Source: Fodinicola acaciae
Lineage (GTDB): Bacteria; Actinomycetota; Actinomycetes; Mycobacteriales; HKI-0501
Assembly (NCBI RefSeq): GCF_010993745.1
Contig: NZ_WOTN01000001.1
Location: 1,863,235-1,927,234 of the forward strand
Direction: 5' to 3'
Length of the DNA: 64,000 nt
The position numbers and the translations under genes are program-made. The notes under the pieces are model-generated. The model was not told where the DNA came from and searched no databases. It saw only the letters and a list, made by a program, of their open reading frames with translations. Below are positions 1 through 64,000 of this stretch, in pieces. Positions within the stretch are counted from its first letter, which is position 1. Each line of letters starts with the position of its first letter.

Positions 1-451
1 ACTCGCGGTCGCCTCACCCGGCGACCACGGCTACCAGTCGCCGAGCGACCAGCTTTCCCCGCTCACCGCGGCGTACGAATACACCTCCAACAGTCCCCTG
101 CTCACCGACACCGTCGCGCGGATGACCACCAGCACGACGTTCACGATGTCGTTGCACAGCAACAATGCCGGCGCCTTCCTCCGGCGTACGTTCAACTCCT
201 GCGTCGCCAACCAGCGCGCCAAGGCGTACGTCGACGGCCAACCGGCCGGCACCTGGTACAACGCCGGCGTGTCACGCAAAACCGGCTACGACGGCCACGA
301 CCGTTGCTGGCGCGACGACGACTTCCCACTGCCGAAATCCCTTACAGCAGGCAAAAACTCCATCACCATTCGGATCGACAACGACACGCTCAACCAGCCC
401 GACCGGGTGTGGACCGCCGCGTCGTACCAGCTGTTCTCCTTCGACTGGTGA
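1..451 (+). CDS. C-terminal part of a secreted GH172/DUF2961-type protein (5' truncated)
   Basis: Frame 2 is open from the left edge to a stop at 449-451, so only the last ~149 residues are present. The segment contains blocks typical of the C-terminal beta-sandwich of actinobacterial DUF2961 (GH172-type) proteins: a Thr-rich stretch (DTVARMTTSTTFTMSL), then LRRTFNSCVANQRAKAYVD, GTWYNAG and HDRCWRDDDFPLP. Family knowledge: DUF2961 proteins are difructose-anhydride or arabinofuranosidase-like glycosidases, usually exported. The catalytic part lies outside the window, so substrate cannot be judged. The gene converges on the lanthipeptide cluster with only 3 nt between stop codons and looks unrelated to it. 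Confidence 0.7.
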   Translation, partial: LAVASPGDHGYQSPSDQLSPLTAAYEYTSNSPLLTDTVARMTTSTTFTMSLHSNNAGAFLRRTFNSCVANQRAKAYVDGQPAGTWYNAGVSRKTGYDGHDRCWRDDDFPLPKSLTAGKNSITIRIDNDTLNQPDRVWTAASYQLFSFDW

Positions 452-454
452 ACC

Positions 455-1744
455 TCAGGCGAGAAGCAGCGCCGCGTCCCACGGCGTACGCGGTGGCTCG
501 CCAGCGGCGTACGTGTGCAGCGCGAGCGCGATTCCCGCGGCGCCACCGACGAAACCCGGCCGGTCCGCGGGCCGCGGTGCCACGTACGGTGCATAGCGAA
601 AGCCAAACGGACACTCGGCGTCATAGTCGTCCATCGTCCGCACCGCGAGTGCGTCGGCGGCACTCCACAGCCCCGGATCGCCGGTGTCGCCGGCCATCCG
701 CACCGTGATCTGCAGCAACCCGGACCAGCCGTGGCACAGGCCGGCGTCGCGGATCGCCGGATAGTCGGCGGTCTGCACGGCACCGCGCAGCGCGGCGATC
801 GCGAGCTTGCGCCAGTCCGGCCGGTCGAGCGCGGCACCGGCCAGGAACAATGCGCGCGAGATGCCGCCGGCGCCATAGCACCAGGCGTCGCGGCCGCGCG
901 TACGCTCCGGCGGCTCGCGGTGGTCGGCGACCGACACCCAGGCCGGCCAGTACGGACCGGCGTCGTCCTCGACCAGCCACCGATCCAGGATGCCGACGAT
1001 CCGTTCGATCGCGGCGTCCTGTCCCCCGACGCGTACGCCGGCCCGCCAGCTCAGCGCCAGCAGCGCGAGCGGTCCGCTCACACCGTGCGCGATGCCGAGG
1101 TCCACTCCGCCGCCGGCGTTGTCGCTGCTCCAGCACGCCGCCACCGGTACGCCGTCGACGCGTACGTCCGGAGCCAACCCGGCGGCCACCAGACATGCCA
1201 GCACCTCGGCCAGCGGCTCCGCCAGGCCGCGCGCCAGCAGATAGCGGCCCACACCGGTGATGCCGCTGATCAGGTCGAGCCGGCCACCGCCCGGCGACCG
1301 GCCGGTTTCGACATCGTCGCGGTACGCCGAAGCCTGCCGGACACCAGCGGTGGCGACGTGCTCGTCGAGCCGCTCGAGCATCGCCGTGTAGCCGCCGTAG
1401 CTGGCCGCCGCGACATGGCCGGCGTATCCGACGCTGGCGGCTCCCATGAACAACTGCGTCCGCACGCCGCCGATCGCGCGCGACGCGGCCGCGAGATGAC
1501 CGTGTGCCGCCCGCCGCATCGCCGGATCCGTCGCGGCCAACTCGGCGAACAGCAGCGCGACACCCGGATGGCCTTCGCCGAGCGTGTCCGGCAGCCACAC
1601 CGGCACCGGCCGCGGCAGCGCGTCGTGCAGGTTGTCCGGAGCACTCGCGACCGCGGCGACCGCGTCCGGATCGGCCAGCCGGGCGGCGAGCTCCGCGACG
1701 ATGCCGCTCGCGCGTTCACGTTCAGACGTCCCGGCGTACGGCAC
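455..1744 (-). CDS. Stand-alone LanC-type lanthionine cyclase
   Basis: A 429-residue LanC-like protein. The three zinc-ligand blocks of the alpha-toroid fold are present: GIAHG with H220, WCYGAGG with C289, and LCHGWSG with C337/H338. LanC enzymes activate precursor Cys thiols on zinc and add them to dehydrated Ser/Thr to make (methyl)lanthionine rings. I chose GTG at 1744 because GGAGAG lies just upstream. This start overlaps the end of the oxygenase gene by 23 nt, and the longer reading gives an Arg/Trp/Cys-rich N-terminus unlike the family. It is last in the minus-strand run of precursors, dehydratase and two cupin proteins, and supplies the cyclase half that the dehydratase lacks. Start choice is moderately sure; family assignment is sure. 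Confidence 0.88.
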   Translation of the reverse strand: MPYAGTSERERASGIVAELAARLADPDAVAAVASAPDNLHDALPRPVPVWLPDTLGEGHPGVALLFAELAATDPAMRRAAHGHLAAASRAIGGVRTQLFMGAASVGYAGHVAAASYGGYTAMLERLDEHVATAGVRQASAYRDDVETGRSPGGGRLDLISGITGVGRYLLARGLAEPLAEVLACLVAAGLAPDVRVDGVPVAACWSSDNAGGGVDLGIAHGVSGPLALLALSWRAGVRVGGQDAAIERIVGILDRWLVEDDAGPYWPAWVSVADHREPPERTRGRDAWCYGAGGISRALFLAGAALDRPDWRKLAIAALRGAVQTADYPAIRDAGLCHGWSGLLQITVRMAGDTGDPGLWSAADALAVRTMDDYDAECPFGFRYAPYVAPRPADRPGFVGGAAGIALALHTYAAGEPPRTPWDAALLLA

Positions 1745-2915
1745 GGAAGCTCTCCAACGTCTCCAGCAGCGCGCGGCCAGCTTCTCCGTCCGCCGTGACC
1801 GGCTGGCCGTCGCGCAGCCGGTCCAGCAGCGGCCGCAGTCGCGCGCCAAACGACGTCACCTGACCGTTGGCCGCACAAAGGCCACCGGCGATCGCGATCT
1901 CCTCCACTGGTCGCACGACTGTGCCGTCGGTCAGCGGCACACGCGGCGCGGGTGGCGGCACCGGACGGAAGCCGCCGGCAGTCCGTATCCGCAACGACCG
2001 GTCGGCCGTACGCCTCGCCAGCTGGTGGTCGGCGAGCTGGCGGAAATGCCGCAGCGCGTCGGCCATCGCCGGCGCCAGGCCGGCCGGCTCGGTGATCGCC
2101 GTCGAGGCTCCGGCCGGCGCGTCGAACTGGCGAAAGCCGAGGCCCGGATCGGCCAGCAGCGCCGGATCCGCGTTCAGCAGCAGGTCGTCGAGGTCGTACG
2201 CGGCGCGGTGTCCCTCTCGCGGCACACCGATGTTGACGCTGGTGGCGGCGGTGTCGCCGGCACTCTCGCCGACGTGGAAATAGCTGGACGGCCAGTAGAG
2301 CAACTCACCGGGACCAACCTCGGCGGCGAAGGAGTCGGCCACGTACGGCTGGTAGTCCAGCACGGTGCTGACCGGCGCGGTCCACGGCCGGCTCGGCCAG
2401 AACCGCATCCGTTTGCGGCCGGAGAGGCCGAACATGAAGGTGGCGAACCGGTCCTTGTGGACGCCGACCGGACTGTGCTCGTACGTGCCGTGGAACAACG
2501 TCGTGATGGCGCCGCTCAACGGCAGGCCGACCCGCTGCCACAGGCCGGCGTAGAAGTCGCGCTCACGCTTCCACTGCGGGAAACAGAAGCCGTGGAAGCC
2601 GTGTACGACCAGCGCGTACCGGCGGCCGCCGAGCCGCTCGGCGACTCGCTTCTGATAGCCGGCGAGGCTGGCATCGGCGCCTTCCGGCAGCAGGTCGCCG
2701 CGGCTGACCTGCTGCCGGCGCTCGACGGTGAACTGTGCGTTTGGCGGGATCAGGCCCGGCTCCAGCTCGGCGGTCGCCCGCACCGCGGCCTGATAGACCT
2801 CGTCCTCCTGGAACGGCGCCCACGGCAGGTGCCGGACCAGCACCGGCCGGCGGTCCCAGAACCGCTCGACGAAGACATCCCAGTCCAGCGTGTCCAGCTC
2901 AGCGATGTCGGACAT
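1722..2915 (-). CDS. JmjC/cupin-like Fe(II)/2-oxoglutarate oxygenase-family protein
   Basis: A 397-residue protein with a cupin core. H153-x-D155 (GVHKDRFATF) and H214 (SSYFHVGES) form a plausible 2-His-1-Asp iron triad. The spacing and the RKRMRFWP strand resemble the cupin_4/JmjC ribosomal-oxygenase-like group, which hydroxylates protein side chains. I read ATG at 2915; a longer frame adds a basic, low-complexity leader. The gene starts 3 nt after the stop of a second cupin gene and overlaps the start of the LanC gene, so it is co-transcribed with lanthipeptide biosynthesis. I infer a tailoring oxygenase on the precursor. The substrate residue is unknown, though both precursor cores share a His. 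Confidence 0.75.
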   Translation of the reverse strand: MSDIAELDTLDWDVFVERFWDRRPVLVRHLPWAPFQEDEVYQAAVRATAELEPGLIPPNAQFTVERRQQVSRGDLLPEGADASLAGYQKRVAERLGGRRYALVVHGFHGFCFPQWKRERDFYAGLWQRVGLPLSGAITTLFHGTYEHSPVGVHKDRFATFMFGLSGRKRMRFWPSRPWTAPVSTVLDYQPYVADSFAAEVGPGELLYWPSSYFHVGESAGDTAATSVNIGVPREGHRAAYDLDDLLLNADPALLADPGLGFRQFDAPAGASTAITEPAGLAPAMADALRHFRQLADHQLARRTADRSLRIRTAGGFRPVPPPAPRVPLTDGTVVRPVEEIAIAGGLCAANGQVTSFGARLRPLLDRLRDGQPVTADGEAGRALLETLESFRAVRRDV

Positions 2916-2917
2916 CG

Positions 2918-4009
2918 TCAGGCCCCTTCTCCGACCAGTTCGAACGCGTACAGCCGATAGAGCGCGCTCAGCAGCCTGACCACGGCGTCGACCCGATCCG
3001 CGGCGTTCATCGCGTCGCACAGCTGGCCGACGCCGACCTCACGACCCAGCGGCAGCTCGGCGAGCAGCCGGTCACCGGCGCGGCCGGACAGCGGCAGGCC
3101 GTGGCCGTTCACGGTCCAGATCCACCGGTCGGATCCGGCCGGCACGCGCGCGATCTCGGCCGTCCGGCGGATCCGCGTGCCGGTGGTCAGCGACGCCGGC
3201 GGCCGCGGCGCGACTGGTTCCAGGCCACCGGCCGACCACCGCTTCGCCGCCTGTACGCGCAAAGTCCGTTCGACCACCACCGAGTTGACCGCCTCGCGAA
3301 ACTCCTCGGCGACCCTGGCGACCGGCCGCACGGTCTCGCCGACCGGCACGTACGGCACGGCGTCGCCGTCTCGCCGCGCGTCCAGCGCCTCGGCGAGCGC
3401 GTCCTTCACCGCGACGAAGGCGAGCCGGCCGTCGGTCGGCACGCGCAGCCGCAGCATCACGCAACGATCGACGGTGTCGGCGGCTCGCCGGCCGGCCGGC
3501 CGGAAAAGCAGCTCTCCGGCCGAAACCGCGGCGCCGTCGGCCGTACGCAGCGACCCGGTCAATATCCAGGCCAGCTCGGCATGCGTCTCCCCTGCCGTCA
3601 CCGTCGACTCTCCGTCGCCGGCCACCAGCTCCGGCACGACGGACAGGCTCGGCCACCCGACCCGGCGCCACAGCGCACGCAGTTCGTCGCGTACGGCCGA
3701 CCAGTGCGCGAAGTCGAGCAACAGCGGCTGCTCGACGGTCAGCTGGCAACCCCGTACGCGGTCGAGGTAGCCGTCGAAGCTCTGATCTGCGGCGTCCGGC
3801 AGGAGCTCGCCGGGCGCGCGGATCACGCCGTCCGCGGCGCGAAACCGTACGTCCGGCAGCGCGCCGAAGCGCGTACCGGCACGAAACGGCGCACACGCCT
3901 CGACCGTCAGACCGAAGGCCGCCGACAGGCCGATCGGCGCGGCCGCCGGCACGACCGTCGCCTCGCGCAGCCAGTGGCGGCTCACGACCTCGGACCAGTT
4001 GCCGGTCAT
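2918..4009 (-). CDS. Degenerate cupin/JmjC-like partner protein
   Basis: A 363-residue paralogue of the adjacent oxygenase: similar size, similar order of segments (GELLPDAADQSFDGYL against GDLLPEGADASLAGYQ) and a matching GWPSLS/GLPLSG core strand. The proximal metal motif is H143-x-E145 instead of HxD. The distal His is absent: the strand reads LLFRPAGRRAAD where the partner has LLYWPSSYFH. I infer either a non-catalytic partner that binds substrate in a heterodimer or an enzyme with altered metal binding. ATG at 4009 overlaps the stop of the dehydratase gene (ATGA), which indicates translational coupling. A longer N-terminal frame runs inside the upstream gene and is rejected. Confidence 0.65.
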   Translation of the reverse strand: MTGNWSEVVSRHWLREATVVPAAAPIGLSAAFGLTVEACAPFRAGTRFGALPDVRFRAADGVIRAPGELLPDAADQSFDGYLDRVRGCQLTVEQPLLLDFAHWSAVRDELRALWRRVGWPSLSVVPELVAGDGESTVTAGETHAELAWILTGSLRTADGAAVSAGELLFRPAGRRAADTVDRCVMLRLRVPTDGRLAFVAVKDALAEALDARRDGDAVPYVPVGETVRPVARVAEEFREAVNSVVVERTLRVQAAKRWSAGGLEPVAPRPPASLTTGTRIRRTAEIARVPAGSDRWIWTVNGHGLPLSGRAGDRLLAELPLGREVGVGQLCDAMNAADRVDAVVRLLSALYRLYAFELVGEGA

Positions 4010-6315
4010 GACGCGAACCGCTGTCGCAGCTGCTCGGCGTAGTCCTCGAGAGACAGCAGTCCCATGGCTCTCCTGCGTTCTTCGACGTGGTCGGGGTCCT
4101 CGATCCGGCACGGCACGAACTCGCCGTCCACCCGGTCGAACTTGGTGCCATAGAGCTGCGGCCGGCCTTCGGCGAGCCGGATCGTGTCGGTGACGTACGC
4201 GAGCTCGCGGAGCGGGAAGTCACCGGCCTCGGCGGCCGCCGTCATCAGCTCCAGGCAGCGGCGCTGCAGCGGCAGATCATCCTCCAGATGCTGGACCAGC
4301 CGGCTGGCCGCCAGCGTCGCCGCCGTACCGACGGTCGAGCGACCTGGCCAGCCGTGCTCGTCAAGGACGTCGCGCAGCCAGCCGGCCGCCGATCTGGTGA
4401 GCGTCGTCAGCCTGCGGTGCAGCGACTCGTCGGCGAAGCCGCCGCGCGCCCACGGCATCCGCAGCCGGCCGTCCAGCCGGTCCAGCCGCAGCAGCCGCTG
4501 CCTGATCTCCGCGACCGCCGGCACCGGCTCCTCCACCAACGGCGTGTCGATCGCGTCGATGGCCAGCCGCATCGCCGCGCCGCTCCAGCGATAGGTGATC
4601 CGGCGGCCGGCCCGCGGCCAGTCGAAGGTCGCCGAGCCGTCGGCGGGTCCGTACAGCCGCAGGCGCAGGCCGAGGTCCGGATCGTCGACATGGAGCGAAG
4701 GAATGTCGTCGAAGACATGCTCGATGGCGTCGCGCAGCGCCGTGCCGAGAGTGGCGAGGTCGAGCCGGCCCGTCGCCGCCGTCAGCTCCACGTCGTCGGT
4801 CAGCTCACCGGTGAGATGGCGCAGCGGTCCGCCGTGGACGGCGCGGAAGAAATACGGCACGTCGCCCTGGTCGAGCTGTTGTCTCTCGGCCGCGTCGAAA
4901 TCGGCCGCGGCTGGCTCGCCGCTGACCCACTCGGCCTGCAATGCCCGCACGTACTCGGCGGTCGACCGGCGTACGACGCGTACGACCGCGTCCCCGGCCT
5001 CGGCGACCAGGTCGTGGATCGCGGTGCGGTGCCGGCACATCAACGTCCAGCAGTCGAACATGCCGCGTAACATCGCCGGCAGATAGCCGCCATAGCCGGC
5101 GTTGCCGGCGGTGTCGCCGACCACTGACCGAGTGGTCGTGCGGGTGATGGACTCGTCGCGTACGCGCAGGGACAACGCGCCGTCCGGGCCACGGGTCCAG
5201 CACACCGGATGGCCGTCGATGTCACACCAGCGCGGCTCGTTTTCCAGGCCGACATGGTGTGTCGTCGAGGCGGACGGCGCGTAGACCAGCGTGGTGTGCG
5301 ACAGTCGTGGCGCCTGCGTGAAAAACATCTCCAGGTCGACCGGATAGAGCATCGGATCACCGCCTGGCCGCGCGCCGGCCAGCAGGTTGCCGCCGTGCAG
5401 ATCCGTGATGCCAAAGGCAAAACAGGCGGCGGCCAGGGCGCCGGCGCGGCGCCAGAACCTCGCGGCCTCGACCGGCTCCAGCCGTGTGCCGGCCAGCTCG
5501 TACGGTCCCTCGCGCCGCAACACACCCCACTGCCGCGGCCGCTCGACCCACTCCTGCCAGGAATAGTCACCGCGATCCGCGCCTTCGCCGCGCCAACTCG
5601 GCAGCACCGGCAGCCGCACCTCGCCCGAGGCCGACGGCAAACCGTTGAGCAGGGCGAAAACCGAGGTCCGCGGGTCGTCGCCGAGAAAGAGCAGCTCACC
5701 AGAGGCCGGTCGTGGTTTGTACGCGACGCTGCCACCGCCGGCCAGGTCGACCCGAATGACCCGCTGGCCGCCATTGTGGGTTTCCTCGCCATGCATCCAC
5801 AATCCGGTGACCGGCCAGCGCAGCTCCGGACGGTCGGGCCAGGCCGGCAGGTCACGGCAGAGGCGGTCGAGAAAGCGGTCGAGCAATGTCTCGGTCTGCG
5901 CGCGCCGCAGGCCGACGAACTCGGCGACCGACGGCCGGTTTGCCGCGCACACAACGAAAGCCTCGCGGACGAACGGCGCGAACAGGTCGGCATTCGTGAC
6001 CGTCAACAAATCGGCCGGCACGTCCGGTGCGTACGTCGACGCGGCCACCGTGCACCAGGCGGCGAGATGGTCGAGCGCCACACACAACGGCGCGAATCGC
6101 CGCGTATGCAACGAATGCGCGAGCGCACGAGCGTCCGACTCACCGCTCAACCAGTGCTGAAACGCGACCGTGCGATCAGGACCGTCGGTCACCACCGGCG
6201 GAAACATCGGGCCGGCGACACCGGCGCGTACCGCCGCGACCAGCAACCCCGCGGCACCTGGCGGATCGGAGCCGTCCGCGCCGGGATCAACCAGCGTCCA
6301 CACGTCTGTCGTCAC
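4006..6315 (-). CDS. LanM-type dehydratase (DUF4135) lacking the cyclase domain, with DUF6624-like tail
   Basis: A 769-residue protein. Residues ~100-650 match the LanM N-terminal dehydratase, which phosphorylates Ser/Thr of a precursor and eliminates phosphate. Key blocks are AYKPRP (K200), FGITDLHGGNLL (D305, H307, N310) and YPVDLEMFF (D327, E329). A normal class II LanM is about 900-1100 residues and ends in a LanC domain; that domain is missing here and is encoded separately at 455-1744. The last ~100 residues instead resemble DUF6624: QRRCLELM, RPQLYGTKF, IEDPDHVEERRRAMGL. GTG at 6315 is preferred because GAGAGA precedes it; the longer frame starting MHLHFLLLL overlaps the precursor gene in another frame. 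The start is moderately sure, the family sure. Confidence 0.85.
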   Translation of the reverse strand: MTTDVWTLVDPGADGSDPPGAAGLLVAAVRAGVAGPMFPPVVTDGPDRTVAFQHWLSGESDARALAHSLHTRRFAPLCVALDHLAAWCTVAASTYAPDVPADLLTVTNADLFAPFVREAFVVCAANRPSVAEFVGLRRAQTETLLDRFLDRLCRDLPAWPDRPELRWPVTGLWMHGEETHNGGQRVIRVDLAGGGSVAYKPRPASGELLFLGDDPRTSVFALLNGLPSASGEVRLPVLPSWRGEGADRGDYSWQEWVERPRQWGVLRREGPYELAGTRLEPVEAARFWRRAGALAAACFAFGITDLHGGNLLAGARPGGDPMLYPVDLEMFFTQAPRLSHTTLVYAPSASTTHHVGLENEPRWCDIDGHPVCWTRGPDGALSLRVRDESITRTTTRSVVGDTAGNAGYGGYLPAMLRGMFDCWTLMCRHRTAIHDLVAEAGDAVVRVVRRSTAEYVRALQAEWVSGEPAAADFDAAERQQLDQGDVPYFFRAVHGGPLRHLTGELTDDVELTAATGRLDLATLGTALRDAIEHVFDDIPSLHVDDPDLGLRLRLYGPADGSATFDWPRAGRRITYRWSGAAMRLAIDAIDTPLVEEPVPAVAEIRQRLLRLDRLDGRLRMPWARGGFADESLHRRLTTLTRSAAGWLRDVLDEHGWPGRSTVGTAATLAASRLVQHLEDDLPLQRRCLELMTAAAEAGDFPLRELAYVTDTIRLAEGRPQLYGTKFDRVDGEFVPCRIEDPDHVEERRRAMGLLSLEDYAEQLRQRFAS

Positions 6316-6365
6316 GCTTTCTCTCGCGCGGGTGACGGCCGACCGCGGCCGCCACCCGCCGGCGA

Positions 6366-6536
6366 TCACCAGCAGTAGTAGGAAATGCAGGTGCAATAGC
6401 GGCAGCCGGAGACGGTGCCGACATGCGTCGTGGACGCGGTGATGTCGTCCAGCGCCGGGATTTCCGTCTCCAGGTCACCGATCACCAGGTCGAAGTCGGC
6501 GTCGGCTTCCCGGATTTCCGTTACGGGTGCGGTCAT
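6366..6536 (-). CDS. Lanthipeptide-type precursor peptide 1
   Basis: A 56-residue peptide. An acidic leader (ADFDLVIGDLETEIPALDD) is followed by a Thr/Ser-rich stretch (TASTTHVGTVSG) and a Cys-rich end, CRYCTCISYYCW. The strong AAGGTGGAGAGA ribosome site before ATG at 6536 supports the start. It sits 50 nt upstream of the dehydratase start and is probably co-transcribed with it. The leader, the cleavable-looking boundary around DDITAS and the four Cys fit a RiPP substrate. Leader similarity to FxLD or thiopeptide-type leaders is noted, but the enzymes present are LanM-type dehydratase and LanC. Exact cleavage site and rings cannot be read from sequence. Confidence 0.85.
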   Translation of the reverse strand: MTAPVTEIREADADFDLVIGDLETEIPALDDITASTTHVGTVSGCRYCTCISYYCW

Positions 6537-6574
6537 TCTCTCCACCTTTCACCTCGAGGGTGCGGACGGCCTAG

Positions 6575-6603
6575 AGAATGACCGGAAAACCGCCCCCATG
6601 CAA
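6575..6603 (-). promoter_or_regulatory. Candidate promoter of precursor 1
   Basis: On the minus strand TTGCAT (6598-6603) and CATTCT (6575-6580) are 17 nt apart and about 40 nt upstream of the precursor 1 start. The same block (GGTCATTCTCTAG followed by CCGTCCG) recurs upstream of precursor 2. Conservation between the two copies is what suggests function; the -10 match itself is weak. Confidence 0.4.
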
Positions 6604-6668
6604 GGCCGTTTCGAAAAAATCCCGGATTCCGTGGTTTCCAACAGAAAACCTTCTCCGACCTTGCAGAT

Positions 6669-6845
6669 TCAGAAGCAGTAGACGGAAATGCAGGTGCACA
6701 GGTCACAACTGGTGCCGGTGTTCAGATGCGAGCCGGACGCGACGACGTCGTCCAGCGCCGGGATTTCCGCTTCCAGATCCCCGATCACCAGGTCGAAGTC
6801 GGCCTCAGCCGGGGTCGTCTCGACTGTCATCACAGGTGCGGTCAT
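6669..6845 (-). CDS. Lanthipeptide-type precursor peptide 2
   Basis: A 58-residue paralogue of the neighbouring precursor. The leader core is nearly identical (ADFDLVIGDLEAEIPALDD). The next part differs (VVASGSHLNTGTS) and the end keeps the pattern CDLCTCISVYCF against CRYCTCISYYCW. Conserved positions are all four Cys, the TCIS block, one His ten to twelve residues before the first Cys, and a final aromatic residue. ATG at 6845 follows GGGTGG; an upstream in-frame ATG three codons earlier is less well placed. A tandem duplication that also copied the promoter is the simplest origin. The products could be a two-component system or two variants. Confidence 0.85.
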   Translation of the reverse strand: MTAPVMTVETTPAEADFDLVIGDLEAEIPALDDVVASGSHLNTGTSCDLCTCISVYCF

Positions 6846-6883
6846 TCGTTCCACCCTTCAGCATGGACGTACGGACGGTCTAG

Positions 6884-6913
6884 AGAATGACCCGGAAATC
6901 CGAGACATGGCAA
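6884..6913 (-). promoter_or_regulatory. Candidate promoter of precursor 2
   Basis: On the minus strand TTGCCA (6908-6913) and CATTCT (6884-6889) are separated by 18 nt, ~40 nt upstream of precursor 2. The block matches the one before precursor 1, so the duplication unit included promoter plus coding sequence. The -10 hexamer is weak. Confidence 0.4.
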
Positions 6914-7028
6914 GGGTTTCGGCAAAATCGCAACCGTCCCAGCAAAAAGCCTGCCGGCACCTTGCGAAAACCTTGCGGCTGCGGCGGCTCTTGCCGAAAC
7001 AGCAAGCTTTCGTCCGACCCGGCGAAGT

Positions 7029-7046
7029 TGAGTAGCGCATTACTCA
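7029..7046. promoter_or_regulatory. Inverted repeat TGAGTA-N6-TACTCA between divergent genes
   Basis: Perfect 6-nt arms with a 6-nt spacer (GCGCAT) lie in the 265-nt gap between precursor 2 and the Ser/Thr kinase gene. The position suits an operator for either side; the binding protein is unknown. Confidence 0.35.
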
Positions 7047-7110
7047 TGTGTTCCCGGGCGGTCGGTGCACACACTTCCTCGGTTGACGCGCGTACGACAG
7101 AGGGGACGGC

Positions 7111-8940
7111 ATGGACGGCACCGATCGTGACGCGGCGCGCCTTGTCGCCGGTCGCTATCTCATCCGCGAGCCCGTCGGACAGGGCGGCATGGGCCGGGTC
7201 TGGCGCGCGTACGACCAACTGCTCGGCCGCCAGGTCGCACTGAAGGAGCTGATCCGGCCGGCCGCCGACCTGACCGAGCGGCTGCTGCGCGAAGCGCGTT
7301 TTGGTGCGCGGCTGCGGCACCCTGGGATCGTGCACGTCCACGATGTCGTCACCGACGGCGACAGCCAGTGGATCGTCATGGAGCTGATCGACGGCCACAG
7401 TCTGGAGGATCTGGTCCTGGCGAACGGACCGCTGCCACCCGACCGGGTCGCCGAGATCGGCCTTGAGCTGCTCGACGCCCTGACCGTCGCGCACCAGCAC
7501 GGTGTCATCCACCGCGACGTCAAACCGGCGAACGTCCTGATCGACGCCACCGGCGCCGTACACCTGACCGACTTCGGTATCGCCTTCGAGCTCAGCCAAA
7601 GTCCGCTGACCGCCACCGGTGCGGTGATCGGCTCGCCGCAGTACATGGCGCCGGAACGCGTACGCGGCGAGACGCCGACGGCCGCCAGTGACCTGTTTTC
7701 GGTTGGCGCGACGCTGTACGCGGCGGTCGAAGGCCGGCCACCGTTCGGCCGGCCAGGCCAGGTGCCGACGCTCGCCGCCGTGCTCAGCGATCCACCCGAC
7801 CCGGTCGATCGCGCCGGTCCACTCGCGCCGATTTTGGCCGGTCTGCTGGAAAAGGAGCCGACTCGACGGACCGACGCCGACACTGCGAAACGCCAGCTCG
7901 CCAACCTGAGCGACACCGTCATCGCGCCGGCGCTTTCGTCAGCATCCGCGCCAAAACCTGCCAATCGGCGGTTCCGATGGCCGGTCCTCGCCACTGCCGC
8001 GGTATTGGCGCTTGCGGCGGCCTGTGTGGTCATCGCTTTTCGACCGCAGCCGATTGGTCACCATGCGACCAAAACAACCGCGATCGGCCGGTTTTTCGTA
8101 CGTACGCCGGCGGACTGGACGCCGATCGCCAGCTCCGACGACCAACCGCGGCCCGGCATCGCGCCGCCGGACAACCGGCAGGTTGCCGTACAGATCTGGT
8201 TGGCCCCCAACAACGAAGCGGCACTGCGAGACCTGGCCATCACGGAGACGACGTACCGCGTCGAGCGGCCGGGATATCGCCGGATCAGCCTCAACCTCGC
8301 GCCGTTCGCCGGCAGCGCGGAAGGCGCGAAGTGGGAATGGACGTGGCGTGACAACGGCGTCACGCGCAGGGTCCTGCAGCATGCCGTACAGGATCAGGAC
8401 GGCCGGCTCTACGTCCTCTCGTACGCGGCACCGGCCGGCGATTTCGTCACGTACCAAAAGGATGTCGATGCCATCGTCGCATCGGCCCGGCTGGACACAT
8501 CGGCCGAGCCGAGGTCGCTCCTGCCGGTCGTCGCCGAAGGTGTCAGCGCTTCCGTACCGACCGGTTGGAAAAGCCGGCCGCACGCCGGCGGGAAAGGTAC
8601 GGACTTCTATCGGCCGGCGGCACCGGCGGCGTACCTGACCTTCAGCCGCGAGCCGGCCGACAGCTATTTCGTCAACGGCTATGACTGGACGACTTTCTGG
8701 GCCGGCCAACCCGGTGAGACCGGCTATCAGTTGCTCAGTCGCGCGCCGGTGGTCTACGCCGGCGTCAGAAGCAGCGGACGGTGGGACTATTTCGTCACCT
8801 CCAGCAAAGGCGTACGCCTGAAGGTCCGCGCTTTTGCCGCGATCACTGACAAGAAGCTGTATCGGCTGCTGTGTGTCGCACCGGGCGGCATCGAGCAAAC
8901 CTGCGACCAGGTGGCCGCGACGGTGACCGTCGCCCGCTGA
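7111..8940 (+). CDS. Membrane Ser/Thr protein kinase, PknB-type catalytic domain
   Basis: A 609-residue receptor-like Hanks kinase. The glycine loop is GQGGMGRVW, the catalytic Lys is K45, the catalytic loop is HRDVKPAN (D136), followed by DFG (154-156) and MAPE (179-182). A single membrane helix lies at ~290-310 (WPVLATAAVLALAAACVVIAF). About 300 residues would be outside the cell; they show no PASTA repeats, only two similar-sized beta-rich halves that each contain a (T/S)PADW- or VPTGW-like start. It autophosphorylates and signals to cytoplasmic targets by analogy with PknB. It is divergent from the lanthipeptide precursors, so a regulatory link is possible but unproven. The ATG start is well defined. 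Confidence 0.9.
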   Translation: MDGTDRDAARLVAGRYLIREPVGQGGMGRVWRAYDQLLGRQVALKELIRPAADLTERLLREARFGARLRHPGIVHVHDVVTDGDSQWIVMELIDGHSLEDLVLANGPLPPDRVAEIGLELLDALTVAHQHGVIHRDVKPANVLIDATGAVHLTDFGIAFELSQSPLTATGAVIGSPQYMAPERVRGETPTAASDLFSVGATLYAAVEGRPPFGRPGQVPTLAAVLSDPPDPVDRAGPLAPILAGLLEKEPTRRTDADTAKRQLANLSDTVIAPALSSASAPKPANRRFRWPVLATAAVLALAAACVVIAFRPQPIGHHATKTTAIGRFFVRTPADWTPIASSDDQPRPGIAPPDNRQVAVQIWLAPNNEAALRDLAITETTYRVERPGYRRISLNLAPFAGSAEGAKWEWTWRDNGVTRRVLQHAVQDQDGRLYVLSYAAPAGDFVTYQKDVDAIVASARLDTSAEPRSLLPVVAEGVSASVPTGWKSRPHAGGKGTDFYRPAAPAAYLTFSREPADSYFVNGYDWTTFWAGQPGETGYQLLSRAPVVYAGVRSSGRWDYFVTSSKGVRLKVRAFAAITDKKLYRLLCVAPGGIEQTCDQVAATVTVAR

Positions 8941-8991
8941 CCGGACGGGTAACGCGCGGCGCTTCGCCTGACGAGCCGGCTGCTCGCGCGG

Positions 8992-9014
8992 CCGGTTACC
9001 GGTAAAATGCCGCC
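8992..9014 (+). promoter_or_regulatory. Candidate leaderless promoter of the LAL gene
   Basis: A good -10 hexamer, TAAAAT (9003-9008), ends six bases before ATG at 9015, and there is no Shine-Dalgarno sequence in between. In actinobacteria this arrangement is typical of leaderless mRNAs. A small palindrome, CCGGT-T-ACCGG (8992-9002), abuts the -10 and could be an operator. Confidence 0.45.
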
Positions 9015-11630
9015 ATGCCGCCGCTTCTGCCGGTCATCGGCCGGATGGAAGAGCTCGACACGCTGTTGGCGCTGCTCGACCAGGGGACGGCCGGCGTCGT
9101 CGTCGCCGGCGAGGCCGGTGTCGGCAAGACGCGGCTGATCCGTGAGCTGCTGCGACGGGTCGAGGCGGCCGGCCATCCGGTGCGGTCGGCGACCGCGACC
9201 GCCTCACTCGCCTGCGTGCCGTTCGGCGTGTTCGCCAACCTCGTTCCGACGCGCGGAAATCCGGCCGAGCTGCTGACGCAGGCCGTGGAAGTGCTCGGCT
9301 CGCTCAACGGTGAGCGCCGGCTGGTGCTCGCGGTCGACGACGCGCACCTCCTGGACGGCATGTCGGCGGGTGTGTTGCAGTTGGTGACGGCGAATCGTGC
9401 GGCTTTTGTCGTTGTGACCGTACGATCCGGCGAGCCGGTCCCCGATGCCGTACGCGCGTTGTGGAAGGACGAACACGCCGATCTGCTTGAGCTGCAGCCA
9501 CTTTCGCGCAGCGAGACCGGCGAGTTGGCCGCGACCTTGCTCGGTGGCCATCCCGACGCGGACTGCCTGCGCCGGCTCTGGGAAATCAGCCGCGGCAGTC
9601 CGCTGGTCGTACGCGAGGTGGTGGCGGTCGGTCGCCGGCGAAACGCTTTGGTCGAGCGGCACGGCGTGTGGTCCTGGCCCGGCGACGTGCTGATCGGCAC
9701 GCAGCTGTCGCAGCTGGTGGAAGACCGGCTGAAAGACCTGACGCCAGAGCAACGGTCCGCGCTGGAGCTCGTCGCACTCGCCGAGCCGGTCGGCCTCGAC
9801 CTGGTCGGCGCGTCGGTCGACACCGCGGTGCTGGAAAGCCTGGAAGTCGCGGGGCTGCTGACCAGCGCGGCGGACGGTCTGCGGCATCAGGTGCAGGTGG
9901 CACATCCGTTGTATGCCGAGACCGTACGACAGGGCCTGGTTTTTCTGCGTCGCCGTGGCGCATACCGCAAACTCGCGGAGGCATTGGCCGCGGTGGGTTG
10001 CCGCCGGCGGGACGACCAGGTCCGGCTCGCGCTGTGGCAGGTCGAGGCCGGCGTCGCCACCGACCGGCAGTTGTTGGCCGCGGCGGCCAGTCAGACTCTG
10101 GCGGTCTACGAGCACTCGCTCGCCGAGCGGTTGGCGCGCGCCGCGCGGTCGGCCGGACCGTACCTGCCGGCCGACCTCACGCTTGCGCAAAGTTTGCAAT
10201 GGCAGGGCCGTTTCACCGAGGCGCAGGACGTTCTCGACGCGGTGGATCTCGACGCGGCCACGCCGGGACAAATCGCCGACCATGCGATCATCGGCAGCGG
10301 CAACTCGTTTTTCGGCCACGGCCTGCTTTCCGCCGCGGAGGCCGAGCTGCAGGCGGCGCAGCGGCGACTTTCCGGCCATCCCGAGCAAACTCGCGTGATC
10401 GCGCACCGGATCACCCTCGAGTTCACCACCGGCGAGATGACCAAGGTGCTGGCAACCACCGACGAGCTGCTGCGCATCGCGGCCGGCGACGCGGAAAGCC
10501 GCGTGTGGGCCACCTTCATGCGGTTCGCCGCGTTGAGCATGACCGGCCGGATGGAGACCGCGCTGGCATTCGTGGAGCCGGTCGAAAAGGACGCGGCGGA
10601 GTTTCCGCGTGGACAGGTGGTGGTCGCCAACATCGTCAGCGGACGTTGCACGGCATACCGTTTCATCGGCGACCTCGACACCGCCGAGTCGCTCGCCGAG
10701 GCCGGCTATCAGCAAACGCTTGGCTGGCGCGGAAACAGTGGTTGGTGGCCGCTGGTGCTCGGCCAGGTCGCGTCAAACCGCGGCCAGATGTCGAAGGCCG
10801 CGACGCTTCTCCGCGAGGCGACGGCCGCGCTTGTTTTCGAGGACATGGACCGCGTACGACGTTGGGCGCTCAGTGATTTGGCGCAGGCGCTGGCACATCT
10901 TGGCGATCTGGAGACGGCGCGGTCAGCCGTGGCCGAGGCCGACAGCAGTGGCCTCCACGCGTATCAGTGGCTGGAATCCGGTGTCGTACGCGCAAAAGCC
11001 TGGATCGCCGCGGCCGAGTCGCGATTCGTCGACGCCCGGCGGCTGGCAGCAACGGCCGCCGACATCGCCGCGACGAAACAAGAAGTCGTTTTCGAACTGG
11101 AAGCGGCACACGACGCGTTGCGGCTCGGCGACCTGCGCGCCGCGACCCGCATCCGCCGGATCGCGACCGGTGTCGAGGGAAAACTCGCGCCCGCGTACAC
11201 GCGACACGCGATCGCCCGCGCTGCCGGCGATGCGGCTTCTTTGCAAGATTCGGCAACGGAATTCGCCAATCTCGGCATGTTATTGTTGGCCGCTGAGGCG
11301 GCCGCGGAGGCTGCCAACGCGTACCGGCTGACCGGCGACAAGCGCGCGGAGATTGCCGTCACCGAACAGGCTCGCGCCTGGCTGACCGAATGCGGCACGG
11401 TCCGTACGCCCGCGCTCGCGCCGATCCTCGGCGACCACCCGTTGACAGCGTTGACCGCACGAGAGCGCGAAATCGCGCAGATCGCCGCGGCAAACGTGAG
11501 CAGCAAAGCCATTGCCGACCAGTTGCGGCTGTCCGTGCGTACGGTCGACAATCATTTGGCCCGTGTCTACCAGAAGCTCAACATCACCGGTCGCAGCGAA
11601 CTGATCGGCCTGTTCAAGGATCCCGGTTGA
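9015..11630 (+). CDS. LAL-type (large ATP-binding, LuxR family) transcriptional regulator
   Basis: An 871-residue protein. The N-terminal AAA/NTPase has Walker A GEAGVGKT (32-39) and Walker B LVLAVDDAH (103-111). A long helical TPR-like middle follows. The C-terminal LuxR helix-turn-helix (~810-871) reads LTAREREIAQIAA and SVRTVDNHLARVYQKLNI. LAL proteins activate transcription in response to ligand and ATP binding, often in secondary or sugar metabolism. It lies 74 nt after the kinase gene on the same strand but has its own likely leaderless promoter. The size is normal for the family. Target genes are unknown; the nearby lanthipeptide cluster is one candidate. Confidence 0.92.
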   Translation: MPPLLPVIGRMEELDTLLALLDQGTAGVVVAGEAGVGKTRLIRELLRRVEAAGHPVRSATATASLACVPFGVFANLVPTRGNPAELLTQAVEVLGSLNGERRLVLAVDDAHLLDGMSAGVLQLVTANRAAFVVVTVRSGEPVPDAVRALWKDEHADLLELQPLSRSETGELAATLLGGHPDADCLRRLWEISRGSPLVVREVVAVGRRRNALVERHGVWSWPGDVLIGTQLSQLVEDRLKDLTPEQRSALELVALAEPVGLDLVGASVDTAVLESLEVAGLLTSAADGLRHQVQVAHPLYAETVRQGLVFLRRRGAYRKLAEALAAVGCRRRDDQVRLALWQVEAGVATDRQLLAAAASQTLAVYEHSLAERLARAARSAGPYLPADLTLAQSLQWQGRFTEAQDVLDAVDLDAATPGQIADHAIIGSGNSFFGHGLLSAAEAELQAAQRRLSGHPEQTRVIAHRITLEFTTGEMTKVLATTDELLRIAAGDAESRVWATFMRFAALSMTGRMETALAFVEPVEKDAAEFPRGQVVVANIVSGRCTAYRFIGDLDTAESLAEAGYQQTLGWRGNSGWWPLVLGQVASNRGQMSKAATLLREATAALVFEDMDRVRRWALSDLAQALAHLGDLETARSAVAEADSSGLHAYQWLESGVVRAKAWIAAAESRFVDARRLAATAADIAATKQEVVFELEAAHDALRLGDLRAATRIRRIATGVEGKLAPAYTRHAIARAAGDAASLQDSATEFANLGMLLLAAEAAAEAANAYRLTGDKRAEIAVTEQARAWLTECGTVRTPALAPILGDHPLTALTAREREIAQIAAANVSSKAIADQLRLSVRTVDNHLARVYQKLNITGRSELIGLFKDPG

Positions 11631-11687
11631 TCTGCCAACCTGCGGCGCGCTCGGCCCGTCGGATTCTCTTAGAGTGCGGCAAAATAG

Positions 11688-11696
11688 TTATCCACA
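11688..11696 (+). promoter_or_regulatory. Perfect DnaA-box sequence TTATCCACA
   Basis: The consensus DnaA box occurs once, 50 nt upstream of the DUF222-HNH start, in an AT-richer patch. No second box, dnaA or dnaN is nearby, so it is not an origin. It may link expression of the downstream gene to DnaA or be chance. Confidence 0.4.
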
Positions 11697-11746
11697 GATG
11701 TGTTTGGTGGCGTGGTTTTGTCGGTGGGGCCGGTATTATTGGAGGC

Positions 11747-13000
11747 ATGACCACTCCTTCCGTCACCACCGCGCCAGTCGGTGACCCATGGCCGGAAGAA
11801 GACGCGGACGCGCTCGCGGCGATGCTGCGCGAGGCGGAGCGGGAGTATCGCAAGGCCGCTGCGCGGGTGTTGAATATCGTGAAGGCGATTGAGCACAAAG
11901 AGGCGTACGAGAAGCTGCAGGCCAAGAATATCCAGCAGCTGTTGGAAGACCAGTTGCTGCTCTCCCCGACCGAGGCCAGTCGCCGGGTGCAGCGCGCTCG
12001 CGCGTTCTGTCCGGGCATGGCGTTGACCGGTGAGATGTTGGCGCCGAAGCTGGACCTCGCCGCCCAAGCCATGCGCCGCGGCGACCTCGCCGACTCGCAG
12101 CTGGACGCGATCCGTACGGTGATCACGAGGTTGCCGGCGCACGTCGATTTCCAGCAGCGGCGTGAAGCCGAGGCGGCGATGGTCGAGGGCGCCAAGCACA
12201 TGGACGCCGGCCGGCTCTATCGGCTCGGCACCCGGTTGCATGCCTATCTGGACCCCGATGGTGCCGCGCCGTCGGACAAGGACGATGCGAAGCCTCGGCG
12301 GGAGTTGCACCTGCACACCGGTCGCGACGGCCGCCTCGCGTTGCGCGGCATTCTCGACGCCGAGACCGGCAGTCTGTTGCAGGAAGTGTTGTCACCGCTG
12401 GCAAAGCCGGAAGGCGAGGATGGCAAGCCCGATCCTCGATCGGCCGCCGAGCGCAATGGTGACGCGTTGGCCGACATCCTCAACCTGGTCGCTGATGCCG
12501 GGAAGTTGCCGATCCAGGGCGCCGAGCGGCCGCACCTGACGGTGACGATCTCCTGGGAGATGCTCCGCGACTGTCTGGATGTGGCGCGCGCGTACGAAGG
12601 CCTGACCCTCAGCCCCGAAACCGCCCGCCGGCTGGCCTGCGACGCGGACATTATTCCGGTCATCCTGAACTCGGAAGGCGTCCCGCTGGATGTCGGCCGC
12701 AAGGAGCGGCTGGCCGGCCCAGAGTTGCGGAAAGCGTTGATCGCACGAGACAAAGGTTGCACCCGGCCCGGATGTACGCGGCCGGTCCGGCACACGAGGG
12801 CGCATCACATCGTGTCGTGGGTGGACGGTGGCACCACCTGTCTGGAAAATTGCGTGCTGCTGTGCGACCGCCATCACCGCGAAATTCACCACACCGACTG
12901 GACCATACGGATGAACAACGGCCATCCCGAGTTCATCCCACCACTCGATGTGGACTACGAGCAAAAGCCGCTGCGAAATACCTACCACCTGTACGGCTGA
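11747..13000 (+). CDS. DUF222 / HNH endonuclease-domain protein (13E12-repeat type)
   Basis: A 417-residue protein. Residues ~10-330 form the helical DUF222 region. The C-terminal HNH nuclease carries CTRPGCTRP, HHIVSWVDGG and CDRHHREIH, which give the paired Cys and His residues of the beta-beta-alpha metal fold. GGAGG at 11741-11745 precedes ATG at 11747; a longer frame running back into the LAL gene is discarded. These genes are abundant and often multicopy in actinobacterial genomes. They are thought to be nuclease or mobile-element-related, but the role of the chromosomal copies is not established. It stands alone, next to IS remnants. Confidence 0.9.
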   Translation: MTTPSVTTAPVGDPWPEEDADALAAMLREAEREYRKAAARVLNIVKAIEHKEAYEKLQAKNIQQLLEDQLLLSPTEASRRVQRARAFCPGMALTGEMLAPKLDLAAQAMRRGDLADSQLDAIRTVITRLPAHVDFQQRREAEAAMVEGAKHMDAGRLYRLGTRLHAYLDPDGAAPSDKDDAKPRRELHLHTGRDGRLALRGILDAETGSLLQEVLSPLAKPEGEDGKPDPRSAAERNGDALADILNLVADAGKLPIQGAERPHLTVTISWEMLRDCLDVARAYEGLTLSPETARRLACDADIIPVILNSEGVPLDVGRKERLAGPELRKALIARDKGCTRPGCTRPVRHTRAHHIVSWVDGGTTCLENCVLLCDRHHREIHHTDWTIRMNNGHPEFIPPLDVDYEQKPLRNTYHLYG

Positions 13001-13146
13001 CCCGAACAGGTGGACCACCAACCAACAACACAATGCGCTCGTTTCCTCGCCTTAGCAACCGAATGCTGAGACGAGAAACAAGCGCGTCTCAGGACTCGCC
13101 GCTGCTTGATCGCCAACGAAGCGAGGATTTCCAGGATCGACGTTGC

Positions 13147-13392
13147 CTAGGGCGTGTCTCCAAGAGATTGGCTCCTGGTCCGATGATCATTGAGTGGTGA
13201 CGCGGATGGTGCGATTTCGGACGAGTTCTGGGGGATCGTGGCTGGCGTGATCTCTTCGGGAGAAGGGGTTACGGGTCGGCCGTGTAAGGATTCTCGGTTG
13301 ATACTGGAGGGGATCGCCTCGGCGGCGTACTCCTGGCATGCGCGGTCATCCACGTCCGCCGCAAGTCACGAGATTTTAGAGACACGCCCTAG
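13147..13392 (+). mobile_element. IS5/IS427-type internally deleted element (MITE-like), 246 bp
   Basis: The ends are perfect 14-nt inverted repeats, CTAGGGCGTGTCTC at 13147-13160 and its complement at 13379-13392. The outermost CTAG on both sides could be a duplicated CTAG target, as in the IS427 group of IS5. From GTG at 13190 the frame starts MSGDADGAISDEFWGIV and continues to TGRPCKDSRLILEGIA. This matches the beginning of IS5-type transposases, then breaks off and joins the right end. No catalytic DDE residues remain, so it could move only in trans. Confidence 0.75.
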
Positions 13393-13529
13393 CAACGCTG
13401 ACCTCGCTCTCCTCCGCTTTCGGGGCTGCGGCTGCACCTGACCGTCACCGTGCACGGACCGCACATCGCGTACCCGCTGGTCCATCACGCGATCGACGAA
13501 CGTGAAGTACGCGTCGACCTGTTCCAACT

Positions 13530-13770
13530 CGAACCCGACCTACGCAGGCAGATGGAGTCACGCACTCGTCCTCGACTGGTTTGGCAGTGCCGGATGTGAT
13601 CGACCCTCCCCGCAATCGTGCAGCGAATGCCGCGACCGCGCAGGCAGACCCGGTTAGCCCGGGAGAGCCGAATGCCTTGTCCGCCAACACACGGTCCAAT
13701 CGGGTGCGAGGACGGCCGCCGGCTACCCGAGCGACCCAGCACCACCTGGATCTGCGGCACCCGTCACCCC
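13530..13770 (-). pseudogene. Frameshifted IS5-family transposase remnant
   Basis: Two minus-strand frames together spell a typical IS5 central region. One gives RVAGGRPRTRLDRVLADKAF and the other, after a frameshift, SRANRVCLRGRGIRCTIAG then DHIRHCQ. The usual text is RPRTRPDRVLADKAYSSRANRAYLRRRGIRCTIP. No start, no C-terminus and no terminal repeats are visible, so this is a dead fragment. The stretch 13393-13529 shows no recognisable gene; one plus-strand frame ending near 13591 (containing FQLEPDLRRQME) has no start and is unassigned. Confidence 0.65.
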
Positions 13771-13783
13771 ATGACCAATTGCG

Positions 13784-14668
13784 TCAGCGACCAAAGCCTG
13801 CGGTGAGGCCGGTGACGAGATACCGGCGACCGACGATGTAGAGCGCCAGGATCGGCAAAGTCGACAGGACCACCGCCGCCAGCACGGTGGGAATGTTCAC
13901 GGTGAACTGACCTTGAAAACTCCACAACGCCAGCGGCAACACGCGGTTGTCCGGACTTTGCGTGAGAATCAGAGGAAACAGGAAGCCGTTCCACGCGTTC
14001 AACGCGTCATACACCGCTACGGTGATCACCGCCGGCCTGGCCAACGGCAGGGCGAGGCTCCAGAGCATCCGCCAGTTTCCGGCCCCGTCCAGCCGCATCG
14101 ACTCGAACAGCTCGGCCGGCACGTCGCGCAGGAAGTTGACCAGGATCAGTACGGTCAGCGGGATCGCGAAGGCGACACCTGGCAGGATCAGCGCCGCCAG
14201 CGTGTCATACATGTGGATCCTGGTGATCATGTAGTAGATCGGCACGATCGTCGCCTGCAGCGGGATCGCGAGGCCCAGCAGGAAAACCGCGAAGACCAGC
14301 CGCACAGCGCGGCCGGTGCCACGGACGATGGCGTAGGCGGCCATCAGCGAGACCGCGACGGCGATCACCACCGTGCCACCGGCGACCACGACACTGTTGG
14401 CCAGATAGCGGAGAAACTCATTCTGCAACACCAACTGATAGTTGGCCAGCGTCGGATCAGTCGGCGGCGCCAGCGCGTTGGTGGCATAGAAACCCTGTTG
14501 GCTGCGCAAGCTCGTGATCACGATGTAGTAGAGCGGCACGATGATGATCGCCAGCCAGACGAAGCCGCCAACCGCACCAACGATGTTCGGCCGCTGTCCT
14601 GACCGGCGCCGACCGGCCGTCACGACCGTCGGATGGACAGACCTATGCCGGGTAGCCTCGACGGCCAT
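13784..14668 (-). CDS. Carbohydrate ABC transporter permease (MalG/BxlG type)
   Basis: A 294-residue permease with six predicted membrane helices. The binding-protein-dependent transport loop lies near residues 185-205 (ESMRLDGAGNWRMLWSLALP). This EAA loop couples to an ATPase in trans, and no ATPase gene is present locally, as is usual for sugar ABC systems that share MsiK. ATG at 14668 overlaps the stop of the upstream permease (TGATG), so translation is coupled; a GTG one codon earlier is also possible. It is last in the operon of binding protein and two permeases. Confidence 0.9.
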   Translation of the reverse strand: MAVEATRHRSVHPTVVTAGRRRSGQRPNIVGAVGGFVWLAIIIVPLYYIVITSLRSQQGFYATNALAPPTDPTLANYQLVLQNEFLRYLANSVVVAGGTVVIAVAVSLMAAYAIVRGTGRAVRLVFAVFLLGLAIPLQATIVPIYYMITRIHMYDTLAALILPGVAFAIPLTVLILVNFLRDVPAELFESMRLDGAGNWRMLWSLALPLARPAVITVAVYDALNAWNGFLFPLILTQSPDNRVLPLALWSFQGQFTVNIPTVLAAVVLSTLPILALYIVGRRYLVTGLTAGFGR

Positions 14669-15558
14669 CACGCTCCTTCCTGCTGGCTGCGCATCCGGCT
14701 GAACCCCGACAGCCGCGTCAATCCAAGCGACAGCACCAAACCAGCCGCGGCAAGGATCACCGCGATCGCGCTCGCGCGGCCCATGTCGTTGCTGGCGAAG
14801 CCGGTGATGTACATGTGCAGCGCGAGAATGCGGCTGGAGTCACCGGGACCGCCGCCGGTCAGCACGAAAACCAGGTCGAAGTAGGTCAGCGAGCCGACCA
14901 GCATCAACGTCGAGGAGGTGACGATCGTGTAGCGCAGCTGCGGCAGCGTGATGTGCAGAAACTGATTGACCCGGCCGGCGCCGTCGATGGCCGCCGACTC
15001 ATACAGGGCGGCCGGGATCTGCCGGACCCCGGCCTGGTAGAGCAGCGTGTGAAACGGTACGAACTGCCAGGCGATCGCGAAGATGACGACGTACAACACC
15101 AGATCGGGTGAGCCGAGCCAGTCCTGGCCGAGCAGCGGGATCGCTTTGCTGAGACCGAAGTTCGGGTCGAGTACGGCCTTGAACGCGATCGCGATCGCGG
15201 CCGCGGACATCAGCAACGGCAGGAAATACAGGACGGCGAGGACCGCGCGATATCGTTGCCGTCCGGCGGTGAACGTGCCGAGCAGCAGGCTGACCGGCGT
15301 CTGCACCAGCCAACTGACCACCATCACCTTGACGGTCAGCCAGATCGCGTTGCCGGTCACCGGATCGCTGAGTACGCCGGTCCAGTTTGTCAGGCCGGTC
15401 CAGGCCGGCGTGCCGAGTCCGTCCCATCGCATCAGGCTGAGCACGACGACGACCGCCAGCGGGACGATCGCGAAAACGGTGAAAAACGCCAGCGCCGGCA
15501 CGGTGAACCAGATGGTCGGTCCGCCGTGCCTGGCGCGTACGCGCGGCGGAGCCGTCAT
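14668..15558 (-). CDS. Carbohydrate ABC transporter permease (MalF/BxlF type)
   Basis: A 296-residue permease. The first helix is preceded by a short basic N-terminus (MTAPPRVRARHGG), and the EAA loop reads YESAAIDGAGRVNQFLHITLP. It pairs with the downstream MalG-type permease to form the membrane channel for the lipoprotein-delivered sugar. The start at 15558 overlaps the binding-protein stop by four bases (ATGA). The longer open frame upstream is inside the binding-protein gene. Confidence 0.9.
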   Translation of the reverse strand: MTAPPRVRARHGGPTIWFTVPALAFFTVFAIVPLAVVVVLSLMRWDGLGTPAWTGLTNWTGVLSDPVTGNAIWLTVKVMVVSWLVQTPVSLLLGTFTAGRQRYRAVLAVLYFLPLLMSAAAIAIAFKAVLDPNFGLSKAIPLLGQDWLGSPDLVLYVVIFAIAWQFVPFHTLLYQAGVRQIPAALYESAAIDGAGRVNQFLHITLPQLRYTIVTSSTLMLVGSLTYFDLVFVLTGGGPGDSSRILALHMYITGFASNDMGRASAIAVILAAAGLVLSLGLTRLSGFSRMRSQQEGA

Positions 15559-16874
15559 TTGCCGATGGTCGCGTTCATCGCGGCGGAAAACTGCGCAGGC
15601 GTGATCTGGTTGAGAAACAGCTTCCCGAGATTGGTCAGCAGCGCGTCGGCCTGCGCCGGCGACAGTGCCTGATCCCACGACAGCTGGAAATGCGGCGCCT
15701 GACGTGCCATGCCGTAGATGAACGACAAATAGCCCGGGTCGGACGCTTTGGCCAGCTTCGGCTCCAGACCGGCGACCGGTGGTACGCCACCGCCGGTGAC
15801 CAGACTGTCCACATAGGACTGGTTGAGCACGCCGTCAGTCAGGTACGCGACGGCCGCCTTGCGCTGCTCCGGTGTCGCCTTGGCCGAGATCGACCAGAAG
15901 TTCGCCGGGTTGCCGGCGACATCGGCCGGGTCACCTTTTCCACCTGGTACGGCCGGAAATGCCACGTATCCCAGCTTGCCACCGCTGATGAACTGCGGGT
16001 TCTGCGTCTTGATCGACGGATAGGCCCAGCTTCCCATCACCTCCATCGCCGCCTTGCCGGTGTACAGCAGCGCGAGGTCGGCGTTGCTGTCGGCATCCAC
16101 GGACGCGAAGTTCTTGACGAACGCGCCGGCATTCACCAGCTGCTGGATCATGGTGTTCGCCTGCAGCACCGCCGGATCGGACCAGGCGTTTGGCTTGTTG
16201 GCGGCGATGTCGTCGAAGACCCGCGGGCCGCCGAGCCGGTCGACGAGATATTCCTCGTACATCAACAACGGCCACTTGCTCTGGCCGGCGAGCGACAGCG
16301 GCGCGATGTTCCTGGCGTTGAACTTCGGGATGAGCGCGAGCAGCTCCGGCCAGGTTTTCGGTGGCTGCGCACCGATCTGCCGGAACAGGTCTTTGTTGTA
16401 ATAGAGCAGCACGGGCTGCATCGCGTTGTTCGGCAGCGCGTACGTCTTGCCGCCGATGACGCCACTGTCGAGCACGGACGGCAGATATCGGCTTTTCAGC
16501 GTCGGATTCGCGGTCACGTCCGGTGTCAGGTCGGCGACCTGGCCGGCGTCGACGTACGACTTCAGGATCCCGCCACCCCAGCCGAAAATCAGCGTCGGCG
16601 CCTGGCCCGCACCAACGGCGGTGCGGATTTTCTGTTTGTACGCGTCGTTCTGGAAAAACTGGACGTCGATCGGCTGACCGCCGTGGCCGCTGTTCCACTG
16701 CTGGAACGACGATCGGAAGGTCCGCTCGTCGCCGCCGGTCAGGGCCCAGGCGGTGGCCTGGCCGGCGCGGTCGCCCGGACCGCTGGAACCACAGGCCGCG
16801 CTGAGGCTGACGGCCAGCACCGCGGCGACCAGTCCGGCGGTGACGCGAAGCGATCGAAAGTTTCGGAGACTCAT
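15555..16874 (-). CDS. Sugar-binding lipoprotein of an ABC transporter (BxlE type)
   Basis: A 439-residue extracellular solute-binding protein. A hydrophobic signal peptide ends in lipobox LSAAC (C28), so it would be lipid-anchored outside the membrane. A TLIFGWGGGILKSYVDAGQV segment and a GKAAMEVMGSWAYP block are typical of sugar-binding family 1 proteins. It is the first gene of the minus-strand transport operon and is divergent from the LacI-type regulator. The adjacent GH3 enzyme suggests a xylo- or gluco-oligosaccharide as ligand. Its first codons contain a palindromic operator. A longer frame starting at 17063 would cross the regulator gene and is rejected. Confidence 0.9.
   Translation of the reverse strand: MSLRNFRSLRVTAGLVAAVLAVSLSAACGSSGPGDRAGQATAWALTGGDERTFRSSFQQWNSGHGGQPIDVQFFQNDAYKQKIRTAVGAGQAPTLIFGWGGGILKSYVDAGQVADLTPDVTANPTLKSRYLPSVLDSGVIGGKTYALPNNAMQPVLLYYNKDLFRQIGAQPPKTWPELLALIPKFNARNIAPLSLAGQSKWPLLMYEEYLVDRLGGPRVFDDIAANKPNAWSDPAVLQANTMIQQLVNAGAFVKNFASVDADSNADLALLYTGKAAMEVMGSWAYPSIKTQNPQFISGGKLGYVAFPAVPGGKGDPADVAGNPANFWSISAKATPEQRKAAVAYLTDGVLNQSYVDSLVTGGGVPPVAGLEPKLAKASDPGYLSFIYGMARQAPHFQLSWDQALSPAQADALLTNLGKLFLNQITPAQFSAAMNATIGK
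16855..16865. promoter_or_regulatory. LacI-family operator CGAAAGTTTCG inside binding-protein codons 4-7
   Basis: This is an 11-nt palindrome (CGAAA-N-TTTCG). The same sequence, with the centre base complemented, lies before the LacI-type gene. Its place just inside the first codons would block transcription elongation. BxlR-type regulators are reported to bind CGAA-N-TTCG sites. Confidence 0.6.
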
Positions 16875-17007
16875 CCGCGACTCACTCTCTGCAGATCGGT
16901 AATTTTCCGATACTGTTGGGGTGATGCACGTAACATAGAAGCCGACTACGCTGCCGTCAAGCGTCGATTCACCAGACAGAACAGCAAAAACGTCCGACAA
17001 TCCGTTT

Positions 17008-17018
17008 CGAAACTTTCG
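17008..17018. promoter_or_regulatory. LacI-family operator CGAAACTTTCG before the regulator gene
   Basis: A palindrome identical in type to that at 16855-16865, abutting the ribosome site (GGAGGG, 17018-17023) of the regulator gene. It implies autoregulation together with control of the divergent transport operon. Confidence 0.6.
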
Positions 17019-17026
17019 GAGGGCTG

Positions 17027-18061
17027 GTGCCTGCCGAGCAACCTCGCCGGAAGCGTACGACACTCGCCGCGGTCGCCTCCGCGGCCGGCGTCTCGCTTCC
17101 GACCGTCTCCAAGGTGATCAACGGCAGGACCGACGTCGCCGCCGAGACCCGTGCGCGCGTCGAGCAGGCGCTGCGCGACCACCAGTACGTGCCACAACGC
17201 AGCCGCCGGCCGCGGCCGACCGGCCGGACCCTGGAGCTGCTGTTCGACGGACTGGACAGTCCGTACTCGTCGGAGATCCTGCGTGGCGTGGTCGACGCGA
17301 GCACTGAGGCCGGCATCGACCCGGTCGTGCATCTGTTCCCCGCCGCCGGCCACACGTACGCGGACGACAACGAATGGGCTCGCCGGCTGGCCAGTTCCGG
17401 TCGCGAGGGCCTGATCGTGGTGACCTCGGAGCTGACCAGCGCGCAGGTCACCGCGCTCAACGGAGCCGGCCTGCCACTGGTCGTCATCGACCCGGTCAAC
17501 CTGCCGCGCGCGGATGTCGTCAGCGTCGGCGCGACCAACTGGCTCGGCGGCCTGGCCGCGGCCGAGCACCTGGCCGGTCTCGGCCACCGCCGCATCGCCT
17601 ATCTCGGTGGCCCGGCCGGCGCGTCCTGCAGCCAGGCCAGGCTGCACGGATATCGCGCCGCATTGGACAACGCGGGTCTGGCGGCCGATCCGCGGCTGGT
17701 CCGCAACGGTGATTTCAGCTATGACGTCGCGCGTGCGCTGACCGCCGAGTTGCTTGCCGAAGCCAAGCCGCCGACCGCGATTTTCGCCGGCAACGACGTG
17801 TCCGCGCTCGGCGTCATCGAGGCGGCGCGCGCGGCCGGTCTGCGCGTGCCAGGGGATCTCAGCGTCGTCGGCTTCGACGACACGCTGTTGGCTCTGTGGT
17901 CGACGCCGCCGCTGACCACGGTCCGGCAACCGTTGCGCGACATGGGCCGGGTGGCCGTACGGACACTGCTGCGGCTGGCCGCCGGCGAGTCGCTGGAATC
18001 GCACCACGTCGAGCTGGCGACCCAACTCGTCGTACGCTCGTCGACCTCCGCCGCCGGCTAG
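17027..18061 (+). CDS. LacI-family repressor (BxlR-like)
   Basis: A 344-residue repressor. The N-terminal HTH and hinge are classical (LAAVASAAGVSLPTVSKVINGR, quoted in part: SLPTVSKVINGR), followed by a periplasmic-binding-protein-like sensor domain (residues ~65-340) with the family ending VGFDDTLLALWSTPPLTTVRQP. GTG at 17027 follows GGAGGG. It lies between a divergent sugar ABC operon and a GH3 gene that begins 14 nt after its stop, the same gene set as the known bxlEFG-bxlR-bxlA loci of Streptomyces. I infer repression of both arms through the two CGAAASTTTCG sites, relieved by a xyloside or glucoside. Confidence 0.93.
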   Translation: MPAEQPRRKRTTLAAVASAAGVSLPTVSKVINGRTDVAAETRARVEQALRDHQYVPQRSRRPRPTGRTLELLFDGLDSPYSSEILRGVVDASTEAGIDPVVHLFPAAGHTYADDNEWARRLASSGREGLIVVTSELTSAQVTALNGAGLPLVVIDPVNLPRADVVSVGATNWLGGLAAAEHLAGLGHRRIAYLGGPAGASCSQARLHGYRAALDNAGLAADPRLVRNGDFSYDVARALTAELLAEAKPPTAIFAGNDVSALGVIEAARAAGLRVPGDLSVVGFDDTLLALWSTPPLTTVRQPLRDMGRVAVRTLLRLAAGESLESHHVELATQLVVRSSTSAAG

Positions 18062-18075
18062 AAGGGCGATATTTC

Positions 18076-20367
18076 TTGGAAAACTCCGCTGAGCCGTGGC
18101 GCGATCCGGCCCTGCCCGTCGACGAGCGCGTCACCGCACTCATGGCGGAAATGTCGTTGGAGGATAAGGTCGGTCAACTTGGCAGCGCATGGCTCGGCCA
18201 GCGCGCGGCCGGCGAGGTCTCGCCGATGCAGGACGCGCTCCCCGATTCATTGCCGGAGCACGGCCTCGGACATCTCACCCGGCCATTTGGCACGGCACCG
18301 ATCGGCCACCAGGATGGCATCGAAAGATTGGCCGAGCTGCAGCGAAAAGTTATCGCCGCCAACCGTTTCGGCATTCCGGCGATCGCGCATGAGGAATGCC
18401 TCACCGGTTTCGCGACGCTCGGCGCGACCGTCTATCCGGCGTCGATCGCGTGGGCCGCGACCTTCGATCCGGAGCTGGTCGGCCGGATGGCCGCGGCGAT
18501 CGGCGCCGACCTGCGAGCTGTCGGTGTCCACCAAGGACTTTCGCCGCTTCTGGACGTCGTACGCGACTATCGCTGGGGACGCGTCGAGGAAACGCTCGGC
18601 GAGGACCCGTATCTGGTGGCGACCCTTGGCACCGCGTACGTCCGCGGTCTCCAGTCGGCCGGAGTTGTCGCGACGCTCAAGCATTTCGCCGGCTATCCCG
18701 CCTCGCGCGCCGGCCGCAATCACGCACCGGTTTCGGTCGGACCGCGCGAGTTTTCCGAGGTGTTGCTGTGGCCCTTCGAGATGGCCGTACGCGACGGCGG
18801 TGCGCGGTCGGTGATGAACTCCTACTCCGACGTGGACGGTCTGCCGGCCGCCGCAAACGAGCAGCTACTGACCGGAATTCTGCGCGACGACTGGGGTTTC
18901 GACGGGGTCGTCGTCTCCGACTATTTCGCGGTCACTTTTCTGCAGACCACCCATCGCGTCGCAGCTAGCCGCGCTGAGGCCGCGGCTTTGGCGATCGATG
19001 CTGGCATCGACGTGGAGCTGCCGAGCACGCACTGCTATGGCGAGCTGGTCGCGCTCGTACGATCCGGACAGCTGCCGGAAAAACTCGTCGACCGCGCGGC
19101 GCGCCGCGTACTGACACAGAAAGTCGAGCTTGGCCTGCTCGATCCGGGCTGGACGCCGGCGGCTGGCGTGGCCACCCTCGATTCACCTGCCAATCGCACG
19201 ATTGCAGCCGAGATGGCGGAAAAGTCCGTCATCCTGCTGGCGAACACCGGCGTCCTGCCGCTCGAGGCGAGCTCGATCGCTCTGGTTGGCCCGTGCGGCG
19301 ACGATCCTTTGGCTTTCATGGGCTGCTATTCGTTTCCCAACCATGTGCTGCCGCACTATCCTGGCGTAGCCAGCGAGGTAGCAGCTCCGTCGCTGCTTGC
19401 CAGTCTTCGCAACGAAATTCCCAGCTCGGTTGTCTCCTTTCATGAAGGCTGCCCGATCCGAGATCCTGATCGCGGCGGAATTTCCACGGCTGTCGAAGCC
19501 GCGCGCGCAGCGGACGTATGCGTCGCCGCGGTCGGCGATCGCGCCGGACTTTTCGGCCTCGGCACGTCCGGCGAAGGCTGCGACGCCGCGGACCTTTCGT
19601 TGCCGGGTGTGCAAAGTGAGCTGCTTGAGGCGCTGCTGGCGACTGGTACGCCGGTCGTGATCGTGGTGGTCTCCGGCCGACCGTACGCACTCGGCGACTA
19701 CGCCGACCGCGCCGCCGCGATCGTGCAGGCCTTCATGCCTGGCGAGGAAGGCGGACCGGCGATCGCCGGCGTCCTGTCCGGGCGCGTCAACCCGTCCGGT
19801 CGCCTGCCGGTGCAGGTGCCACGAATCACCGGCGGGCAGCCCGGCACCTACCTACATCCACCGCTCGGCGGCGACAGCGCCGGCATCAGCAACCTGGATC
19901 CGTCTCCGCTGTTTCCATTCGGACACGGCATTTCCTACACCACGTACGCATATTCCGGTCTCCGGTTGGAACCGGCCGAGATCCCGGTCGATGGAACGTT
20001 CGCCGTTTCCGTCACGGTCACCAACACCGGGTCGCGGAATGGTGCCGAGACCGTACAGCTTTATCTGCGTGACTTGTACGCGCAGGTGACTCGTCCTGTC
20101 CGGCAGTTGACCGGTTTTTGCCGCGTACGGCTTGATCCTGGGGAGCAGGCCGAAGTGACCTTCAGCGTCCACGCCGATCGGACCAGTTTTGTCGGTCGGG
20201 ATCTGCGGCGGATCGTGGAGCCAGGTGAGGTGGAGGTCCTTGTCGGGTCCTCGTCCGAGATGCTGCCGTGTGTGGGGAAAGTGCGGGTTGTTGGCGCGGT
20301 CAGGGTTATTGATGGGGATTACGTACGCACGACACCGGTGGAGGTCAGTCGCAAGGGTGTCGGGTGA
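18076..20367 (+). CDS. Glycoside hydrolase family 3 (beta-xylosidase/beta-glucosidase type)
   Basis: A 763-residue retaining glycosidase. The N-terminal barrel contains LKHFAGY (K202/H203) and the nucleophile D282 in GVVVSDYF. The second alpha/beta domain includes GDRAGLFGLGTSGEGCDAAD. A fibronectin-III-like C-terminus (~650-750) has VTNTGSRNGAETVQLYL. TTG at 18076 is chosen because AAGGG lies 9 nt upstream and the family start (MxxxxEPWRDP) follows; a longer frame lies within the repressor gene. There is no signal peptide, so it acts in the cytoplasm on imported oligosaccharides. The operon with the LacI-type gene supports a BxlA-like role. Xylosidase against glucosidase is not decided by sequence. 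Confidence 0.9.
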   Translation: MENSAEPWRDPALPVDERVTALMAEMSLEDKVGQLGSAWLGQRAAGEVSPMQDALPDSLPEHGLGHLTRPFGTAPIGHQDGIERLAELQRKVIAANRFGIPAIAHEECLTGFATLGATVYPASIAWAATFDPELVGRMAAAIGADLRAVGVHQGLSPLLDVVRDYRWGRVEETLGEDPYLVATLGTAYVRGLQSAGVVATLKHFAGYPASRAGRNHAPVSVGPREFSEVLLWPFEMAVRDGGARSVMNSYSDVDGLPAAANEQLLTGILRDDWGFDGVVVSDYFAVTFLQTTHRVAASRAEAAALAIDAGIDVELPSTHCYGELVALVRSGQLPEKLVDRAARRVLTQKVELGLLDPGWTPAAGVATLDSPANRTIAAEMAEKSVILLANTGVLPLEASSIALVGPCGDDPLAFMGCYSFPNHVLPHYPGVASEVAAPSLLASLRNEIPSSVVSFHEGCPIRDPDRGGISTAVEAARAADVCVAAVGDRAGLFGLGTSGEGCDAADLSLPGVQSELLEALLATGTPVVIVVVSGRPYALGDYADRAAAIVQAFMPGEEGGPAIAGVLSGRVNPSGRLPVQVPRITGGQPGTYLHPPLGGDSAGISNLDPSPLFPFGHGISYTTYAYSGLRLEPAEIPVDGTFAVSVTVTNTGSRNGAETVQLYLRDLYAQVTRPVRQLTGFCRVRLDPGEQAEVTFSVHADRTSFVGRDLRRIVEPGEVEVLVGSSSEMLPCVGKVRVVGAVRVIDGDYVRTTPVEVSRKGVG

Positions 20368-20560
20368 GGGGCCTATCGGTGGTTGGGGTTGCGTCGGGGG
20401 TGGTTGGGTTTCTGATTGTTGCGATGGTTGCGTCCTCATGTTCGTTGCGTCAGGGCGTGCTTTGGTTTCTCGGTGGTGCGGCCGGGGCGGTTGCGTCTCT
20501 TGATTGTTGCGTTGGGGAGGTGGTTGCGTTTTCTGGTTGTTGCGTGGGTGGGTGGTGGGC
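20368..20560 (+). repeat. Degenerate G/T-rich tandem array (copy R1, 5' part)
   Basis: About six imperfect units of ~30-35 nt of the type GGTTTTCTG-TTGTTGCGT-TGGGGAGGTGG fill the gap after the GH3 stop. The strand is strikingly poor in A and C. It leads straight into the conserved block at 20561. Open frames across it are low-complexity and not credible proteins. Confidence 0.65.
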
Positions 20561-20893
20561 TTTTCGCCTACGCGGCGAGCGACCTCAAGGGAGGGGGCGC
20601 GTGGATGCCAATCGGTGTGCATAGGGGTGCGGGCGGCGGTTGCGGTCGGGGCTGAGTTCTCCAGGCTTGCTCGTTCTCCCCGTCGGGCTGGACGCCATCA
20701 CCTCCTCTGTAACGCTAAATGCCCGTCTTGCCGGTTTGCGTGTTGGTAGCAGGGCCTCCTTACGTGCGTCTGACGCACGCATGGGGGCCATGCGAACATC
20801 CAGCAGGGGCCGGGGTGGTGCTGGTGCGACTGGTGCGGCTGACAATGCGGGTGAGGCGGACTGACTGCGTAATACTGTCTAACAGGACATTTT
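20561..20893 (+). repeat. Dispersed non-coding repeat, copy R1 (conserved block)
   Basis: The block begins TTTTCGCCTACGCGGCG and passes through AAGGGAGGGGGCGCG, GCCAATCGGTGTGCAT, a 45-nt hairpin (20749-20793, loop around CTG) and GACAATGCGGGTGAGGCGG. It ends near GCGTAATAC. Copies with the same order occur at 35044-35421 and, shortened, at 53197-53430. It sits between two converging genes and stops 4 nt before the AfsR-like stop codon. Function is unknown; a structured RNA, terminator region or mobile repeat are options. Confidence 0.7.
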
Positions 20894-20897
20894 GTCG

Positions 20898-23800
20898 TCA
20901 GCTACGCAAGTTGTCGAGAACCGCCAAGGCCTCGTCGCGGTTCATCGCCACGCCGCGCGCGTATGCCGCTGCGAAGGCACCGGGTCCGATGGCAGTGGTG
21001 GCGGCCGCGGCCGTACGCGCGACGTCTGGGTCGCCGACGACGGCCATGCCGCGGAGGGCGACCGCGATCCCCAGCAACAATGCCGCTTGCTCGTACGCGC
21101 CGACAAGAGTGGCACCGTCGGCGACGCCTTCGACGGCGTGTGCCAGCTCGACGGCGAAGGGGGAGGTGCGCGCGAAGGCGAGAGCCTCGCCGTGCCGCCG
21201 TACGGAATCACCGACATCGCCGGTGGCGGCGGCGAGGCGGCCGCAGGCGGTGAGTACGCGGCCGCGCAGCCATTCGGCGCCGAAGCCGTGGCCTTCGGTG
21301 GCGGCGAGCGTACGCCGGAGTAGATCAGCGGCTGTCTCGAGATCACCGCGAAGCCGTGCCACCTCGGCGAAACCGAGCTGGATCTCGACTGGCACCTCCA
21401 GCTCGCCGGCCTCGGCCAGCAGCGCGCTCGCTCGTTCGATCTCGGCGCGCGCGGCGACCAGTTCTCCTTGCCGGACAAGGCTTTCGGCGCGGTGACAAAG
21501 AATGCTGGCGCATTCCTCGGACGCACCAAGCCGCGCCTGCAGGTCGTACGCCTCGTCCCAGGCCGCATACGCGTTGTCCCATTCCGCGCGCCAGCTGGCC
21601 AACACACCGAGCCAGTCCAACGCCTGCGCTGTCCCCCATCGCTCGCCAAGCTCACGAAAACTCGCCAGAGCGGCACGCATCTGCGGCTCCTCAGCAGTCG
21701 GCTCACCGCCGAGCAATCCCAGCAACACCGTGCTCAGCCGGCCCAGCGCGACATTCCACGGATCGGCGTCCAGCAGGACGCCGTGGGTCTCCGTGGCATC
21801 GCCGTCGGGCGGTCCGGCCGTCATCCCCCAGAGCGCCGCGCCAAACGGATGCCGCAACGGCCGGTCAAACCGTTCCATGAGCTCACCGGCACGCTTCCAC
21901 TGCTCGGCCGAGGCACGCGCGCCGGCGTGTACGACGCAGCTGATCCACTCCTCCTCCAGGCCGTCCGGCATGTCACCGTCCAACAGCGCGACCGCCGCGT
22001 CGGTCGCCTGGCTGCGCCGGCCGCTGAACCACCAGTACGCGGCGAGCGCCGCCACCAGCTGGAAGGCCGTACGCCGGTCGTTGTCGACCGCCCACCGCAG
22101 CGCGGCCATCAGGTTGTCGTGATCGGCCGACAGCCGTGCCAGCCACTCCAGCTGCTCGGCGCGCCGCAGGTGCGGGTCGGCCTCCTCGGCGAGCGCCAGC
22201 TGGCAGCGCGCGTGTGCGGCTCGTACGCGCGCGTCCTCACCGGCCTCGACGAGTCGTTCCGCGCAGAAGAGCCGGATCGTCTGCAGCATCCGATAGCGCC
22301 CGCCGTCGGACTCGACGAGCGACCGGTCCACCAGGTCGGCGAGCAAATCCTCGACGCCGGCACCACAAACAGCCTCGATCGCCGGCAGCCGAGCGCCACC
22401 GACGAAGACGGCCAGCCGCCGCGCGAGCGCCTGCGCGTCCGGATCGAGCAGGTCCCAGCTCCATTCGACCACCGCGCGCAGCGTCTGGTGGCGCGCCGCC
22501 GCGGTCCGGTCGCCGCGTGAGAGCAGCCGGAAATGCGCGTGACCGGCAAGCCTCGCAGCCACCTCCGCCACGTCGAACTGCCGCAACCGTGCCGCGGCCA
22601 GCTCGATGGCAAGCGGCAGGCCGTCCAACGCCACGCAGATCTCGGTCACGGCCGCGGTGTTGGCCGCGTCGACCGCGAAACCAGGCCGTACGGCCGCCGC
22701 GCGGTCCGCGAACAGGCGTACGGCCGGCGGTGTGTCCAGCGGCGCCAGCGGCAGCAGCCGCTCGCCGGTCAGTCCGAGCGGCTCGCGGCTGGTCGCCAGC
22801 ACGGTCAGCCGTGGACAGCCTTCGAGCAGCTGCCTGACCAGCACCGCGACCGCGGCGACGATCTGCTCGCAGTTGTCCAGCACCAGCAGCACCTGCCGCT
22901 GCGCGAGTACGCCGACCAGCCGGGCGGCCGGCTCCATCGCCGGACCTGGCGCGAACCCGGACTCGCGTTGGCCGAGCGCGCCGAGCACGGCGAGCGGTAC
23001 GGCCTCCGCGGTGTCCACGTCCGACAGGTCCACGAAGACCGCGTCGAGCGACGCCGCGTACTCGACCGCGAGGCGGGTCTTGCCGATCCCGCCGGGTCCG
23101 AGGATCGTCACCAGCCGCGCGCCGGCGAGCTCGCGCAGCCGCGCCAGGTCGGCGTCGCGTCCGACGAAGCTGCTCAGCTGCACCGGCGGTGCGGCGGCCG
23201 GCCGTTCGATCGGCTCGGCGCGCAGCAGCGCGAGGTGGATCTCGGCCAGCTCCGGCGACGGATCGGCGCCAAGCTCGTCGGCGAGCAGCCGCCGCGTCCG
23301 TTCGTACGCCTCCAACGCCTCAGCCTGCCGGCCAGCCGCGTGCAGCGCGCGCATCAACTGACCGCACAGTCGCTCGCGCAGCGGATGGGCGGCGACCAGC
23401 GCCGCCAGATCCGCGATCGAGGTGCCTTCCGGCAGCGCGAACTCGGCCTCGATCAGGTCCTCGGTCGCGGCCAGCCGCAGCTCCTCCAGCCGCGCGGCCT
23501 GCGCTTGACCGTACGGCAGGTCGGTCAGCGCCGCTCCGCGCCAGAGCGCCAGCCCCTCGCGCAGCGCGGCCGCGGCCGGTCCGTACTGCCCGGCCGCGAG
23601 CATCGACCGGCCAACTCTGGCCAGCCGCTCGAACCGATGCGCGTCGACCTCGTCGGGGTCGACCGCCGCGCGATATCCGGCCGGATGCGACTCGATCGCG
23701 CCGTCCGGCAGCGTACGCCGCAGCCGGGACACCTGCGCCTGCACCGCGTTGGCCGCACCGGCCGGCGGGTCGTCGCCGTACTGGCCGTCGATCAGCTGCT

Positions 23801-23930
23801 CGAGACTGACCACGCGGCCGGCATTGAGCAGCAGCATCACAAGCAGCGCGCGCGGCCGCGGACCACCGATCGCGATCGGCTCGCCGGCGGACGTACGCAC
23901 CTCCAACGGACCGAGCACGCCGAACAGCAT
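20898..23930 (-). CDS. AfsR/SARP-type regulator with BTAD and NB-ARC ATPase
   Basis: A 1010-residue regulator. An OmpR-like winged helix (residues 1-~90, ending SHPAGYRAAVDPDEVD) is followed by the bacterial activator domain (~100-245). An NB-ARC ATPase has Walker A GPGGIGKTRLAVE, sensor LLVLDNCEQ and the TSREPLGLTGE motif, and a long TPR-like C-terminus follows. Family members activate secondary-metabolite or signalling genes after ATP-dependent oligomerisation. ATG at 23930 opens directly on the canonical start (LFGVLGPLEVR). It is 15 nt downstream of the sensor-kinase stop and is probably co-transcribed with it. Targets are not evident. Confidence 0.92.
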   Translation of the reverse strand: MLFGVLGPLEVRTSAGEPIAIGGPRPRALLVMLLLNAGRVVSLEQLIDGQYGDDPPAGAANAVQAQVSRLRRTLPDGAIESHPAGYRAAVDPDEVDAHRFERLARVGRSMLAAGQYGPAAAALREGLALWRGAALTDLPYGQAQAARLEELRLAATEDLIEAEFALPEGTSIADLAALVAAHPLRERLCGQLMRALHAAGRQAEALEAYERTRRLLADELGADPSPELAEIHLALLRAEPIERPAAAPPVQLSSFVGRDADLARLRELAGARLVTILGPGGIGKTRLAVEYAASLDAVFVDLSDVDTAEAVPLAVLGALGQRESGFAPGPAMEPAARLVGVLAQRQVLLVLDNCEQIVAAVAVLVRQLLEGCPRLTVLATSREPLGLTGERLLPLAPLDTPPAVRLFADRAAAVRPGFAVDAANTAAVTEICVALDGLPLAIELAAARLRQFDVAEVAARLAGHAHFRLLSRGDRTAAARHQTLRAVVEWSWDLLDPDAQALARRLAVFVGGARLPAIEAVCGAGVEDLLADLVDRSLVESDGGRYRMLQTIRLFCAERLVEAGEDARVRAAHARCQLALAEEADPHLRRAEQLEWLARLSADHDNLMAALRWAVDNDRRTAFQLVAALAAYWWFSGRRSQATDAAVALLDGDMPDGLEEEWISCVVHAGARASAEQWKRAGELMERFDRPLRHPFGAALWGMTAGPPDGDATETHGVLLDADPWNVALGRLSTVLLGLLGGEPTAEEPQMRAALASFRELGERWGTAQALDWLGVLASWRAEWDNAYAAWDEAYDLQARLGASEECASILCHRAESLVRQGELVAARAEIERASALLAEAGELEVPVEIQLGFAEVARLRGDLETAADLLRRTLAATEGHGFGAEWLRGRVLTACGRLAAATGDVGDSVRRHGEALAFARTSPFAVELAHAVEGVADGATLVGAYEQAALLLGIAVALRGMAVVGDPDVARTAAAATTAIGPGAFAAAYARGVAMNRDEALAVLDNLRS

Positions 23931-23945
23931 GGCGCCGATTCTGGC

Positions 23946-25661
23946 TCAACGCGGCAACGTATGGGCGGTCCAGTGCAGGTGAGTGCCGCCACCGTGCGGC
24001 GATTCGATGTCAAATGTGCCGCCATAGCGCTCGGCGCGCTGCCGCAGGTTGGCCAGGCCGCTCGATCGCGGCCGGTCACCGATGCCGCGGCCGTCGTCGA
24101 TCACGTCGATGACGATCGTGCCGCTGTCGACGGCCACCTGGATGCCGACTGTGCCGGCCGAGGCGTGCCGCGCGGCGTTGGACAGTGCCTCGCGTACGAC
24201 CGCGACGACGTCGTCGGCGAGCCGGTTCGGCAGGTCCTCGTTGAGCCCGACCAGGTCGGCGTCCGGCGCGAAGCCGAGTGCGCTCGACTCCTCGCCGATC
24301 ACGTCGAGCAGCCGCCGCCGCAGGCTGTCCGCGCCGACGATGCCCGAACGCAGCCGGAAGATCGTCGCGCGGATCCGTTTGATGGTCGCGTCCAGCGACT
24401 CGACGTTGCCCAGCAGCCGCGCCTGCATGTCCGGGTCGCGGATGTGCGACACCGCGCCCTGCAGGCTCATGCCGACCGCGAACAGCTCCTGGATGACGTG
24501 GTCGTGCAGGTCGGCGGCGATCCGGTCGTGGTCCTCGACCGTACGCAGCACCTCGCGGTCGGTGCGGGCCCTGGCCAGCTCCATCGCCATGCCGACGTGG
24601 CCGCTGAAGCCGACCAGCTGCTCGGTGTCGGTCTCGCTGAACGGCGGCCGGCCAGGCACCCTCGCGACGGTGATCACGCCGATCACCCGGTTGTCCTCGG
24701 TCAGCAGTGGTACGGCGAGCGCGGCACCGACCGGCATCACGTTGCGGATCGACCGCACCTCGTCCTCGTAGTCGTTGACGACCGCCGGCTTGCCCGACCG
24801 TACGACCCTGCCGCTGAGCGTGCCGTCCAGCTCGATGGCCATGCCGACGACCTGCATGGCGTAGACGCCGGACGCCGCGCGTACGACCCAGTGACCGTCG
24901 TCGTCCGGCAGGATCAGGCTGGCGATGTCGGCGCTGGCACCGTGTGCGGCATAGCGCAGCACCAGGTCCAGCGGCGGCTCGTCGACCTGCGCGAGCAGCT
25001 GCCGGGTCACGTCGGTGGACGCGGTCAGCCACTGTCCGCGCTGCTCAAGCTCCTGGTAGAGGCGCGCGTTCTCGATCGCCACGCCGGCGCTGCCGGCCAG
25101 CGCCACCACCAGCTGCTCGTCCTCCAGGCTGAACTGGCCGTGCACGCTCTCGGTCAGGTAGAGGTTGCCGAAGACGCGGTCCCTGATCCGGATCGGTACG
25201 CCGAGGAAGCTGGCCATCGGCGGATGTCCGGCCGGAAAACCGACGGCGGCCGGATGTTCGCGCAGGTCGGTGATGCGTACCGGCCGTGGATGGCGGATCA
25301 GCAACCCGAGGATGCCGTCGCCTTTCGGCAGAGCGCCGATCCTGGCCACCAGCGCGTCGTCCATGCCGACGTGCAGGAATGCCTCCAACGCGCCACCGTG
25401 GCCGATCACGCCGAGCGCCGCGTATCGCGCGCCGACCAGGTCGCGCGCGGCCGTGACGATGTGCCGGAGCACCTGGCGCAGGCTCAGCTCGCCGGCGACC
25501 ATCGAGTTGGCGCGGATCAGAGCGCGCAGCCGGCCCTGCGCCTTCAGCACGTCGCGCGCACGGTCGCCGAGCTGCTCGAGCAGCTCCTCCAGCTGCATCT
25601 TCGGGATGTCAGGAAAAGTCAGACCCGTCTCTTCCCGATCGTCAGCTGGCCCCACAGTCAC
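23946..25661 (-). CDS. GAF-domain sensor histidine kinase, DevS/DosT-like
   Basis: A ~571-residue cytoplasmic sensor. Two GAF domains lie at ~35-180 (DLVGARYAALGVIG, FLGVPIRIRDRVFGNLYLTE) and ~205-350. A HisKA_3 dimerisation helix carries the phospho-acceptor in ADLHDHVIQELFAVGM, and the HATPase has VVREALSNAARHA and DDGRGIG. The domain order matches DevS/DosT of mycobacteria, which sense O2/NO/CO through heme in GAF-A. I cannot confirm heme ligation from sequence alone. No response regulator gene lies beside it. GTG at 25661 is a best guess; GTG at 25655 or the ATG before QLEELLEQL are alternatives. The nearby universal stress protein fits a hypoxia/redox role. Confidence 0.88.
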   Translation of the reverse strand: MTVGPADDREETGLTFPDIPKMQLEELLEQLGDRARDVLKAQGRLRALIRANSMVAGELSLRQVLRHIVTAARDLVGARYAALGVIGHGGALEAFLHVGMDDALVARIGALPKGDGILGLLIRHPRPVRITDLREHPAAVGFPAGHPPMASFLGVPIRIRDRVFGNLYLTESVHGQFSLEDEQLVVALAGSAGVAIENARLYQELEQRGQWLTASTDVTRQLLAQVDEPPLDLVLRYAAHGASADIASLILPDDDGHWVVRAASGVYAMQVVGMAIELDGTLSGRVVRSGKPAVVNDYEDEVRSIRNVMPVGAALAVPLLTEDNRVIGVITVARVPGRPPFSETDTEQLVGFSGHVGMAMELARARTDREVLRTVEDHDRIAADLHDHVIQELFAVGMSLQGAVSHIRDPDMQARLLGNVESLDATIKRIRATIFRLRSGIVGADSLRRRLLDVIGEESSALGFAPDADLVGLNEDLPNRLADDVVAVVREALSNAARHASAGTVGIQVAVDSGTIVIDVIDDGRGIGDRPRSSGLANLRQRAERYGGTFDIESPHGGGTHLHWTAHTLPR

Positions 25662-26017
25662 TCCCCGAGCACTCCCCGACCCTGCTCCACTGAGCCCGGC
25701 GTTGCAGGCGCAAGCCACGATAGTCCCGATGACGCTCGGTGAGAACACCTCACGGGTACGTCAGGCACTTTTCCGTCGTTTCGGCGACATGTCGCCGGTG
25801 CGCGCGAAATGCGAAAAACAGGTCATATCGCCTTCGCGGCTTCTCCCAACCTTATGGAATTCCTAAGAATGGTGACCATTCCATCCGAGGAACGACGGCA
25901 ATATCGGAAATTCCGCGCCGGGTTTCATTGCGTACGGCGCATAGCCCTCGCTCTGCCGTGCCGTCGGCAATATGCTCCGCGCCGAAAACGAAAACCCCCG
26001 ATGTTTCAGGAACGGCC
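25662..26017. other. Intergenic region without a recognisable gene (356 bp)
   Basis: This gap separates the divergent sensor kinase and a small plus-strand gene and probably holds both promoters. A GGGACTATCG half-site (minus strand, near 25718-25727) resembles half of a DosR box, but no full palindrome is seen. Plus-strand frames crossing it are low quality. Confidence 0.4.
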
Positions 26018-26323
26018 ATGCCGTACGAACACATCCTCACCGACGCCCTGTCGATCCGTGGCATGCGGGCACTTTTCGACGTCGCGGTGCCACGCATGAC
26101 ACCGCGGCCGGTCCGGCTGCGACTGTTTGACCGGTGGTGCAACCAGTTGCAGTCGCGCGCGTTTTCCGTCGACATTCTCTGGATGCCAGCGACCGGCGTG
26201 GCCACGACGACGGCCAACTTCCCGACCCGGCGCGTGGAGGAGATCCTGCTGCGGATCCTACGAGAAACTCCGGTCACCGTTGCCGACCAGGACCGCAGGC
26301 CGCGGCCGCGCGCGCCTGCCTGA
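26018..26323 (+). CDS. Small hypothetical protein, 101 residues
   Basis: Not recognised. ATG at 26018 opens MPYEHILTDALSIRGMRALFD and the frame has the GC-rich third positions of a real gene. The body carries a basic, Trp/Cys-containing middle (RLRLFDRWCNQL) and a TTTANFPTRRVEEILLRIL segment; the end is Arg/Pro-rich. No signal peptide or membrane helix. The upstream ribosome site is weak (CAGGAACGGCC). A longer frame from 25739 has poor codon usage. It lies ahead of the large inverted repeat and the universal stress gene; a link to the stress genes is only positional. Confidence 0.5.
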   Translation: MPYEHILTDALSIRGMRALFDVAVPRMTPRPVRLRLFDRWCNQLQSRAFSVDILWMPATGVATTTANFPTRRVEEILLRILRETPVTVADQDRRPRPRAPA

Positions 26324-26432
26324 CCATTTTCGGCCTGTCGCAAGGCAAATCAGAGCCGTACGACCCTGTCCGGGCCACCGTCACAGCGGTGAGCTGAGGA
26401 CATGACCAGTGCACAGATCCGTGCGGAGGCCG

Positions 26433-26606
26433 GCCTGAGAGACTGTTGGGGAACTGAGGTGCGTGAGAGTCGAGATCCAAACGTCGTCCTGCCGGCACCG
26501 GACGGAAGCTCAAACAGCAGCGCTATGGTGGGGTTTCGTCCGGTGCCGGCAGGCGGCGTTTGGGCTCGGCTATCGCGTGCCTCAGTTCTCCAACAGTCTC
26601 TGAGGA
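26433..26606. repeat. Large imperfect inverted repeat (~74-nt arms, ~26-nt loop)
   Basis: The left arm 26433-26506 and the complement of 26533-26606 align over nearly their whole length. Shared blocks include AGAGACTGTTGG, GAACTGAGG, CCAAACG and TGCCGGCACCGGACG, separated by a few mismatches. Transcribed, it would fold into a very long hairpin ending 17 nt before the universal stress protein start. It may be a structured leader/attenuator or a small palindromic mobile element. No target duplication is seen. Confidence 0.7.
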
Positions 26607-26622
26607 CAACCAAGTCACCGAG

Positions 26623-27516
26623 ATGACCTCGATCTCGCGTATCCAGCGAAAAGTGGTGACGGTCGGCGTCGACGGCTCGGCGGCGGCATTGTCCGCGGCC
26701 GGCTGGGCCGCCGCCGAGGCCGGCCGGCGCGGCACCGGACTGCAGATCGTGCACGCCATGGTCGGCGTGCCGGCCGGGCTGCATCCCAACGCTTCCAGGC
26801 GCGACCGCGAGCTGGTTGCCCAACAGCGCGGCAACCGCGTGCTCCAGGCGGCCGTACGGCGGGCGAACGTCGTCGCTCCGGAGGTCGCCGTCATGACCCA
26901 GCTGAGTCGCGAGTCGCCGGTGCGGGCGCTGATATCGGTCGCCGACATCTCGTCCGTGCTGGTCGTCGGCGCGTCGCCGGCCGGCCTCCTGTTCGGCTCG
27001 ACCGGCAGTGCCGTGGTCTCGCACGCCACCTGTCCGGTCGCGGTGGTGCCGCGGCCGAGCGGTGTCCACAACCGCGTCCCGGGTCCGATCCTGCTTGGCG
27101 TCGACTACGGCCGGCGCGGCGTGAACCCGCAGGTGCGTCCGGCCATCGACTATGCTTTTGCGGCTGCCGACCGGGAAAACTGCCGGCTGCTGGCCGTACA
27201 CGTGTGGAACGACCTCGGCGGAGTCGTGCCGCTGCTGGCCGACTGGCAGAAGATGGACGCGGAGCAGCGGCTCGTGCTGTCCACCGCGTTACGCCGTTGG
27301 ACTCGCCGTTCTCCTGACATAGTCGTTGATTTTCTGGCACCGCGAGGACATCCGCGGCGCGAACTGGTACGCCTCGGCCAGTCGGCGCGGCTGATCGTCG
27401 TCGGTGCCCGCAGCCACCGCGGTTTCGCCGCGATGACGCTCGGCTCGGTCAGCCGCACGGTCCTTCACCACGCCGAGTGTCCGGTAGTTGTCGTGCATGA
27501 GGACGCGAGCTTCTAA
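26623..27516 (+). CDS. Tandem universal stress protein (UspA family)
   Basis: A 297-residue protein with two Usp domains. The first (~9-145) starts KVVTVGVDGSAAALSAAGWA and has VVGASPAGLLFGSTGSAV. The second (~155-297) has GVDYGRRG and ends VVGARSHRGFAAMTLGSVS then HHAECPVVVV. The G-2x-G-9x-G(S/T) ATP-binding pattern is present in both halves. The first reads GASPAGLLFGSTGS and the second GARSHRGFAAMTLGSVS. Such tandem Usp proteins belong to the hypoxia/dormancy regulon in mycobacteria. ATG at 26623 is chosen because it opens directly on the domain; the longer frame runs through the inverted repeat. Confidence 0.9.
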   Translation: MTSISRIQRKVVTVGVDGSAAALSAAGWAAAEAGRRGTGLQIVHAMVGVPAGLHPNASRRDRELVAQQRGNRVLQAAVRRANVVAPEVAVMTQLSRESPVRALISVADISSVLVVGASPAGLLFGSTGSAVVSHATCPVAVVPRPSGVHNRVPGPILLGVDYGRRGVNPQVRPAIDYAFAAADRENCRLLAVHVWNDLGGVVPLLADWQKMDAEQRLVLSTALRRWTRRSPDIVVDFLAPRGHPRRELVRLGQSARLIVVGARSHRGFAAMTLGSVSRTVLHHAECPVVVVHEDASF

Positions 27517-27525
27517 CATCTTTCC

Positions 27526-28077
27526 GTGAGTCGACGCGTGATCCTTGTTGGCGCCAACCCAGGCGTACGGCTGTTTGACGACGACACGGTGACCGCGTAC
27601 GCATCGGTCTGGATGGTGGACTGGTCGATCCGCGGCGCCGGCACAGCGGTGGTGCTGTGGCACGACGGGGTCGTACGCGTCGTCTCGGAGGAGGCCGACC
27701 TCGCCGACTGGCTGACCGACTATTTCGTACGCTCCTTCCCCGAGGTCGCCGGCCTTCCCTGGCGGCGGTCCGCGGTCGAGCGAGACGCCGTCGAGGTGTC
27801 GATGGATCTGGCCACCGGCCTGACCGCGGCGGCCGCCGACATCCGGATCGAGATGTCCGGCGTACTCGACCGGCGGCAGTTCACCACCGACGACTTCCCG
27901 TTGGCCACCGGCGGCCACGACCTGAGCCTGGTCATCGCGCCGCTGCGGTCGGCCACGATTTCGGTTGCCGGCAAAGCCCTTCCCGGCCACGTCCAGGTCG
28001 ATGACCGGCCGAGCTCGTCGGCTTTCCTTACCACCGCGGAGGTCTGGCGCGCAGCGACCGTCGCCGACGACAAGTAG
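27526..28077 (+). CDS. Conserved-looking protein of unknown function, 183 residues
   Basis: Not recognised. GTG at 27526 follows the stress protein stop by 9 nt. The protein has no signal or membrane segment. It is acidic, with WMVDWSIRGAGTAVVLWHDG, then DWLTDYFVRSFPEVAGLPWRRS and a C-terminal region LSLVIAPLRSATISVAG. The beta-rich pattern suggests a small sandwich fold, not an enzyme with an obvious active site. It could be co-transcribed with the stress protein. Strong third-position GC supports a real gene. Confidence 0.65.
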   Translation: MSRRVILVGANPGVRLFDDDTVTAYASVWMVDWSIRGAGTAVVLWHDGVVRVVSEEADLADWLTDYFVRSFPEVAGLPWRRSAVERDAVEVSMDLATGLTAAAADIRIEMSGVLDRRQFTTDDFPLATGGHDLSLVIAPLRSATISVAGKALPGHVQVDDRPSSSAFLTTAEVWRAATVADDK

Positions 28078-28116
28078 GCTGCGTAAACAGCGACGTCTCG
28101 TGGTGGAGGTGCACTG

Positions 28117-28914
28117 ATGCACGCGGCCAACGGCCTGCGGTTCGACGCCAACCTGAAGTGGCTTTTCACCGAGCTGCCGTTCGAACAACGGTTCGACGCG
28201 GCCGCGGCGGCCGGCTTCACCGGCGTCGAATATCCGGCGCCGTACGCGTATCCGGCCGCCGAGCTGCGCCGCCGACTGGCCGATGCCGGCCTGCGCCAAG
28301 TGCTGATCAACACACCGTCGGGACCGGCCGGCTCGCCGGAACGCGCCGGTTTCGCCTGCCTGCCGGGCCGGGTCGCCGACTTCCGCGCCGGCATCGAGCG
28401 CGGCCTGGAATACGCCGTCGCGCTGGAGAGCCAGTTTCTCCACGTCATGGGTGGCGCACGGCCGGCGGGCGTGAGCCACGACCGTGCGTACGCGCAATAT
28501 GTGGTGAACATCGCCTGGGCCGCCGAGCGTGCGCGTGACACCGGCGTGCGGCTGTTGTTGGAGGCACAGAACAAACGCGACGTTCCTGGCATGGTGCTGG
28601 ACAACCAGGCACAGGCCGCGGCCGTGGTCGACGCGATCGGCAGCGCCGCGGTCGGCCTGCTTTTCGACATATATCACGTACAGATCGACGAAGGCGATCT
28701 TGTCCACCGGTTACGTGAGTTTCTGCCGCGAATCTTCCATGTCCAGATCGCCGATCCACCGGACCGGTCCGAGCCCGGCAGTGGCGAAATCGCCTGGCCG
28801 ACCGTTTTCGGCGCGCTGCGTGATGGCGACTATGGCGGTTGGATCGGCTGCGAATACCGGCCGGCCAAGGACACGTTGTCCGGTCTCGGCTGGATCGCGG
28901 AGTTGGCCCGATGA
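28117..28914 (+). CDS. Hydroxypyruvate isomerase-family sugar-acid isomerase (Hyi/OtnI type)
   Basis: A 265-residue TIM-barrel (AP-endonuclease 2 superfamily). It begins with the family N-terminus FDANLKWLFTELPF and has LLLEAQNKRDVPGM (metal Glu), LLFDIYHVQIDEGDL, FHVQIADPPDRSEPGSGEI and a C-terminal GWIGCEYRPA. Family members interconvert hydroxypyruvate and tartronate semialdehyde, or 2-oxo-tetronate and 3-oxo-tetronate. GGAGG lies before ATG at 28117. It overlaps the next gene by ATGA and is co-transcribed with an OtnK-type kinase, which favours the 2-oxo-tetronate isomerase role. Confidence 0.88.
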   Translation: MHAANGLRFDANLKWLFTELPFEQRFDAAAAAGFTGVEYPAPYAYPAAELRRRLADAGLRQVLINTPSGPAGSPERAGFACLPGRVADFRAGIERGLEYAVALESQFLHVMGGARPAGVSHDRAYAQYVVNIAWAAERARDTGVRLLLEAQNKRDVPGMVLDNQAQAAAVVDAIGSAAVGLLFDIYHVQIDEGDLVHRLREFLPRIFHVQIADPPDRSEPGSGEIAWPTVFGALRDGDYGGWIGCEYRPAKDTLSGLGWIAELAR

Positions 28915-29555
28915 CCGTCAGAATCGCATTGATCAGTGCCACTCCAGCCGCGATCGCGCCGGCAGAGACCGGTCTCGCCGAGGAGTTTTCCGAGGCTTTG
29001 GCGTGGAACATTCTCGACGACCGGCTGCTCGCCGATGCCGCCGACGGCCTGACGCCCCCGCTGGCCGACCGGATGCGACGGCTGATCGCCTACGCGATCG
29101 ACGGCGGCGCCGACGGTGTGCTGCTGACCTGCTCACTCTACGGACCGGTCGTCGACAGCGTGGCGTCGGCGGTGCCGGTTTTCGCGCCGGATTCGGCCGC
29201 TTTCCAACGCGCCCTCGACGGCGGCTATCGCCGGATCGCCGTGCTCGCCTCGTTTGAGACCGCCATGACCGACTCGTTGGCGCGGTTTCGCGCGTACGTC
29301 GCCGGCTCCGGCATCGAGGCGGTCGGCGTCGTCGCACCGGATGCCTTCGAGGCGGCCAAAAAGAACGACCTCGACACGCTCTTCACCGCGCTGCGGGACG
29401 CCTGCGACGACTCGTACGACGCCGTGCTGCTCGCGCAGTATTCTCTCGCCCCCGCCGCGGAAAGACTGTCCGCCGCGTTGGCGCGACCGGTGATTTCCGG
29501 GCCACACGCGGCGGCCGTCGCGCTGAAGGCAGCGATCGGCGGAGATCCGGCATGA
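28911..29555 (+). CDS. Aspartate/glutamate racemase-superfamily protein
   Basis: A 214-residue protein. The fold is suggested by RIALISATPAAIAPAE at the start, GGADGVLLTCSLYGPVV containing the first catalytic-type Cys region (LLTCS), and RIAVLASFETAMTDS. The second Cys expected in two-base racemases (usually in a G-C-T/S motif) is replaced by YDAVLLAQYSLAPAAE, so it has only one. It might be an isomerase or decarboxylase of the arylmalonate/hydantoin-racemase group rather than an amino-acid racemase. Both ends overlap neighbours by ATGA, showing tight coupling to the sugar-acid isomerase and kinase. Confidence 0.72.
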   Translation: MTVRIALISATPAAIAPAETGLAEEFSEALAWNILDDRLLADAADGLTPPLADRMRRLIAYAIDGGADGVLLTCSLYGPVVDSVASAVPVFAPDSAAFQRALDGGYRRIAVLASFETAMTDSLARFRAYVAGSGIEAVGVVAPDAFEAAKKNDLDTLFTALRDACDDSYDAVLLAQYSLAPAAERLSAALARPVISGPHAAAVALKAAIGGDPA

Positions 29556-30778
29556 TCGGTGTGATCGCCGACGACTACACCGGTGCGACCGACGCGGCCG
29601 TCGCGTATCGCCGAGTCGGCCTGCGTACGCTCCTTTTCTTCGGCACGCCGGCATCGACCAGTGACCTGCCGCCGCACGATGTGCTTGTCGTGGCACTGAA
29701 AAGCCGCATGTTGCCGGCCGCCGAAGCGACCGGGCTCTCGCTGCGAGCGCTCGACTGGCTGCGCGCCAGCGGGGTGGATCAGGTGTATTTCAAGTTTTGC
29801 TCGACCTTCGACTCCACACCGCGCGGCAACATCGGGCCGGTCCTGGACACGCTGGCGGCCGCGTTGTCGGCGCGTACGGTCCTGCTCACACCGAGCTCAC
29901 CGGAGCACCGACGCACGCAATATCACGGATATCTGCACGTCGACGGTGTTCTGCTGGCCGAGTCGCACATGCGTCATCATCCGCTGACGCCGATGACCGA
30001 CTCGTCGCTGCCGCGTCTGCTGGCCGCGCAGACCGACGAAAACGTGGCGCTCATCGATCTGACGACCGTACGAAAAGGCGCGGCAGCGGTCCAAAATGCG
30101 CTCGCCGACCAATCTGGGTATGTCCTCGCCGACGCCATCGACGACGAGGACATCCGGACACTTGGACGCGCTGTCGTCTCCCAGCCGCTGATCGCCGGCG
30201 CTGCCGGCCTGGCCGGCGGACTCGCCGAGGCGTACGCCCAGGAACATCCACCATCCCCGATCGACGACGACACCTTCCCCACCGAAGGACCGACCGCCGT
30301 GCTGTCTGGCAGCTGCTCGGCGCGTACGCTCGAACAGCTCGAGGTCATGGCCGGTCTCGGCCGTCCGGCATTCCGGCTGGATCCGTTGGCACAGACCGAT
30401 CTCGCCGCCGGCGCCCTGGACTGGTATGACGCTCTGCCGGCCGGAGACGCGCCGATCATCTATTCGTCCGCGCCACCGGACCAACTCCGCGACATCCAAC
30501 GGAAAATCGGCGCCGACCAGGCTGCGGCCGTTCTTGAGGAGGCCACCGGACGGATCGCGGTCGGCCTGGTCGAGCGCGGAGTCCGGCGGCTGGTCGCCGC
30601 CGGCGGCGAAACCTCGGGCGCGGTCGTGACCGCGCTTGGGATCGACGGCGCGGCGCTCGGGCCGGAGGCGGCGCGCGGCGTGCCGTGGCTGTATCCGGTG
30701 TCGGGTCGGCCGGCCGCTTTGCTGCTGAAATCCGGCAACTTCGGCGGACCGGACCTGCTCGCGACCGCATCCGCCTAG
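29552..30778 (+). CDS. otnK: Four-carbon acid sugar kinase (OtnK/DUF1537 family)
   Basis: A 408-residue two-domain kinase. The N-terminal sugar-acid-binding domain starts GVIADDYTGATDAAVAYRR and contains YFKFCSTFDSTPRGNIGP. The C-terminal nucleotide-binding domain has AVLSGSCSARTLEQ and VAAGGETSGAVV, ending KSGNFGG. Family enzymes phosphorylate 3-oxo-tetronate for later decarboxylation to dihydroxyacetone phosphate. Start overlap with the preceding gene (ATGA) supports ATG at 29552. The operon lacks the usual class II aldolase/decarboxylase and dehydrogenase partners. The racemase-like neighbour may replace one of them. Confidence 0.88.
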   Translation: MIGVIADDYTGATDAAVAYRRVGLRTLLFFGTPASTSDLPPHDVLVVALKSRMLPAAEATGLSLRALDWLRASGVDQVYFKFCSTFDSTPRGNIGPVLDTLAAALSARTVLLTPSSPEHRRTQYHGYLHVDGVLLAESHMRHHPLTPMTDSSLPRLLAAQTDENVALIDLTTVRKGAAAVQNALADQSGYVLADAIDDEDIRTLGRAVVSQPLIAGAAGLAGGLAEAYAQEHPPSPIDDDTFPTEGPTAVLSGSCSARTLEQLEVMAGLGRPAFRLDPLAQTDLAAGALDWYDALPAGDAPIIYSSAPPDQLRDIQRKIGADQAAAVLEEATGRIAVGLVERGVRRLVAAGGETSGAVVTALGIDGAALGPEAARGVPWLYPVSGRPAALLLKSGNFGGPDLLATASA

Positions 30779-30790
30779 CTCAGGGGAACC

Positions 30791-31471
30791 ATGTCTGTCT
30801 CGTTTTTCAGTGCGCTCGCCATCAAGAAGGCACTCGACGACACCATTTTGCCAGCGTTCCAGAAGGAAACCGGCATCGTGGTGGACGGTGTCTTTGAGCC
30901 GACCAAGGCACTCCTGCGCCGGATCGAGGATGGCGCGCGTCCGGACGTACTCGTCGGCGTCACCGCCACGGTGTCCGCGCTCGGTGGCAGCGGGCTCGTC
31001 GCCGCCGACTCCATCCGCGAGGTGGCGAGCGTCGGCATCGGCATCGCCGTCGCACCTGACGGCGACAGTTCGGACATCAGTACGGTCGACGCGCTCATCG
31101 CCACCTTGCGGTCGGCACGCTCCGTTGCGTACTCGCGTACCGGTGCCAGTGGCATCTATTTCGCGCAGCTGATGGAAAAGCTCGGCATCGCCGACGAGGT
31201 CAACGCGCGTGCCACCGTCATCGAACAGGGATTCACCGCGCTGGCCATCGTCGACGGCCGCGCGGATCTGGCCATCCAGCAGCTGAGCGAGCTGCTTTTC
31301 GTGCCAGGGGTGCGGATCGTCGGTCCGCTGCCCGCTGACGTCCAGCATCGTACGGAATTCTCCGCCGCCACCGGCGTACGAGCCTCCGAGAGTGCCGTCA
31401 AGCTGCTGGATGCGCTCACCGGCGAGCACGCGATGTGCGCGTACGAGGCCGCCGGGCTGACCCGGCCGTAG
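30791..31471 (+). CDS. Periplasmic-binding-fold protein without signal peptide (ModA-like)
   Basis: A 226-residue type 2 binding-protein fold. It begins directly with SVSFFSALAIKKALDDTILP and contains RPDVLVGVTATVSAL, SVAYSRTGASGIYFAQLMEKLGI and LAIQQLSELL, the pattern of molybdate/sulfate-type binding proteins. No signal peptide or lipobox precedes it, and no ABC permease is nearby, so a cytoplasmic ligand-binding role is likelier than transport. It starts 12 nt after the kinase stop and belongs to the sugar-acid operon. Ligand is unknown; an organic acid is plausible from context. Confidence 0.7.
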   Translation: MSVSFFSALAIKKALDDTILPAFQKETGIVVDGVFEPTKALLRRIEDGARPDVLVGVTATVSALGGSGLVAADSIREVASVGIGIAVAPDGDSSDISTVDALIATLRSARSVAYSRTGASGIYFAQLMEKLGIADEVNARATVIEQGFTALAIVDGRADLAIQQLSELLFVPGVRIVGPLPADVQHRTEFSAATGVRASESAVKLLDALTGEHAMCAYEAAGLTRP

Positions 31472-31702
31472 CGCCTCGTCGGACGAATTCGCGGCTATCT
31501 GACATTTGCTATTGACGAGACCAGCGCGGTGGATCAAGGTCGTCTGCAAGCCAGCGCCGACGGCTCCCACCTCTTCGATTTCGGCGGCAAAACCGACGCC
31601 GCGGCGCCCACCGATGCCGGCGACACCTACGGCGTGCAGGCGCGGGCGCGCAGCAGCTTGCACCTCACCGAGGTCACCGTACGCGGCAGACCTGCCACCT
31701 GA
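31472..31702 (+). pseudogene. C-terminal fragment of an unidentified protein
   Basis: The frame directly after the binding-protein stop stays open for 76 codons to TGA at 31700-31702. It reads GYLTFAIDETSAVDQGRL then LFDFGGKTDAAAPTDAGDTYG and LHLTEVTVRGRP, which looks like the beta-rich end of a larger protein. There is no credible start codon. It is probably a remnant left by deletion. Residues do not let me name the parent family. Confidence 0.35.
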
Positions 31703-31733
31703 CCTTGCCATCCCACCGGCCCGCCGCCTATCG

Positions 31734-31748
31734 TAGAACCGGATTCTA
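31734..31748. promoter_or_regulatory. Palindrome TAGAA-CCGGA-TTCTA before the monooxygenase
   Basis: 5-nt arms flank a 5-nt spacer, 15 nt upstream of the monooxygenase ATG. The architecture matches the TGGAA-N5-TTCCA sites at 46974 and 47093, down to the GATTC right-hand side. Probably an operator; IclR- or GntR-type binding is inferred. Confidence 0.5.
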
Positions 31749-31762
31749 AAAAGGGCTGGTGA

Positions 31763-33526
<1,764 letters not shown>

Positions 33527-33541
<15 letters not shown>

Positions 33542-34633
33542 ATAGTCGGTCAGGTTGGAAAACACGCCGACGATCTGCGAGGTGTAGGGATCGGACGTGA
33601 CGGTCAGGAAGCGTCCTGGCCGGATTTCCACGCTGGACGGGTTTGCCTGGTCGGAGGTCGGCGCACCGTGCACTCCGGCATCGTAAAGCAACGTGTCGTG
33701 CGATGGCTGCCGGTCCCAGTCCAGCGACGGCGCGAGGACGATCCGGCCGACGGTCGGACGTCCCGGCGCGAAACGGCCGGAGATGTCGCCGTACGTCAGG
33801 AAAATCGCGCCGCTGGTGATCGGCAGGACGTGGTGTGAGGAGGCCGGAATGGTGGTGCGTTGCGCCGCCGACCAGGTCCGGCCACCATCTCGACTGCGCG
33901 ACAGGTAACCGACTCGCGCTTCGTTGCTGCGGATGAAAGCGATCACCTCGCCGTTACGCAGCACCGCCAATGTCGGCTCCTGGAAACCGATCCCGCCGGC
34001 ACCGGCCGCGATGACCGCCTCACTGGCCGCCGGCCAGGTGCGGCCGCCGTCCGTGCTGCGTACAACGGTCGCCGTCGTCGCGGCTTCCGTGCCGTACGCG
34101 CCATAAAGCGGTGCGAGCAACGTGCCGTCGCGAAGTGCGACCACCGGTCCGTGCGCCGCGGCCCACGCCATCGCGGTGCCGACTTTCACCGGCTCCGTCC
34201 AGGAAACTCCACCGTCACGCGACCGCACGACAAACGTGCCGAGCGGACGCTGGCCCGGCCGGGTCCAGTCGGTCTCGAAGAACGACAGCAGGATCTCGCC
34301 GTCCGGCCGCACCGAAAGCTTCGGGTCGCGATCGTCGACCGGCGTGTCCACCGCGATCACCGGCGCCGACCAGCTCCGGCCGCCGTCCTCGCTGCCGGTC
34401 AGGAAAATCCGACCGTCCTGACCGGTGTGCGCCTTTCCGGCGCGATAGGCGGCGATCAACCGGCCGGACGGAAGCTTGGCGATGTCAGGGAAAAACGCGT
34501 CCTGGCCAGCCGGTGCGGTGGCCACGACGACATCCGCCCGACCGGGGTCGCCGACCGCCGCGTCAGCTGGTGCCGGCATCAGCGCTGTCGCCGTCACAAC
34601 CGCCATCGCTGCCAGAATTCCACGGCTCCTCAT
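33527..34633 (-). CDS. Exported sialidase-fold (BNR repeat) glycosidase
   Basis: A 368-residue secreted protein. A Sec signal ([19 protein letters not shown] then APADAA) precedes a six-bladed propeller with Asp boxes: [32 protein letters not shown] and [29 protein letters not shown] segment carries the family Arg region. Family enzymes remove sialic-acid-like or other acidic sugars outside the cell. ATG at 34633 is chosen by the signal peptide and the GGGAGAGG site. A longer frame is repetitive and lies in the repeat R2 flank. It shares a 13-nt promoter sequence with the second sialidase-like gene. Confidence 0.85.
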
Positions 34634-34688
34634 GGAACCTCTCCCGCCGTCGAGAACAATATGCCTGCACAGAGCAGACCCGCAACAG
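34634..34688. other. Leader and promoter region of the sialidase gene
   Basis: A 55-nt untranslated leader between the shared promoter element and the ATG. It contains GGCATATTG (minus strand), which could hold the -10 box, and GGGAGAGG before the ATG. No other feature is seen. Confidence 0.4.
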
Positions 34689-34701
34689 CGTTCCATGTCA
34701 A
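34689..34701 (-). promoter_or_regulatory. Shared promoter element TTGACATGGAACG, copy 1
   Basis: The minus-strand sequence TTGACATGGAACG lies 56-68 nt upstream of the sialidase start. The identical 13-mer lies at the same distance before the other sialidase-like gene (50870-50882). TTGACA would be the -35 box, and TGGAAC resembles half of the TGGAA-N5-TTCCA operators. Confidence 0.5.
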
Positions 34702-34703
34702 TG

Positions 34704-35043
34704 TTTCGGTTTCTCGGTTTTTTGGTTTCTCGGGGTGGCGGGAGGTGGTTGGGTTTCATCTCCGCGCGTTGGGTGGATGGTGAGGTTTCTGTTTGTCGCG
34801 TGGGGAGGTGGTTGCGGCGCCGGTTTGTTGCGTTGGGTGAAGTGGTGGGTTTTGTGCTTTGCGCGTTGGGGAGATGGGTGCGGCGCTGGGCTTGTTGCGT
34901 CACGTGATGTTGGGTTTTCTGCTTGGCGCGTTGGGGAGATGGTTGGGTCGTCTGTTTGTCGCGTCCGGGGTTGTTAGGTTTTCTGTTTGTCGCGTCAGGG
35001 GTTGTTGGGTCTTCTGTTTGGCGCGTCAGGGGGTGGTTGGGGT
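34704..35043 (+). repeat. Degenerate G/T-rich tandem array (copy R2, 5' part)
   Basis: About nine imperfect units of ~30-35 nt of the type GGTTTTCTGTTTGTCGCGT followed by CAGGGGTTGTTGG run up to the conserved block. The last three units (34945-35040) are the most regular. The strand is nearly free of A. Not a CRISPR array: units vary in length and sequence and have no unique spacers. Confidence 0.7.
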
Positions 35044-35421
35044 TTTTCGCCTACGCGGCGGTCGCTCCTGCGCGGAGGGCGACCTCGAGGGAGGGGGCGC
35101 GTGGCCGCCAATCGGTGTGCATGGGGCTGCGGCTGCGCGTTTGCGGGCGGGGCTGGGTTTTCTGGGCTTGCTCGGTCACCTATGGGAAGCGACCCGTCGG
35201 GATGAATGCCAAGCGATCGTGCTGTAGCGTTAAATGTCTGTCTTGCCGGTTGTTGTTTTGGTAGCAAGGCCTCCCTACGTGCGTCTGACGCACGCATGGG
35301 GGCCTTGCGAACATCGCGCGGTAGCTGGGGCGGTGCTGGTGTGACTCGTGTGGCTGATAATGCGGGTGAGGCGGGCTGGCTGCGTAATACATGTTTGACA
35401 AGACATCAAATCGAGACATTG
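35044..35421 (+). repeat. Dispersed non-coding repeat, copy R2, with 45-nt hairpin
   Basis: This is the fullest copy. TTTTCGCCTACGCGGCG begins the block, then GAGGGAGGGGGCGCG, GCCAATCGGTGTGCATGGGG, a TGTAGCGTTAAATGTCTGTC stretch, the hairpin at 35264-35308 (GCAAGGCC...GGCCTTGC outer stem, ACGTGCGT/ACGCACGC inner stem) and GGTGTGACT...GGCTGATAATGCGGGTGAGGC. It ends TGCGTAATAC then ACAAGACATCAAA, 3 nt before the amidohydrolase stop. Nothing in it looks coding. Confidence 0.75.
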
Positions 35422-35423
35422 TC

Positions 35424-36251
35424 TCAGCGGAGACCGAGCAATTCGCGGGGGTCGCTGTCTAGGAGGTGTTCGACGGTTTCGGTGCGAATCCCGGGGAGTC
35501 CCGGTTGGTTCATGGTGGCCAGCTCGCGAAGTCCGTCCATCGCGGCTGCCGGTGTCCATAGTGGATAGTCGGAGCCGAACAGGAGTTTCGGCACCACGTC
35601 CCACTCCTGTGCGCGCACGAGCGCCGCGAAGCCGTCGTACGGACGGGCCCAGGCGGCGGATACGTCGGCGAAAACTCGGGGATTCTTCCGCAACGTTACG
35701 ATTGTCTCACGTTGCCACGGATGGCCGAGGTGCGCGATGATCTGGGTCAGCTCCGGATGCCGCCGCGCCACCTCGTCGACCACCAGGGGATTGCTCACCG
35801 ACAGGTCGCCGGCCGGGCTTGGCGTGGCTCCCATGTGCCACAGCACGACCAAGCCGTTTTCCTTGGCCGCCTGGTAAAACGGATCGTACGCGGGATCTCG
35901 GGGGTCAAACAACGCCAGCACCGGATAGAGCTTGATGCCACGCAGTCCCCGTGCCACACCGTCGGCGAGTTGTTCTAGCACGTCCGGGTCGGTCGGGTCG
36001 AGTGACATGAAACCGATGGTCTCGGTTTTGGTACGAGCACAGAATTTCTCCACGAAATCGTTCGGCGTCGCGACCCCGGCAGCGGTGGCGCGCAGACCGA
36101 AGACGAAGGCCACCTGCACCGGCTTCATGGCACGGTCGTATTCGTCCGGGTCGATGTCCGGATACGGATGGCCGTAGACCGGCTGCCAGTGGTCGTGCCA
36201 CTCGCAACCCCAGTGCTCGCTGAGCAGGCAATGAGTGTGGACGTCGATCAC
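35424..36251 (-). CDS. Amidohydrolase-family protein (COG2159 type)
   Basis: A 275-residue TIM-barrel metal hydrolase. It starts MIDVHTHCLLSEH with the HxH metal pair, has GLRGIKLYPVLALFD, VVLWHMGATP, IIAHLGHPWQRE and the closing metal Asp in LLFGSDYPLW. Such enzymes hydrolyse or decarboxylate small organic acids (gamma-resorcylate decarboxylase group). GTG at 36251 overlaps the IclR stop (GTGA), so it is the last gene of the eleven-gene operon. In this context it may process the acid or acyl part released upstream. Confidence 0.85.
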   Translation of the reverse strand: MIDVHTHCLLSEHWGCEWHDHWQPVYGHPYPDIDPDEYDRAMKPVQVAFVFGLRATAAGVATPNDFVEKFCARTKTETIGFMSLDPTDPDVLEQLADGVARGLRGIKLYPVLALFDPRDPAYDPFYQAAKENGLVVLWHMGATPSPAGDLSVSNPLVVDEVARRHPELTQIIAHLGHPWQRETIVTLRKNPRVFADVSAAWARPYDGFAALVRAQEWDVVPKLLFGSDYPLWTPAAAMDGLRELATMNQPGLPGIRTETVEHLLDSDPRELLGLR

Positions 36252-37117
36252 GCGGCGCCTCCGCGGGTCGGTGACAGGGACCGGTGCAGTTTTCGCAGCG
36301 CGGCGACCACATCCGGGTCGCCGGACAGCGCGTCGGCGGCCGCGCGCAACTGGTCGAGATAAGGTCGCAGGCGATCCGGCTGCACCTCGCCGGACGGACC
36401 GGACACGCTGACCGCGGCGACCGGCTCGCCGTCCACCGCGATCGGCACAGCCAGGCAGCGCAGGCCGACGCTGCCTTCGTTGTCGTCAAAGGCATATCCC
36501 TGCTCGGCCGTACGCCGCAGCTCGCGTCTCAACTCCGCGAGTGTGGTGATCGTGTGGTCGGTGCGGCGCGGAAACGGAGGTTTCTCAACGTGCGCCGCGA
36601 TCCGGTCGGCCGGCACGCCAGCCAGCAGCATCTTTCCCAGCGCAGTGCAGTAAGTCGCGTCGCGCGAGCCGGTCGTGGCGGTGAACCGGATCGGCCGGTC
36701 CGGCTCCTCCACGCACACGTGCAACACCTGATCGCGGTCCAGCAGACCAAGATTCGCGGTCTGGCCGCTCGCCTGCGCCAGCTCGCGCAGATACGGCCCG
36801 GCGACCACCGACACGTCGAGCTCGGCGACGTACGCGGTGGACAGCATCTGCACCTTGTGTCCGAGCCGGAACGCCGGCCGTTCGTCCACGCGTACGACGA
36901 ACTCCATCTCGGCGAGGACCGCGAGCAACCGGACCAGCGTGCTCTTCGGCAGGCCGGTGCGCTGGTAGAACTCCAGCAAGGTCAACGGTTGCGGACCCTC
37001 GGCCAGCATTTCCAGCAATGCCAGGCCGCGCGCCAACGCGTGCGCGTGATAGTTCGCCGACGCAGGCCGTGCGTCGTCCACCGCCGTCGCGGGTTTGATC
37101 TTCGCGGTACGCGCCAT
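36248..37117 (-). CDS. IclR-family transcriptional regulator
   Basis: A 289-residue regulator. The N-terminal winged helix (~25-90) reads ALARGLALLEMLAEG and RTGLPKSTLVRLLAVLAEM. The C-terminal effector domain (~105-280) has ATYCTALGKMLLAGVP and GLRCLAVPIAVDGEPVAAVSVSGP. It is encoded inside the operon it probably controls: its start overlaps the deacylase stop (TGATG) and its stop overlaps the amidohydrolase start. IclR proteins bind palindromic sites near promoters; the TGGAA-N5-TTCCA palindromes at 46974 and 47093 are the best candidates. Effector is likely a pathway acid. Confidence 0.92.
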   Translation of the reverse strand: MARTAKIKPATAVDDARPASANYHAHALARGLALLEMLAEGPQPLTLLEFYQRTGLPKSTLVRLLAVLAEMEFVVRVDERPAFRLGHKVQMLSTAYVAELDVSVVAGPYLRELAQASGQTANLGLLDRDQVLHVCVEEPDRPIRFTATTGSRDATYCTALGKMLLAGVPADRIAAHVEKPPFPRRTDHTITTLAELRRELRRTAEQGYAFDDNEGSVGLRCLAVPIAVDGEPVAAVSVSGPSGEVQPDRLRPYLDQLRAAADALSGDPDVVAALRKLHRSLSPTRGGAA

Positions 37118-38655
37118 CACGCGCCTCCCGTCTCGTCGACGACGATCTCGCCGTTGGCGACGACCAACCTGATCCCCACCGGAAACCGTTGTGGATCCTG
37201 GAAAGTCGCCTGGTCGCACACCTGCTCCTGATCGAACACAACCAGGTCGGCGAGCCAGCCGGTGGCGATCCTGCCGCGGTCGGTCAGGCCGACGCGCGCC
37301 GCCGGCCTGCTGGTGCATTTCGCGATCGCCTCCACCAGACCGATTTTGCCGGCATAGCGGCCGAGCAGCCGCGGATAGCAGCCGTACGACCGCGGATGCG
37401 GCATGCCGCGACCGGTCGGACCGTCCGGGTCCAGCGCGAAGCCGTCCGACCCGATCACGGTCGCCGGATGGCTCAACGCGGCGAGGACGTCGTTCTCACT
37501 GCGTCCCCCGGCGACCATCGTCACCGCGTTTTCGTGTTCCAGCAGCAGATCCATGACGACCTCGGCACCATCTCGTTGTCCGGCCAGATCGGCAATCGTA
37601 CGACCGACGACACCGGAGCCGTCACCGCCGACGCTGTTGACGGTGATCTCGTCCCAGCCGACCGGCGCGCTGGCCGACTCCGCCCTGATCCGCTCACGTA
37701 CGGCGGGATCTCGCAGCCTGGCCAGCATCCGCTCACCACCGCCGCGCTGAGCCCACCCCGGGATCAGCTGGAACAGGCTCGCGTTTCCGGCGGTGTACGG
37801 ATAAACGTCGACCGCCACGTCCACGCCGTCGCGGCGCGCCTCGTCGATCAGCTCCAGCGCTTGCTGGACGCTCCCCCAGTTTCGTTGGCCGACCGCGACA
37901 AGATGGGACAGCTGCGTCCGGCATCCGGTCAGCCGGCCGATCCGGACCGCCTGTGCCACCGAATCGAGCAGCTCGTCCGCATAGTCACGCATGTGCCAGC
38001 TGAAAAGACCGTCTCGCGACGCCACGACCCGACCGAGTGCGGCCAGTTCGTCGTCATCGGCGTACGCCGCCGGCGCGTACACCAAACCTGTCGACAGACC
38101 GACGGCGCCCGCGTCGAACTCGGCCTCCAGCAACGCACACATCCGCTCGAGCTCCTCGGCGGTCGCGGGGCGCTCGTCGAAGCCGACCGTGGCCGCCCGC
38201 AGCGGAATGTGCGCCGCGAGCGGCACGACATTGACGACAGGCCGGGCCTTCCTCAGCACATCAAGGTATCCGGCCAGATCCGGCCAGGTCCAGTCGATCG
38301 CCGGGTCGAGGTCGAGATAGCCGACCGCCGTGCGCAGCGCCGCGATGTCCACAGTGGACGGAAGCGGCGTCACGCCGAGTCCACAGTTGCCGATGACCTC
38401 GGTGGTGACCCCCTGCCGGATTTTGCTCAGCGCGCCAGGGTTTGACAGCAGGCTCAGGTCGGAATGCGTGTGGATGTCCACGAATCCGGGACACACAACC
38501 AGACCGGAGGCGTCGTACGTGCGTGCCGCCCGCACGCCGTCCAACGATCCGATGGCGACGATCCGGTCACCGGCGACGGCGACGCTCGCCTGGTACGCCG
38601 TCGCACCGGTGCCGTCGATCACCTGACCGCCGGTGATCAGCAGGTCGGCGATCAC
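37117..38655 (-). CDS. N-acyl-D-amino-acid deacylase (D-aminoacylase family)
   Basis: A 512-residue amidohydrolase-superfamily enzyme. The metal pair is H62-x-H64 with D66 ([11 protein letters not shown]), the bridging Cys C91 is in [10 protein letters not shown], and [15 protein letters not shown] and [16 protein letters not shown] match the family. The usual length is 480-530. It hydrolyses N-acyl-D-amino acids, including acyl-D-glutamate or acyl-D-Asp. It is coupled by ATGA to the transporter ATPase gene, so the Dpp-like transporter probably imports its substrate. Distinguishing it from a dihydroorotase-like or N-acyl-D-Glu deacylase needs biochemistry. Confidence 0.9.
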
Positions 38656-39641
38656 GGCGCCAGCTCAGGAAAATGACACGCGCTCGGATGACCGACGCCG
38701 AGCCGGTCGGTCAGCTCCGGCTCCTGTTCGGCGCAGATCGCCGCCGCCTTCGGACAGCGCGTGCGGAAACGGCAACCGGACGGCGGGTTCGCCGGACTCG
38801 GCACGTCTCCGGCCAGCACCAGGCGCTCGCGGCTGCCGCGCTGGTCCGGGTGCGACACCGGCACCGCCGACAGCAGCGCCTGCGTGTACGGATGGGTGGC
38901 CTGCTCGAAAACCTCGGCGCGCGTGCCGATTTCCACGATACGGCCGAGATACATCACCGCGACCCGGTGGCTGATGTGCCGGATGACCGACAGATCGTGT
39001 GAGATGAACAGAAATCCGAGCCGCAGGCGGTCCTGCAGCTCGGCCAGCTGGTTGACCACCTGAGCCTGGATCGACACGTCCAAGGCGGACACCGGCTCGT
39101 CCAACACCAGCAACTCGGGGTCGAGCGCCAGCGCTCTGGCCAGGCCGATGCGCTGTCGCTGGCCGCCGGAAAACTCGTGTGCGTAACGATTGGTGTGGTC
39201 AGGGGAAAGCCCGACCAGCTCAAGCAGCTCGCCGACCCGGTCGCGGTGATAGCGGCGCTGGATCCGCAGCGGTTCGGCGACGATGTCGTGCACCGTCATC
39301 CGCGGCGAGAGCGAGGAATACGGGTCCTGGAACATGATCTGCACCTTGGACCGCCACGGCCGAAGCGCCGCCTCGGTCAGTCCGGCCAGGTCCGTGCCGA
39401 GAAACTCGACCTTTCCGGCGGTCGGTTTCAGCAACCGTACGACCAGCCGGCCGGTCGTCGTCTTGCCGCAGCCGGACTCACCCACCAGACCCAACGTTTC
39501 CCCGCGCCGTACGGTGAAATCGACGCCGTCGACGGCACGGACCGCGCCGGTCTGCCGGCGCAGCACGCCGGACCGGATCGGCAGGTGCTTGACCAGGCCG
39601 CTGACCTTCAGGATCTCCTCGTTGTCCACGGACACGGTCAT
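38652..39641 (-). CDS. Dipeptide/oligopeptide ABC transporter ATPase (DppF/OppF type)
   Basis: A 329-residue ATPase. Walker A is GESGCGKTT, the signature [16 protein letters not shown], Walker [13 protein letters not shown] and the switch ISHDLSVI. The C-terminal oligopeptide extension has the Cys-containing CRFRTRCP motif, which can ligate an iron-sulfur cluster in DppD/F proteins. ATG at 39641 overlaps the preceding gene (ATGA). It forms the ATPase pair with the DppD-type gene. Confidence 0.93.
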
Positions 39642-40642
39642 TTCAGCACCTTTCCCGCCGCCTCCAGTTCCTCGGCGAAATGACACGCGCTCGCATGGCC
39701 GGCCACGACATCGCGCAGCACCGGCCGCTGTTCGACACATTCGGTGCGATCGCGTGAATGTTCACAGCGCGGCTGGAACGGACAGCCGGCCGGCCGGTGC
39801 AGAGGGTTCGGCGGACTGCCAGGAATCGGCCGCAGCGCGCCGATCGGCTCGTCCAGCCGCGGCCGGCTGCGCATCAGCCCGACCGTGTACGGATGCCGCG
39901 GCGCGTCGAAAATCGTCCGCACGTCCCCCTGCTCGACGACCTGGCCGGCATACATCACCACCACACGGTCGGCGAGCTCGGCGATCACGCCGAGGTCGTG
40001 AGTGATCAGGATCGTCGCGCTCCGCGTTTCCTTCTGCGCTTTTCTCAGCAGGTCGAGCACCTGCGCCTGGATCGTCACGTCCAACGCGGTGGTCGGCTCG
40101 TCGGCGATCAGCAGCGCCGGATCGTTGGCGATCGCCATCGCGATCATCGCGCGCTGCCGCATGCCACCGGAATATTCGTGCGGCGCCTGACGAAACCGGC
40201 TCTCCGGGTCCGGGACGCCGACGAGCGTGAGAAGCTCGACCGCACGTTTCGCAGCAGCCGCGCCGCTCAGCTCCGGTTGATGCAGCCGCAAAGCCTCCAC
40301 TATCTGCCGGCCGACCGCCACGACCGGATTCAGCGCGGTCATCGGATCCTGGAAGATCATCGCGATGTCGCCGCCGCGGATCCGCCGCAACTGCCGCGCC
40401 GGCAGCGCACGAAGATCCGTGCCGCGAAAGGCGATCCGGCCGCCGACCGTGCGGCCCGGCGGCCGGATGAGGCCGAGCACCGACATCGCCGTGACGCTCT
40501 TGCCAGAACCCGACTCGCCGACCACTCCGACGATTTCGCCAGCCTGCACAGAAAACGTGACGCCGTCCACGGCGCGTACGACACCTTCCTCGGTGCCGAA
40601 CTCGACGATCAGATCCTCGATCTCCAGCAACGCGGCCATCAT
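39638..40642 (-). CDS. Dipeptide/oligopeptide ABC transporter ATPase (DppD/OppD type)
   Basis: A 334-residue ATPase. Walker A is GESGSGKSV, the signature [16 protein letters not shown], Walker [15 protein letters not shown] and the switch THDLGVI. The C-terminal extension [16 protein letters not shown] carries four Cys, as in the Fe-S type. GGAGGTGAG precedes two adjacent ATGs (40642, 40639); I take the first, which overlaps the upstream stop. Longer frames enter the permease gene. Confidence 0.93.
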
Positions 40643-41556
40643 CTCACCTCCGCGCCGGCGCGCGGATCGACCGCGTCGCGCAGACCGTCGCCGACGAAGT
40701 TGACGGCAAGCACGGTCAGCGCGATCGCGATGCCCGGTGGAATCCACAGCCACGGCATGGTCTGGATCAGCGTCAGGTTCTGCGCGTCGTTGAGCATGCT
40801 CCCCCAACTCGCCTGCGGTGCCTGCACACCGAGCCCCAGGAACGACAAGGCCGCCTCGGAAAGGACGCTCGTCGCGACCAGCAGCGTCGCCACCACGCTT
40901 AGCTGCGAGACGACGGCCGGCACCAGATGCCGGACCAGGATCCAGCCGGTACGCGCGCCGGCCGCGCGTGCCGCGTGGATGAACTCCTGTTCTCGCAGGC
41001 TCAGCACCAAGCCACGGACCATCCGGCAGGAGGTCGGCCAGTTTGTCAGCGCCAGCACGACAATGAGCATCGGTACGCTCGGACCGAGGATGCCGGCGAG
41101 CACCACGACCACGACGATGGACGGAAATGACAGCACGATGTCGGTCACCCGCATCACCGCCGTGTCCACCCAGCTGCCGAGAAGACCAGCCAGAGCACCG
41201 AAAACCAGGCCGAGCACGACCGCGAGGAGCGCTGCGACCAGCCCAACGGTCAGCGACACGCGACCGGCGTGGAGCAGGCGCGTGAACACGTCGCGGCCGG
41301 AGGAATCGGTGCCGAGCAGGTGCGAAGCCGATGGCGCCTGCCGGAAAGCGTACAGATCAACGGAGTTCGGGTCGTACGACGTCACGATCGGTGCGAACAA
41401 TGCCAAAAGGACGATGAGCAGGAGCACGACCGCGCCGGCGACCGCCAACCGGTTGCGCAGGAACCGGCGGATCGCCAGCCGTGCCGGCGACCGTCGCGAC
41501 ACCGGCGCCGGTGCCTCGACCCGCGTCGCCGGCGGTGGCACGTCCAGCGCCGTCAT
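40639..41556 (-). CDS. Peptide ABC transporter permease (DppC type)
   Basis: A 305-residue permease. A soluble Pro/Arg-rich N-terminus leads to helix 1 (LAVAGAVVLLLIVLLALFAPI), then the DppC-specific DPNSVDL and HLLGTDSSGRDVFTRLL, and the EAA loop near FIHAARAAGARTGWILVRHLVPA. It pairs with the DppB-type permease. Starts and stops overlap its neighbours by four bases. Confidence 0.92.
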   Translation of the reverse strand: MTALDVPPPATRVEAPAPVSRRSPARLAIRRFLRNRLAVAGAVVLLLIVLLALFAPIVTSYDPNSVDLYAFRQAPSASHLLGTDSSGRDVFTRLLHAGRVSLTVGLVAALLAVVLGLVFGALAGLLGSWVDTAVMRVTDIVLSFPSIVVVVVLAGILGPSVPMLIVVLALTNWPTSCRMVRGLVLSLREQEFIHAARAAGARTGWILVRHLVPAVVSQLSVVATLLVATSVLSEAALSFLGLGVQAPQASWGSMLNDAQNLTLIQTMPWLWIPPGIAIALTVLAVNFVGDGLRDAVDPRAGAEVR

Positions 41557-42512
41557 GAGAGCCGGACCCGTGGATCGGCGACGGCGTAAAGCACGTCGGC
41601 CAGCAGGTTGCACAACAGGACCAGCACGCCGATGTAGAGCGCGAATCCGACGACGACCGGATAGTCCAGCGCGGCCACCGAACTGACCACCAGCTGGCCC
41701 ATGCCGGGCCACGAGAAGATCTGCTCGATCACCACCGCTCCTCCCAGCAGCTGCGGAATGTAGATCATCACGATGGTGATCAGCGGAATCAACGTGTTTC
41801 GCAGCGCGTGCCGGAAAACCACGCGCCACGGCGACGCGCCTTTGGCGACCGCGGTGCGGACATAGTCGGCGTTGAGCTCACCGATCAGGCCACCACGTAC
41901 GTAACGCACCATCGGACCGGCGACCGACAGGCCGAGGATGGTGGCCGGCAGCACCAGATGTCGCAGGATGTCCGCACCACCGCCACCCCCTGGGGTGCTC
42001 ATGCCAGCTGACGGAAGAATCCGCAGATTCAACGAGAAAACGTAGATCGCGGCGATGCCGACGAAGAAGCTCGGCACCGACACGGTGGCCATGCTGAGCA
42101 CGGCCGCCGTGTAGTCGACCGCGCTGTTACGGCGTACGGCCGCGATCGTGCCGACCAGCGCTCCGAGGATGATGCCGATGGCCAATGCCGTCCCCATCAA
42201 CAAAACCGTCGGCCCGAGCCGCTCGGTGAGCACGTCAGCCACCCCGCGGTGGCTGACGTACGACACTCCGAGGTCACCGGTCACGGCTCGGCGCAGCCAG
42301 GAAAAATACTGCAGCGGCAACGGCTGGTCGAGACCGAGCTCGTGTCTTTTCATGGCCAGGAAACCAGGTCCGGCGCCCTGTGCCTGGGTCGGGTCGATCA
42401 TGACCAGCACCGGATCGCCTGGCGCGGCCCGGACCAGCGCGAAGATTCCCACGCTCAGGCCGAAGAACACCAGGACGTTGACCAGCAGCCGGCGGATGAC
42501 GTACGCGACCAT
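41553..42512 (-). CDS. Peptide ABC transporter permease (DppB type)
   Basis: A 319-residue permease with six helices. The DppB start MVAYVIRRLLVNVLVFFGLS is followed by APGDPV, LGLDQPLPLQYFSWL and the EAA loop YVRTAVAKGASPWRVVFRHALRN. The PGMGQLVVSSVAALDYPVV block is typical. It begins one base after the binding-protein stop and ends in an ATGA overlap with the DppC-type gene. Confidence 0.93.
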   Translation of the reverse strand: MVAYVIRRLLVNVLVFFGLSVGIFALVRAAPGDPVLVMIDPTQAQGAGPGFLAMKRHELGLDQPLPLQYFSWLRRAVTGDLGVSYVSHRGVADVLTERLGPTVLLMGTALAIGIILGALVGTIAAVRRNSAVDYTAAVLSMATVSVPSFFVGIAAIYVFSLNLRILPSAGMSTPGGGGGADILRHLVLPATILGLSVAGPMVRYVRGGLIGELNADYVRTAVAKGASPWRVVFRHALRNTLIPLITIVMIYIPQLLGGAVVIEQIFSWPGMGQLVVSSVAALDYPVVVGFALYIGVLVLLCNLLADVLYAVADPRVRLS

Positions 42513-42513
42513 G

Positions 42514-44136
42514 TCAGCCGCTGAGCTTCCACTGGTAGGCGTTCCAGAACACCAGCGTGAAGTTGCCGTGTCCGGTAAAACCGGTCAGTTTCTTGTTGTA
42601 AGCCCAGATCGTGTCCGGGCTGTAGGCCCACAGATACGAGCTTTCCTGGTTGTCCAACCTGGCCACCTGCTGGTAGATGCCGAGCCGCTTGGCGTCGTCA
42701 GGCTCCGCGACGGCCTGGTCGAGCAACGCGTCGATCTTCGGATCGCAGAACCGCGAGATGTTGCCGGCCTTGAGCGGGATCGCCTTGCACGACAGGATCG
42801 GCGCCACCGACGAACCGTCCACTGTGTACAGACCGCCGCCGAACAGGGTCAGGTCGAAGGTGGCCTTGTCCTGGATCTGGCCGAGCTCAGCGGCCTGCAC
42901 CTGCTTCGGCACCACCTTGATGCCGACCGCGTTGAGCTGGCTTTGCGCCAGCGTCACGAAATCGTCGCGGTCGCGGGTGCCCGGGATCCAGGCCAGCGTC
43001 ACCGGCTTCGACGAGTCCCAGTGCGCGGCGGCGAGCAAAGCCTTGGCCTTGGCCGGGTTGTACGCGTAGTCGTCGATCCCCGACGGGACGAACTTCCCCA
43101 TCAGCGAGGTGTTCGGCACCAAGCCATAGCCGCCGAGCGACTTCTGCACGAACTGTTTGCGGTCCAGCGCGTACAACATCGCCTGGCGCACACGCGGGTC
43201 CCTGAACCGCTGCTGCGTCTGGTTCACGGCGACGCGGACGAAACCGTTGCCGCCTTTCTGCGATACGGTCGTCAACCCCGACATCCCCTGCACGGTCTTC
43301 GCGTCGGTCGCGGCCACCTGCGCGAGCGTCAGCTCGCCGGTCCCCAACTGCGCGGTGGCAACGTCCGAGGTGACGGTTTTCAGGAATATCCGGTTGATCG
43401 AGGCCGGCTGGCGGAAGTTGGGGTTACGTACGACCTCGACGTACTGGTCGGTGCGATACTGCACGAAGGTGTACGGACCGGCGCCGACCGTCGGTTTGTT
43501 CCAGAACGGGTCGTCCTTGATCTTGTCGATCGGGACGTTGCCGAGCACGTGCTGCGGCACGATGAACGCGTACGTGCCGCCGGCGATGTTGGAGAGCAGG
43601 CCGCGGTTGGCGCTGTTGAGCTTCACCACGAAGGTGTCGGGATCCGGCGCGGAGAAGCCGGCGATCGTCTTTGCCTTACCTGAGGTGAAATCCTTGACCC
43701 CGACGACGTCGGCCAGCCGGCCGGCCATGCCGTCGCTGACTGCCGGGTTGGCCAGCAGCTGATAGCTGAACAGCACGTCGGCGGAGGTGAGCGGCTTACC
43801 GTCGCTCCACTTGAGTCCCTTGCGCAGGTGGAAAGTGTAGGTCTTGCTGTCCGGCGAGATGTCCCATGACTGCGCCAGCCGCGGCTCGTACTGGTAGGCG
43901 GCGTTGACGCTGACCAGGTTGTCGAAGACCAACGACATGACCTGGCCTTCGGCGCCGGCGAAGGAGTCCAGCGGACTGAACCGTTTGGGTTTCTGGTAAA
44001 GGTAAACGCTGAGGTCCGAGCCGCCTCCCTGACCGCTCGTCCCGCCGTTGGTGGGGTCGGAGCAGGCGGCCACGCCTGCCATCAGTGCGGTGGCCGTCCC
44101 CACCGCGGCCAGCCTGGCCAGCAACCGTCGTCTCAC
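42514..44136 (-). CDS. Peptide-binding lipoprotein of an ABC transporter (DppA/OppA type)
   Basis: A 540-residue binding protein (SBP family 5). The signal peptide ends in a lipobox AGVAAC (C25). Family landmarks are PRLAQSWDISPDSKTYTFHLRKG (quoted in part: TYTFHLRKGLKWSDG), GAGPYTFVQY and RQAMLYALDR. GTG at 44136 is preceded by GGAGGAGAACGAC; the longer frame is Arg-rich noise. It is separated by 26 nt from the fumarylacetoacetase-family gene, the only real gap in the operon. The linked deacylase suggests N-acyl-D-amino acids or D-residue peptides as cargo. Confidence 0.92.
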   Translation of the reverse strand: MRRRLLARLAAVGTATALMAGVAACSDPTNGGTSGQGGGSDLSVYLYQKPKRFSPLDSFAGAEGQVMSLVFDNLVSVNAAYQYEPRLAQSWDISPDSKTYTFHLRKGLKWSDGKPLTSADVLFSYQLLANPAVSDGMAGRLADVVGVKDFTSGKAKTIAGFSAPDPDTFVVKLNSANRGLLSNIAGGTYAFIVPQHVLGNVPIDKIKDDPFWNKPTVGAGPYTFVQYRTDQYVEVVRNPNFRQPASINRIFLKTVTSDVATAQLGTGELTLAQVAATDAKTVQGMSGLTTVSQKGGNGFVRVAVNQTQQRFRDPRVRQAMLYALDRKQFVQKSLGGYGLVPNTSLMGKFVPSGIDDYAYNPAKAKALLAAAHWDSSKPVTLAWIPGTRDRDDFVTLAQSQLNAVGIKVVPKQVQAAELGQIQDKATFDLTLFGGGLYTVDGSSVAPILSCKAIPLKAGNISRFCDPKIDALLDQAVAEPDDAKRLGIYQQVARLDNQESSYLWAYSPDTIWAYNKKLTGFTGHGNFTLVFWNAYQWKLSG

Positions 44137-44162
44137 GTCGTTCTCCTCCGCGCAGTTGCGCT

Positions 44163-45020
44163 TTACCGTCCCCGTCCGACAACTTTGTTGGTGAGGACAC
44201 CGAGGCCGCCGATCGAGATGGCGATCTCGTCGCCGGCGGCCAGAAAGTCCCCGCTGGCCACGCCGACCCCGGACGGGGTCCCGGTGAGCAGCACGTCCCC
44301 CGGTTCGAGCGTCATCAGCCGGGACGCGAAGGCGACCAGTTCGGCGACGCTGAAAATCATCTGCGCGGTGGATCCGCGCTGGCGTACGACATCGTTGACC
44401 CGCAGCTCGATCGGCAGGTCCTGTGGGTCCGGCACTTCGTCGGCGGTGACCAGATACGGCCCCATCGGCGCGAAGCCGTCCAGCCATTTCCCGGCCAGCC
44501 AGTCGAAAAAACCGACCGCCGCGTCACCGGACTCGCGCTCGTAGCCGTAGTCCATCGAACGCGCGGACACGTCATTGGAAACCGCATATCCGGCGACGAT
44601 GTCCAGCGCGGCACTGACGTCGACATCCTTGGCTCGGCGGCCGATCACGACGGCCAACTCCGCTTCCCAGTCGACCTGCGAGCTCACCTCCGGCAACGTG
44701 ATCGCGTCGCCAGGACCTATGATCGCGGTCGGTGGCTTGAGAAACAGCCGCGGTGCCAACGTTTTCTTCACCAGCGGCGCCGCACCCGCCTCGGTGACGT
44801 GCTCCTGGTAGTTGGCCGCGACCGCGAGCAGCTTGCCCGGCCGCAGGAGCGGCGCCACGATGTCCACATCGGACAGTGCGTACGCGGGTCCGTCCGCTGG
44901 CGTCTCCGCTTTTTCCAGCAGAGCGGCCAGGTCACCGTCGCCAAGCTCCACGACCTTGTCGCCGTCGGCCAGCCGGCCGTGGCGGACCGTGCCGGCACGC
45001 ACGTACGTCAACAGCTTCAC
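44163..45020 (-). CDS. Fumarylacetoacetate hydrolase (FAH)-family enzyme
   Basis: A 285-residue protein. The catalytic domain (~70-285) has LLAVAANYQEHV, VDWEAELAVVIGRRAKDV with the metal-binding acidic residues, GYAVSNDVSARSMDY and LLTGTPSGVGVASG. Family members act on 2-oxo or 1,3-diketo acids as hydrolases, hydratases or decarboxylases (2-hydroxyhepta-diene-dioate isomerase type). GTG at 45020 overlaps the upstream stop (GTGA). In context it probably processes a keto-acid made by the oxidoreductases. Confidence 0.88.
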   Translation of the reverse strand: MKLLTYVRAGTVRHGRLADGDKVVELGDGDLAALLEKAETPADGPAYALSDVDIVAPLLRPGKLLAVAANYQEHVTEAGAAPLVKKTLAPRLFLKPPTAIIGPGDAITLPEVSSQVDWEAELAVVIGRRAKDVDVSAALDIVAGYAVSNDVSARSMDYGYERESGDAAVGFFDWLAGKWLDGFAPMGPYLVTADEVPDPQDLPIELRVNDVVRQRGSTAQMIFSVAELVAFASRLMTLEPGDVLLTGTPSGVGVASGDFLAAGDEIAISIGGLGVLTNKVVGRGR

Positions 45021-45955
45021 GAAGCAACCCTTTCCACCCGACCGTTGCGCGACGAACGGACCGCCGCTTCCAGCACCGACGCAACCGCCACGCCGTCGGC
45101 CGGTCCGAGCGCTCGCCGGCCTGTCGTGATGGCCTGATGCAGCTCGCCGACCAGGCTGTCCACTGTGGACTGGCCGACCCAGCCGGTCTGCCATTCGTCC
45201 TGGGTTCGTAAGGTAAATCCTGGTTTCGCGGTGTCGACGGTCAACGTGCCGTGTGAGCCGCTGATCCGATAGCGGTGCAGGCCGATGCCGGAGCCACCGG
45301 CGAGCCGCGGGCCACGACCGATCGTCACAGTCGCGTTGAGGCCGCGCTCATAACCAAGGCTGAGCACGGTGACATCGCCCCTACCGGAGGTGACAAACAC
45401 GTCACGCACCGCCAAACCGGTGATCGCGGTGACGACATCCAATGGATACACCGCAAAGTTGACCAGTTCGCCATCCGGACACGGAGTGCCGCCGGCGGCA
45501 AGGAAATCGGCCTGGACGTTCCACGGCAGTCCGATCCGACCCGCCGCGACCGCAGCGGCGGCCGATCGTACAGCCGGATGAAAACGCAGATGGTGGGCCG
45601 GAAGACAAGCAACACCGGCATCGGCGGCGGCGGTCGCGATTGCCTCCGCATCCGCCGCTGACAACGCCATTGGTTTGTCCACCAACGCGTGCTTTCCGGC
45701 GGCCAGCACCTCTTTCAGCGTGGCCAATCGATCGTCCGGCCGCGTACACACGCTGACCACGTCGCATTCGTCCAACGCGCTGGCGAGATCGTCGACGTGG
45801 CGCACGCCGAGTTCTTTGGCGGCGGCAACGGATCCGGTCGCGGCGACGACGGTGAAGCCGTCGTGTCTTTCGAAGGCTGGCGCATACATCTGCGTCTGAT
45901 GGTCCTGGTCGCCGAAGCCCGCGAATCCGGCCAGCAAGACGCGCAACGTCCTCAT
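45017..45955 (-). CDS. Gfo/Idh/MocA-family oxidoreductase, atypical
   Basis: A 312-residue protein of the NAD(P) sugar-dehydrogenase family. The N-terminal dinucleotide loop is unusual (LLAGFAGFGDQ in place of GxGxxG), and the catalytic EKP motif reads VDKPMAL, which keeps the Lys. The C-terminal sheet domain holds LPAHHLRFHPAV with the expected His region. It may oxidise a polyol, sugar acid or amino-sugar. Both ends overlap neighbours by ATGA or GTGA. The changed loop might alter cofactor choice or mean a tightly bound cofactor. Confidence 0.8.
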   Translation of the reverse strand: MRTLRVLLAGFAGFGDQDHQTQMYAPAFERHDGFTVVAATGSVAAAKELGVRHVDDLASALDECDVVSVCTRPDDRLATLKEVLAAGKHALVDKPMALSAADAEAIATAAADAGVACLPAHHLRFHPAVRSAAAAVAAGRIGLPWNVQADFLAAGGTPCPDGELVNFAVYPLDVVTAITGLAVRDVFVTSGRGDVTVLSLGYERGLNATVTIGRGPRLAGGSGIGLHRYRISGSHGTLTVDTAKPGFTLRTQDEWQTGWVGQSTVDSLVGELHQAITTGRRALGPADGVAVASVLEAAVRSSRNGRVERVAS

Positions 45956-46989
45956 CGGGTCACCTCCTCGAGCGACACCGGTGCGCCGAGCGAGATCGAG
46001 CGCTCGGCCGCCTCCCCCATCGCCACCGCGAGCAGACCGTCCAATCCGGACACTGCCGGCTTCTCACCGCGTACGGCCGAAAACCACGCGTCCAGCTGCG
46101 CGGCGAAACCGTCCGTGCCAGCTGTCGCGAGCAGGCCGGGGCCGCGTTCGTCGACGACCACACTGGCTTCGGCGTCCCACGGCAGCGTGAGCAGGCCGCC
46201 GTTTCCCTGCACCACAACGTCACGCTGGCCAAACGCCGCCGGCCGATGACCGCGGCTCATCTCGCAGACCGCAACGGCGCCGTCGTCATAACGCACCACC
46301 ATTTCCAGGTGGTCGAAGATGTCCAGCTCCGGACTCGTCGGCCGTTGGCCGCGAGCGAAAACACTGACCGGCCGCTGCCCGATCCACCATGTCACCAAAT
46401 CCAGCAGGTGCACGCCGTTGTGCAACGCGTGTCCGCCGCTGCGCGCCGGATCGAGCATCCAGCCGCGCCAGTCCGGCCAGATCCAACCGCCGAGGATCGA
46501 CAGCCGCACCAGGCTCGGCCGGCCGATCGCTCCGGCGTCGATCGCCCGCTTCACCGCTCGGCCGTAGTCATAGAACCGATGCGTGTGCGCGGCCGTCAGC
46601 GTCACACCGGCTTCCTCGTACGCGTCAACGACTTTTCGCGCATCGGTGGCGTTGGTCGCCAGTGGTTTCTCCACCAGCACGTGTTTTCCGGCCGCGGCGA
46701 TTTCCAGTGCCAAATCCGAATGTGTGTGGTTTGGCGTACAGATGATGACGCCGTCCACACCTGGCCACGAAAGTGCGTCCGAGAGCGTGGTGCTCCACCG
46801 TACGCCGCCGTGTGCTCGCGCGGCCGTTTGCGCGCGCTCGGCCACGGCGTCGACGATCCCGACCAACTCGCCGTCGCCGCGTTTGTGAAGCGCGGCAAGG
46901 TGTTGCTCGGCGATCCCGCCGGCACCGACCACCAACACGCCGACCCGCTGGTCAGCGCCGTCGGCGTCGGACGTGGAACCAGATTCCAT
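45952..46989 (-). CDS. Gfo/Idh/MocA-family oxidoreductase
   Basis: A 345-residue oxidoreductase. The Rossmann loop is VLVVGAGGIAEQHLAALH, the catalytic motif HVLVEKPLATN, and the active-site region DPARSGGHALHNGVHLLDLVTWW carries the conserved His. This is the usual size and motif set, unlike the neighbouring homologue. It is the first gene of the eleven-gene operon. An operator palindrome (46974-46988) overlaps its first codon. Confidence 0.9.
   Translation of the reverse strand: MESGSTSDADGADQRVGVLVVGAGGIAEQHLAALHKRGDGELVGIVDAVAERAQTAARAHGGVRWSTTLSDALSWPGVDGVIICTPNHTHSDLALEIAAAGKHVLVEKPLATNATDARKVVDAYEEAGVTLTAAHTHRFYDYGRAVKRAIDAGAIGRPSLVRLSILGGWIWPDWRGWMLDPARSGGHALHNGVHLLDLVTWWIGQRPVSVFARGQRPTSPELDIFDHLEMVVRYDDGAVAVCEMSRGHRPAAFGQRDVVVQGNGGLLTLPWDAEASVVVDERGPGLLATAGTDGFAAQLDAWFSAVRGEKPAVSGLDGLLAVAMGEAAERSISLGAPVSLEEVTR
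46974..46988. promoter_or_regulatory. Operator TGGAA-CCAGA-TTCCA at the operon's first codon
   Basis: A perfect 5-nt-arm palindrome overlapping the start codon of the first operon gene. The same type of palindrome lies 105 nt away at 47093-47107, so two sites bracket the divergent promoters. The operon's IclR-type protein is the likely ligand. Confidence 0.6.
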
Positions 46990-47055
46990 GGCGGACCATG
47001 TTCAGCCGAGCCGGCCTCGCTGTCAAGTCCCTGTCGGACCAGTCGCCAGCCGCCG

Positions 47056-47084
47056 TTGACATGAAATGCCGCGGCGCATAGCGT
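47056..47084 (+). promoter_or_regulatory. Promoter of the divergent aminotransferase gene
   Basis: TTGACA (47056-47061) and TAGCGT (47079-47084) are 17 nt apart, 45 nt upstream of the ATG. The operator 47093-47107 falls just downstream of the start of transcription, consistent with repression. Confidence 0.6.
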
Positions 47085-47092
47085 CCACGGCC

Positions 47093-47107
47093 TGGAACGC
47101 GATTCCA
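47093..47107. promoter_or_regulatory. Operator TGGAA-CGCGA-TTCCA downstream of the aminotransferase promoter
   Basis: A second copy of the palindrome at 46974-46988, with a different spacer except for the shared GA before TTCCA. It lies between the -10 box and the ribosome site of the plus-strand gene. Confidence 0.6.
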
Positions 47108-47128
47108 CATCAGGGGCGGGACGGGTTG

Positions 47129-48457
47129 ATGCGAGCGAACGCAAGCGGTGCGGGGGAAAAACCGGAGGGACGACGGCGGCACGAGGCGGCCAGCCGGGTG
47201 ATCCCCGGCGGGGTCAACTCGGCCACCAGATTCGTCGGCGAACCGTACGCCTTCACCGAGGCGGCCGGTGCGTACGTCACGGATGCGGACGGACAGCGTT
47301 ATCTGGACTATCACGCCGCTTTCGGCGCGATCATGCTCGGCCACAACGCGCCGGTCGTGCAGGACGCCGTACGTGCCGCGCTCGACGGCGCTGACCTGAT
47401 GGGCCTCGGCGTCAGCGACCTGGAGATCCGGCTGGCCGAGCTGGTGACCGAGATGATCCCGAGCGCCGAGCAGATGATCGCGGCGACCAGCGGCAGCGAG
47501 GCCGTCTCGCAGGCCGTACGGCTGTGCCGCACGGTCACCGGCCGCCGATTCATGCTGAAATTCCAGGGTGGGTTCCACGGCTGGCAGGATGCGGTGGCGC
47601 GCAACGTGATCTCCACGCCGGAGCGTGCGTACGGCCCGGATCCGCTCTCCGCCGGCATCCTACCCGACGCGCTGGACGCGACGCTGATCGCCGAGTTCAA
47701 CGACCTCGACTCGGTCGCCGAGCTTTTCCAGCGATATCCGGAACAGATCGCCGCGGTGATCCTTGAGCCGATCCCGCACAACATCGGCGCGTGCGTGCCG
47801 ACACAGGAATTCGTGCAAGGACTGCGAAAACTCACCGACGAAAACGGCGCACTGCTGGTTTTCGACGAGGTGATCACCGGATTCCGGCACGCGCCAGGCG
47901 GCTATCAGGAAGTCTGCGGCATCCGGCCTGACCTGACGACGTTTGGCAAGGCGATGGCCAACGGCTATCCGATCGCCGGCGTCGCCGGCCCGGAGCGCCT
48001 GATGCGCCACTTCAGCTCGGCCGGCGGCGACGTGCTGCTGGCCGGCACGTACAACGGCCATCCAGTGTGCGCGGCCGCCGCCATCGCCACAATGACCTAC
48101 CTGCGCGAAAATCCGGACTTCTACCAGCGTACGCACCAGCTCGGTGAGCGCGTACGCACCGGTCTCGCCGGCATCGCGGCCGAGCTCGACATCGCCGTCA
48201 ACGTCAGCGGATTCGGCGGGGTCTTCGCGATGTACTTCCTCGACGGACCGGTCCGCGGCTATCGCGACCTGCTCGCCAACAACCACGACGCGTATGTCGG
48301 TTTTCACCGCAGGATGACCGAATCTGGCTTCCTGATGCTGCCGATGAGCCTGAAACGCAACCACATCAGCGCCGTGCACACCGAGGCCGACATCGACCGT
48401 ACCTTGGAAGCGAGCCGTGACGTGCTGAAATCCTTGCGTGCGGACGGAATCTGCTAG
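47129..48457 (+). CDS. PLP aminotransferase-fold enzyme, glutamate-1-semialdehyde mutase-like
   Basis: A 442-residue class III aminotransferase-fold protein. It has the HemL-like opening RVIPGGVNSATRF, the PLP-phosphate region SGSEAVSQAVRLCR, the PLP Asp in LLVFDEVITGFRHAPGG and the Schiff-base Lys in TTFGKAMANGYP. True HemL sits with heme genes; this one is beside a catabolic operon and shares its operators, so an amino-acid or beta-amino-acid aminotransferase/mutase is likelier. ATG at 47129 follows GGGACGGG; an upstream in-frame ATG at 47066 would lie within the -10 region. Confidence 0.88.
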   Translation: MRANASGAGEKPEGRRRHEAASRVIPGGVNSATRFVGEPYAFTEAAGAYVTDADGQRYLDYHAAFGAIMLGHNAPVVQDAVRAALDGADLMGLGVSDLEIRLAELVTEMIPSAEQMIAATSGSEAVSQAVRLCRTVTGRRFMLKFQGGFHGWQDAVARNVISTPERAYGPDPLSAGILPDALDATLIAEFNDLDSVAELFQRYPEQIAAVILEPIPHNIGACVPTQEFVQGLRKLTDENGALLVFDEVITGFRHAPGGYQEVCGIRPDLTTFGKAMANGYPIAGVAGPERLMRHFSSAGGDVLLAGTYNGHPVCAAAAIATMTYLRENPDFYQRTHQLGERVRTGLAGIAAELDIAVNVSGFGGVFAMYFLDGPVRGYRDLLANNHDAYVGFHRRMTESGFLMLPMSLKRNHISAVHTEADIDRTLEASRDVLKSLRADGIC

Positions 48458-48513
48458 CCGCTCCGCGCCGACGGCGACCCTCGCGGCGGTAAAAACGGAA
48501 GTATCGAGTGCGG

Positions 48514-50820
48514 CTAGCTGACCGAAACCTGGCGGGACCAGACGGCGTACGGTGACGGCGTCGGCGAGGACCAGTTGGCGCCGCGGTCGCCGAAGACCAG
48601 CAGATGGCTGTTGTCCAGCGCGACCAACGTTCCGTTGGCGGAGTTCTGGTAGTCAGCCATCACCGACCGGTCCCAGGTGCGGCCGCCGTCGGACGAGACG
48701 AGCAGCGACAGGCCCGGCCTGCCGGTCAACATGACCAAAGAGTCAGGACCGACCTTCACCAGGCTCGGAAAGACGCTGTAGGTGGAAAACCCGTTGCCGT
48801 TCTCCAGCGGTGCCGCCGCGCTCCAGGTCGCCCCGTTGTCGGTCGAACGCGAGTAATACATCGGAAGATAGCCGCCGATTCGCATCGCCATGAACAAAGA
48901 GCCGTCGGCGGCGCGTTCGAAACCGCCTTCACAGAAGCCTTCGTAGCGGCCATCGGTCGTCAGCGCCGGGTCGACGGCGACCGTCGCGCGTACGGTCCAG
49001 TTGAGGCCGCCGTCCGACGACGCGAGCACGATCTGCCGGTATTTGGTGTCGTTCTTGTAATAACCGTATCCGGACTGCAGCAGCGTGCCGTCCGGGTTCT
49101 CGATCACCTTGTGCACCAGCACGAAACCGCCAAGCGGCGAGCCGGGTCGGTCGGTCACCGAGGAGATCTGCCGCATTTCCTGCGGTGCCGTCATCCGGCC
49201 GGTACGCCGCGTCCACGTGACGCCGTTGTCGGTCGAGACGGCACTGTCGACGGTCGCCTGCAGGTTTCCGGTCACCATGTAGGTGTGGTAGTTGACCGCC
49301 AGCAACGTGCCGTTGCCGAGCCGCGTCATGTTGTACGACGCCTCGGCCGGCATCGGGTTGCTGGTCTGCGCGTCGACCCAGCTCGCGCCGCCGTCGTCGG
49401 AATACGCGTATTCGTTTCCGTTGCTGTTGCTGGTGTCCGCGTGCGCCGGATAGCTCACCAACACGCGCTGTCCGGTGCCATGCGGCACGACGACGGCGGT
49501 GTTGGGCATCTGGACGATCGTGCTGGCCGAGGCGATGGTGACCGGCGCGCCAACGGTGAACCGGCCCTTGGCGCCTGGCGGCATCACACCGGCGCCACCG
49601 AAGCCAATGTTGTCAACGAAAACGGTGTCGCCGGTGGTCGGTGTGCCGTTGCTGGCGAAGCCATAGCCGGTGATCGACGTCGCCTCGCGTACGCCCTGCG
49701 GTCCGCCTTCGCCGACGTAGGTTCCATTGACACTCACATAAACCGCGCTCTGGTCGGCCGGCACCGCGAGCTCGAAGCTGGACCACGCCGACATCGGCAC
49801 GGTGCCAGGCAGCGCGAGCGGCGTCCAGACGCCACCGTCGTACCAGTTGATGCCGCCGGCGCCGGTCACCGCCAGGTGGAAAATCGTGGACACGCCGTCG
49901 ATGCCGCGACGCGTGCCGTTGATGTCGATGAGAAACCCGTTTGGCAACGCCGCCGGAAACGCCACGAACCGCAGGTCCGCGCCGTGTTGTGCGGGCCGGT
50001 CGCAGACGACCTGGACGATCGCGGAGGTCGACTGGTCGTTGATGAGCATCGACTTCGTGCTGTTGTACGCACGTTGGTTGCTCACCACCGCCGGCGTTTT
50101 CCCGCTTGGCGTCACGCAACCTGTCGGCACCGCGCCGACCGGCTCGTTCTCGAAGGTCTGCATCGCCGGCACGGCCGCGAAACTCACGCTGTCGACATAT
50201 ACGCGATCACCGACCGGCACCGTGCCGGTGCTGGCGAAGCCGAATCCGGTGACGCCGCTGATGGTGATGGCACCCCATTTTCCGCCGGTGCCCACGAAAT
50301 GGCCGCCGACCGACACGTACGCGCCGGCATAGTTGGACGGCACGGCGACCTCGATCTGGCTCCACTGCGTCGACGGCACGGAGCCGGCCGGCGCGAACTG
50401 ATGCCAGGCACCGTCGTACGAACTCAGTGAGCCGTCGGCGGAGACCAACAGGTGGAAGACCGGTGATGGCGTGCTGGAGGCGGTGGTCGTGCCGAGGATG
50501 TCGACCATGAAACCGTTGGCGGCTTCCGGAAACGCGGCGAAAGCCAGATCCGCGCCGGACTGGCTGGCCGACGAGCAGGTGATCGCGGTCATCGCCTGAC
50601 TGGTCTGATCGTCGACCTTCAGCGAATGGCTGCCCTCGTACGCGCGGTCTGCGCTCACGACGGCGGCGGCGCGGCCGGCCGGCGTCACACAGCCGGCCGG
50701 CGTGGCACCGACCGCGTCGGTTTCGAAGCCGTATGCCACTGGTGCGGCCGATGCCGGTGCCGCGGCGACGAGTGCCGCCGCGGCCAGCGCGAGGACCGTG
50801 AGCAACCGCCGAACCGGCAT
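48514..50820 (-). CDS. Exported sialidase-fold protein with two duplicated N-terminal lectin-like modules
   Basis: A 768-residue secreted protein. A signal peptide ([20 protein letters not shown] then APASA) is followed by two ~190-residue modules that are clear repeats of each other: FETDAVGATPAGCVTPAGRA against FENEPVGAVPTGCVTPSGKT, each with a Cys pair and GDRVYVDSVSF / GDTVFVDNIGF. The C-terminal propeller (~415-768) has five Asp boxes: SDDGGASWV, STDNGVTWT, SSDGGLNWT, STDNGATWS and SSDGGRTWD. The modules look like beta-sandwich carbohydrate-binding domains. GGAGGCGG precedes ATG at 50820. It shares a 13-nt promoter sequence with the other sialidase-like gene. Confidence 0.85.
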   Translation of the reverse strand: MPVRRLLTVLALAAAALVAAAPASAAPVAYGFETDAVGATPAGCVTPAGRAAAVVSADRAYEGSHSLKVDDQTSQAMTAITCSSASQSGADLAFAAFPEAANGFMVDILGTTTASSTPSPVFHLLVSADGSLSSYDGAWHQFAPAGSVPSTQWSQIEVAVPSNYAGAYVSVGGHFVGTGGKWGAITISGVTGFGFASTGTVPVGDRVYVDSVSFAAVPAMQTFENEPVGAVPTGCVTPSGKTPAVVSNQRAYNSTKSMLINDQSTSAIVQVVCDRPAQHGADLRFVAFPAALPNGFLIDINGTRRGIDGVSTIFHLAVTGAGGINWYDGGVWTPLALPGTVPMSAWSSFELAVPADQSAVYVSVNGTYVGEGGPQGVREATSITGYGFASNGTPTTGDTVFVDNIGFGGAGVMPPGAKGRFTVGAPVTIASASTIVQMPNTAVVVPHGTGQRVLVSYPAHADTSNSNGNEYAYSDDGGASWVDAQTSNPMPAEASYNMTRLGNGTLLAVNYHTYMVTGNLQATVDSAVSTDNGVTWTRRTGRMTAPQEMRQISSVTDRPGSPLGGFVLVHKVIENPDGTLLQSGYGYYKNDTKYRQIVLASSDGGLNWTVRATVAVDPALTTDGRYEGFCEGGFERAADGSLFMAMRIGGYLPMYYSRSTDNGATWSAAAPLENGNGFSTYSVFPSLVKVGPDSLVMLTGRPGLSLLVSSDGGRTWDRSVMADYQNSANGTLVALDNSHLLVFGDRGANWSSPTPSPYAVWSRQVSVS

Positions 50821-50869
50821 GACCGCCTCCTGGACCGGAATGTTATAGCGGTCAAATATCTCAGGAGTT

Positions 50870-50882
50870 CGTTCCATGTCAA
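50870..50882 (-). promoter_or_regulatory. Shared promoter element TTGACATGGAACG, copy 2
   Basis: A 13-mer identical to 34689-34701, here 50-62 nt upstream of the modular sialidase-like gene. TTGACA as -35 and GATATT 16 nt later as a weak -10 are possible. Co-regulation of the two glycosidases is implied. Confidence 0.5.
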
Positions 50883-50911
50883 CGGCGATCGGCGAACGGA
50901 CCGCAGACCAG

Positions 50912-52396
50912 CTACGGAAATATCGGCGTGTCCTGAGCGCATTGCGCGCCAGCCGGTGGCAGTGCGCCGGAGATGAGATACGCCGTCCGATAACGGCCGA
51001 TGCAGGCGCTGGCCTGTGAGGTGTGGCCGAATCCGTTGAGCGCCAACAACCGCGCGTCTGCGAGCTCGCGGGTCAACCCCTGCGCCATCGGATAGCTGGT
51101 GTCCGGGTCGTGCGTGGTCGCGATGACCAGGATGGGCGCGGAGGTCCGGCGGTCCCACGGTCCCGCGTACGGCCGGTCGTCGCTCGACGGCCAGGTCGGG
51201 CAGGCCAGCTCGTTGGTCAGCGCGGCGCGGCCGAAAGCCGGTGCGGCACGGTCGAAAACGTCTTCCAGCGGCGGATAGATCCGCTGGTCGGCCGGCATCG
51301 GACCGTCGACACAGCTGGTGCCGTAATAGGCGTCGGTCACATTGTACGAATAGCCCGCGGCGGCCTGTTTCTGTGTCGCGGTTTTCTGTGTCGCCGTGCC
51401 GAAAGCGAGGTCGTAGACGCGCTGCCACTCGGCGGCCATCGGCGCCAGCTTGGACAGGTAGTAGAAGGCATTGACCATCTCGTCGGAGAGGTCGGAGATG
51501 GTCATCGACCCGACCGGCCCCTGCCGGAGTCTGGCCCACAATCGGTCAAACTTCTGTTGCGGCGTCAGATCTCCGCCGTAGAACGCGCATTTCGGTCCGG
51601 CCGCCTGGCAGGCCGACAGGATCGCGGTCAGCGCGTGGTCGCTGCCTTTGGCGTGTACGAGCAGATCCGCGAGCCGGTGGTTCGTCCGCTGTTCCGCGTC
51701 GATCGGTCCGTCCAGGACGAGCGCTCGGACGCGGTTCGGAAACAGGTTCGCGTACGTGGCACCGAGCAGCGTGCCGTACGAATAGCCGACATAGCTCAGC
51801 TTCTGGTCACCGACGGCCTGGCGCAGCGCGTCCAGGTCACGCGCCACGTTGGCCGTCGTCAGGTGATGCAGGATGCTCGTCGCGTGGCCGGCGCAGGCCG
51901 CGCCGTACGCCTTGGCGTCGCGCAAATCCGTCGCGACCTCTGCCGAAGTGACCGGATAGTCGACAAAGCTGCCGAGAACGGCCTGGAAGTCCTGATTCGT
52001 GGCGAAACACTGAAGCGGCGCGCTCTGCGAGACACCGCGAGGGTCGAAGCCGACGACATCGAACCTCGCGATGACGTCCTTGCCGAGCCTGGCCTCGGCG
52101 TTCTGCGCCTCCACGCGGCCGGAGACCCCCGGGCCGCCGGGATTCACGAAGATGGTGCCGATCTTGTGTGCCTGGTCGTCGGCTTTGCGCCGCTCCAACG
52201 AAAGCGAGATGGTCTCGCCGCCAGGATGCCGATAGTCCAACGGAACGGTGAACGTGCCACAGTCCAACGTGGCCGCCGTCGGACACGGCGTCCAGTCGAT
52301 CGTCGTCGTCGCCGCCGTCTCCTGCGGCACCAGCACGGCCGCTGTTATCAGAACGACCGCGAAAAGGCGGCGTATCCGCCGGCTGTGCTGTCCCAT
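50912..52396 (-). CDS. Exported S33-type alpha/beta-hydrolase peptidase (tripeptidyl aminopeptidase-like)
   Basis: A 494-residue secreted serine hydrolase. A signal peptide (RRLFAVVLITAAVLV) precedes WTPCPTAATLDCGTFTVPLDY, the typical S33/SCO-TAP start. The oxyanion strand is FVNPGGPGVSG, the nucleophile elbow GYSYGT (S206), the acid D in ATTHDPDTSY and the base H in NGFGHTS. The C-terminal TAP-like lid with paired Cys is present. Family enzymes release short peptides from N-termini outside the cell. A small ATQKTATQK duplication is in the lid. It stands as a single gene. Confidence 0.9.
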   Translation of the reverse strand: MGQHSRRIRRLFAVVLITAAVLVPQETAATTTIDWTPCPTAATLDCGTFTVPLDYRHPGGETISLSLERRKADDQAHKIGTIFVNPGGPGVSGRVEAQNAEARLGKDVIARFDVVGFDPRGVSQSAPLQCFATNQDFQAVLGSFVDYPVTSAEVATDLRDAKAYGAACAGHATSILHHLTTANVARDLDALRQAVGDQKLSYVGYSYGTLLGATYANLFPNRVRALVLDGPIDAEQRTNHRLADLLVHAKGSDHALTAILSACQAAGPKCAFYGGDLTPQQKFDRLWARLRQGPVGSMTISDLSDEMVNAFYYLSKLAPMAAEWQRVYDLAFGTATQKTATQKQAAAGYSYNVTDAYYGTSCVDGPMPADQRIYPPLEDVFDRAAPAFGRAALTNELACPTWPSSDDRPYAGPWDRRTSAPILVIATTHDPDTSYPMAQGLTRELADARLLALNGFGHTSQASACIGRYRTAYLISGALPPAGAQCAQDTPIFP

Positions 52397-52506
52397 CCCG
52401 GTGGCCTCCTCGCCTCGGCTGACCTGAGAACAGTAGGCCAGCCGCAGCCGAGAGGAGCGCGGTTCACATCGCGAAACCTTGCAGAAACCTTGCGGACGCC
52501 GAGAAG

Positions 52507-52805
52507 TCAGCCGACGGTGAGCGGCAGGAACTTCAGCGACCGGAACTCCAGGTTGGAGTTCCAGATCGGGTCACCGGCCAGGCTGATCGCCGGAAAACGG
52601 TCGAACAGCGCGGCGAAGAACCATTTCACCTCCAGCTTCGCGATCTGCTTGCCGAGGCACACGTGCGGTCCGGTGCCGAAGGACAGATGCTTTCCGCTGT
52701 CGTGCCGGGTGATGTCAAACTCGTTGGGACGCTCGAAACGACGCGGGTGACGGTTGGCCGCGCCAAGGAGCAACGCGACGTTCCGGCCTTCCTCGATCAC
52801 CTTTC
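52507..52805 (-). pseudogene. C-terminal fragment of a cytochrome P450
   Basis: About 98 residues remain. They begin KVIEEGRNVALLLGAANRHP, include the PERF-like RRFERPNEFD, and keep the heme loop FGTGPHVCLGKQIAKLE with the Cys ligand. A whole P450 is ~400 residues, so the first three quarters, including the I-helix and ExxR, are gone. The reading frame runs straight into a regulator fragment in a different frame at ~52805, which marks the deletion join. Not functional. Confidence 0.8.
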
Positions 52806-53055
52806 CGCGGATCCGCGCGCACCATGTAGCCGGCACCGCCGGAGACCAGCACGCCGCCGGCCTCACCGGGGTTGCGCTCCGGCTCCAGTACACGCCGCAG
52901 CCGGCACACCTACGTCTGCACGGCGTTGCGCCTGTCCCGCGGCGGCCGGCTGCCCCAGACCGCGGCGGCGATGTCCTGGACCGGCACATACCGGTTCATC
53001 TCCAGGACGAGAGTGGCCAGCACCGCCTGCTGTTTGGCCCATCCAAGCTCGGTAA
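52806..53055 (-). pseudogene. Broken N-terminal SARP/OmpR-type regulator fragment
   Basis: One frame reads ELGWAKQQAVLATLVLE, then NRYVPVQDIAAAVWGSRPP, RNAVQT, an in-frame TAG (52910-52912), then VCRLRRVLEPE and VLVSGGAGYMVRADP. This is the DNA-binding half of a SARP (usual text: HVSRLRRLLEP). The stop codon inside the recognition helix region and the missing activator domain make it a pseudogene. With the P450 fragment it is the scar of a lost secondary-metabolite locus. Confidence 0.75.
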
Positions 53056-53196
53056 ATTCCCGCTATTTCTCTATATCGCCCAGCTGTTGTGTGTGGCGTC
53101 GTGTGCGGCGGCAGCCGGCGAGCGGGCGTCGGTGGCTGCGGGTCGGTCTGTGGGGTCCGACGGGTTGGGTTTTCGGTTGTTGGGGAGGTGGTTGGG

Positions 53197-53430
53197 TTTT
53201 CGCCTGCGCGGCGGGCGCTCCTACGCGGAGACCTCAAGGGAGGGGGCGCGGGAACGCCAATCGGTGTGCATTGGGGATGCGGGCGGCGGTTTGCGGGCGG
53301 GGTTGGGTCTGCCGGGCTTGCTCGTTCTCCCCGTATGGGAAGCAACCCGTCGGCATGGACGCCAACGATCGTGCCGTAGCGGCTGACTGCGTAATACTTG
53401 TTTAACAAGACATCAAAACGGACATCTGTT
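53197..53430 (+). repeat. Dispersed non-coding repeat, copy R3 (hairpin deleted)
   Basis: It has TTTTCGCCTGCGCGGCG, AAGGGAGGGGGCGCG, GCCAATCGGTGTGCATTGGGG, TTGCTCGTTCTCCCCGTATGGGAAGC and then jumps from CCGTAGCGG to CTGACTGCGTAATACTTG, losing the ~150 nt that hold the hairpin in R1 and R2. The end TTTAACAAGACATCAAAACGGACAT matches R2. A short G/T-rich stretch (53100-53196) precedes it. Confidence 0.7.
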
Positions 53431-53436
53431 ACAGCC

Positions 53437-53780
53437 AAGCGATCACAGCAGCATTACCAGCCTCAGTAGTCACACCCGTCACAGCTTCTGGTGATCGCTG
53501 TAGCGTGAAGGCCTTGTTTCTTGCGTCCAACGCTAGCAACTCGACATTCATGCCATCTGTGAACCTCGTCAGGCGGACATTCAGCGCTACATCCGCCTTT
53601 TCGTCCCACATACTGGACTTTCACGCCACTCATCGGGACGCCATGGCACCCCCGGCGCCCTAGCACACTCCTGGTCCGGACAAACCGCACCACACCACCC
53701 AACCGCAACAAACATGAAACCCAGCCATCCCCAAACGCGACAACCAGGAAAACCCAGCAACTTCCCAACGCAAGAAAATG
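53437..53780 (-). repeat. Dispersed non-coding repeat, diverged inverted copy R4
   Basis: On the minus strand it shows the same order as R1/R2: G/T-rich units (TTGCTGGGTTTTCCTGGTTGTCGCGT), GATGTAGCGCTGAATGTCCG, AACAAGGCC and GGTGTGACTACTGAGGCTGGTAATGC. Identity is clearly lower. It lies head-to-head against R3's 3' end, so the two make a large inverted pair before the glnX-like gene. The remaining bases up to 53918 hold that gene's promoter and ribosome site (AAAGG near 53907). Confidence 0.55.
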
Positions 53781-53918
53781 ACCCGTACCCACACCCCGAC
53801 CCGAGACACACCCAGCGCACCCGAAACCGCTATCAGCCGCCACCTCCAGCGCATAACCCAAAACTCCGCGCGCGTTGCCGGGATGCGAGACGATGTGATC
53901 ACCGAGAAAGGCGACCAC

Positions 53919-55241
53919 ATGGCGGTGACAACGGCCCCACCGAAGCTCGCGCCGGCGACCTCGCAGCCGAGGCGGCCGCGGTTTGGCGCGCGGTGGCCGA
54001 TGCCGGTCGTGCTCGGCGGCCTGGCGGTCGCGCTGATCGTGCTCAGCCTGTTGTACGGCGCCATCGGTCTGGGCGACGCGCAGGGCCGGTCGCAGTCGCT
54101 CGACCAGCTGGCCGGCAGCAGCGGACCGCTCAGCGCCGCCGCACAGGACCTCTACCGCGCCCTCTCGGACGCTGACGCGACCGCGACCGGCGCGTTCCTG
54201 GCCGGTGGGCTGGAGGCGCCGGCGGTACGCGACCGGTACGAGCTGGACATCGCCGCGGCCACGAGGTCGCTGGCCACCGCGGTGGCGGCGCGCGATCCGG
54301 ACGATCTCCGGCAGTCGGACCATCCGCTGGTCATCCTGTCGATGCAGGTGCCGGTCTACACCGGGCTGGTGGAGACCGCGCGCGCCAACAACCGGCAGGG
54401 CCTGCCGATCGGTGCCGCCTACCAGCGCGAGGCCTCCAACCTGATGCGTACGCAGCTGCTGCCGGCCGCGCAGCGGCTCGCCGAGAGCGAGTCGGCGCAG
54501 GTGTCCGCCGACCAGGACAGCGCCGGCGCTATCCCGGTCCTTGCGATCCTGGTGCTCCTCGTGCTGCTCGGCCTGCTCTGGTTCACCCAGCGCGAGGTGT
54601 CCCGCCATGCCAACCGCGTCGTCAACGTCGGCTTGCTGGCGGCGACCGGCGCGGTCGTCCTCGCCACGCTCTGGATGGCGGTCGGTACGACCATCGCGGT
54701 CAGCCAGGTGAGCGCGAGCCGGTCCGGCGGATCCGCGCAGGCCAACGCGCTCGCGCAGATCCGCGTGACCCTGCTGAAAGCGCGAGCCGACGAGACTCTG
54801 ACCCTGGTCGCACGCGGCAATGGCCAGACCTACCAGGACGATTACGGCCAGCTGACCAAGCCGGTCGGCGGCGCGCTGACCGCCGCGCGCGACGCCGCCA
54901 CGGATCCGGCCGTACGCGCCGACCTCCAGGCGGCGAGCCAGATTTTCCAGAGCTGGCAGGTCGTCCACAAGTCCATCCGCGCGTACGACGACCAGGGCAA
55001 CTACGACCGGGCGCTGGCACTGACCATCGGCGGCGACCGCGGCAGCGCGGCCACCGCGTTCGACCAGCTCGACACCAGGCTGCGTGACGCCATCACGCGT
55101 ACGCGCACGTCCTTCGAGCAGGACATCGCCGCTGCTAACGGCGCGATGACGGGTCTCGCGTACGGCACCGCGCTGCTGGCGTTGGTGGCCGCCGCCGGCA
55201 GCACGTACGGCCTGTGGCAGCGGCTGAAGGAGTACCGATGA
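53919..55241 (+). CDS. glnX: GlnX-like membrane sensor of the PknG pathway
   Basis: A 440-residue membrane protein. Helices lie at ~28-52, ~200-218, ~232-257 and near the C-terminus (TGLAYGTALLALVAAAGS). The loops between helices 1-2 and 3-4 are helical four-helix-bundle-like sensor regions of similar size. In mycobacteria GlnX relays amino-acid binding by GlnH to PknG. The same gene order here (glnX, glnH, then pknG) supports this. ATG at 53919 is chosen for AAAGG 8 nt upstream; 53883 is an alternative. Its stop overlaps glnH (ATGA). Confidence 0.85.
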   Translation: MAVTTAPPKLAPATSQPRRPRFGARWPMPVVLGGLAVALIVLSLLYGAIGLGDAQGRSQSLDQLAGSSGPLSAAAQDLYRALSDADATATGAFLAGGLEAPAVRDRYELDIAAATRSLATAVAARDPDDLRQSDHPLVILSMQVPVYTGLVETARANNRQGLPIGAAYQREASNLMRTQLLPAAQRLAESESAQVSADQDSAGAIPVLAILVLLVLLGLLWFTQREVSRHANRVVNVGLLAATGAVVLATLWMAVGTTIAVSQVSASRSGGSAQANALAQIRVTLLKARADETLTLVARGNGQTYQDDYGQLTKPVGGALTAARDAATDPAVRADLQAASQIFQSWQVVHKSIRAYDDQGNYDRALALTIGGDRGSAATAFDQLDTRLRDAITRTRTSFEQDIAAANGAMTGLAYGTALLALVAAAGSTYGLWQRLKEYR

Positions 55242-56203
55242 TGCGCCGAGTCGTCCTCGCCGTCGCGGTGAGCGTGCTGCTGCTCACCGGCTGTGGCGCG
55301 CAGCCGATCGCCAACCAGCCGGTCAGGGCGGTGGAGCCGCTGCCACCCGGTGCGAAGGAGCTGACCAACCCGGCCAAGCCGGCGCCGGAAAACTGCGGCG
55401 ATCCGACCGCGAGCCTGCGGCCGGGCGCGCTGCCGAGTCCCGGGCAGATGCCGGCCGGCTCGACCATGCAGAAGATCGCACTGCGCGGCTCGCTGATCGT
55501 CGGCGTCGACCAGAACACCTACAAGGTCGGCTATCGCGACCCGTTCAGCGGCCAGATCGAAGGCTTCGACATCGACATCGCGCGCGCGGTCGCGAAGGCG
55601 ATTTTCGGTGACCCCAACCGCATCCAGCTGCGCGTACTCACCTCCGCGCAACGCGTGCCGGCGCTGCAGGACGGCACTGTGGACATCGTCGTACGCACCA
55701 TGACGATCACCTGCGCACGGCTCAAGCAGGTCGCCTTCTCGACCGTCTACTACCAGGCCAACCAGCGCATCCTCGCCAAGAAGGCGTCCGGCATCGGCAG
55801 CGCCGCCAACCTCAACGGCAAGAAGGTGTGCGCCACCAGCTCCTCCACCAGCCTCGGCACCATCGTCGCGGTCGCGCCGAAGGCCAAGCCGGTCGCCGCG
55901 ACCGACTGGACCGACTGCCTGGTGATGCTGCAACAGGACCAGGTCGACGCCGTCTCGACCGACGACACGATCCTCGCCGGCATGGCCGCGCAGGACCGCT
56001 ACACACAGGTCGTCGGTCCGTCGCTGGCGCCGGAGCCGTACGGCATCGCCGTGCCGCTCGGCAAGGCCGACATGGTCCGGTTCGTCAACGGCGTGCTGGA
56101 GCGGATCCGCGCCGACGGCACCTGGCAGGCCGCGTACGACCGCTGGCTGGCCGGCCTGCTCGGTCCGGTCTCCGGTCCCCCACAACCGCGTTATCGCGGG
56201 TGA
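55238..56203 (+). CDS. glnH: Amino-acid-binding lipoprotein, GlnH type
   Basis: A 321-residue solute-binding protein (family 3). The lipobox is LLTGC (C19). The bilobed domain (~85-310) has LIVGVDQNTYKVGYRDP, GQIEGFDIDIARAVAKAIFG, the TM(T)ITCARLKQVAFS ligand block and QDQVDAVSTDDTILAGMA. No permease or ATPase is linked, so it is a sensor rather than a transporter component; the mycobacterial homologue binds Asp/Glu/Asn. AAGGAG precedes ATGATG at 55238. Confidence 0.9.
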   Translation: MMRRVVLAVAVSVLLLTGCGAQPIANQPVRAVEPLPPGAKELTNPAKPAPENCGDPTASLRPGALPSPGQMPAGSTMQKIALRGSLIVGVDQNTYKVGYRDPFSGQIEGFDIDIARAVAKAIFGDPNRIQLRVLTSAQRVPALQDGTVDIVVRTMTITCARLKQVAFSTVYYQANQRILAKKASGIGSAANLNGKKVCATSSSTSLGTIVAVAPKAKPVAATDWTDCLVMLQQDQVDAVSTDDTILAGMAAQDRYTQVVGPSLAPEPYGIAVPLGKADMVRFVNGVLERIRADGTWQAAYDRWLAGLLGPVSGPPQPRYRG

Positions 56204-56207
56204 GCCG

Positions 56208-57413
56208 ATGACCCGCGAAGAGATCGACCGCGCTCTGAAGGCGCAGGCGGCCGAAAACGTACGGCTGGCCGGCGCGCTGTTGGAGATGGACACCCATCCC
56301 GGCCACCAACTGCTCCGCGACGCCGCGCTGACCGGCCTCACCGCCCGCCGCTGGTCGACGGCCAGCGTCGAGATGGCCGTGCTGTGGGCCCAGTTCACCG
56401 CGCACCGCCGGCTGGTCGAGCAGGCGCAGCGGGTCCGAGACCGGCGGATCCGGCCGACGCCGGCCGACCTCGACGAGGTGGCCCGGCTGCTCACCACGCC
56501 GGTCGTCGAGCTGGACGCCGACCGGCTGCCGGTCGACGGTCCCGGACCGGTCGCCGAGACGGTCGGCCTGACGACTCTGGTCGACCGGATGAACGCGTCG
56601 TACGCGCAGGTCATCGACGTGCTCACGGCGGCCGACCGGGCCTGGACGGCGATCGCCGGACACCTCGATCCGCTGACGATGCGGCTGCACGAGGCCGAGC
56701 AGCTGGCCACCGTGCTCGGCGCGCACCGCAACGAGGTCGAGCGGATCGCCGGCCTGGTCGGCCAGATCCGCCGTACGGGCCTCACCGACCCGCTCGGCAC
56801 CGACGCCACCGCGCTCACTGAGCTGGACGCCGACCTCGACGCGATCATCGCCGACCTCACCGAGCTCGACCGCGTACGACGAGGCTTCGACACCAGGCTG
56901 GAGCGGCTCGCCTTCCGGCTCACCGAGCTGGCATCGGCGCGTGGCGAGGCCGGTCAGCTGGCCGCGACCGTACGCACCAAGATCGCCGATCCGGGCCTGG
57001 AGCCGCTGCCGGACGACTACACCGACCTGCGGCTGCGGCTCGAGGAACTGCGCGCGACCAGGCGGCCGGGACGCTGGCAGCAGCTGGCCGCCGCGGCCGA
57101 CGAGCTGGAGCTGGCGACCGCCGACGCGTTGACCGCCGTACGCCAGCACATCGACGCGCTCAACGGCCTGTTGGAGCGGCGCTCGGAGCTGCGCGGCCGG
57201 CTCGACGCGTTCCGCGCGAAAGCGCGCCAACTCGGCCATGCGGAGGATCTCGACCTGACCGCGTTGCACAAGGCCGCGCGCGACGCGCTGTACGTGGCGC
57301 CGTGTGACCTGGCAGTCGCGACGGTCGCGGTCAACCGCTATAGCGAGGCGGTCCGCGAGCGCACCGGGGTGCCGTCCAGCCGCCGGCCGGCCGACCAGAA
57401 GGAGCCGCGATGA
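56208..57413 (+). CDS. Coiled-coil helical protein of the PknG operon, 401 residues
   Basis: Not assignable to a named family from sequence. It is almost entirely helical with heptad-like Leu spacing and has no membrane segment or Cys cluster. Features are AQAAENVRLAGALLEMDTHPGHQLL near the start (in part: LEMDTHPGHQLLRDA) and long coiled regions at ~130-360. It starts 4 nt after glnH and overlaps pknG by ATGA. Conserved position suggests a scaffold or adaptor between the membrane sensor and PknG. Confidence 0.75.
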   Translation: MTREEIDRALKAQAAENVRLAGALLEMDTHPGHQLLRDAALTGLTARRWSTASVEMAVLWAQFTAHRRLVEQAQRVRDRRIRPTPADLDEVARLLTTPVVELDADRLPVDGPGPVAETVGLTTLVDRMNASYAQVIDVLTAADRAWTAIAGHLDPLTMRLHEAEQLATVLGAHRNEVERIAGLVGQIRRTGLTDPLGTDATALTELDADLDAIIADLTELDRVRRGFDTRLERLAFRLTELASARGEAGQLAATVRTKIADPGLEPLPDDYTDLRLRLEELRATRRPGRWQQLAAAADELELATADALTAVRQHIDALNGLLERRSELRGRLDAFRAKARQLGHAEDLDLTALHKAARDALYVAPCDLAVATVAVNRYSEAVRERTGVPSSRRPADQKEPR

Positions 57414-59656
57414 CCGCATGCGCGCGCGAAGGCTGCGGCGGCACGATCGAGGACGACGGCTTCTGCGACAGCTGCGGCTTTGAGGCCAAAGCCGAGGCCG
57501 TCTCCACGCGTACGGCCACCGCCGCCTGGACTCCAACCTCGTCGACCGAAGCCTGGACACCGTCGACCTCCACGGTCGGCACGGTGTCAACAGGGTCGAC
57601 CGGCACGTCCAGCGGCCGGCGCGGCAGCGGCCGTACGTCCAGCCGCGGCCTGCTCGGCGCCGGAATGGTCGAGGTGCCGCGCGTGCCGGCCCGCGATCCG
57701 GCCACCGCGATCCTGCCGGACCCGAAAGTGCCGGAAAGCAAGAGATACTGCAGCCGCTGCGGCGCGAAGGTCGGTCGCGGCAAGGACGACACGCCGGGTC
57801 GCGAAGAAGGCTTCTGCCCGGAGTGCGGCAACCATTTCTCCTTCACACCGAAGCTGTCCGCCGGCGACCTCGTCCACGGCCAGTACGAGGTGCTCGGCTG
57901 CCTCGCGCACGGTGGCCTCGGCTGGATCTACCTGGCCCGCGACCACGCCGTCGCCGACCGCTGGGTGGTGCTGAAAGGCCTGCTGGACAGCGGTGACGCC
58001 GACGCGCTCGCGGCGGCGCTGGCGGAGCGGCAGTTTCTCGCCGAGGTCGAGCATCCCTCGATCGTCAAGATCTACAACTTCGTCGAGCACCAGCATCCCG
58101 GCGAAGATCGCGCCGTCGGCTACATCGTCATGGAGTACGTCGGTGGCACGTCCATCAAGGACCTGATCAAGGCCGCCCGCACGGCCGGCGACCCGGCCGC
58201 CTGCCTGCCGGTCGAGCAGGCCATCGCGTACGCGCTGGAGATGTTGCCGGCGCTGGGCTTCCTGCACGGCAACGGCCTGCTGTTCTGCGATTTCAAGCCG
58301 GACAACATGATCCAGCAGGAGGAGCAGCTCAAGCTGATCGACCTCGGCGCGGTCCGGCAGGAGACCGATCACCGTACGTCCATCTACGGCACCATCGGCT
58401 ATCAGGCGCCGGAGATCGGCGAGGCCTGGCCGTCGGTGTCCTCCGACCTCTACACGGTCGGCCGCAGCCTCGCGGTGATGAGCTTCGCGTTCGACTTCCA
58501 GATCGCCTTCCGGCACAAGCTGCCCAGCGCGGCCGATGTCCCGCTGCTCGCCGACTATCCGAGCTTCCACCAGTTCCTGCTCCGCGCGACCGCCAAGGAC
58601 CCGGCCGCGCGGTTCACCGACGCCGAGCAGATGCGCGAGCAGCTGACCGGCGTGCTGCGCGAGGTGCTGGCCAGCCAGGACGGCCAGCCGCGGCCCGGCA
58701 CGTCGACCGAGTTCACGCCGGAGAAGCGTGCTTTCGGCGCCTCCAGCCGGATCCCCCGCGACAAGCCGGACCCGGCCGAGGTGGCGACGGTGTTGCCGGT
58801 GCCGCTGGTCGATCCGCACGACCCCGGCACGACGTATCTCGCCTCGGTCACCGCGGCCGACGCGACGGAGCTCATCGAGGCGTTGTCCACGGCGGATGTC
58901 GACGGCCTGGAGGTGCGGCTGCGGCTCGTACGCGCACACCTCGACGTGCGCGACGCGACCGGCGCCGGCAACGTGCTGGACGGCCTCGACGGCGCCGACT
59001 GGCGGATCGACTGGTATCGCGGCCTGGTCGCGCTGGCCGCCGGCCGGCCCGACGACGCGGTCAAGCTGTTCACCGGCATCTACCACCTGCTGCCCGGCGA
59101 GGCGGCGCCGAAGCTGGCGCTCGCGGTGGCCGCCGAGACGGCCGGCGACACGCGTGCGGCCGAGCGCTTCTACCGGGTCGTGTGGCGCACCGACCGCGGC
59201 TACATCAGCGCCGCGTTTGGCCTGGCCAGAGCCCTGCTGGCGGCCGGAGAGCGGACCGAGGCGGTGGCCGTGCTGGGATCGGTCCCGGACGTGTCCAGCC
59301 ATCATGTGGCCGCGATGCTGGCCGCCGTACGCACCCGGATCGGCCTGTCCGAGCCGGACGAGCTGGCCGAGGCCGACCTGCTGGCCGCCGGCGACCAGGT
59401 CGCCGCGCTCGACCTGGAGGTCGAGCGGCGTACGCAGGTGACCCGCGAGCTGCTGGAGGTGGCGCTGGCATGGCGACAGGCGGACCCGGACCGGACGGCC
59501 ACCGGCAGCCTGCTGGGATGCCGGCTGGCCGAACCGGACCTGCGGCTGGCGTTGGAGGACTGCTTCCGTACGCTGGCGCGCCGCGCGAACAGCCGGCAGG
59601 AACGCTTCGCGCTGGTCGACCGGGCCAACCAGATCCGGCCGCGGACGTGGACCTGA
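57410..59656 (+). CDS. pknG: PknG-type soluble Ser/Thr kinase with zinc ribbon, rubredoxin-like and TPR domains
   Basis: A 748-residue kinase of the PknG family. An extra N-terminal zinc ribbon (C4, C9, C19, C22) and a Ser/Thr-rich linker precede the rubredoxin-like site (C114, C117, C136, C139). The kinase domain (~155-405) has LAHGGLGWIYLA, K189, and CDFKPDN in place of HRDxKxxN, the RD-lacking form characteristic of PknG, with DLG for DFG. A TPR region (~480-740) follows. Known PknG phosphorylates FHA proteins such as GarA/OdhI to set 2-oxoglutarate metabolism. TGATG links it to the phosphatase gene. Confidence 0.94.
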   Translation: MTACAREGCGGTIEDDGFCDSCGFEAKAEAVSTRTATAAWTPTSSTEAWTPSTSTVGTVSTGSTGTSSGRRGSGRTSSRGLLGAGMVEVPRVPARDPATAILPDPKVPESKRYCSRCGAKVGRGKDDTPGREEGFCPECGNHFSFTPKLSAGDLVHGQYEVLGCLAHGGLGWIYLARDHAVADRWVVLKGLLDSGDADALAAALAERQFLAEVEHPSIVKIYNFVEHQHPGEDRAVGYIVMEYVGGTSIKDLIKAARTAGDPAACLPVEQAIAYALEMLPALGFLHGNGLLFCDFKPDNMIQQEEQLKLIDLGAVRQETDHRTSIYGTIGYQAPEIGEAWPSVSSDLYTVGRSLAVMSFAFDFQIAFRHKLPSAADVPLLADYPSFHQFLLRATAKDPAARFTDAEQMREQLTGVLREVLASQDGQPRPGTSTEFTPEKRAFGASSRIPRDKPDPAEVATVLPVPLVDPHDPGTTYLASVTAADATELIEALSTADVDGLEVRLRLVRAHLDVRDATGAGNVLDGLDGADWRIDWYRGLVALAAGRPDDAVKLFTGIYHLLPGEAAPKLALAVAAETAGDTRAAERFYRVVWRTDRGYISAAFGLARALLAAGERTEAVAVLGSVPDVSSHHVAAMLAAVRTRIGLSEPDELAEADLLAAGDQVAALDLEVERRTQVTRELLEVALAWRQADPDRTATGSLLGCRLAEPDLRLALEDCFRTLARRANSRQERFALVDRANQIRPRTWT

Positions 59657-60663
59657 TGACCTGTCCGCGATGCGGCAACGTGGTCGAGCCAAGCCATCGC
59701 TTCTGCGAGGAATGCGGCCTCAACCTGCGCCAGACGCGTACGCCCGTCGGTGGTCCGCTCGGCGCGGCGGCGGCGTGCCGCGGCTGCGGCGGCGACTCCT
59801 TCGGGCCGGACGGCTTCTGTGAGCAGTGCGGACACGTACGTCCGTCCGGTCGCGACCGGATGATGGCCGATCTCGGCTTGGTGGCCGGCCTGAGCGACCG
59901 CGGCCGGCGGCGGTCGCGCAACGAGGACTCGATGGCATGTGGTGTGGCCTTCGGCGCGGCCGGCCAGCCAGGCCCAGCAAGCGCGGTCGTCGCGGTCGTC
60001 TGCGACGGCGTGGCCTCGACCGAGCGTGCCGACTCCGCGTCGCAGGTGGCCGCCGACCAGGCCGCCGACATCCTGCTGGAGGCAGCCGCGCAGAGCGACT
60101 TCGACGCGGAGGCGGCGACCTCCGAAGCCGTAGCCGCGGCCTTCGAGGCGGTCACCGAGCTCAAGCGCGCCGACGAGTCGCCGTCGTGCACGTACGTCTC
60201 GGCCGTCGTCACCGGCACCGAGGTGACGGTTGGCTGGCTCGGCGACAGCCGCGCGTACTGGATCGGCGACGCACTCCAGTCCGAGCAGCTGACCACCGAC
60301 GACACCGTCGTGTCGCTGCTGATCGCCGCCGGCATCAGCGAGGAGGACGCGCTCAACGACCCCGGCGCGCACGCGCTGGCGAGATGGGTCGGTGCCGATG
60401 CGGAGGAACGCGAGCCGCACGTACGGACATGTTCGCCGGCCGGTTCAGGCGTGATCGTGCTGTGCAGCGACGGCCTGTGGAACTACCTGCCTACGCTCGG
60501 CTCGCTGGACGCCGCCGTACGCGCCGACCCGCGGCCGCCGAGCCAGCGCTCGCCGTCGGACCTCGTCGACGCGCTGGTCGCGCTCGCGCTGGAGTCCGGT
60601 GGGCACGACAACGTCACCGTGGTCGCGGTGCCGTTCCCGATCGGCGACGGAGGGACGACGTGA
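59656..60663 (+). CDS. PP2C-type phosphatase with two N-terminal zinc ribbons
   Basis: A 335-residue protein. The two zinc ribbons use C3/C6/C17/C20 and C41/C44/C55/C58. The PP2C domain (~72-330) has SDRGRRRSRNEDS, VVCDGVAS (D117), GDSRAYW and SGGHDNVTVV, which keep the metal-binding Asp residues. It would reverse PknG or related phosphorylation. ATG at 59656 overlaps the pknG stop and its own stop overlaps the VWA start (GTGA). The ribbon-phosphatase arrangement parallels the ribbon on PknG, suggesting that both dock on the same partner. Confidence 0.92.
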   Translation: MTCPRCGNVVEPSHRFCEECGLNLRQTRTPVGGPLGAAAACRGCGGDSFGPDGFCEQCGHVRPSGRDRMMADLGLVAGLSDRGRRRSRNEDSMACGVAFGAAGQPGPASAVVAVVCDGVASTERADSASQVAADQAADILLEAAAQSDFDAEAATSEAVAAAFEAVTELKRADESPSCTYVSAVVTGTEVTVGWLGDSRAYWIGDALQSEQLTTDDTVVSLLIAAGISEEDALNDPGAHALARWVGADAEEREPHVRTCSPAGSGVIVLCSDGLWNYLPTLGSLDAAVRADPRPPSQRSPSDLVDALVALALESGGHDNVTVVAVPFPIGDGGTT

Positions 60664-61946
60664 CCGGTCAGTTCCAGCTCGAGGTCTTCCAGAACGAATA
60701 CCTTCCGGAAGGTGCCGCCGAGGTCAACGCGATCATCACGGTGACAGCCACCGGCAGCGGCGCCGCGAAGCCGGCCGGCCCGGCGGCCGAGGTGATCATC
60801 ATGGACTGCTCCGGCTCCATGGAGATGCCGCGTACGAAGCTGGACGAGGCCAAACGCGCGACGCGCGCGGCCATCGACGCGCTGCGCGACGGCGTCCAGT
60901 TCGCCGTGGTCAACGGCATGGACATCGCCGAGATGATCTATCCGAAACGGACCAGGCTGGTGGCCGCCAACGCCAGCACGCGCGCCGAGGCCAAGCGCGC
61001 GGTCACCGCCGTACGCGCCGACGGCGGCACCGCGATCGGCGAGTGGCTGCGGTTGGCCGACCAGCTGTTCATCGGTCACAGCGGCTCGGTGAAGCACGCG
61101 ATCCTGCTGACCGACGGCCGCAACGAGCACGAGACGCCGGAGAAGCTGGACCGGATCCTCAAGGAGGTGTCCGGCAACTTCGTCTGCGACTGCCGCGGTG
61201 TCGGCACCGACTGGGAGGTCGGCGAGCTGCGCAAGGTCGCCACCCGGATGCTCGGCAGCCTGGACATCGTCGCCGAGCCGGCCGGACTGGCCGCCGACTT
61301 CCGCGCGATGACCGCGGCCGCCATGGGAAAGGACGTGGCCGACGTACGGCTGCGGCTCTGGACGCCCCAAGGTGCGACGATCAAGTACGTCAAGCAGGTG
61401 GAGCCGTCGCTGGTCGACCTGACCGGTCGCCGCGTCGAGTCGGCCGCGCGCAGCGGCGACTATCCGCTCGCGTCATGGGGTGACGAAAGCCGCGACTATC
61501 ACCTGTGCATCGAGGTGAAGCCCGCCGCCGTCGGCGACCGGATGCTGGCCGGACGCGTGAGCCTGCTGGACGGCGACGACACCGTACTGGGCAAGGCACA
61601 GGTGCTGGCGGTGTGGACCGACGACACCGCGCTGTCGACGCGGATCAACCCGCAAGTCGCGCACTACACCGGTCAGGCGGAGCTGGCCGAGGCCATCCAG
61701 GAGGGCCTGGCCGCGCGCAAGTCCGGCGACGTCGAGACCGCCACGGCGAAACTCGGCCGCGCGGTCGCGCTGGCCACCGAGACCGGCCACGAGGACACCG
61801 CCAAGCTGCTGGCGAAGGTGGTCGACATCGACGACCCGGTGACCGGCACCGTACGGCTCAAACGGCAGGTCGCCAAGGCCGACGAGATGACCCTCGACAC
61901 GCGCTCGACGGTCACCAAACGGGTCCGCAAGCCGGGAGGATCCTGA
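60660..61946 (+). CDS. VWA-domain protein of the PknG operon
   Basis: A 428-residue protein. The VWA fold (~45-215) has an intact MIDAS: MDCSGSM (D49, S51, S53), a TAIGEW Thr and LLTDGRNEH. A beta-sandwich (~225-330) and a helical end (~340-415) follow. No signal or membrane helix, so it is cytoplasmic. GTG at 60660 overlaps the phosphatase stop. VWA proteins commonly assemble complexes through Mg-dependent binding; here it may hold kinase, phosphatase and FHA reader together. Confidence 0.88.
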   Translation: MTGQFQLEVFQNEYLPEGAAEVNAIITVTATGSGAAKPAGPAAEVIIMDCSGSMEMPRTKLDEAKRATRAAIDALRDGVQFAVVNGMDIAEMIYPKRTRLVAANASTRAEAKRAVTAVRADGGTAIGEWLRLADQLFIGHSGSVKHAILLTDGRNEHETPEKLDRILKEVSGNFVCDCRGVGTDWEVGELRKVATRMLGSLDIVAEPAGLAADFRAMTAAAMGKDVADVRLRLWTPQGATIKYVKQVEPSLVDLTGRRVESAARSGDYPLASWGDESRDYHLCIEVKPAAVGDRMLAGRVSLLDGDDTVLGKAQVLAVWTDDTALSTRINPQVAHYTGQAELAEAIQEGLAARKSGDVETATAKLGRAVALATETGHEDTAKLLAKVVDIDDPVTGTVRLKRQVAKADEMTLDTRSTVTKRVRKPGGS

Positions 61947-62560
61947 TGGCGACGTGTCCATCCGGTCACGCGTCGGAGGACGACGAGTTCTGCGACGTGT
62001 GCGGCCTGGCCATCGGGTCCGCCGCGGAGACCGTGCCGCTGCCGGTCGCGAGCGCCTGCAAGGCCTGCGGATCGCCGATGGACGGCCGGTTTTGTGAGGC
62101 CTGCGGCGCGGACTCGCTGGCCAGCGCTGCGACGCAGCCGCTGTCTGTCGCCAAACCGGTGGAGTGGACGGCGGTGATCAGCGCGGACCGCGCGTACTTC
62201 GACGCCGTCCAGGCCGCCGAAGGACCGGACGCGAAGTCCGTCCAGTTTCCGGCGTACTGTCCCGATCGCTTCTTTCCGTTGCACGGCAACCAGATCAGCA
62301 TCGGCCGGCGGAGCGCCTCGCGCGGCATCGTGCCGGACATCGACCTCACCGGCCCGCCGGAGGACCCCGGCGTCTCACGCCTGCACGCCGTACTCGTCGC
62401 GGCCGGCGACGGATGGTCCATTGTGGACCTCGGCTCCGCCAACGGCACGACCGTCAACGAGGATTCGGCCCCATTGCTGGCAAACGTGCCACGTCCGCTG
62501 TCCGCCGGCGACCGTGTTCACCTCGGCGCCTGGACCACCATCACTCTGCGCGCACACTGA
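61946..62560 (+). CDS. FHA-domain protein with two zinc ribbons
   Basis: A 204-residue protein. Two zinc ribbons (CPSGH...FCDVCG and CKACG...FCEACG) occupy residues 4-54. The C-terminal FHA domain (~110-200) has ISIGRRSASRGIVPDIDL, GVSRLHAVL and DLGSANGT, which are the phosphothreonine-reading residues. It is a plausible PknG substrate/reader, as GarA is in mycobacteria. However, it lacks the ETTS-type N-terminal phosphosite of GarA and has ribbons instead. ATG at 61946 overlaps the VWA stop. Its 3' end overlaps the converging gene by 20 nt. Confidence 0.9.
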   Translation: MATCPSGHASEDDEFCDVCGLAIGSAAETVPLPVASACKACGSPMDGRFCEACGADSLASAATQPLSVAKPVEWTAVISADRAYFDAVQAAEGPDAKSVQFPAYCPDRFFPLHGNQISIGRRSASRGIVPDIDLTGPPEDPGVSRLHAVLVAAGDGWSIVDLGSANGTTVNEDSAPLLANVPRPLSAGDRVHLGAWTTITLRAH

Positions 62561-64000
62561 CCACGCCGGCGCCGCCGTCGACGGTGATCGTGTCGCCGGT
62601 TTTGATGCGATGAGTCGCGTCCGGCACGCCGACGACCGCCGGGATCCCGTACTCGCGCGCCACCATCGCGCCATGTGAGTTGGCGCCACCCATCTCCATC
62701 ACCAGACCGCCGGCGGTCAGGAACAGCGGCGTCCAGCCCGGGTCGGTCGACGGCGCGACCAGGATCTCGCCGGGCTCGAGGTGCGCGCCGGTCGGCTCCT
62801 GGATGACCCGGGCGACGCCGGTGACCGTGCCGGACGATGCCGGCGTACCACCGAGCGCACCGGGCGGCAGGTCGCCGCTGGCCGGCTCGGGCATGGTGCC
62901 GTCGGACATCAACACGCGCGGCACGTGGCGTCGCCGGACCTCACGGTCGTAGGTCTCCCGGCGCTCGGCCACCAGGCCGCGCAGGTCGTCGCCGCCGATC
63001 ACCAGCTCGATTTCCCCGAAATCAAGGAAAAACACGTCACTCGCATCGGCCAGCAGGCCACCGTCGACCAGCGCGCGACCGACCTCGGTGAGGTGCCGCC
63101 GCACGATGCCGAAGGCCGAGATGATGGTGAACTTCGGCGACTCGCGCAGGCCGATCAGCTCACGCGAGCGCCGCAGGAGGAAACCGACCAGGTGCCGCCG
63201 GCCCCACGGCGCCGTCGCGGTCAGGGTGCGTACGGCCTCCTCCGCCTCACGCGCGGCACGCGCGAACTGCGCGTCCGGCGCCTGGCGGTCCTCGTCCATC
63301 CGCAGATAGTTGGCCAGTACGCCGAGAATGTGCGTCGGATCGTCGGACCAGCGCGGCATGCCGATGTCGATCTCGGCGACCGACCGATCGCCGTAGTTGT
63401 CCAGAAACTCGGCCAGCTCGCGTTGTGTCGTCGCCGCAAGCGTGCCGGCGTGGTAGCGCTTTGCCAGCTCCGCCGCGGATGTCTCGCGCATTTCGGCGGC
63501 GGCTGTCGGATCTGCCTTGATGTCTCGCGACATCCGCCACAGCCGCAGGTCCATCTCCGTGGTCACATTGTGCGGCATCGCACGCAGCACGGCCTCACGC
63601 AGCTGGGGTGCCGCCTGTGGCATCAGCTTGCCGGCGACAACGTACGCCGCCAGGCCGGTCATCAGCGGCGGCGCGACCTGCGGGATCACGTGCGCCGCAC
63701 GATGGGTGAGCAGCCACTCCGCGGCTCGCAGGTGGCCAGCCGCGTCCGTCGCCGGCGGCACGCCGTCGGAGAGCCGTTTTCGCAGTCCGGCAACGCGTTT
63801 GCGGGTCTCGGCCGGGCGTACGAGGGCCTGCAGCACCTGCCGGGGTGCGTGGAATTTCAGCAATGCCGGACCGACGGCCTTGACCAGCGGCCAGCGCGAC
63901 CTGTGGACCACCGAGAAATGCGGGTCGTCGAAGAGGCCGCGTACGATCGCCGCCGATCGTGCCTCCATCACCTCGAAAATGCGCGGCAGAAGTTCTCGAC
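62541..64000 (-). CDS. PEP-utilising enzyme, rifampin phosphotransferase-like (5' end beyond the window)
   Basis: The minus-strand frame is still open at the right edge (EVMEA preceded by RELLPRIF), so the protein is longer than the 486 visible residues. The visible C-terminal part ends in the mobile phosphohistidine domain: GRVILVxP-like GEILVAPSTDPGWTPLF, then MEMGGANSHGAMVAREYGIPAVVGV with the catalytic His. A ~350-residue helical region precedes it (LVGFLLRRSRELIGLRESPKF). This matches the C-terminal two thirds of rifampin phosphotransferase/PEP synthase-like proteins. The N-terminal ATP-grasp domain should lie just outside. Whether it acts on rifamycins or another alcohol is unknown. Confidence 0.85.
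   Translation of the reverse strand, partial: RELLPRIFEVMEARSAAIVRGLFDDPHFSVVHRSRWPLVKAVGPALLKFHAPRQVLQALVRPAETRKRVAGLRKRLSDGVPPATDAAGHLRAAEWLLTHRAAHVIPQVAPPLMTGLAAYVVAGKLMPQAAPQLREAVLRAMPHNVTTEMDLRLWRMSRDIKADPTAAAEMRETSAAELAKRYHAGTLAATTQRELAEFLDNYGDRSVAEIDIGMPRWSDDPTHILGVLANYLRMDEDRQAPDAQFARAAREAEEAVRTLTATAPWGRRHLVGFLLRRSRELIGLRESPKFTIISAFGIVRRHLTEVGRALVDGGLLADASDVFFLDFGEIELVIGGDDLRGLVAERRETYDREVRRRHVPRVLMSDGTMPEPASGDLPPGALGGTPASSGTVTGVARVIQEPTGAHLEPGEILVAPSTDPGWTPLFLTAGGLVMEMGGANSHGAMVAREYGIPAVVGVPDATHRIKTGDTITVDGGAGVVSVRAE

Follow-up and report, generated by a model that had tools for sequence, protein, structure and literature searches.

The operon at positions 455-6845 of the window (the whole stretch of 64,000 nucleotides that was analysed) probably encodes a RiPP whose core would be dehydrated by a LanM-type enzyme, oxidised at its YC end by JmjC/pseudo-JmjC proteins and closed into LanC-dependent rings only in members with two extra cysteines. 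Among the loci compared, the conserved module looks to consist of a dehydratase ending in DUF6624, a pair of cupin proteins and a precursor peptide, with the cyclase LanC as an optional part. The earlier note had proposed a coherent and possibly undescribed RiPP system, and this proposal stands: the architecture is shared by 46 loci, and no description of it was found in the searchable literature.

All genes are open frames on the minus strand, placed as in the earlier note, and follow one another from 6845 to 455 in the order precursor 2, precursor 1, dehydratase, cup2, JmjC and LanC. The start codon of cup2 lies inside the dehydratase stop (ATGA), cup2 and JmjC are separated by 2 nt, and the genes for LanC and JmjC overlap by 23 nt; two cupin/JmjC-like genes with coupled starts, as had been claimed, are thus located between dehydratase and cyclase. 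The operon is bounded by a convergent reading frame (2-448) at its end and by a divergent Ser/Thr protein kinase gene (7111-8940) adjoining its start, and is therefore complete, without an exporter or protease of its own. The Pfam matches in the window are LANC_like, JmjC_2, DUF4135 and DUF6624; none was obtained for cup2 or either precursor. Behind the kinase gene lies a large gene for an AAA-LuxR regulator, and both (7111-11630) are possible regulators of the operon. Furthermore, a perfect 10-nt inverted repeat (GTTTCGGCAA/TTGCCGAAAC, 6916-6925 and 6991-7000) in the intergenic DNA ahead of precursor 2 may be an operator, and a similar TTTTCGCGAAACC..CTTG stretch is found ahead of the precursor in the Fodinicola feengrottensis locus L081.

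Both Cys-rich precursors postulated earlier were confirmed as ORFs. Precursor 2 (58 aa, 6669-6845, minus strand, ATG start with RBS; leader ..DFDLVIGDLEAEIPALDDVV, core ..SGSHLNTGTSCDLCTCISVYCF) is homologous to precursor 1 (56 aa, 6366-6536, minus strand, ATG start; leader ..DFDLVIGDLETEIPALDDIT, core ..STTHVGTVSGCRYCTCISYYCW), to the precursor of a second operon (L005) in this genome and to the relatives' precursors. The two peptides end in TCISVYCF (6672-6695, minus strand) and TCISYYCW (6369-6392, minus strand), respectively, both representing the element [ST]C-x(3-5)-YC which forms the core end in every readable locus; this diagnostic end is absent from the earlier note. Examples from other organisms are TCAGVYCC (S. 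globisporus), TCIRVYCI (S. roseolilacinus) as well as TCRRIYCIP and SCSRFIYCV (Lysobacter). The leader motif reads DLVIG[DE]LE in actinobacteria; proteobacteria have it in the looser form LxxxGxL. Sense-strand ORFs ending in C-x(2-6)-Y-C and no more than six further residues were sought upstream of the dehydratase and found in 47/47 loci, that is in all with readable upstream sequence; the rate in the other 1.68 Mb, used as control sequence, gives a chance expectation of 0.1. The modifying enzymes are hence accompanied by a small precursor whose leader is conserved and whose core varies, as is the case for RiPPs.

Precursors 1 and 2 are tandem duplicates (78 % over 141 nt), and the duplication also covers the 5' region (6366-6589 and 6669-6898, 78-79 % identity, spacing 303-309 nt). 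A perfect 12-nt inverted repeat (CGGTCATTCTCT/AGAGAATGACCG, 6530-6584, minus strand) holds the ATG of precursor 1 in its 3' arm. The predicted RNA fold (-29.3 kcal/mol, z -3.8) would mask this start codon and the RBS; ahead of precursor 2 the corresponding copy folds less strongly (z -0.3), and no such fold is seen in the leaders of L005 and L081.

The second operon of the genome (L005) is complete, with its own precursor and with proteins 64, 57, 65 and 61 % identical to those of the window. An initial contig scan with one single protein gave no match, and a search of plasmids yielded one useful match, in a mislabelled and unannotated Nonomuraea chromosome. The scan of one genome per species placed the 46 loci of shared architecture in about 45 other genomes of two phyla. 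The carriers include many Streptomyces (among them S. griseus, S. globisporus and S. anulatus), Nonomuraea, Kitasatospora, Kribbella, Catenulispora and Stackebrandtia MAGs, F. feengrottensis and the gammaproteobacterial genera Luteimonas and Lysobacter. DUF4135-DUF6624, cup2 and JmjC occur together wherever the locus is long enough for a decision. When 395 actinomycete genomes were sampled, the full-length dehydratase and a close JmjC were present in an identical set, namely two genomes besides that of the window. No conserved transporter, protease or immunity gene emerged when 48 loci were compared all against all, nor was one conserved among the sampled neighbour genes. In Luteimonas (L072, 8740-13638) the dehydratase has cup2 on its upstream and JmjC on its downstream side; the module is located between a proton-antiporter/NADH-dehydrogenase-type gene and nusA and looks as if it were an inserted cassette.

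The dehydratase (769 aa, 4006-6315, minus strand) is a LanM-type kinase-lyase without a cyclase domain, which bears out the earlier description of an enzyme ending in DUF6624. Its DUF4135 match (E 5e-23) is above the Pfam cut-off, and the DUF6624 domain (residues 607-764, 4024-4497, minus strand, E 3e-9) occupies the position usual for LanC. No match to solved structures was obtained with the dehydratase by direct sequence search, and the relation was found by fold only: a model built from 30 relatives (pLDDT 90.5) matches residues 96-686 of CylM with its residues 17-559 (Z 20.0, 3.0 A over 383 residues), the other top match being LicM2. Motif positions were transferred via the ordinary fused LanM of the same genome (L001, G000:C2:2239836-2243951, 1003 aa), aligned to LicM2 and CylM; the presence of that protein means that the detached arrangement is not an organism-wide property. 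The motifs, conserved in the family, are E178-T-H180 in place of DxH, YK200PR, D305..N310, D327, R446, T452 and GD485VPYF. E178/H180, K200, D305, N310, D327 and R446 are invariant, R446 being found in 30/30 and T452 in at least 27/30 relatives. Their assignment to phosphorylation or elimination follows the roles of the corresponding residues in CylM. The His between D305 and N310, the kinase His corresponding to His349 of CylM, is kept in only the two Fodinicola-type dehydratases, so that phosphorylation may be altered outside Fodinicola. DUF6624 itself has the invariants HGWPG, QH, D710, Q720 and G723 in 30 relatives. Stand-alone DUF6624 proteins, about 40 % identical to the C-terminal domain of the dehydratase, are common in actinomycetes: 47 of the 395 sampled genomes gave matches, including four fusions, and 43 contain the DUF6624 part only. 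Co-occurrence of DUF6624 with some graspetide groups has been noted without a function (PMC13097080).

LanC (429 aa, 455-1744, minus strand) is indeed a separate gene (LANC_like, E 6e-45) with all zinc ligands (AHG / WCYG / CHG), motifs which are invariant in 20 aligned LanCs of the family. By LanC profile search of locus ORFs, the gene is present in 22 of the 41 informative loci (the window and 21 others) and absent from 19, and a profile search over all ORFs of these 19 detected no hidden or diverged LanC. Most LanC-less genomes encode LanC proteins elsewhere, several (L070, L075, L077) none whatsoever; the LanC frame is broken in draft contigs of S. globisporus (L051) and F. feengrottensis (L081). 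The number of cysteines follows this distribution exactly: four near the C-terminus of the precursor in LanC loci (23/23 precursors) and two in the core in LanC-less loci (26/26). However, LanC loci group strongly in the JmjC tree and one change explains the distribution (prematurely ending contigs excluded), so the correlation may rest on one event instead of many independent ones. With 19 of 41 informative loci lacking it, including those of proteobacteria and those that branch deepest in the midpoint-rooted tree, LanC looks optional. Since the LanC-less lineages are the wider ones, the comparison of sequences suggests a later addition of LanC, a tree of this shape being compatible with gain or loss.

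Of the cupin oxygenase pair described earlier, one member deserves the name. JmjC (397 aa, 1722-2915, minus strand) resembles Fe(II)/2-oxoglutarate oxygenases (JmjC_2, E 4e-5), with YcfD as nearest solved relative by sequence (E 4e-5), and its iron triad H153, D155 and H214 is intact in 27/27 sequences. By contrast, cup2 (363 aa, 2918-4009, minus strand) contains no HxD/E..H and no conserved His, Asp or Glu at this place in 27 sequences, and having lost the metal ligands it leaves only one cupin able to act as an oxygenase. It is nevertheless homologous to JmjC over the full length (24 % identity, hhalign E 1.6e-44). The cup2 model (pLDDT 88) shows the three-domain YcfD/NO66 fold of cupin, helical and winged-helix domains (Z about 15), and at its C-terminal end three strands are followed by three helices. 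The RRE is defined by a winged helix of three strands and three helices in that order. From the model we infer that the pair may bind the leader while only one member is catalytic. PF08007/JmjC_2 proteins that carry RRE-like domains have been reported, as have bacterial homologues in RiPP-like surroundings (PMC12710340).

In the proposed pathway the leader (FDLVIGDLExEIP) would be bound by the winged-helix, RRE-like ends of the JmjC/pseudo-JmjC pair, which would thereby present the C-terminal core. Phosphorylation and elimination of core Ser/Thr by the LanM-type kinase-lyase would lead to Dha/Dhb, the first target probably being the invariant Ser/Thr preceding the first Cys of [ST]C..YC. The single active JmjC would oxidise the conserved Tyr-Cys end of the core, with the pseudo-JmjC as structural and leader-binding partner. 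In the window and the other LanC-bearing loci, LanC may then close (methyl)lanthionine rings using the two extra core cysteines; order of steps, ring pattern and any role of DUF6624 are likewise tentative. The pathway is supported by the conserved gene set, the co-occurrence of JmjC and dehydratase, the universal precursor, the kept catalytic residues, the CylM/LicM2 fold, the complete JmjC triad and the LanC/Cys correlation. Further support comes from the reported RRE-like JmjC proteins (PMC12710340) and from the JmjC hydroxylases of biphenomycin pathways (PMC12707348, PMC12257519). The loss of the kinase His outside Fodinicola, the missing conservation of a protease or exporter nearby and the single tree change that suffices for the LanC/four-Cys split weigh against it.

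A bolder proposal, possible although we give it somewhat less than even chances, is a separate RiPP class of Actinomycetota and Pseudomonadota. It would be characterised by DUF4135-DUF6624, a JmjC/pseudo-JmjC heterodimer and a core of about eight residues with [ST]C..YC; the oxygenase pair and not LanC would make the defining cross-link or Cys/Tyr oxidation, and LanC would have been recruited in the sub-branch with two extra cysteines. Closely related, and to our minds rather unlikely, is the idea that in LanC-less members the pair is the actual ring-former by an oxidative Cys-Tyr cross-link or a Cys heterocycle, in which case this would not be a lanthipeptide family and LanC would be a later addition. 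An oxidative cross-link of this kind would, if true, establish a separate class. The universal occurrence of the [ST]C..YC element and the cupin pair, but not of LanC, and the broader, partly proteobacterial range of LanC-less lineages agree with such a ring-former, whereas the characterised JmjC_2 relatives YcfD and NO66 are plain hydroxylases.

Improbable, moreover, is a dehydratase that only phosphorylates; the product would then be an oxidised phosphopeptide, and any rings in it would be independent of LanC. EmbM of the phospeptin pathway, a cyclase-less LanM, phosphorylates Thr (PMC9505594), and one kinase His is replaced in the present family. However, R446 and T452, elimination residues whose loss is reported for EmbM, are conserved in this family and make kinase-only action less likely, the cores carry conserved Cys and half of the loci possess a zinc-complete LanC. 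Still further from the evidence is the reading as an ordinary class II lanthipeptide system, its LanM divided into two genes by fission or sequencing error and its cupins being ordinary tailoring enzymes; we regard this as very improbable. A LanM-type dehydratase is present, and the best NCBIfam match of the window LanC is a LanM model. LanC as the displaced half of a split LanM does not agree with its total absence from 19 loci, with DUF6624 at the LanC position in every full-length relative or with an invariant cupin pair beside a variable LanC. Nor does any relative found by the genome scan continue the dehydratase frame into LanC, which is separate or absent in all of them, and the intact second copy together with 46 loci without fused LanC largely refutes the broken enzyme. 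An assembly or frame error as cause of the missing domain was ruled out by the same copy and relatives. That both cupins are ribosomal-protein oxygenases present by chance outside the pathway has a negligible probability despite their YcfD/NO66 fold, because the pair is never apart from the dehydratase in the 395 sampled genomes and the complete loci, its starts are coupled and one partner is a pseudo-enzyme.

If RiPP biosynthesis with optional cyclisation is the correct reading, the two halves of LanM are separable in nature, the cyclase being an optional part that tracks the Cys number of the substrate, and its optionality offers a natural test of what LanC contributes. With four proteins and about eight core residues, the LanC-less version is small enough for reconstitution in E. 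coli and would reveal the action of a JmjC oxygenase and its inactive twin on a Cys/Tyr core; it also provides a first testable setting for DUF6624. Large-scale mining studies assign anything with DUF4135 to class II (PMC7268733), so their lists may contain unrecognised members of this family. In the searchable literature, to which most subscription journals do not belong, this gene combination is not described, no paper has DUF4135 and JmjC together, DUF6624 is mentioned in a single paper, and core or leader strings are absent. Cyclase-less LanMs, an odd DUF4135 fusion and JmjC enzymes of RiPP pathways are known singly; their combination, found in no paper, appears undescribed.

Among the known systems, YcfD, NO66 and MINA53 share the architecture of cupin, helical and winged-helix domains (for cup2, Z about 15), but they act on ribosomal proteins, are catalytically complete and stand outside RiPP operons. 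In the biphenomycin-type RiPPs a JmjC-family oxygenase (BipG, BpmG) acts on a RiPP core as well; according to the available portions of these reports, that is an MNIO and rSAM pathway with no dehydratase and no pseudo-JmjC partner described (PMC12707348, PMC12257519). PoyF (polytheonamide) and EmbM (phospeptin) have in common with the present enzyme a LanM dehydratase domain without LanC. However, PoyF belongs to a proteusin pathway and EmbM is kinase-only, neither is described with DUF6624 or a JmjC pair (PMC9505594), and the elimination residues and conserved Cys are present here. CcaM contains a DUF4135 dehydratase in an unusual fusion that acts on a Ser before a Cys-derived residue, comparable to the invariant [ST]C (PMC10676384); the present system differs from it by the lack of YcaO, by DUF6624 instead of a cyclase domain and by the JmjC pair. 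Class II lanthipeptides (CylM, LicM2) are set apart by their fused cyclase, which is here unfused, often missing and replaced in position by DUF6624, and the present loci are further distinguished by the obligatory JmjC/pseudo-JmjC pair, the short invariant [ST]C..YC end and the lack of LanT/protease; shared with them are the DUF4135 dehydratase fold with its catalytic residues, the Ser/Thr- and Cys-bearing cores and, in some loci, a LanC with zinc ligands.

Follow-up and report, generated by a model that had tools for sequence, protein, structure and literature searches.

The 64,000-nucleotide stretch of Fodinicola acaciae DNA analyzed here (the window) carries an operon that probably belongs to a family of lanthipeptide-like RiPPs. 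Judged from conserved residues and a predicted structure, its product would be made from one or more precursors by a dehydratase-DUF6624 synthetase, a pair of inactive and active JmjC proteins and an optional LanC. Gene content, gene order, catalytic residues and peptide motifs are conserved among the loci compared. In this enzyme set, lanthipeptide machinery is rearranged in an unusual way, and the set occurs in few other actinobacteria among the genomes sampled. The elements of the window are:

455..1744, minus strand: free-standing LanC cyclase, zinc ligands Cys, Cys-His; position of the N-terminus approximate
1722..2915, minus strand: JMJC, a RoxA/YcfD/NO66-like Fe(II)/2-oxoglutarate oxygenase (JmjC_2) that keeps HxD...H
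2918..4009, minus strand: CUPA, a JmjC-like paralog with an incomplete iron-ligand set; probable partner protein
4006..6315, minus strand: synthetase, 769 aa, LanM-type dehydratase domain (DUF4135) and C-terminal DUF6624, LanC domain absent
6316..6365, minus strand: strong hairpin separating precursor gene 1 from the synthetase gene (-36.1 kcal/mol, z -3.45 for 6312-6368)
6369..6536, minus strand: precursor gene 1, 56 aa, ATG at 6536, stop codon 6366-6368
6537..6610, minus strand: upstream block of gene 1, TTGC-N19-CATTCTCTAG, then GGTGGA ahead of the ATG; putative promoter
6672..6845, minus strand: precursor gene 2, 58 aa, ATG at 6845, stop codon 6669-6671
6846..6925, minus strand: upstream block of gene 2, TTGC-N20-CATTCTCTAG; putative promoter

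Tandem precursor genes and their relatives

An earlier note on this DNA had described two tandem precursor genes on the minus strand, and both are real (open frames 6366-6536 and 6669-6845). The leader ADFDLVIGDLExEIPALDD and the tail CxxCTCISxYC-(W/F) are present in both peptides as it had reported. A constant leader and a constant C-terminal Cys motif enclose a variable middle, which gives them the look of RiPP precursors. The two are 66% identical, and a third precursor is found in the same genome within a second copy of the cluster. Codon counts appear consistent with real precursor genes, pS and pN being 0.36 and 0.24 between genes 1 and 2, and 0.70 and 0.31 between gene 1 and the distant paralog. 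The precursors had no family match in Pfam, NCBIfam or PHROGs, and their sequence letters had no match in the open-licence literature.

The 130-nt regions upstream of genes 1 and 2 align with a score of 120, compared with a mean of 46.5 (sd 5.4) for 1000 dinucleotide shuffles, none of which reached 120. This homology is far above chance, and it follows that each precursor gene was duplicated jointly with its upstream region, as had been claimed. The spacing given for the shared block, TTGC-N17/18, has to be corrected to N19 for gene 1 and N20 for gene 2; 17/18 is the gap only when the hexamers are taken as TTGCAT/TTGCCA and CATTCT. Since a sigma-70 consensus scan of 6250-7115 reported no promoter, a promoter function can be assigned to these blocks only putatively. 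A likeness is also seen between the region upstream of gene 2 and its counterpart in Fodinicola feengrottensis (67 compared with 45 in shuffles, 0/1000). Several CTTGC/GCAAG words, which are possible regulator sites, are crowded upstream of both precursors (6600-7015). On the other side of gene 1, the hairpin at 6316..6365 is a possible attenuator that would favor precursor over enzyme mRNA.

The silent sigma-70 scan, together with the absence of an exporter nearby, could be taken to mean that the locus is a relic, in which duplicated blocks and precursors persist after expression or modification was lost. However, the precursor frames are open and have ribosome-binding sites, pN is lower than pS in all six pairs among four Fodinicola precursors, the leader is retained in precursors from other families and orders, and all the operon enzymes of the window cluster are open frames. 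We consider a relic highly improbable.

Homologous precursors were compared from 19 loci (the window, L004, L017, L051, L052, L065-L076, L081 and L090). Every locus has a precursor adjoining the synthetase gene, and a second one is present in the window and at L081, which gives 21 peptides. The leader pattern alone identified eighteen of them, and a pattern of leader or tail the other three; for the L004 precursor the leader-pattern listing gave no start codon. Only two elements are constant across the 21, namely the leader, with consensus F/L-D-L/V-V/T-I-G-D/E-L-E-x-x-I/V-P, and the tail [S/T]C-x3/4-YC, which with one or two further residues (x1/2) is the C-terminal end of every peptide. The fixed C-terminal ring suggested from the window peptides therefore survives in this narrower Cys motif, and the wider CxxCTCIS-aromatic pattern does not: the CxxC pair is missing from the six precursors of LanC-less loci, TCIS is confined to the two window peptides (2/21) and a final aromatic residue is found in 4/21. 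A fixed ring defined by TCIS plus an aromatic end was rejected, since homologs lack that pattern. Fifteen different tails are found among the first 20 precursors, and the 21st, from Nonomuraea, ends in SCATFYCC.

A second, independent tandem duplication occurred at L081 (genome G1274, 8323-8864); the duplicated precursor, which is 42 aa long and belongs to this family, has a diverged core. The tails of this pair are VTCEKVYCV and VTCAQIYCW, and their upstream DNA is also homologous (score 81 compared with 42 in shuffles, 0/1000); in this pair pN (0.13) is not lower than pS (0.10). The earlier note had offered two-component or variant lanthipeptides as models for the window pair. Variants fit better, and a two-component lantibiotic is disfavored because both window cores have the same single pattern and share a single synthetase.

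A dehydratase ending in DUF6624

In Pfam, the window synthetase scores 82.4 bits for DUF4135 (cut-off 29) and 37 bits for DUF6624 (PF20329; cut-off 27), with no LANC_like match. Both domains occur in all six synthetases scanned (the window, its paralog and four others), with DUF6624 at 37 to 62 bits. The NCBIfam LanM model (TIGR03897) gives 50.6 bits, below its cut-off of 304. A fused C-terminal LanC domain is absent from the synthetases, LANC_like being either a separate gene or missing.

The sequence match between the synthetase and CylM is weak (E 0.11). The predicted model, with a mean pLDDT of 73 and weak stretches in the kinase-like core, aligns over residues 17-558 with CylM 97-687 (Z 15.8) and also aligns with LicM2 (Z 15.4), and these two were the only strong Foldseek matches. 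CylM residues H254, K274, D347, N352, R506 and T512, which we take to have catalytic roles in the dehydratase, correspond to H181, K201, D306, N311, R447 and T453 of P0003. All six are invariant in 16 synthetases when mapped by HMMER alignment, the broken F. feengrottensis row being left out of the count. CylM D252 is replaced by Glu. H349 varies, being His in the Fodinicola proteins and Ile or Gly in the others. By alignment and model, this part of the protein is a predicted class II LanM dehydratase domain that retains putative kinase and elimination residues. The genome has another DUF4135 match (G000:C2:2241336-2242451), which lies in an open frame of 1026 codons that probably encodes an ordinary full-length LanM.

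The cyclase part of CylM has no counterpart in the model alignment. DUF6624 stands where LanM has its cyclase, and the label "lanthipeptide" therefore needs a caveat. One interpretation of this position at the synthetase end is that DUF6624 is itself a cyclase, or the maker of a non-thioether bond, so that the tail would be closed by new chemistry and the products would form a RiPP class of their own. The existence of genomes without LanC fits such a role, as does the association of DUF6624 with graspetide groups 18, 20, 23 and 42, for which the accessible text of PMC13097080 suggests an undiscovered enzyme class. However, the ATP-grasp neighbors in graspetide clusters need no thioether cyclase, and a binding or partner role fits equally. 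Residues 598-766 form a helical domain with only middling PDB matches (best Z about 7) and no pointer to catalysis, and a Cys might also add to a dehydro residue without an enzyme. A bond-forming DUF6624 seems unlikely.

Companion enzymes and the extent of the family

The order precursor-synthetase-CUPA-JMJC is kept at all 19 loci, each of which has a full synthetase. When 16 loci and the initial 20 kb of window sequence were compared by their ORFs of at least 110 codons, four enzyme genes recurred beyond close relatives: the synthetase, CUPA, JMJC and LanC. Some of the further rows are antisense frames of these four genes or flanking DNA that close relatives have in common. Exporter, protease and immunity genes do not recur alongside the cluster in this comparison, which is unusual for a lantibiotic and counts against the lanthipeptide-like reading. 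The flanking genes at four LanC-less loci and at L081 are mutually unrelated. Two genes divergent from the window precursors, a PknB-like Ser/Thr kinase (7111-8940) and a LuxR-type AAA regulator (9015-11630), were considered and rejected as cluster members, as neither had a match at any of the 16 loci compared.

JMJC matches RoxA/YcfD/NO66 both by sequence and by fold. It has the JmjC fold and the HxD...H iron ligands of a JmjC_2 enzyme, and the ligands are kept in 17/17 proteins. CUPA is a paralog of JMJC (e.g., 28% identity, E 5e-11) in which the iron-ligand Asp is missing in 16/16 proteins examined. The pattern HxA...H, known from 2OG halogenases, is kept by CUPA in ten loci (L051 and L065-L073; the L051 gene pair lies at 4989-7718) and not in others. 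A halogenase role was rejected, since the distal His is missing in the window, L004 and L076, and L074 is deleted at the first motif. From these residues, CUPA is likelier to be a pseudo-enzyme partner than a 2OG halogenase. In the available portions of the sources, BipG, a JmjC protein of the biphenomycin pathway, is described as hydroxylating ornithine (PMC12707348), and RRE-like domains fused to JmjC, with bacterial relatives in RiPP-like settings, are reported (PMC12710340).

LanC is the optional member of the set. It is present at 14/19 loci, and the LanC proteins examined have intact zinc ligands; no copy was found at L052, L074, L075, L076 or L081 (the L081 sequence stops 3.3 kb past JMJC). 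In two whole genomes, G286 and G816, LanC gave no match at E<=1e-5, and the other three genomes with LanC-less loci have matches elsewhere at 32-38% only; in two LanC-bearing control genomes the cluster LanC was recovered at 54-55%. All 15 precursors at LanC loci have four Cys and all six at LanC-less loci have two. The link between LanC and four Cys cannot be counted as many independent events, because LanC presence changes only once or twice on the synthetase tree (17 rows, L017 and L090 not included). The LanC protein scores 24.9 bits against the class III cut-off of 575 and 38.5 bits against the class IV cut-off of 650, and it has no fused kinase, which sets the cluster apart from the LanKC/LanL kinase-lyase-LanC fusions of classes III and IV.

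The intact LanC at 14 loci could indicate an ordinary class II cluster, in which LanM has merely come apart into a dehydratase and a stand-alone LanC while DUF6624 and the JmjC proteins are non-core accessories. A literature pipeline would indeed place LanC with DUF4135 in class II, as far as the accessible part of PMC7268733 tells, and LanC-bearing members of the family may be among its class II entries. A split LanM is nevertheless unlikely, given that DUF6624 is present in 6/6 synthetases scanned and the JmjC pair at 19/19 loci. LanC is missing at five loci and from two whole genomes, so that the dispensable part is LanC and not the JmjC pair. A more novel view would be a separate RiPP class, in which dehydratase-DUF6624 and the dead/live JmjC pair alone would make an oxidized macrocycle from [S/T]C-x3-YC with no LanC. 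DUF6624 would then be the missing cyclase or a new bond-former, and LanC a second-ring add-on in some lineages. We regard this as possible, though doubtful.

A second complete cluster copy is present in the same genome (L004, G000:C1:2655000-2672000), with one precursor and a LanC of its own and a synthetase 67% identical to that of the window. A further copy is found in Fodinicola feengrottensis HKI 0501 (L017). There, the synthetase and LanC are split over several frames (5937-11910), probably through assembly errors in a genome that is 74% complete. In overlapping genome samples, full-length synthetases were found in 3/394 genomes of the class (including F. acaciae itself), 13/392 of genus g64, 1/200 of family f31, where a second genome matched in DUF6624 only, and 1/396 of the phylum, this one being F. 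acaciae; none was found in 35 genomes of family f32 or 22 of f34, empty results that show little. Nonomuraea gerenzanensis also has a full-length synthetase, and a genome-contig scan gave one relative only. DUF6624 alone occurs in many more genomes than the full-length synthetase.

Proposed biosynthesis and comparison with known systems

In the lanthipeptide-like pathway that we favor, the leader would recruit the enzymes, perhaps via winged-helix-like C-terminal domains of JMJC and CUPA. Because the catalytic residues are conserved and the Ser/Thr before the tail Cys is invariant, the synthetase would be expected to phosphorylate and eliminate core Ser/Thr, among them the residue that immediately precedes the first tail Cys. 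The final Cys of [S/T]C-x3/4-YC could then add to the dehydro residue, closing a seven- or eight-residue ring with no need for LanC. Where present, LanC may close a second thioether from the extra Cys pair and an upstream Ser/Thr. The active JMJC, aided by the degenerate CUPA, would oxidize a residue of the invariant tail, for which Tyr and Cys are candidates. In the F. acaciae genome, where the precursor was duplicated along with its upstream region and the whole cluster is present twice, a single strain encodes three variants.

DUF6624, flagged in graspetide clusters in 2026 (PMC13097080, in its accessible text), is tied here by direct fusion to a lanthipeptide-type dehydratase, and its role thus becomes testable in a four-gene system. 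The LanC-less loci, where the core is only some nine residues long (e.g., VTCEKVYCV), offer a simple setting for studying how a dehydrated peptide is closed in the absence of LanC, and they also suit the question of how the JmjC pair acts on a Cys/Tyr tail. Mining tools that need a fused LanM or a nearby LanC would give these clusters low scores or overlook those that lack LanC. No description of the dehydratase-DUF6624 and JmjC pair architecture was found in the open-licence literature searched.

JMJC shares HxD...H, the JmjC fold and a C-terminal winged-helix-like part with RoxA/YcfD and NO66, and with BipG a place for a JmjC protein in a RiPP pathway (available text of PMC12707348). It differs from all of these in always being paired with a degenerate paralog and a lanthipeptide-type dehydratase. 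Graspetide clusters of groups 18, 20, 23 and 42 likewise have DUF6624 in a RiPP setting, and group 18 also carries an oxygenase pair; in those clusters, as the accessible part of PMC13097080 describes them, DUF6624 lies beside the graspetide synthetase, whereas in the window family it is fused to the dehydratase. The window LanC resembles stand-alone LanC proteins such as NisC and PDB 8byk in sequence and zinc ligands. NisC pairs with LanB, whereas the window LanC partners a LanM-type dehydratase. With the LanM enzymes CylM and LicM2, the window family has in common the dehydratase fold, most catalytic residues and a small leader-bearing precursor with a Ser/Thr/Cys core; it differs in carrying DUF6624 in place of the fused LanC, with LanC separate or absent.
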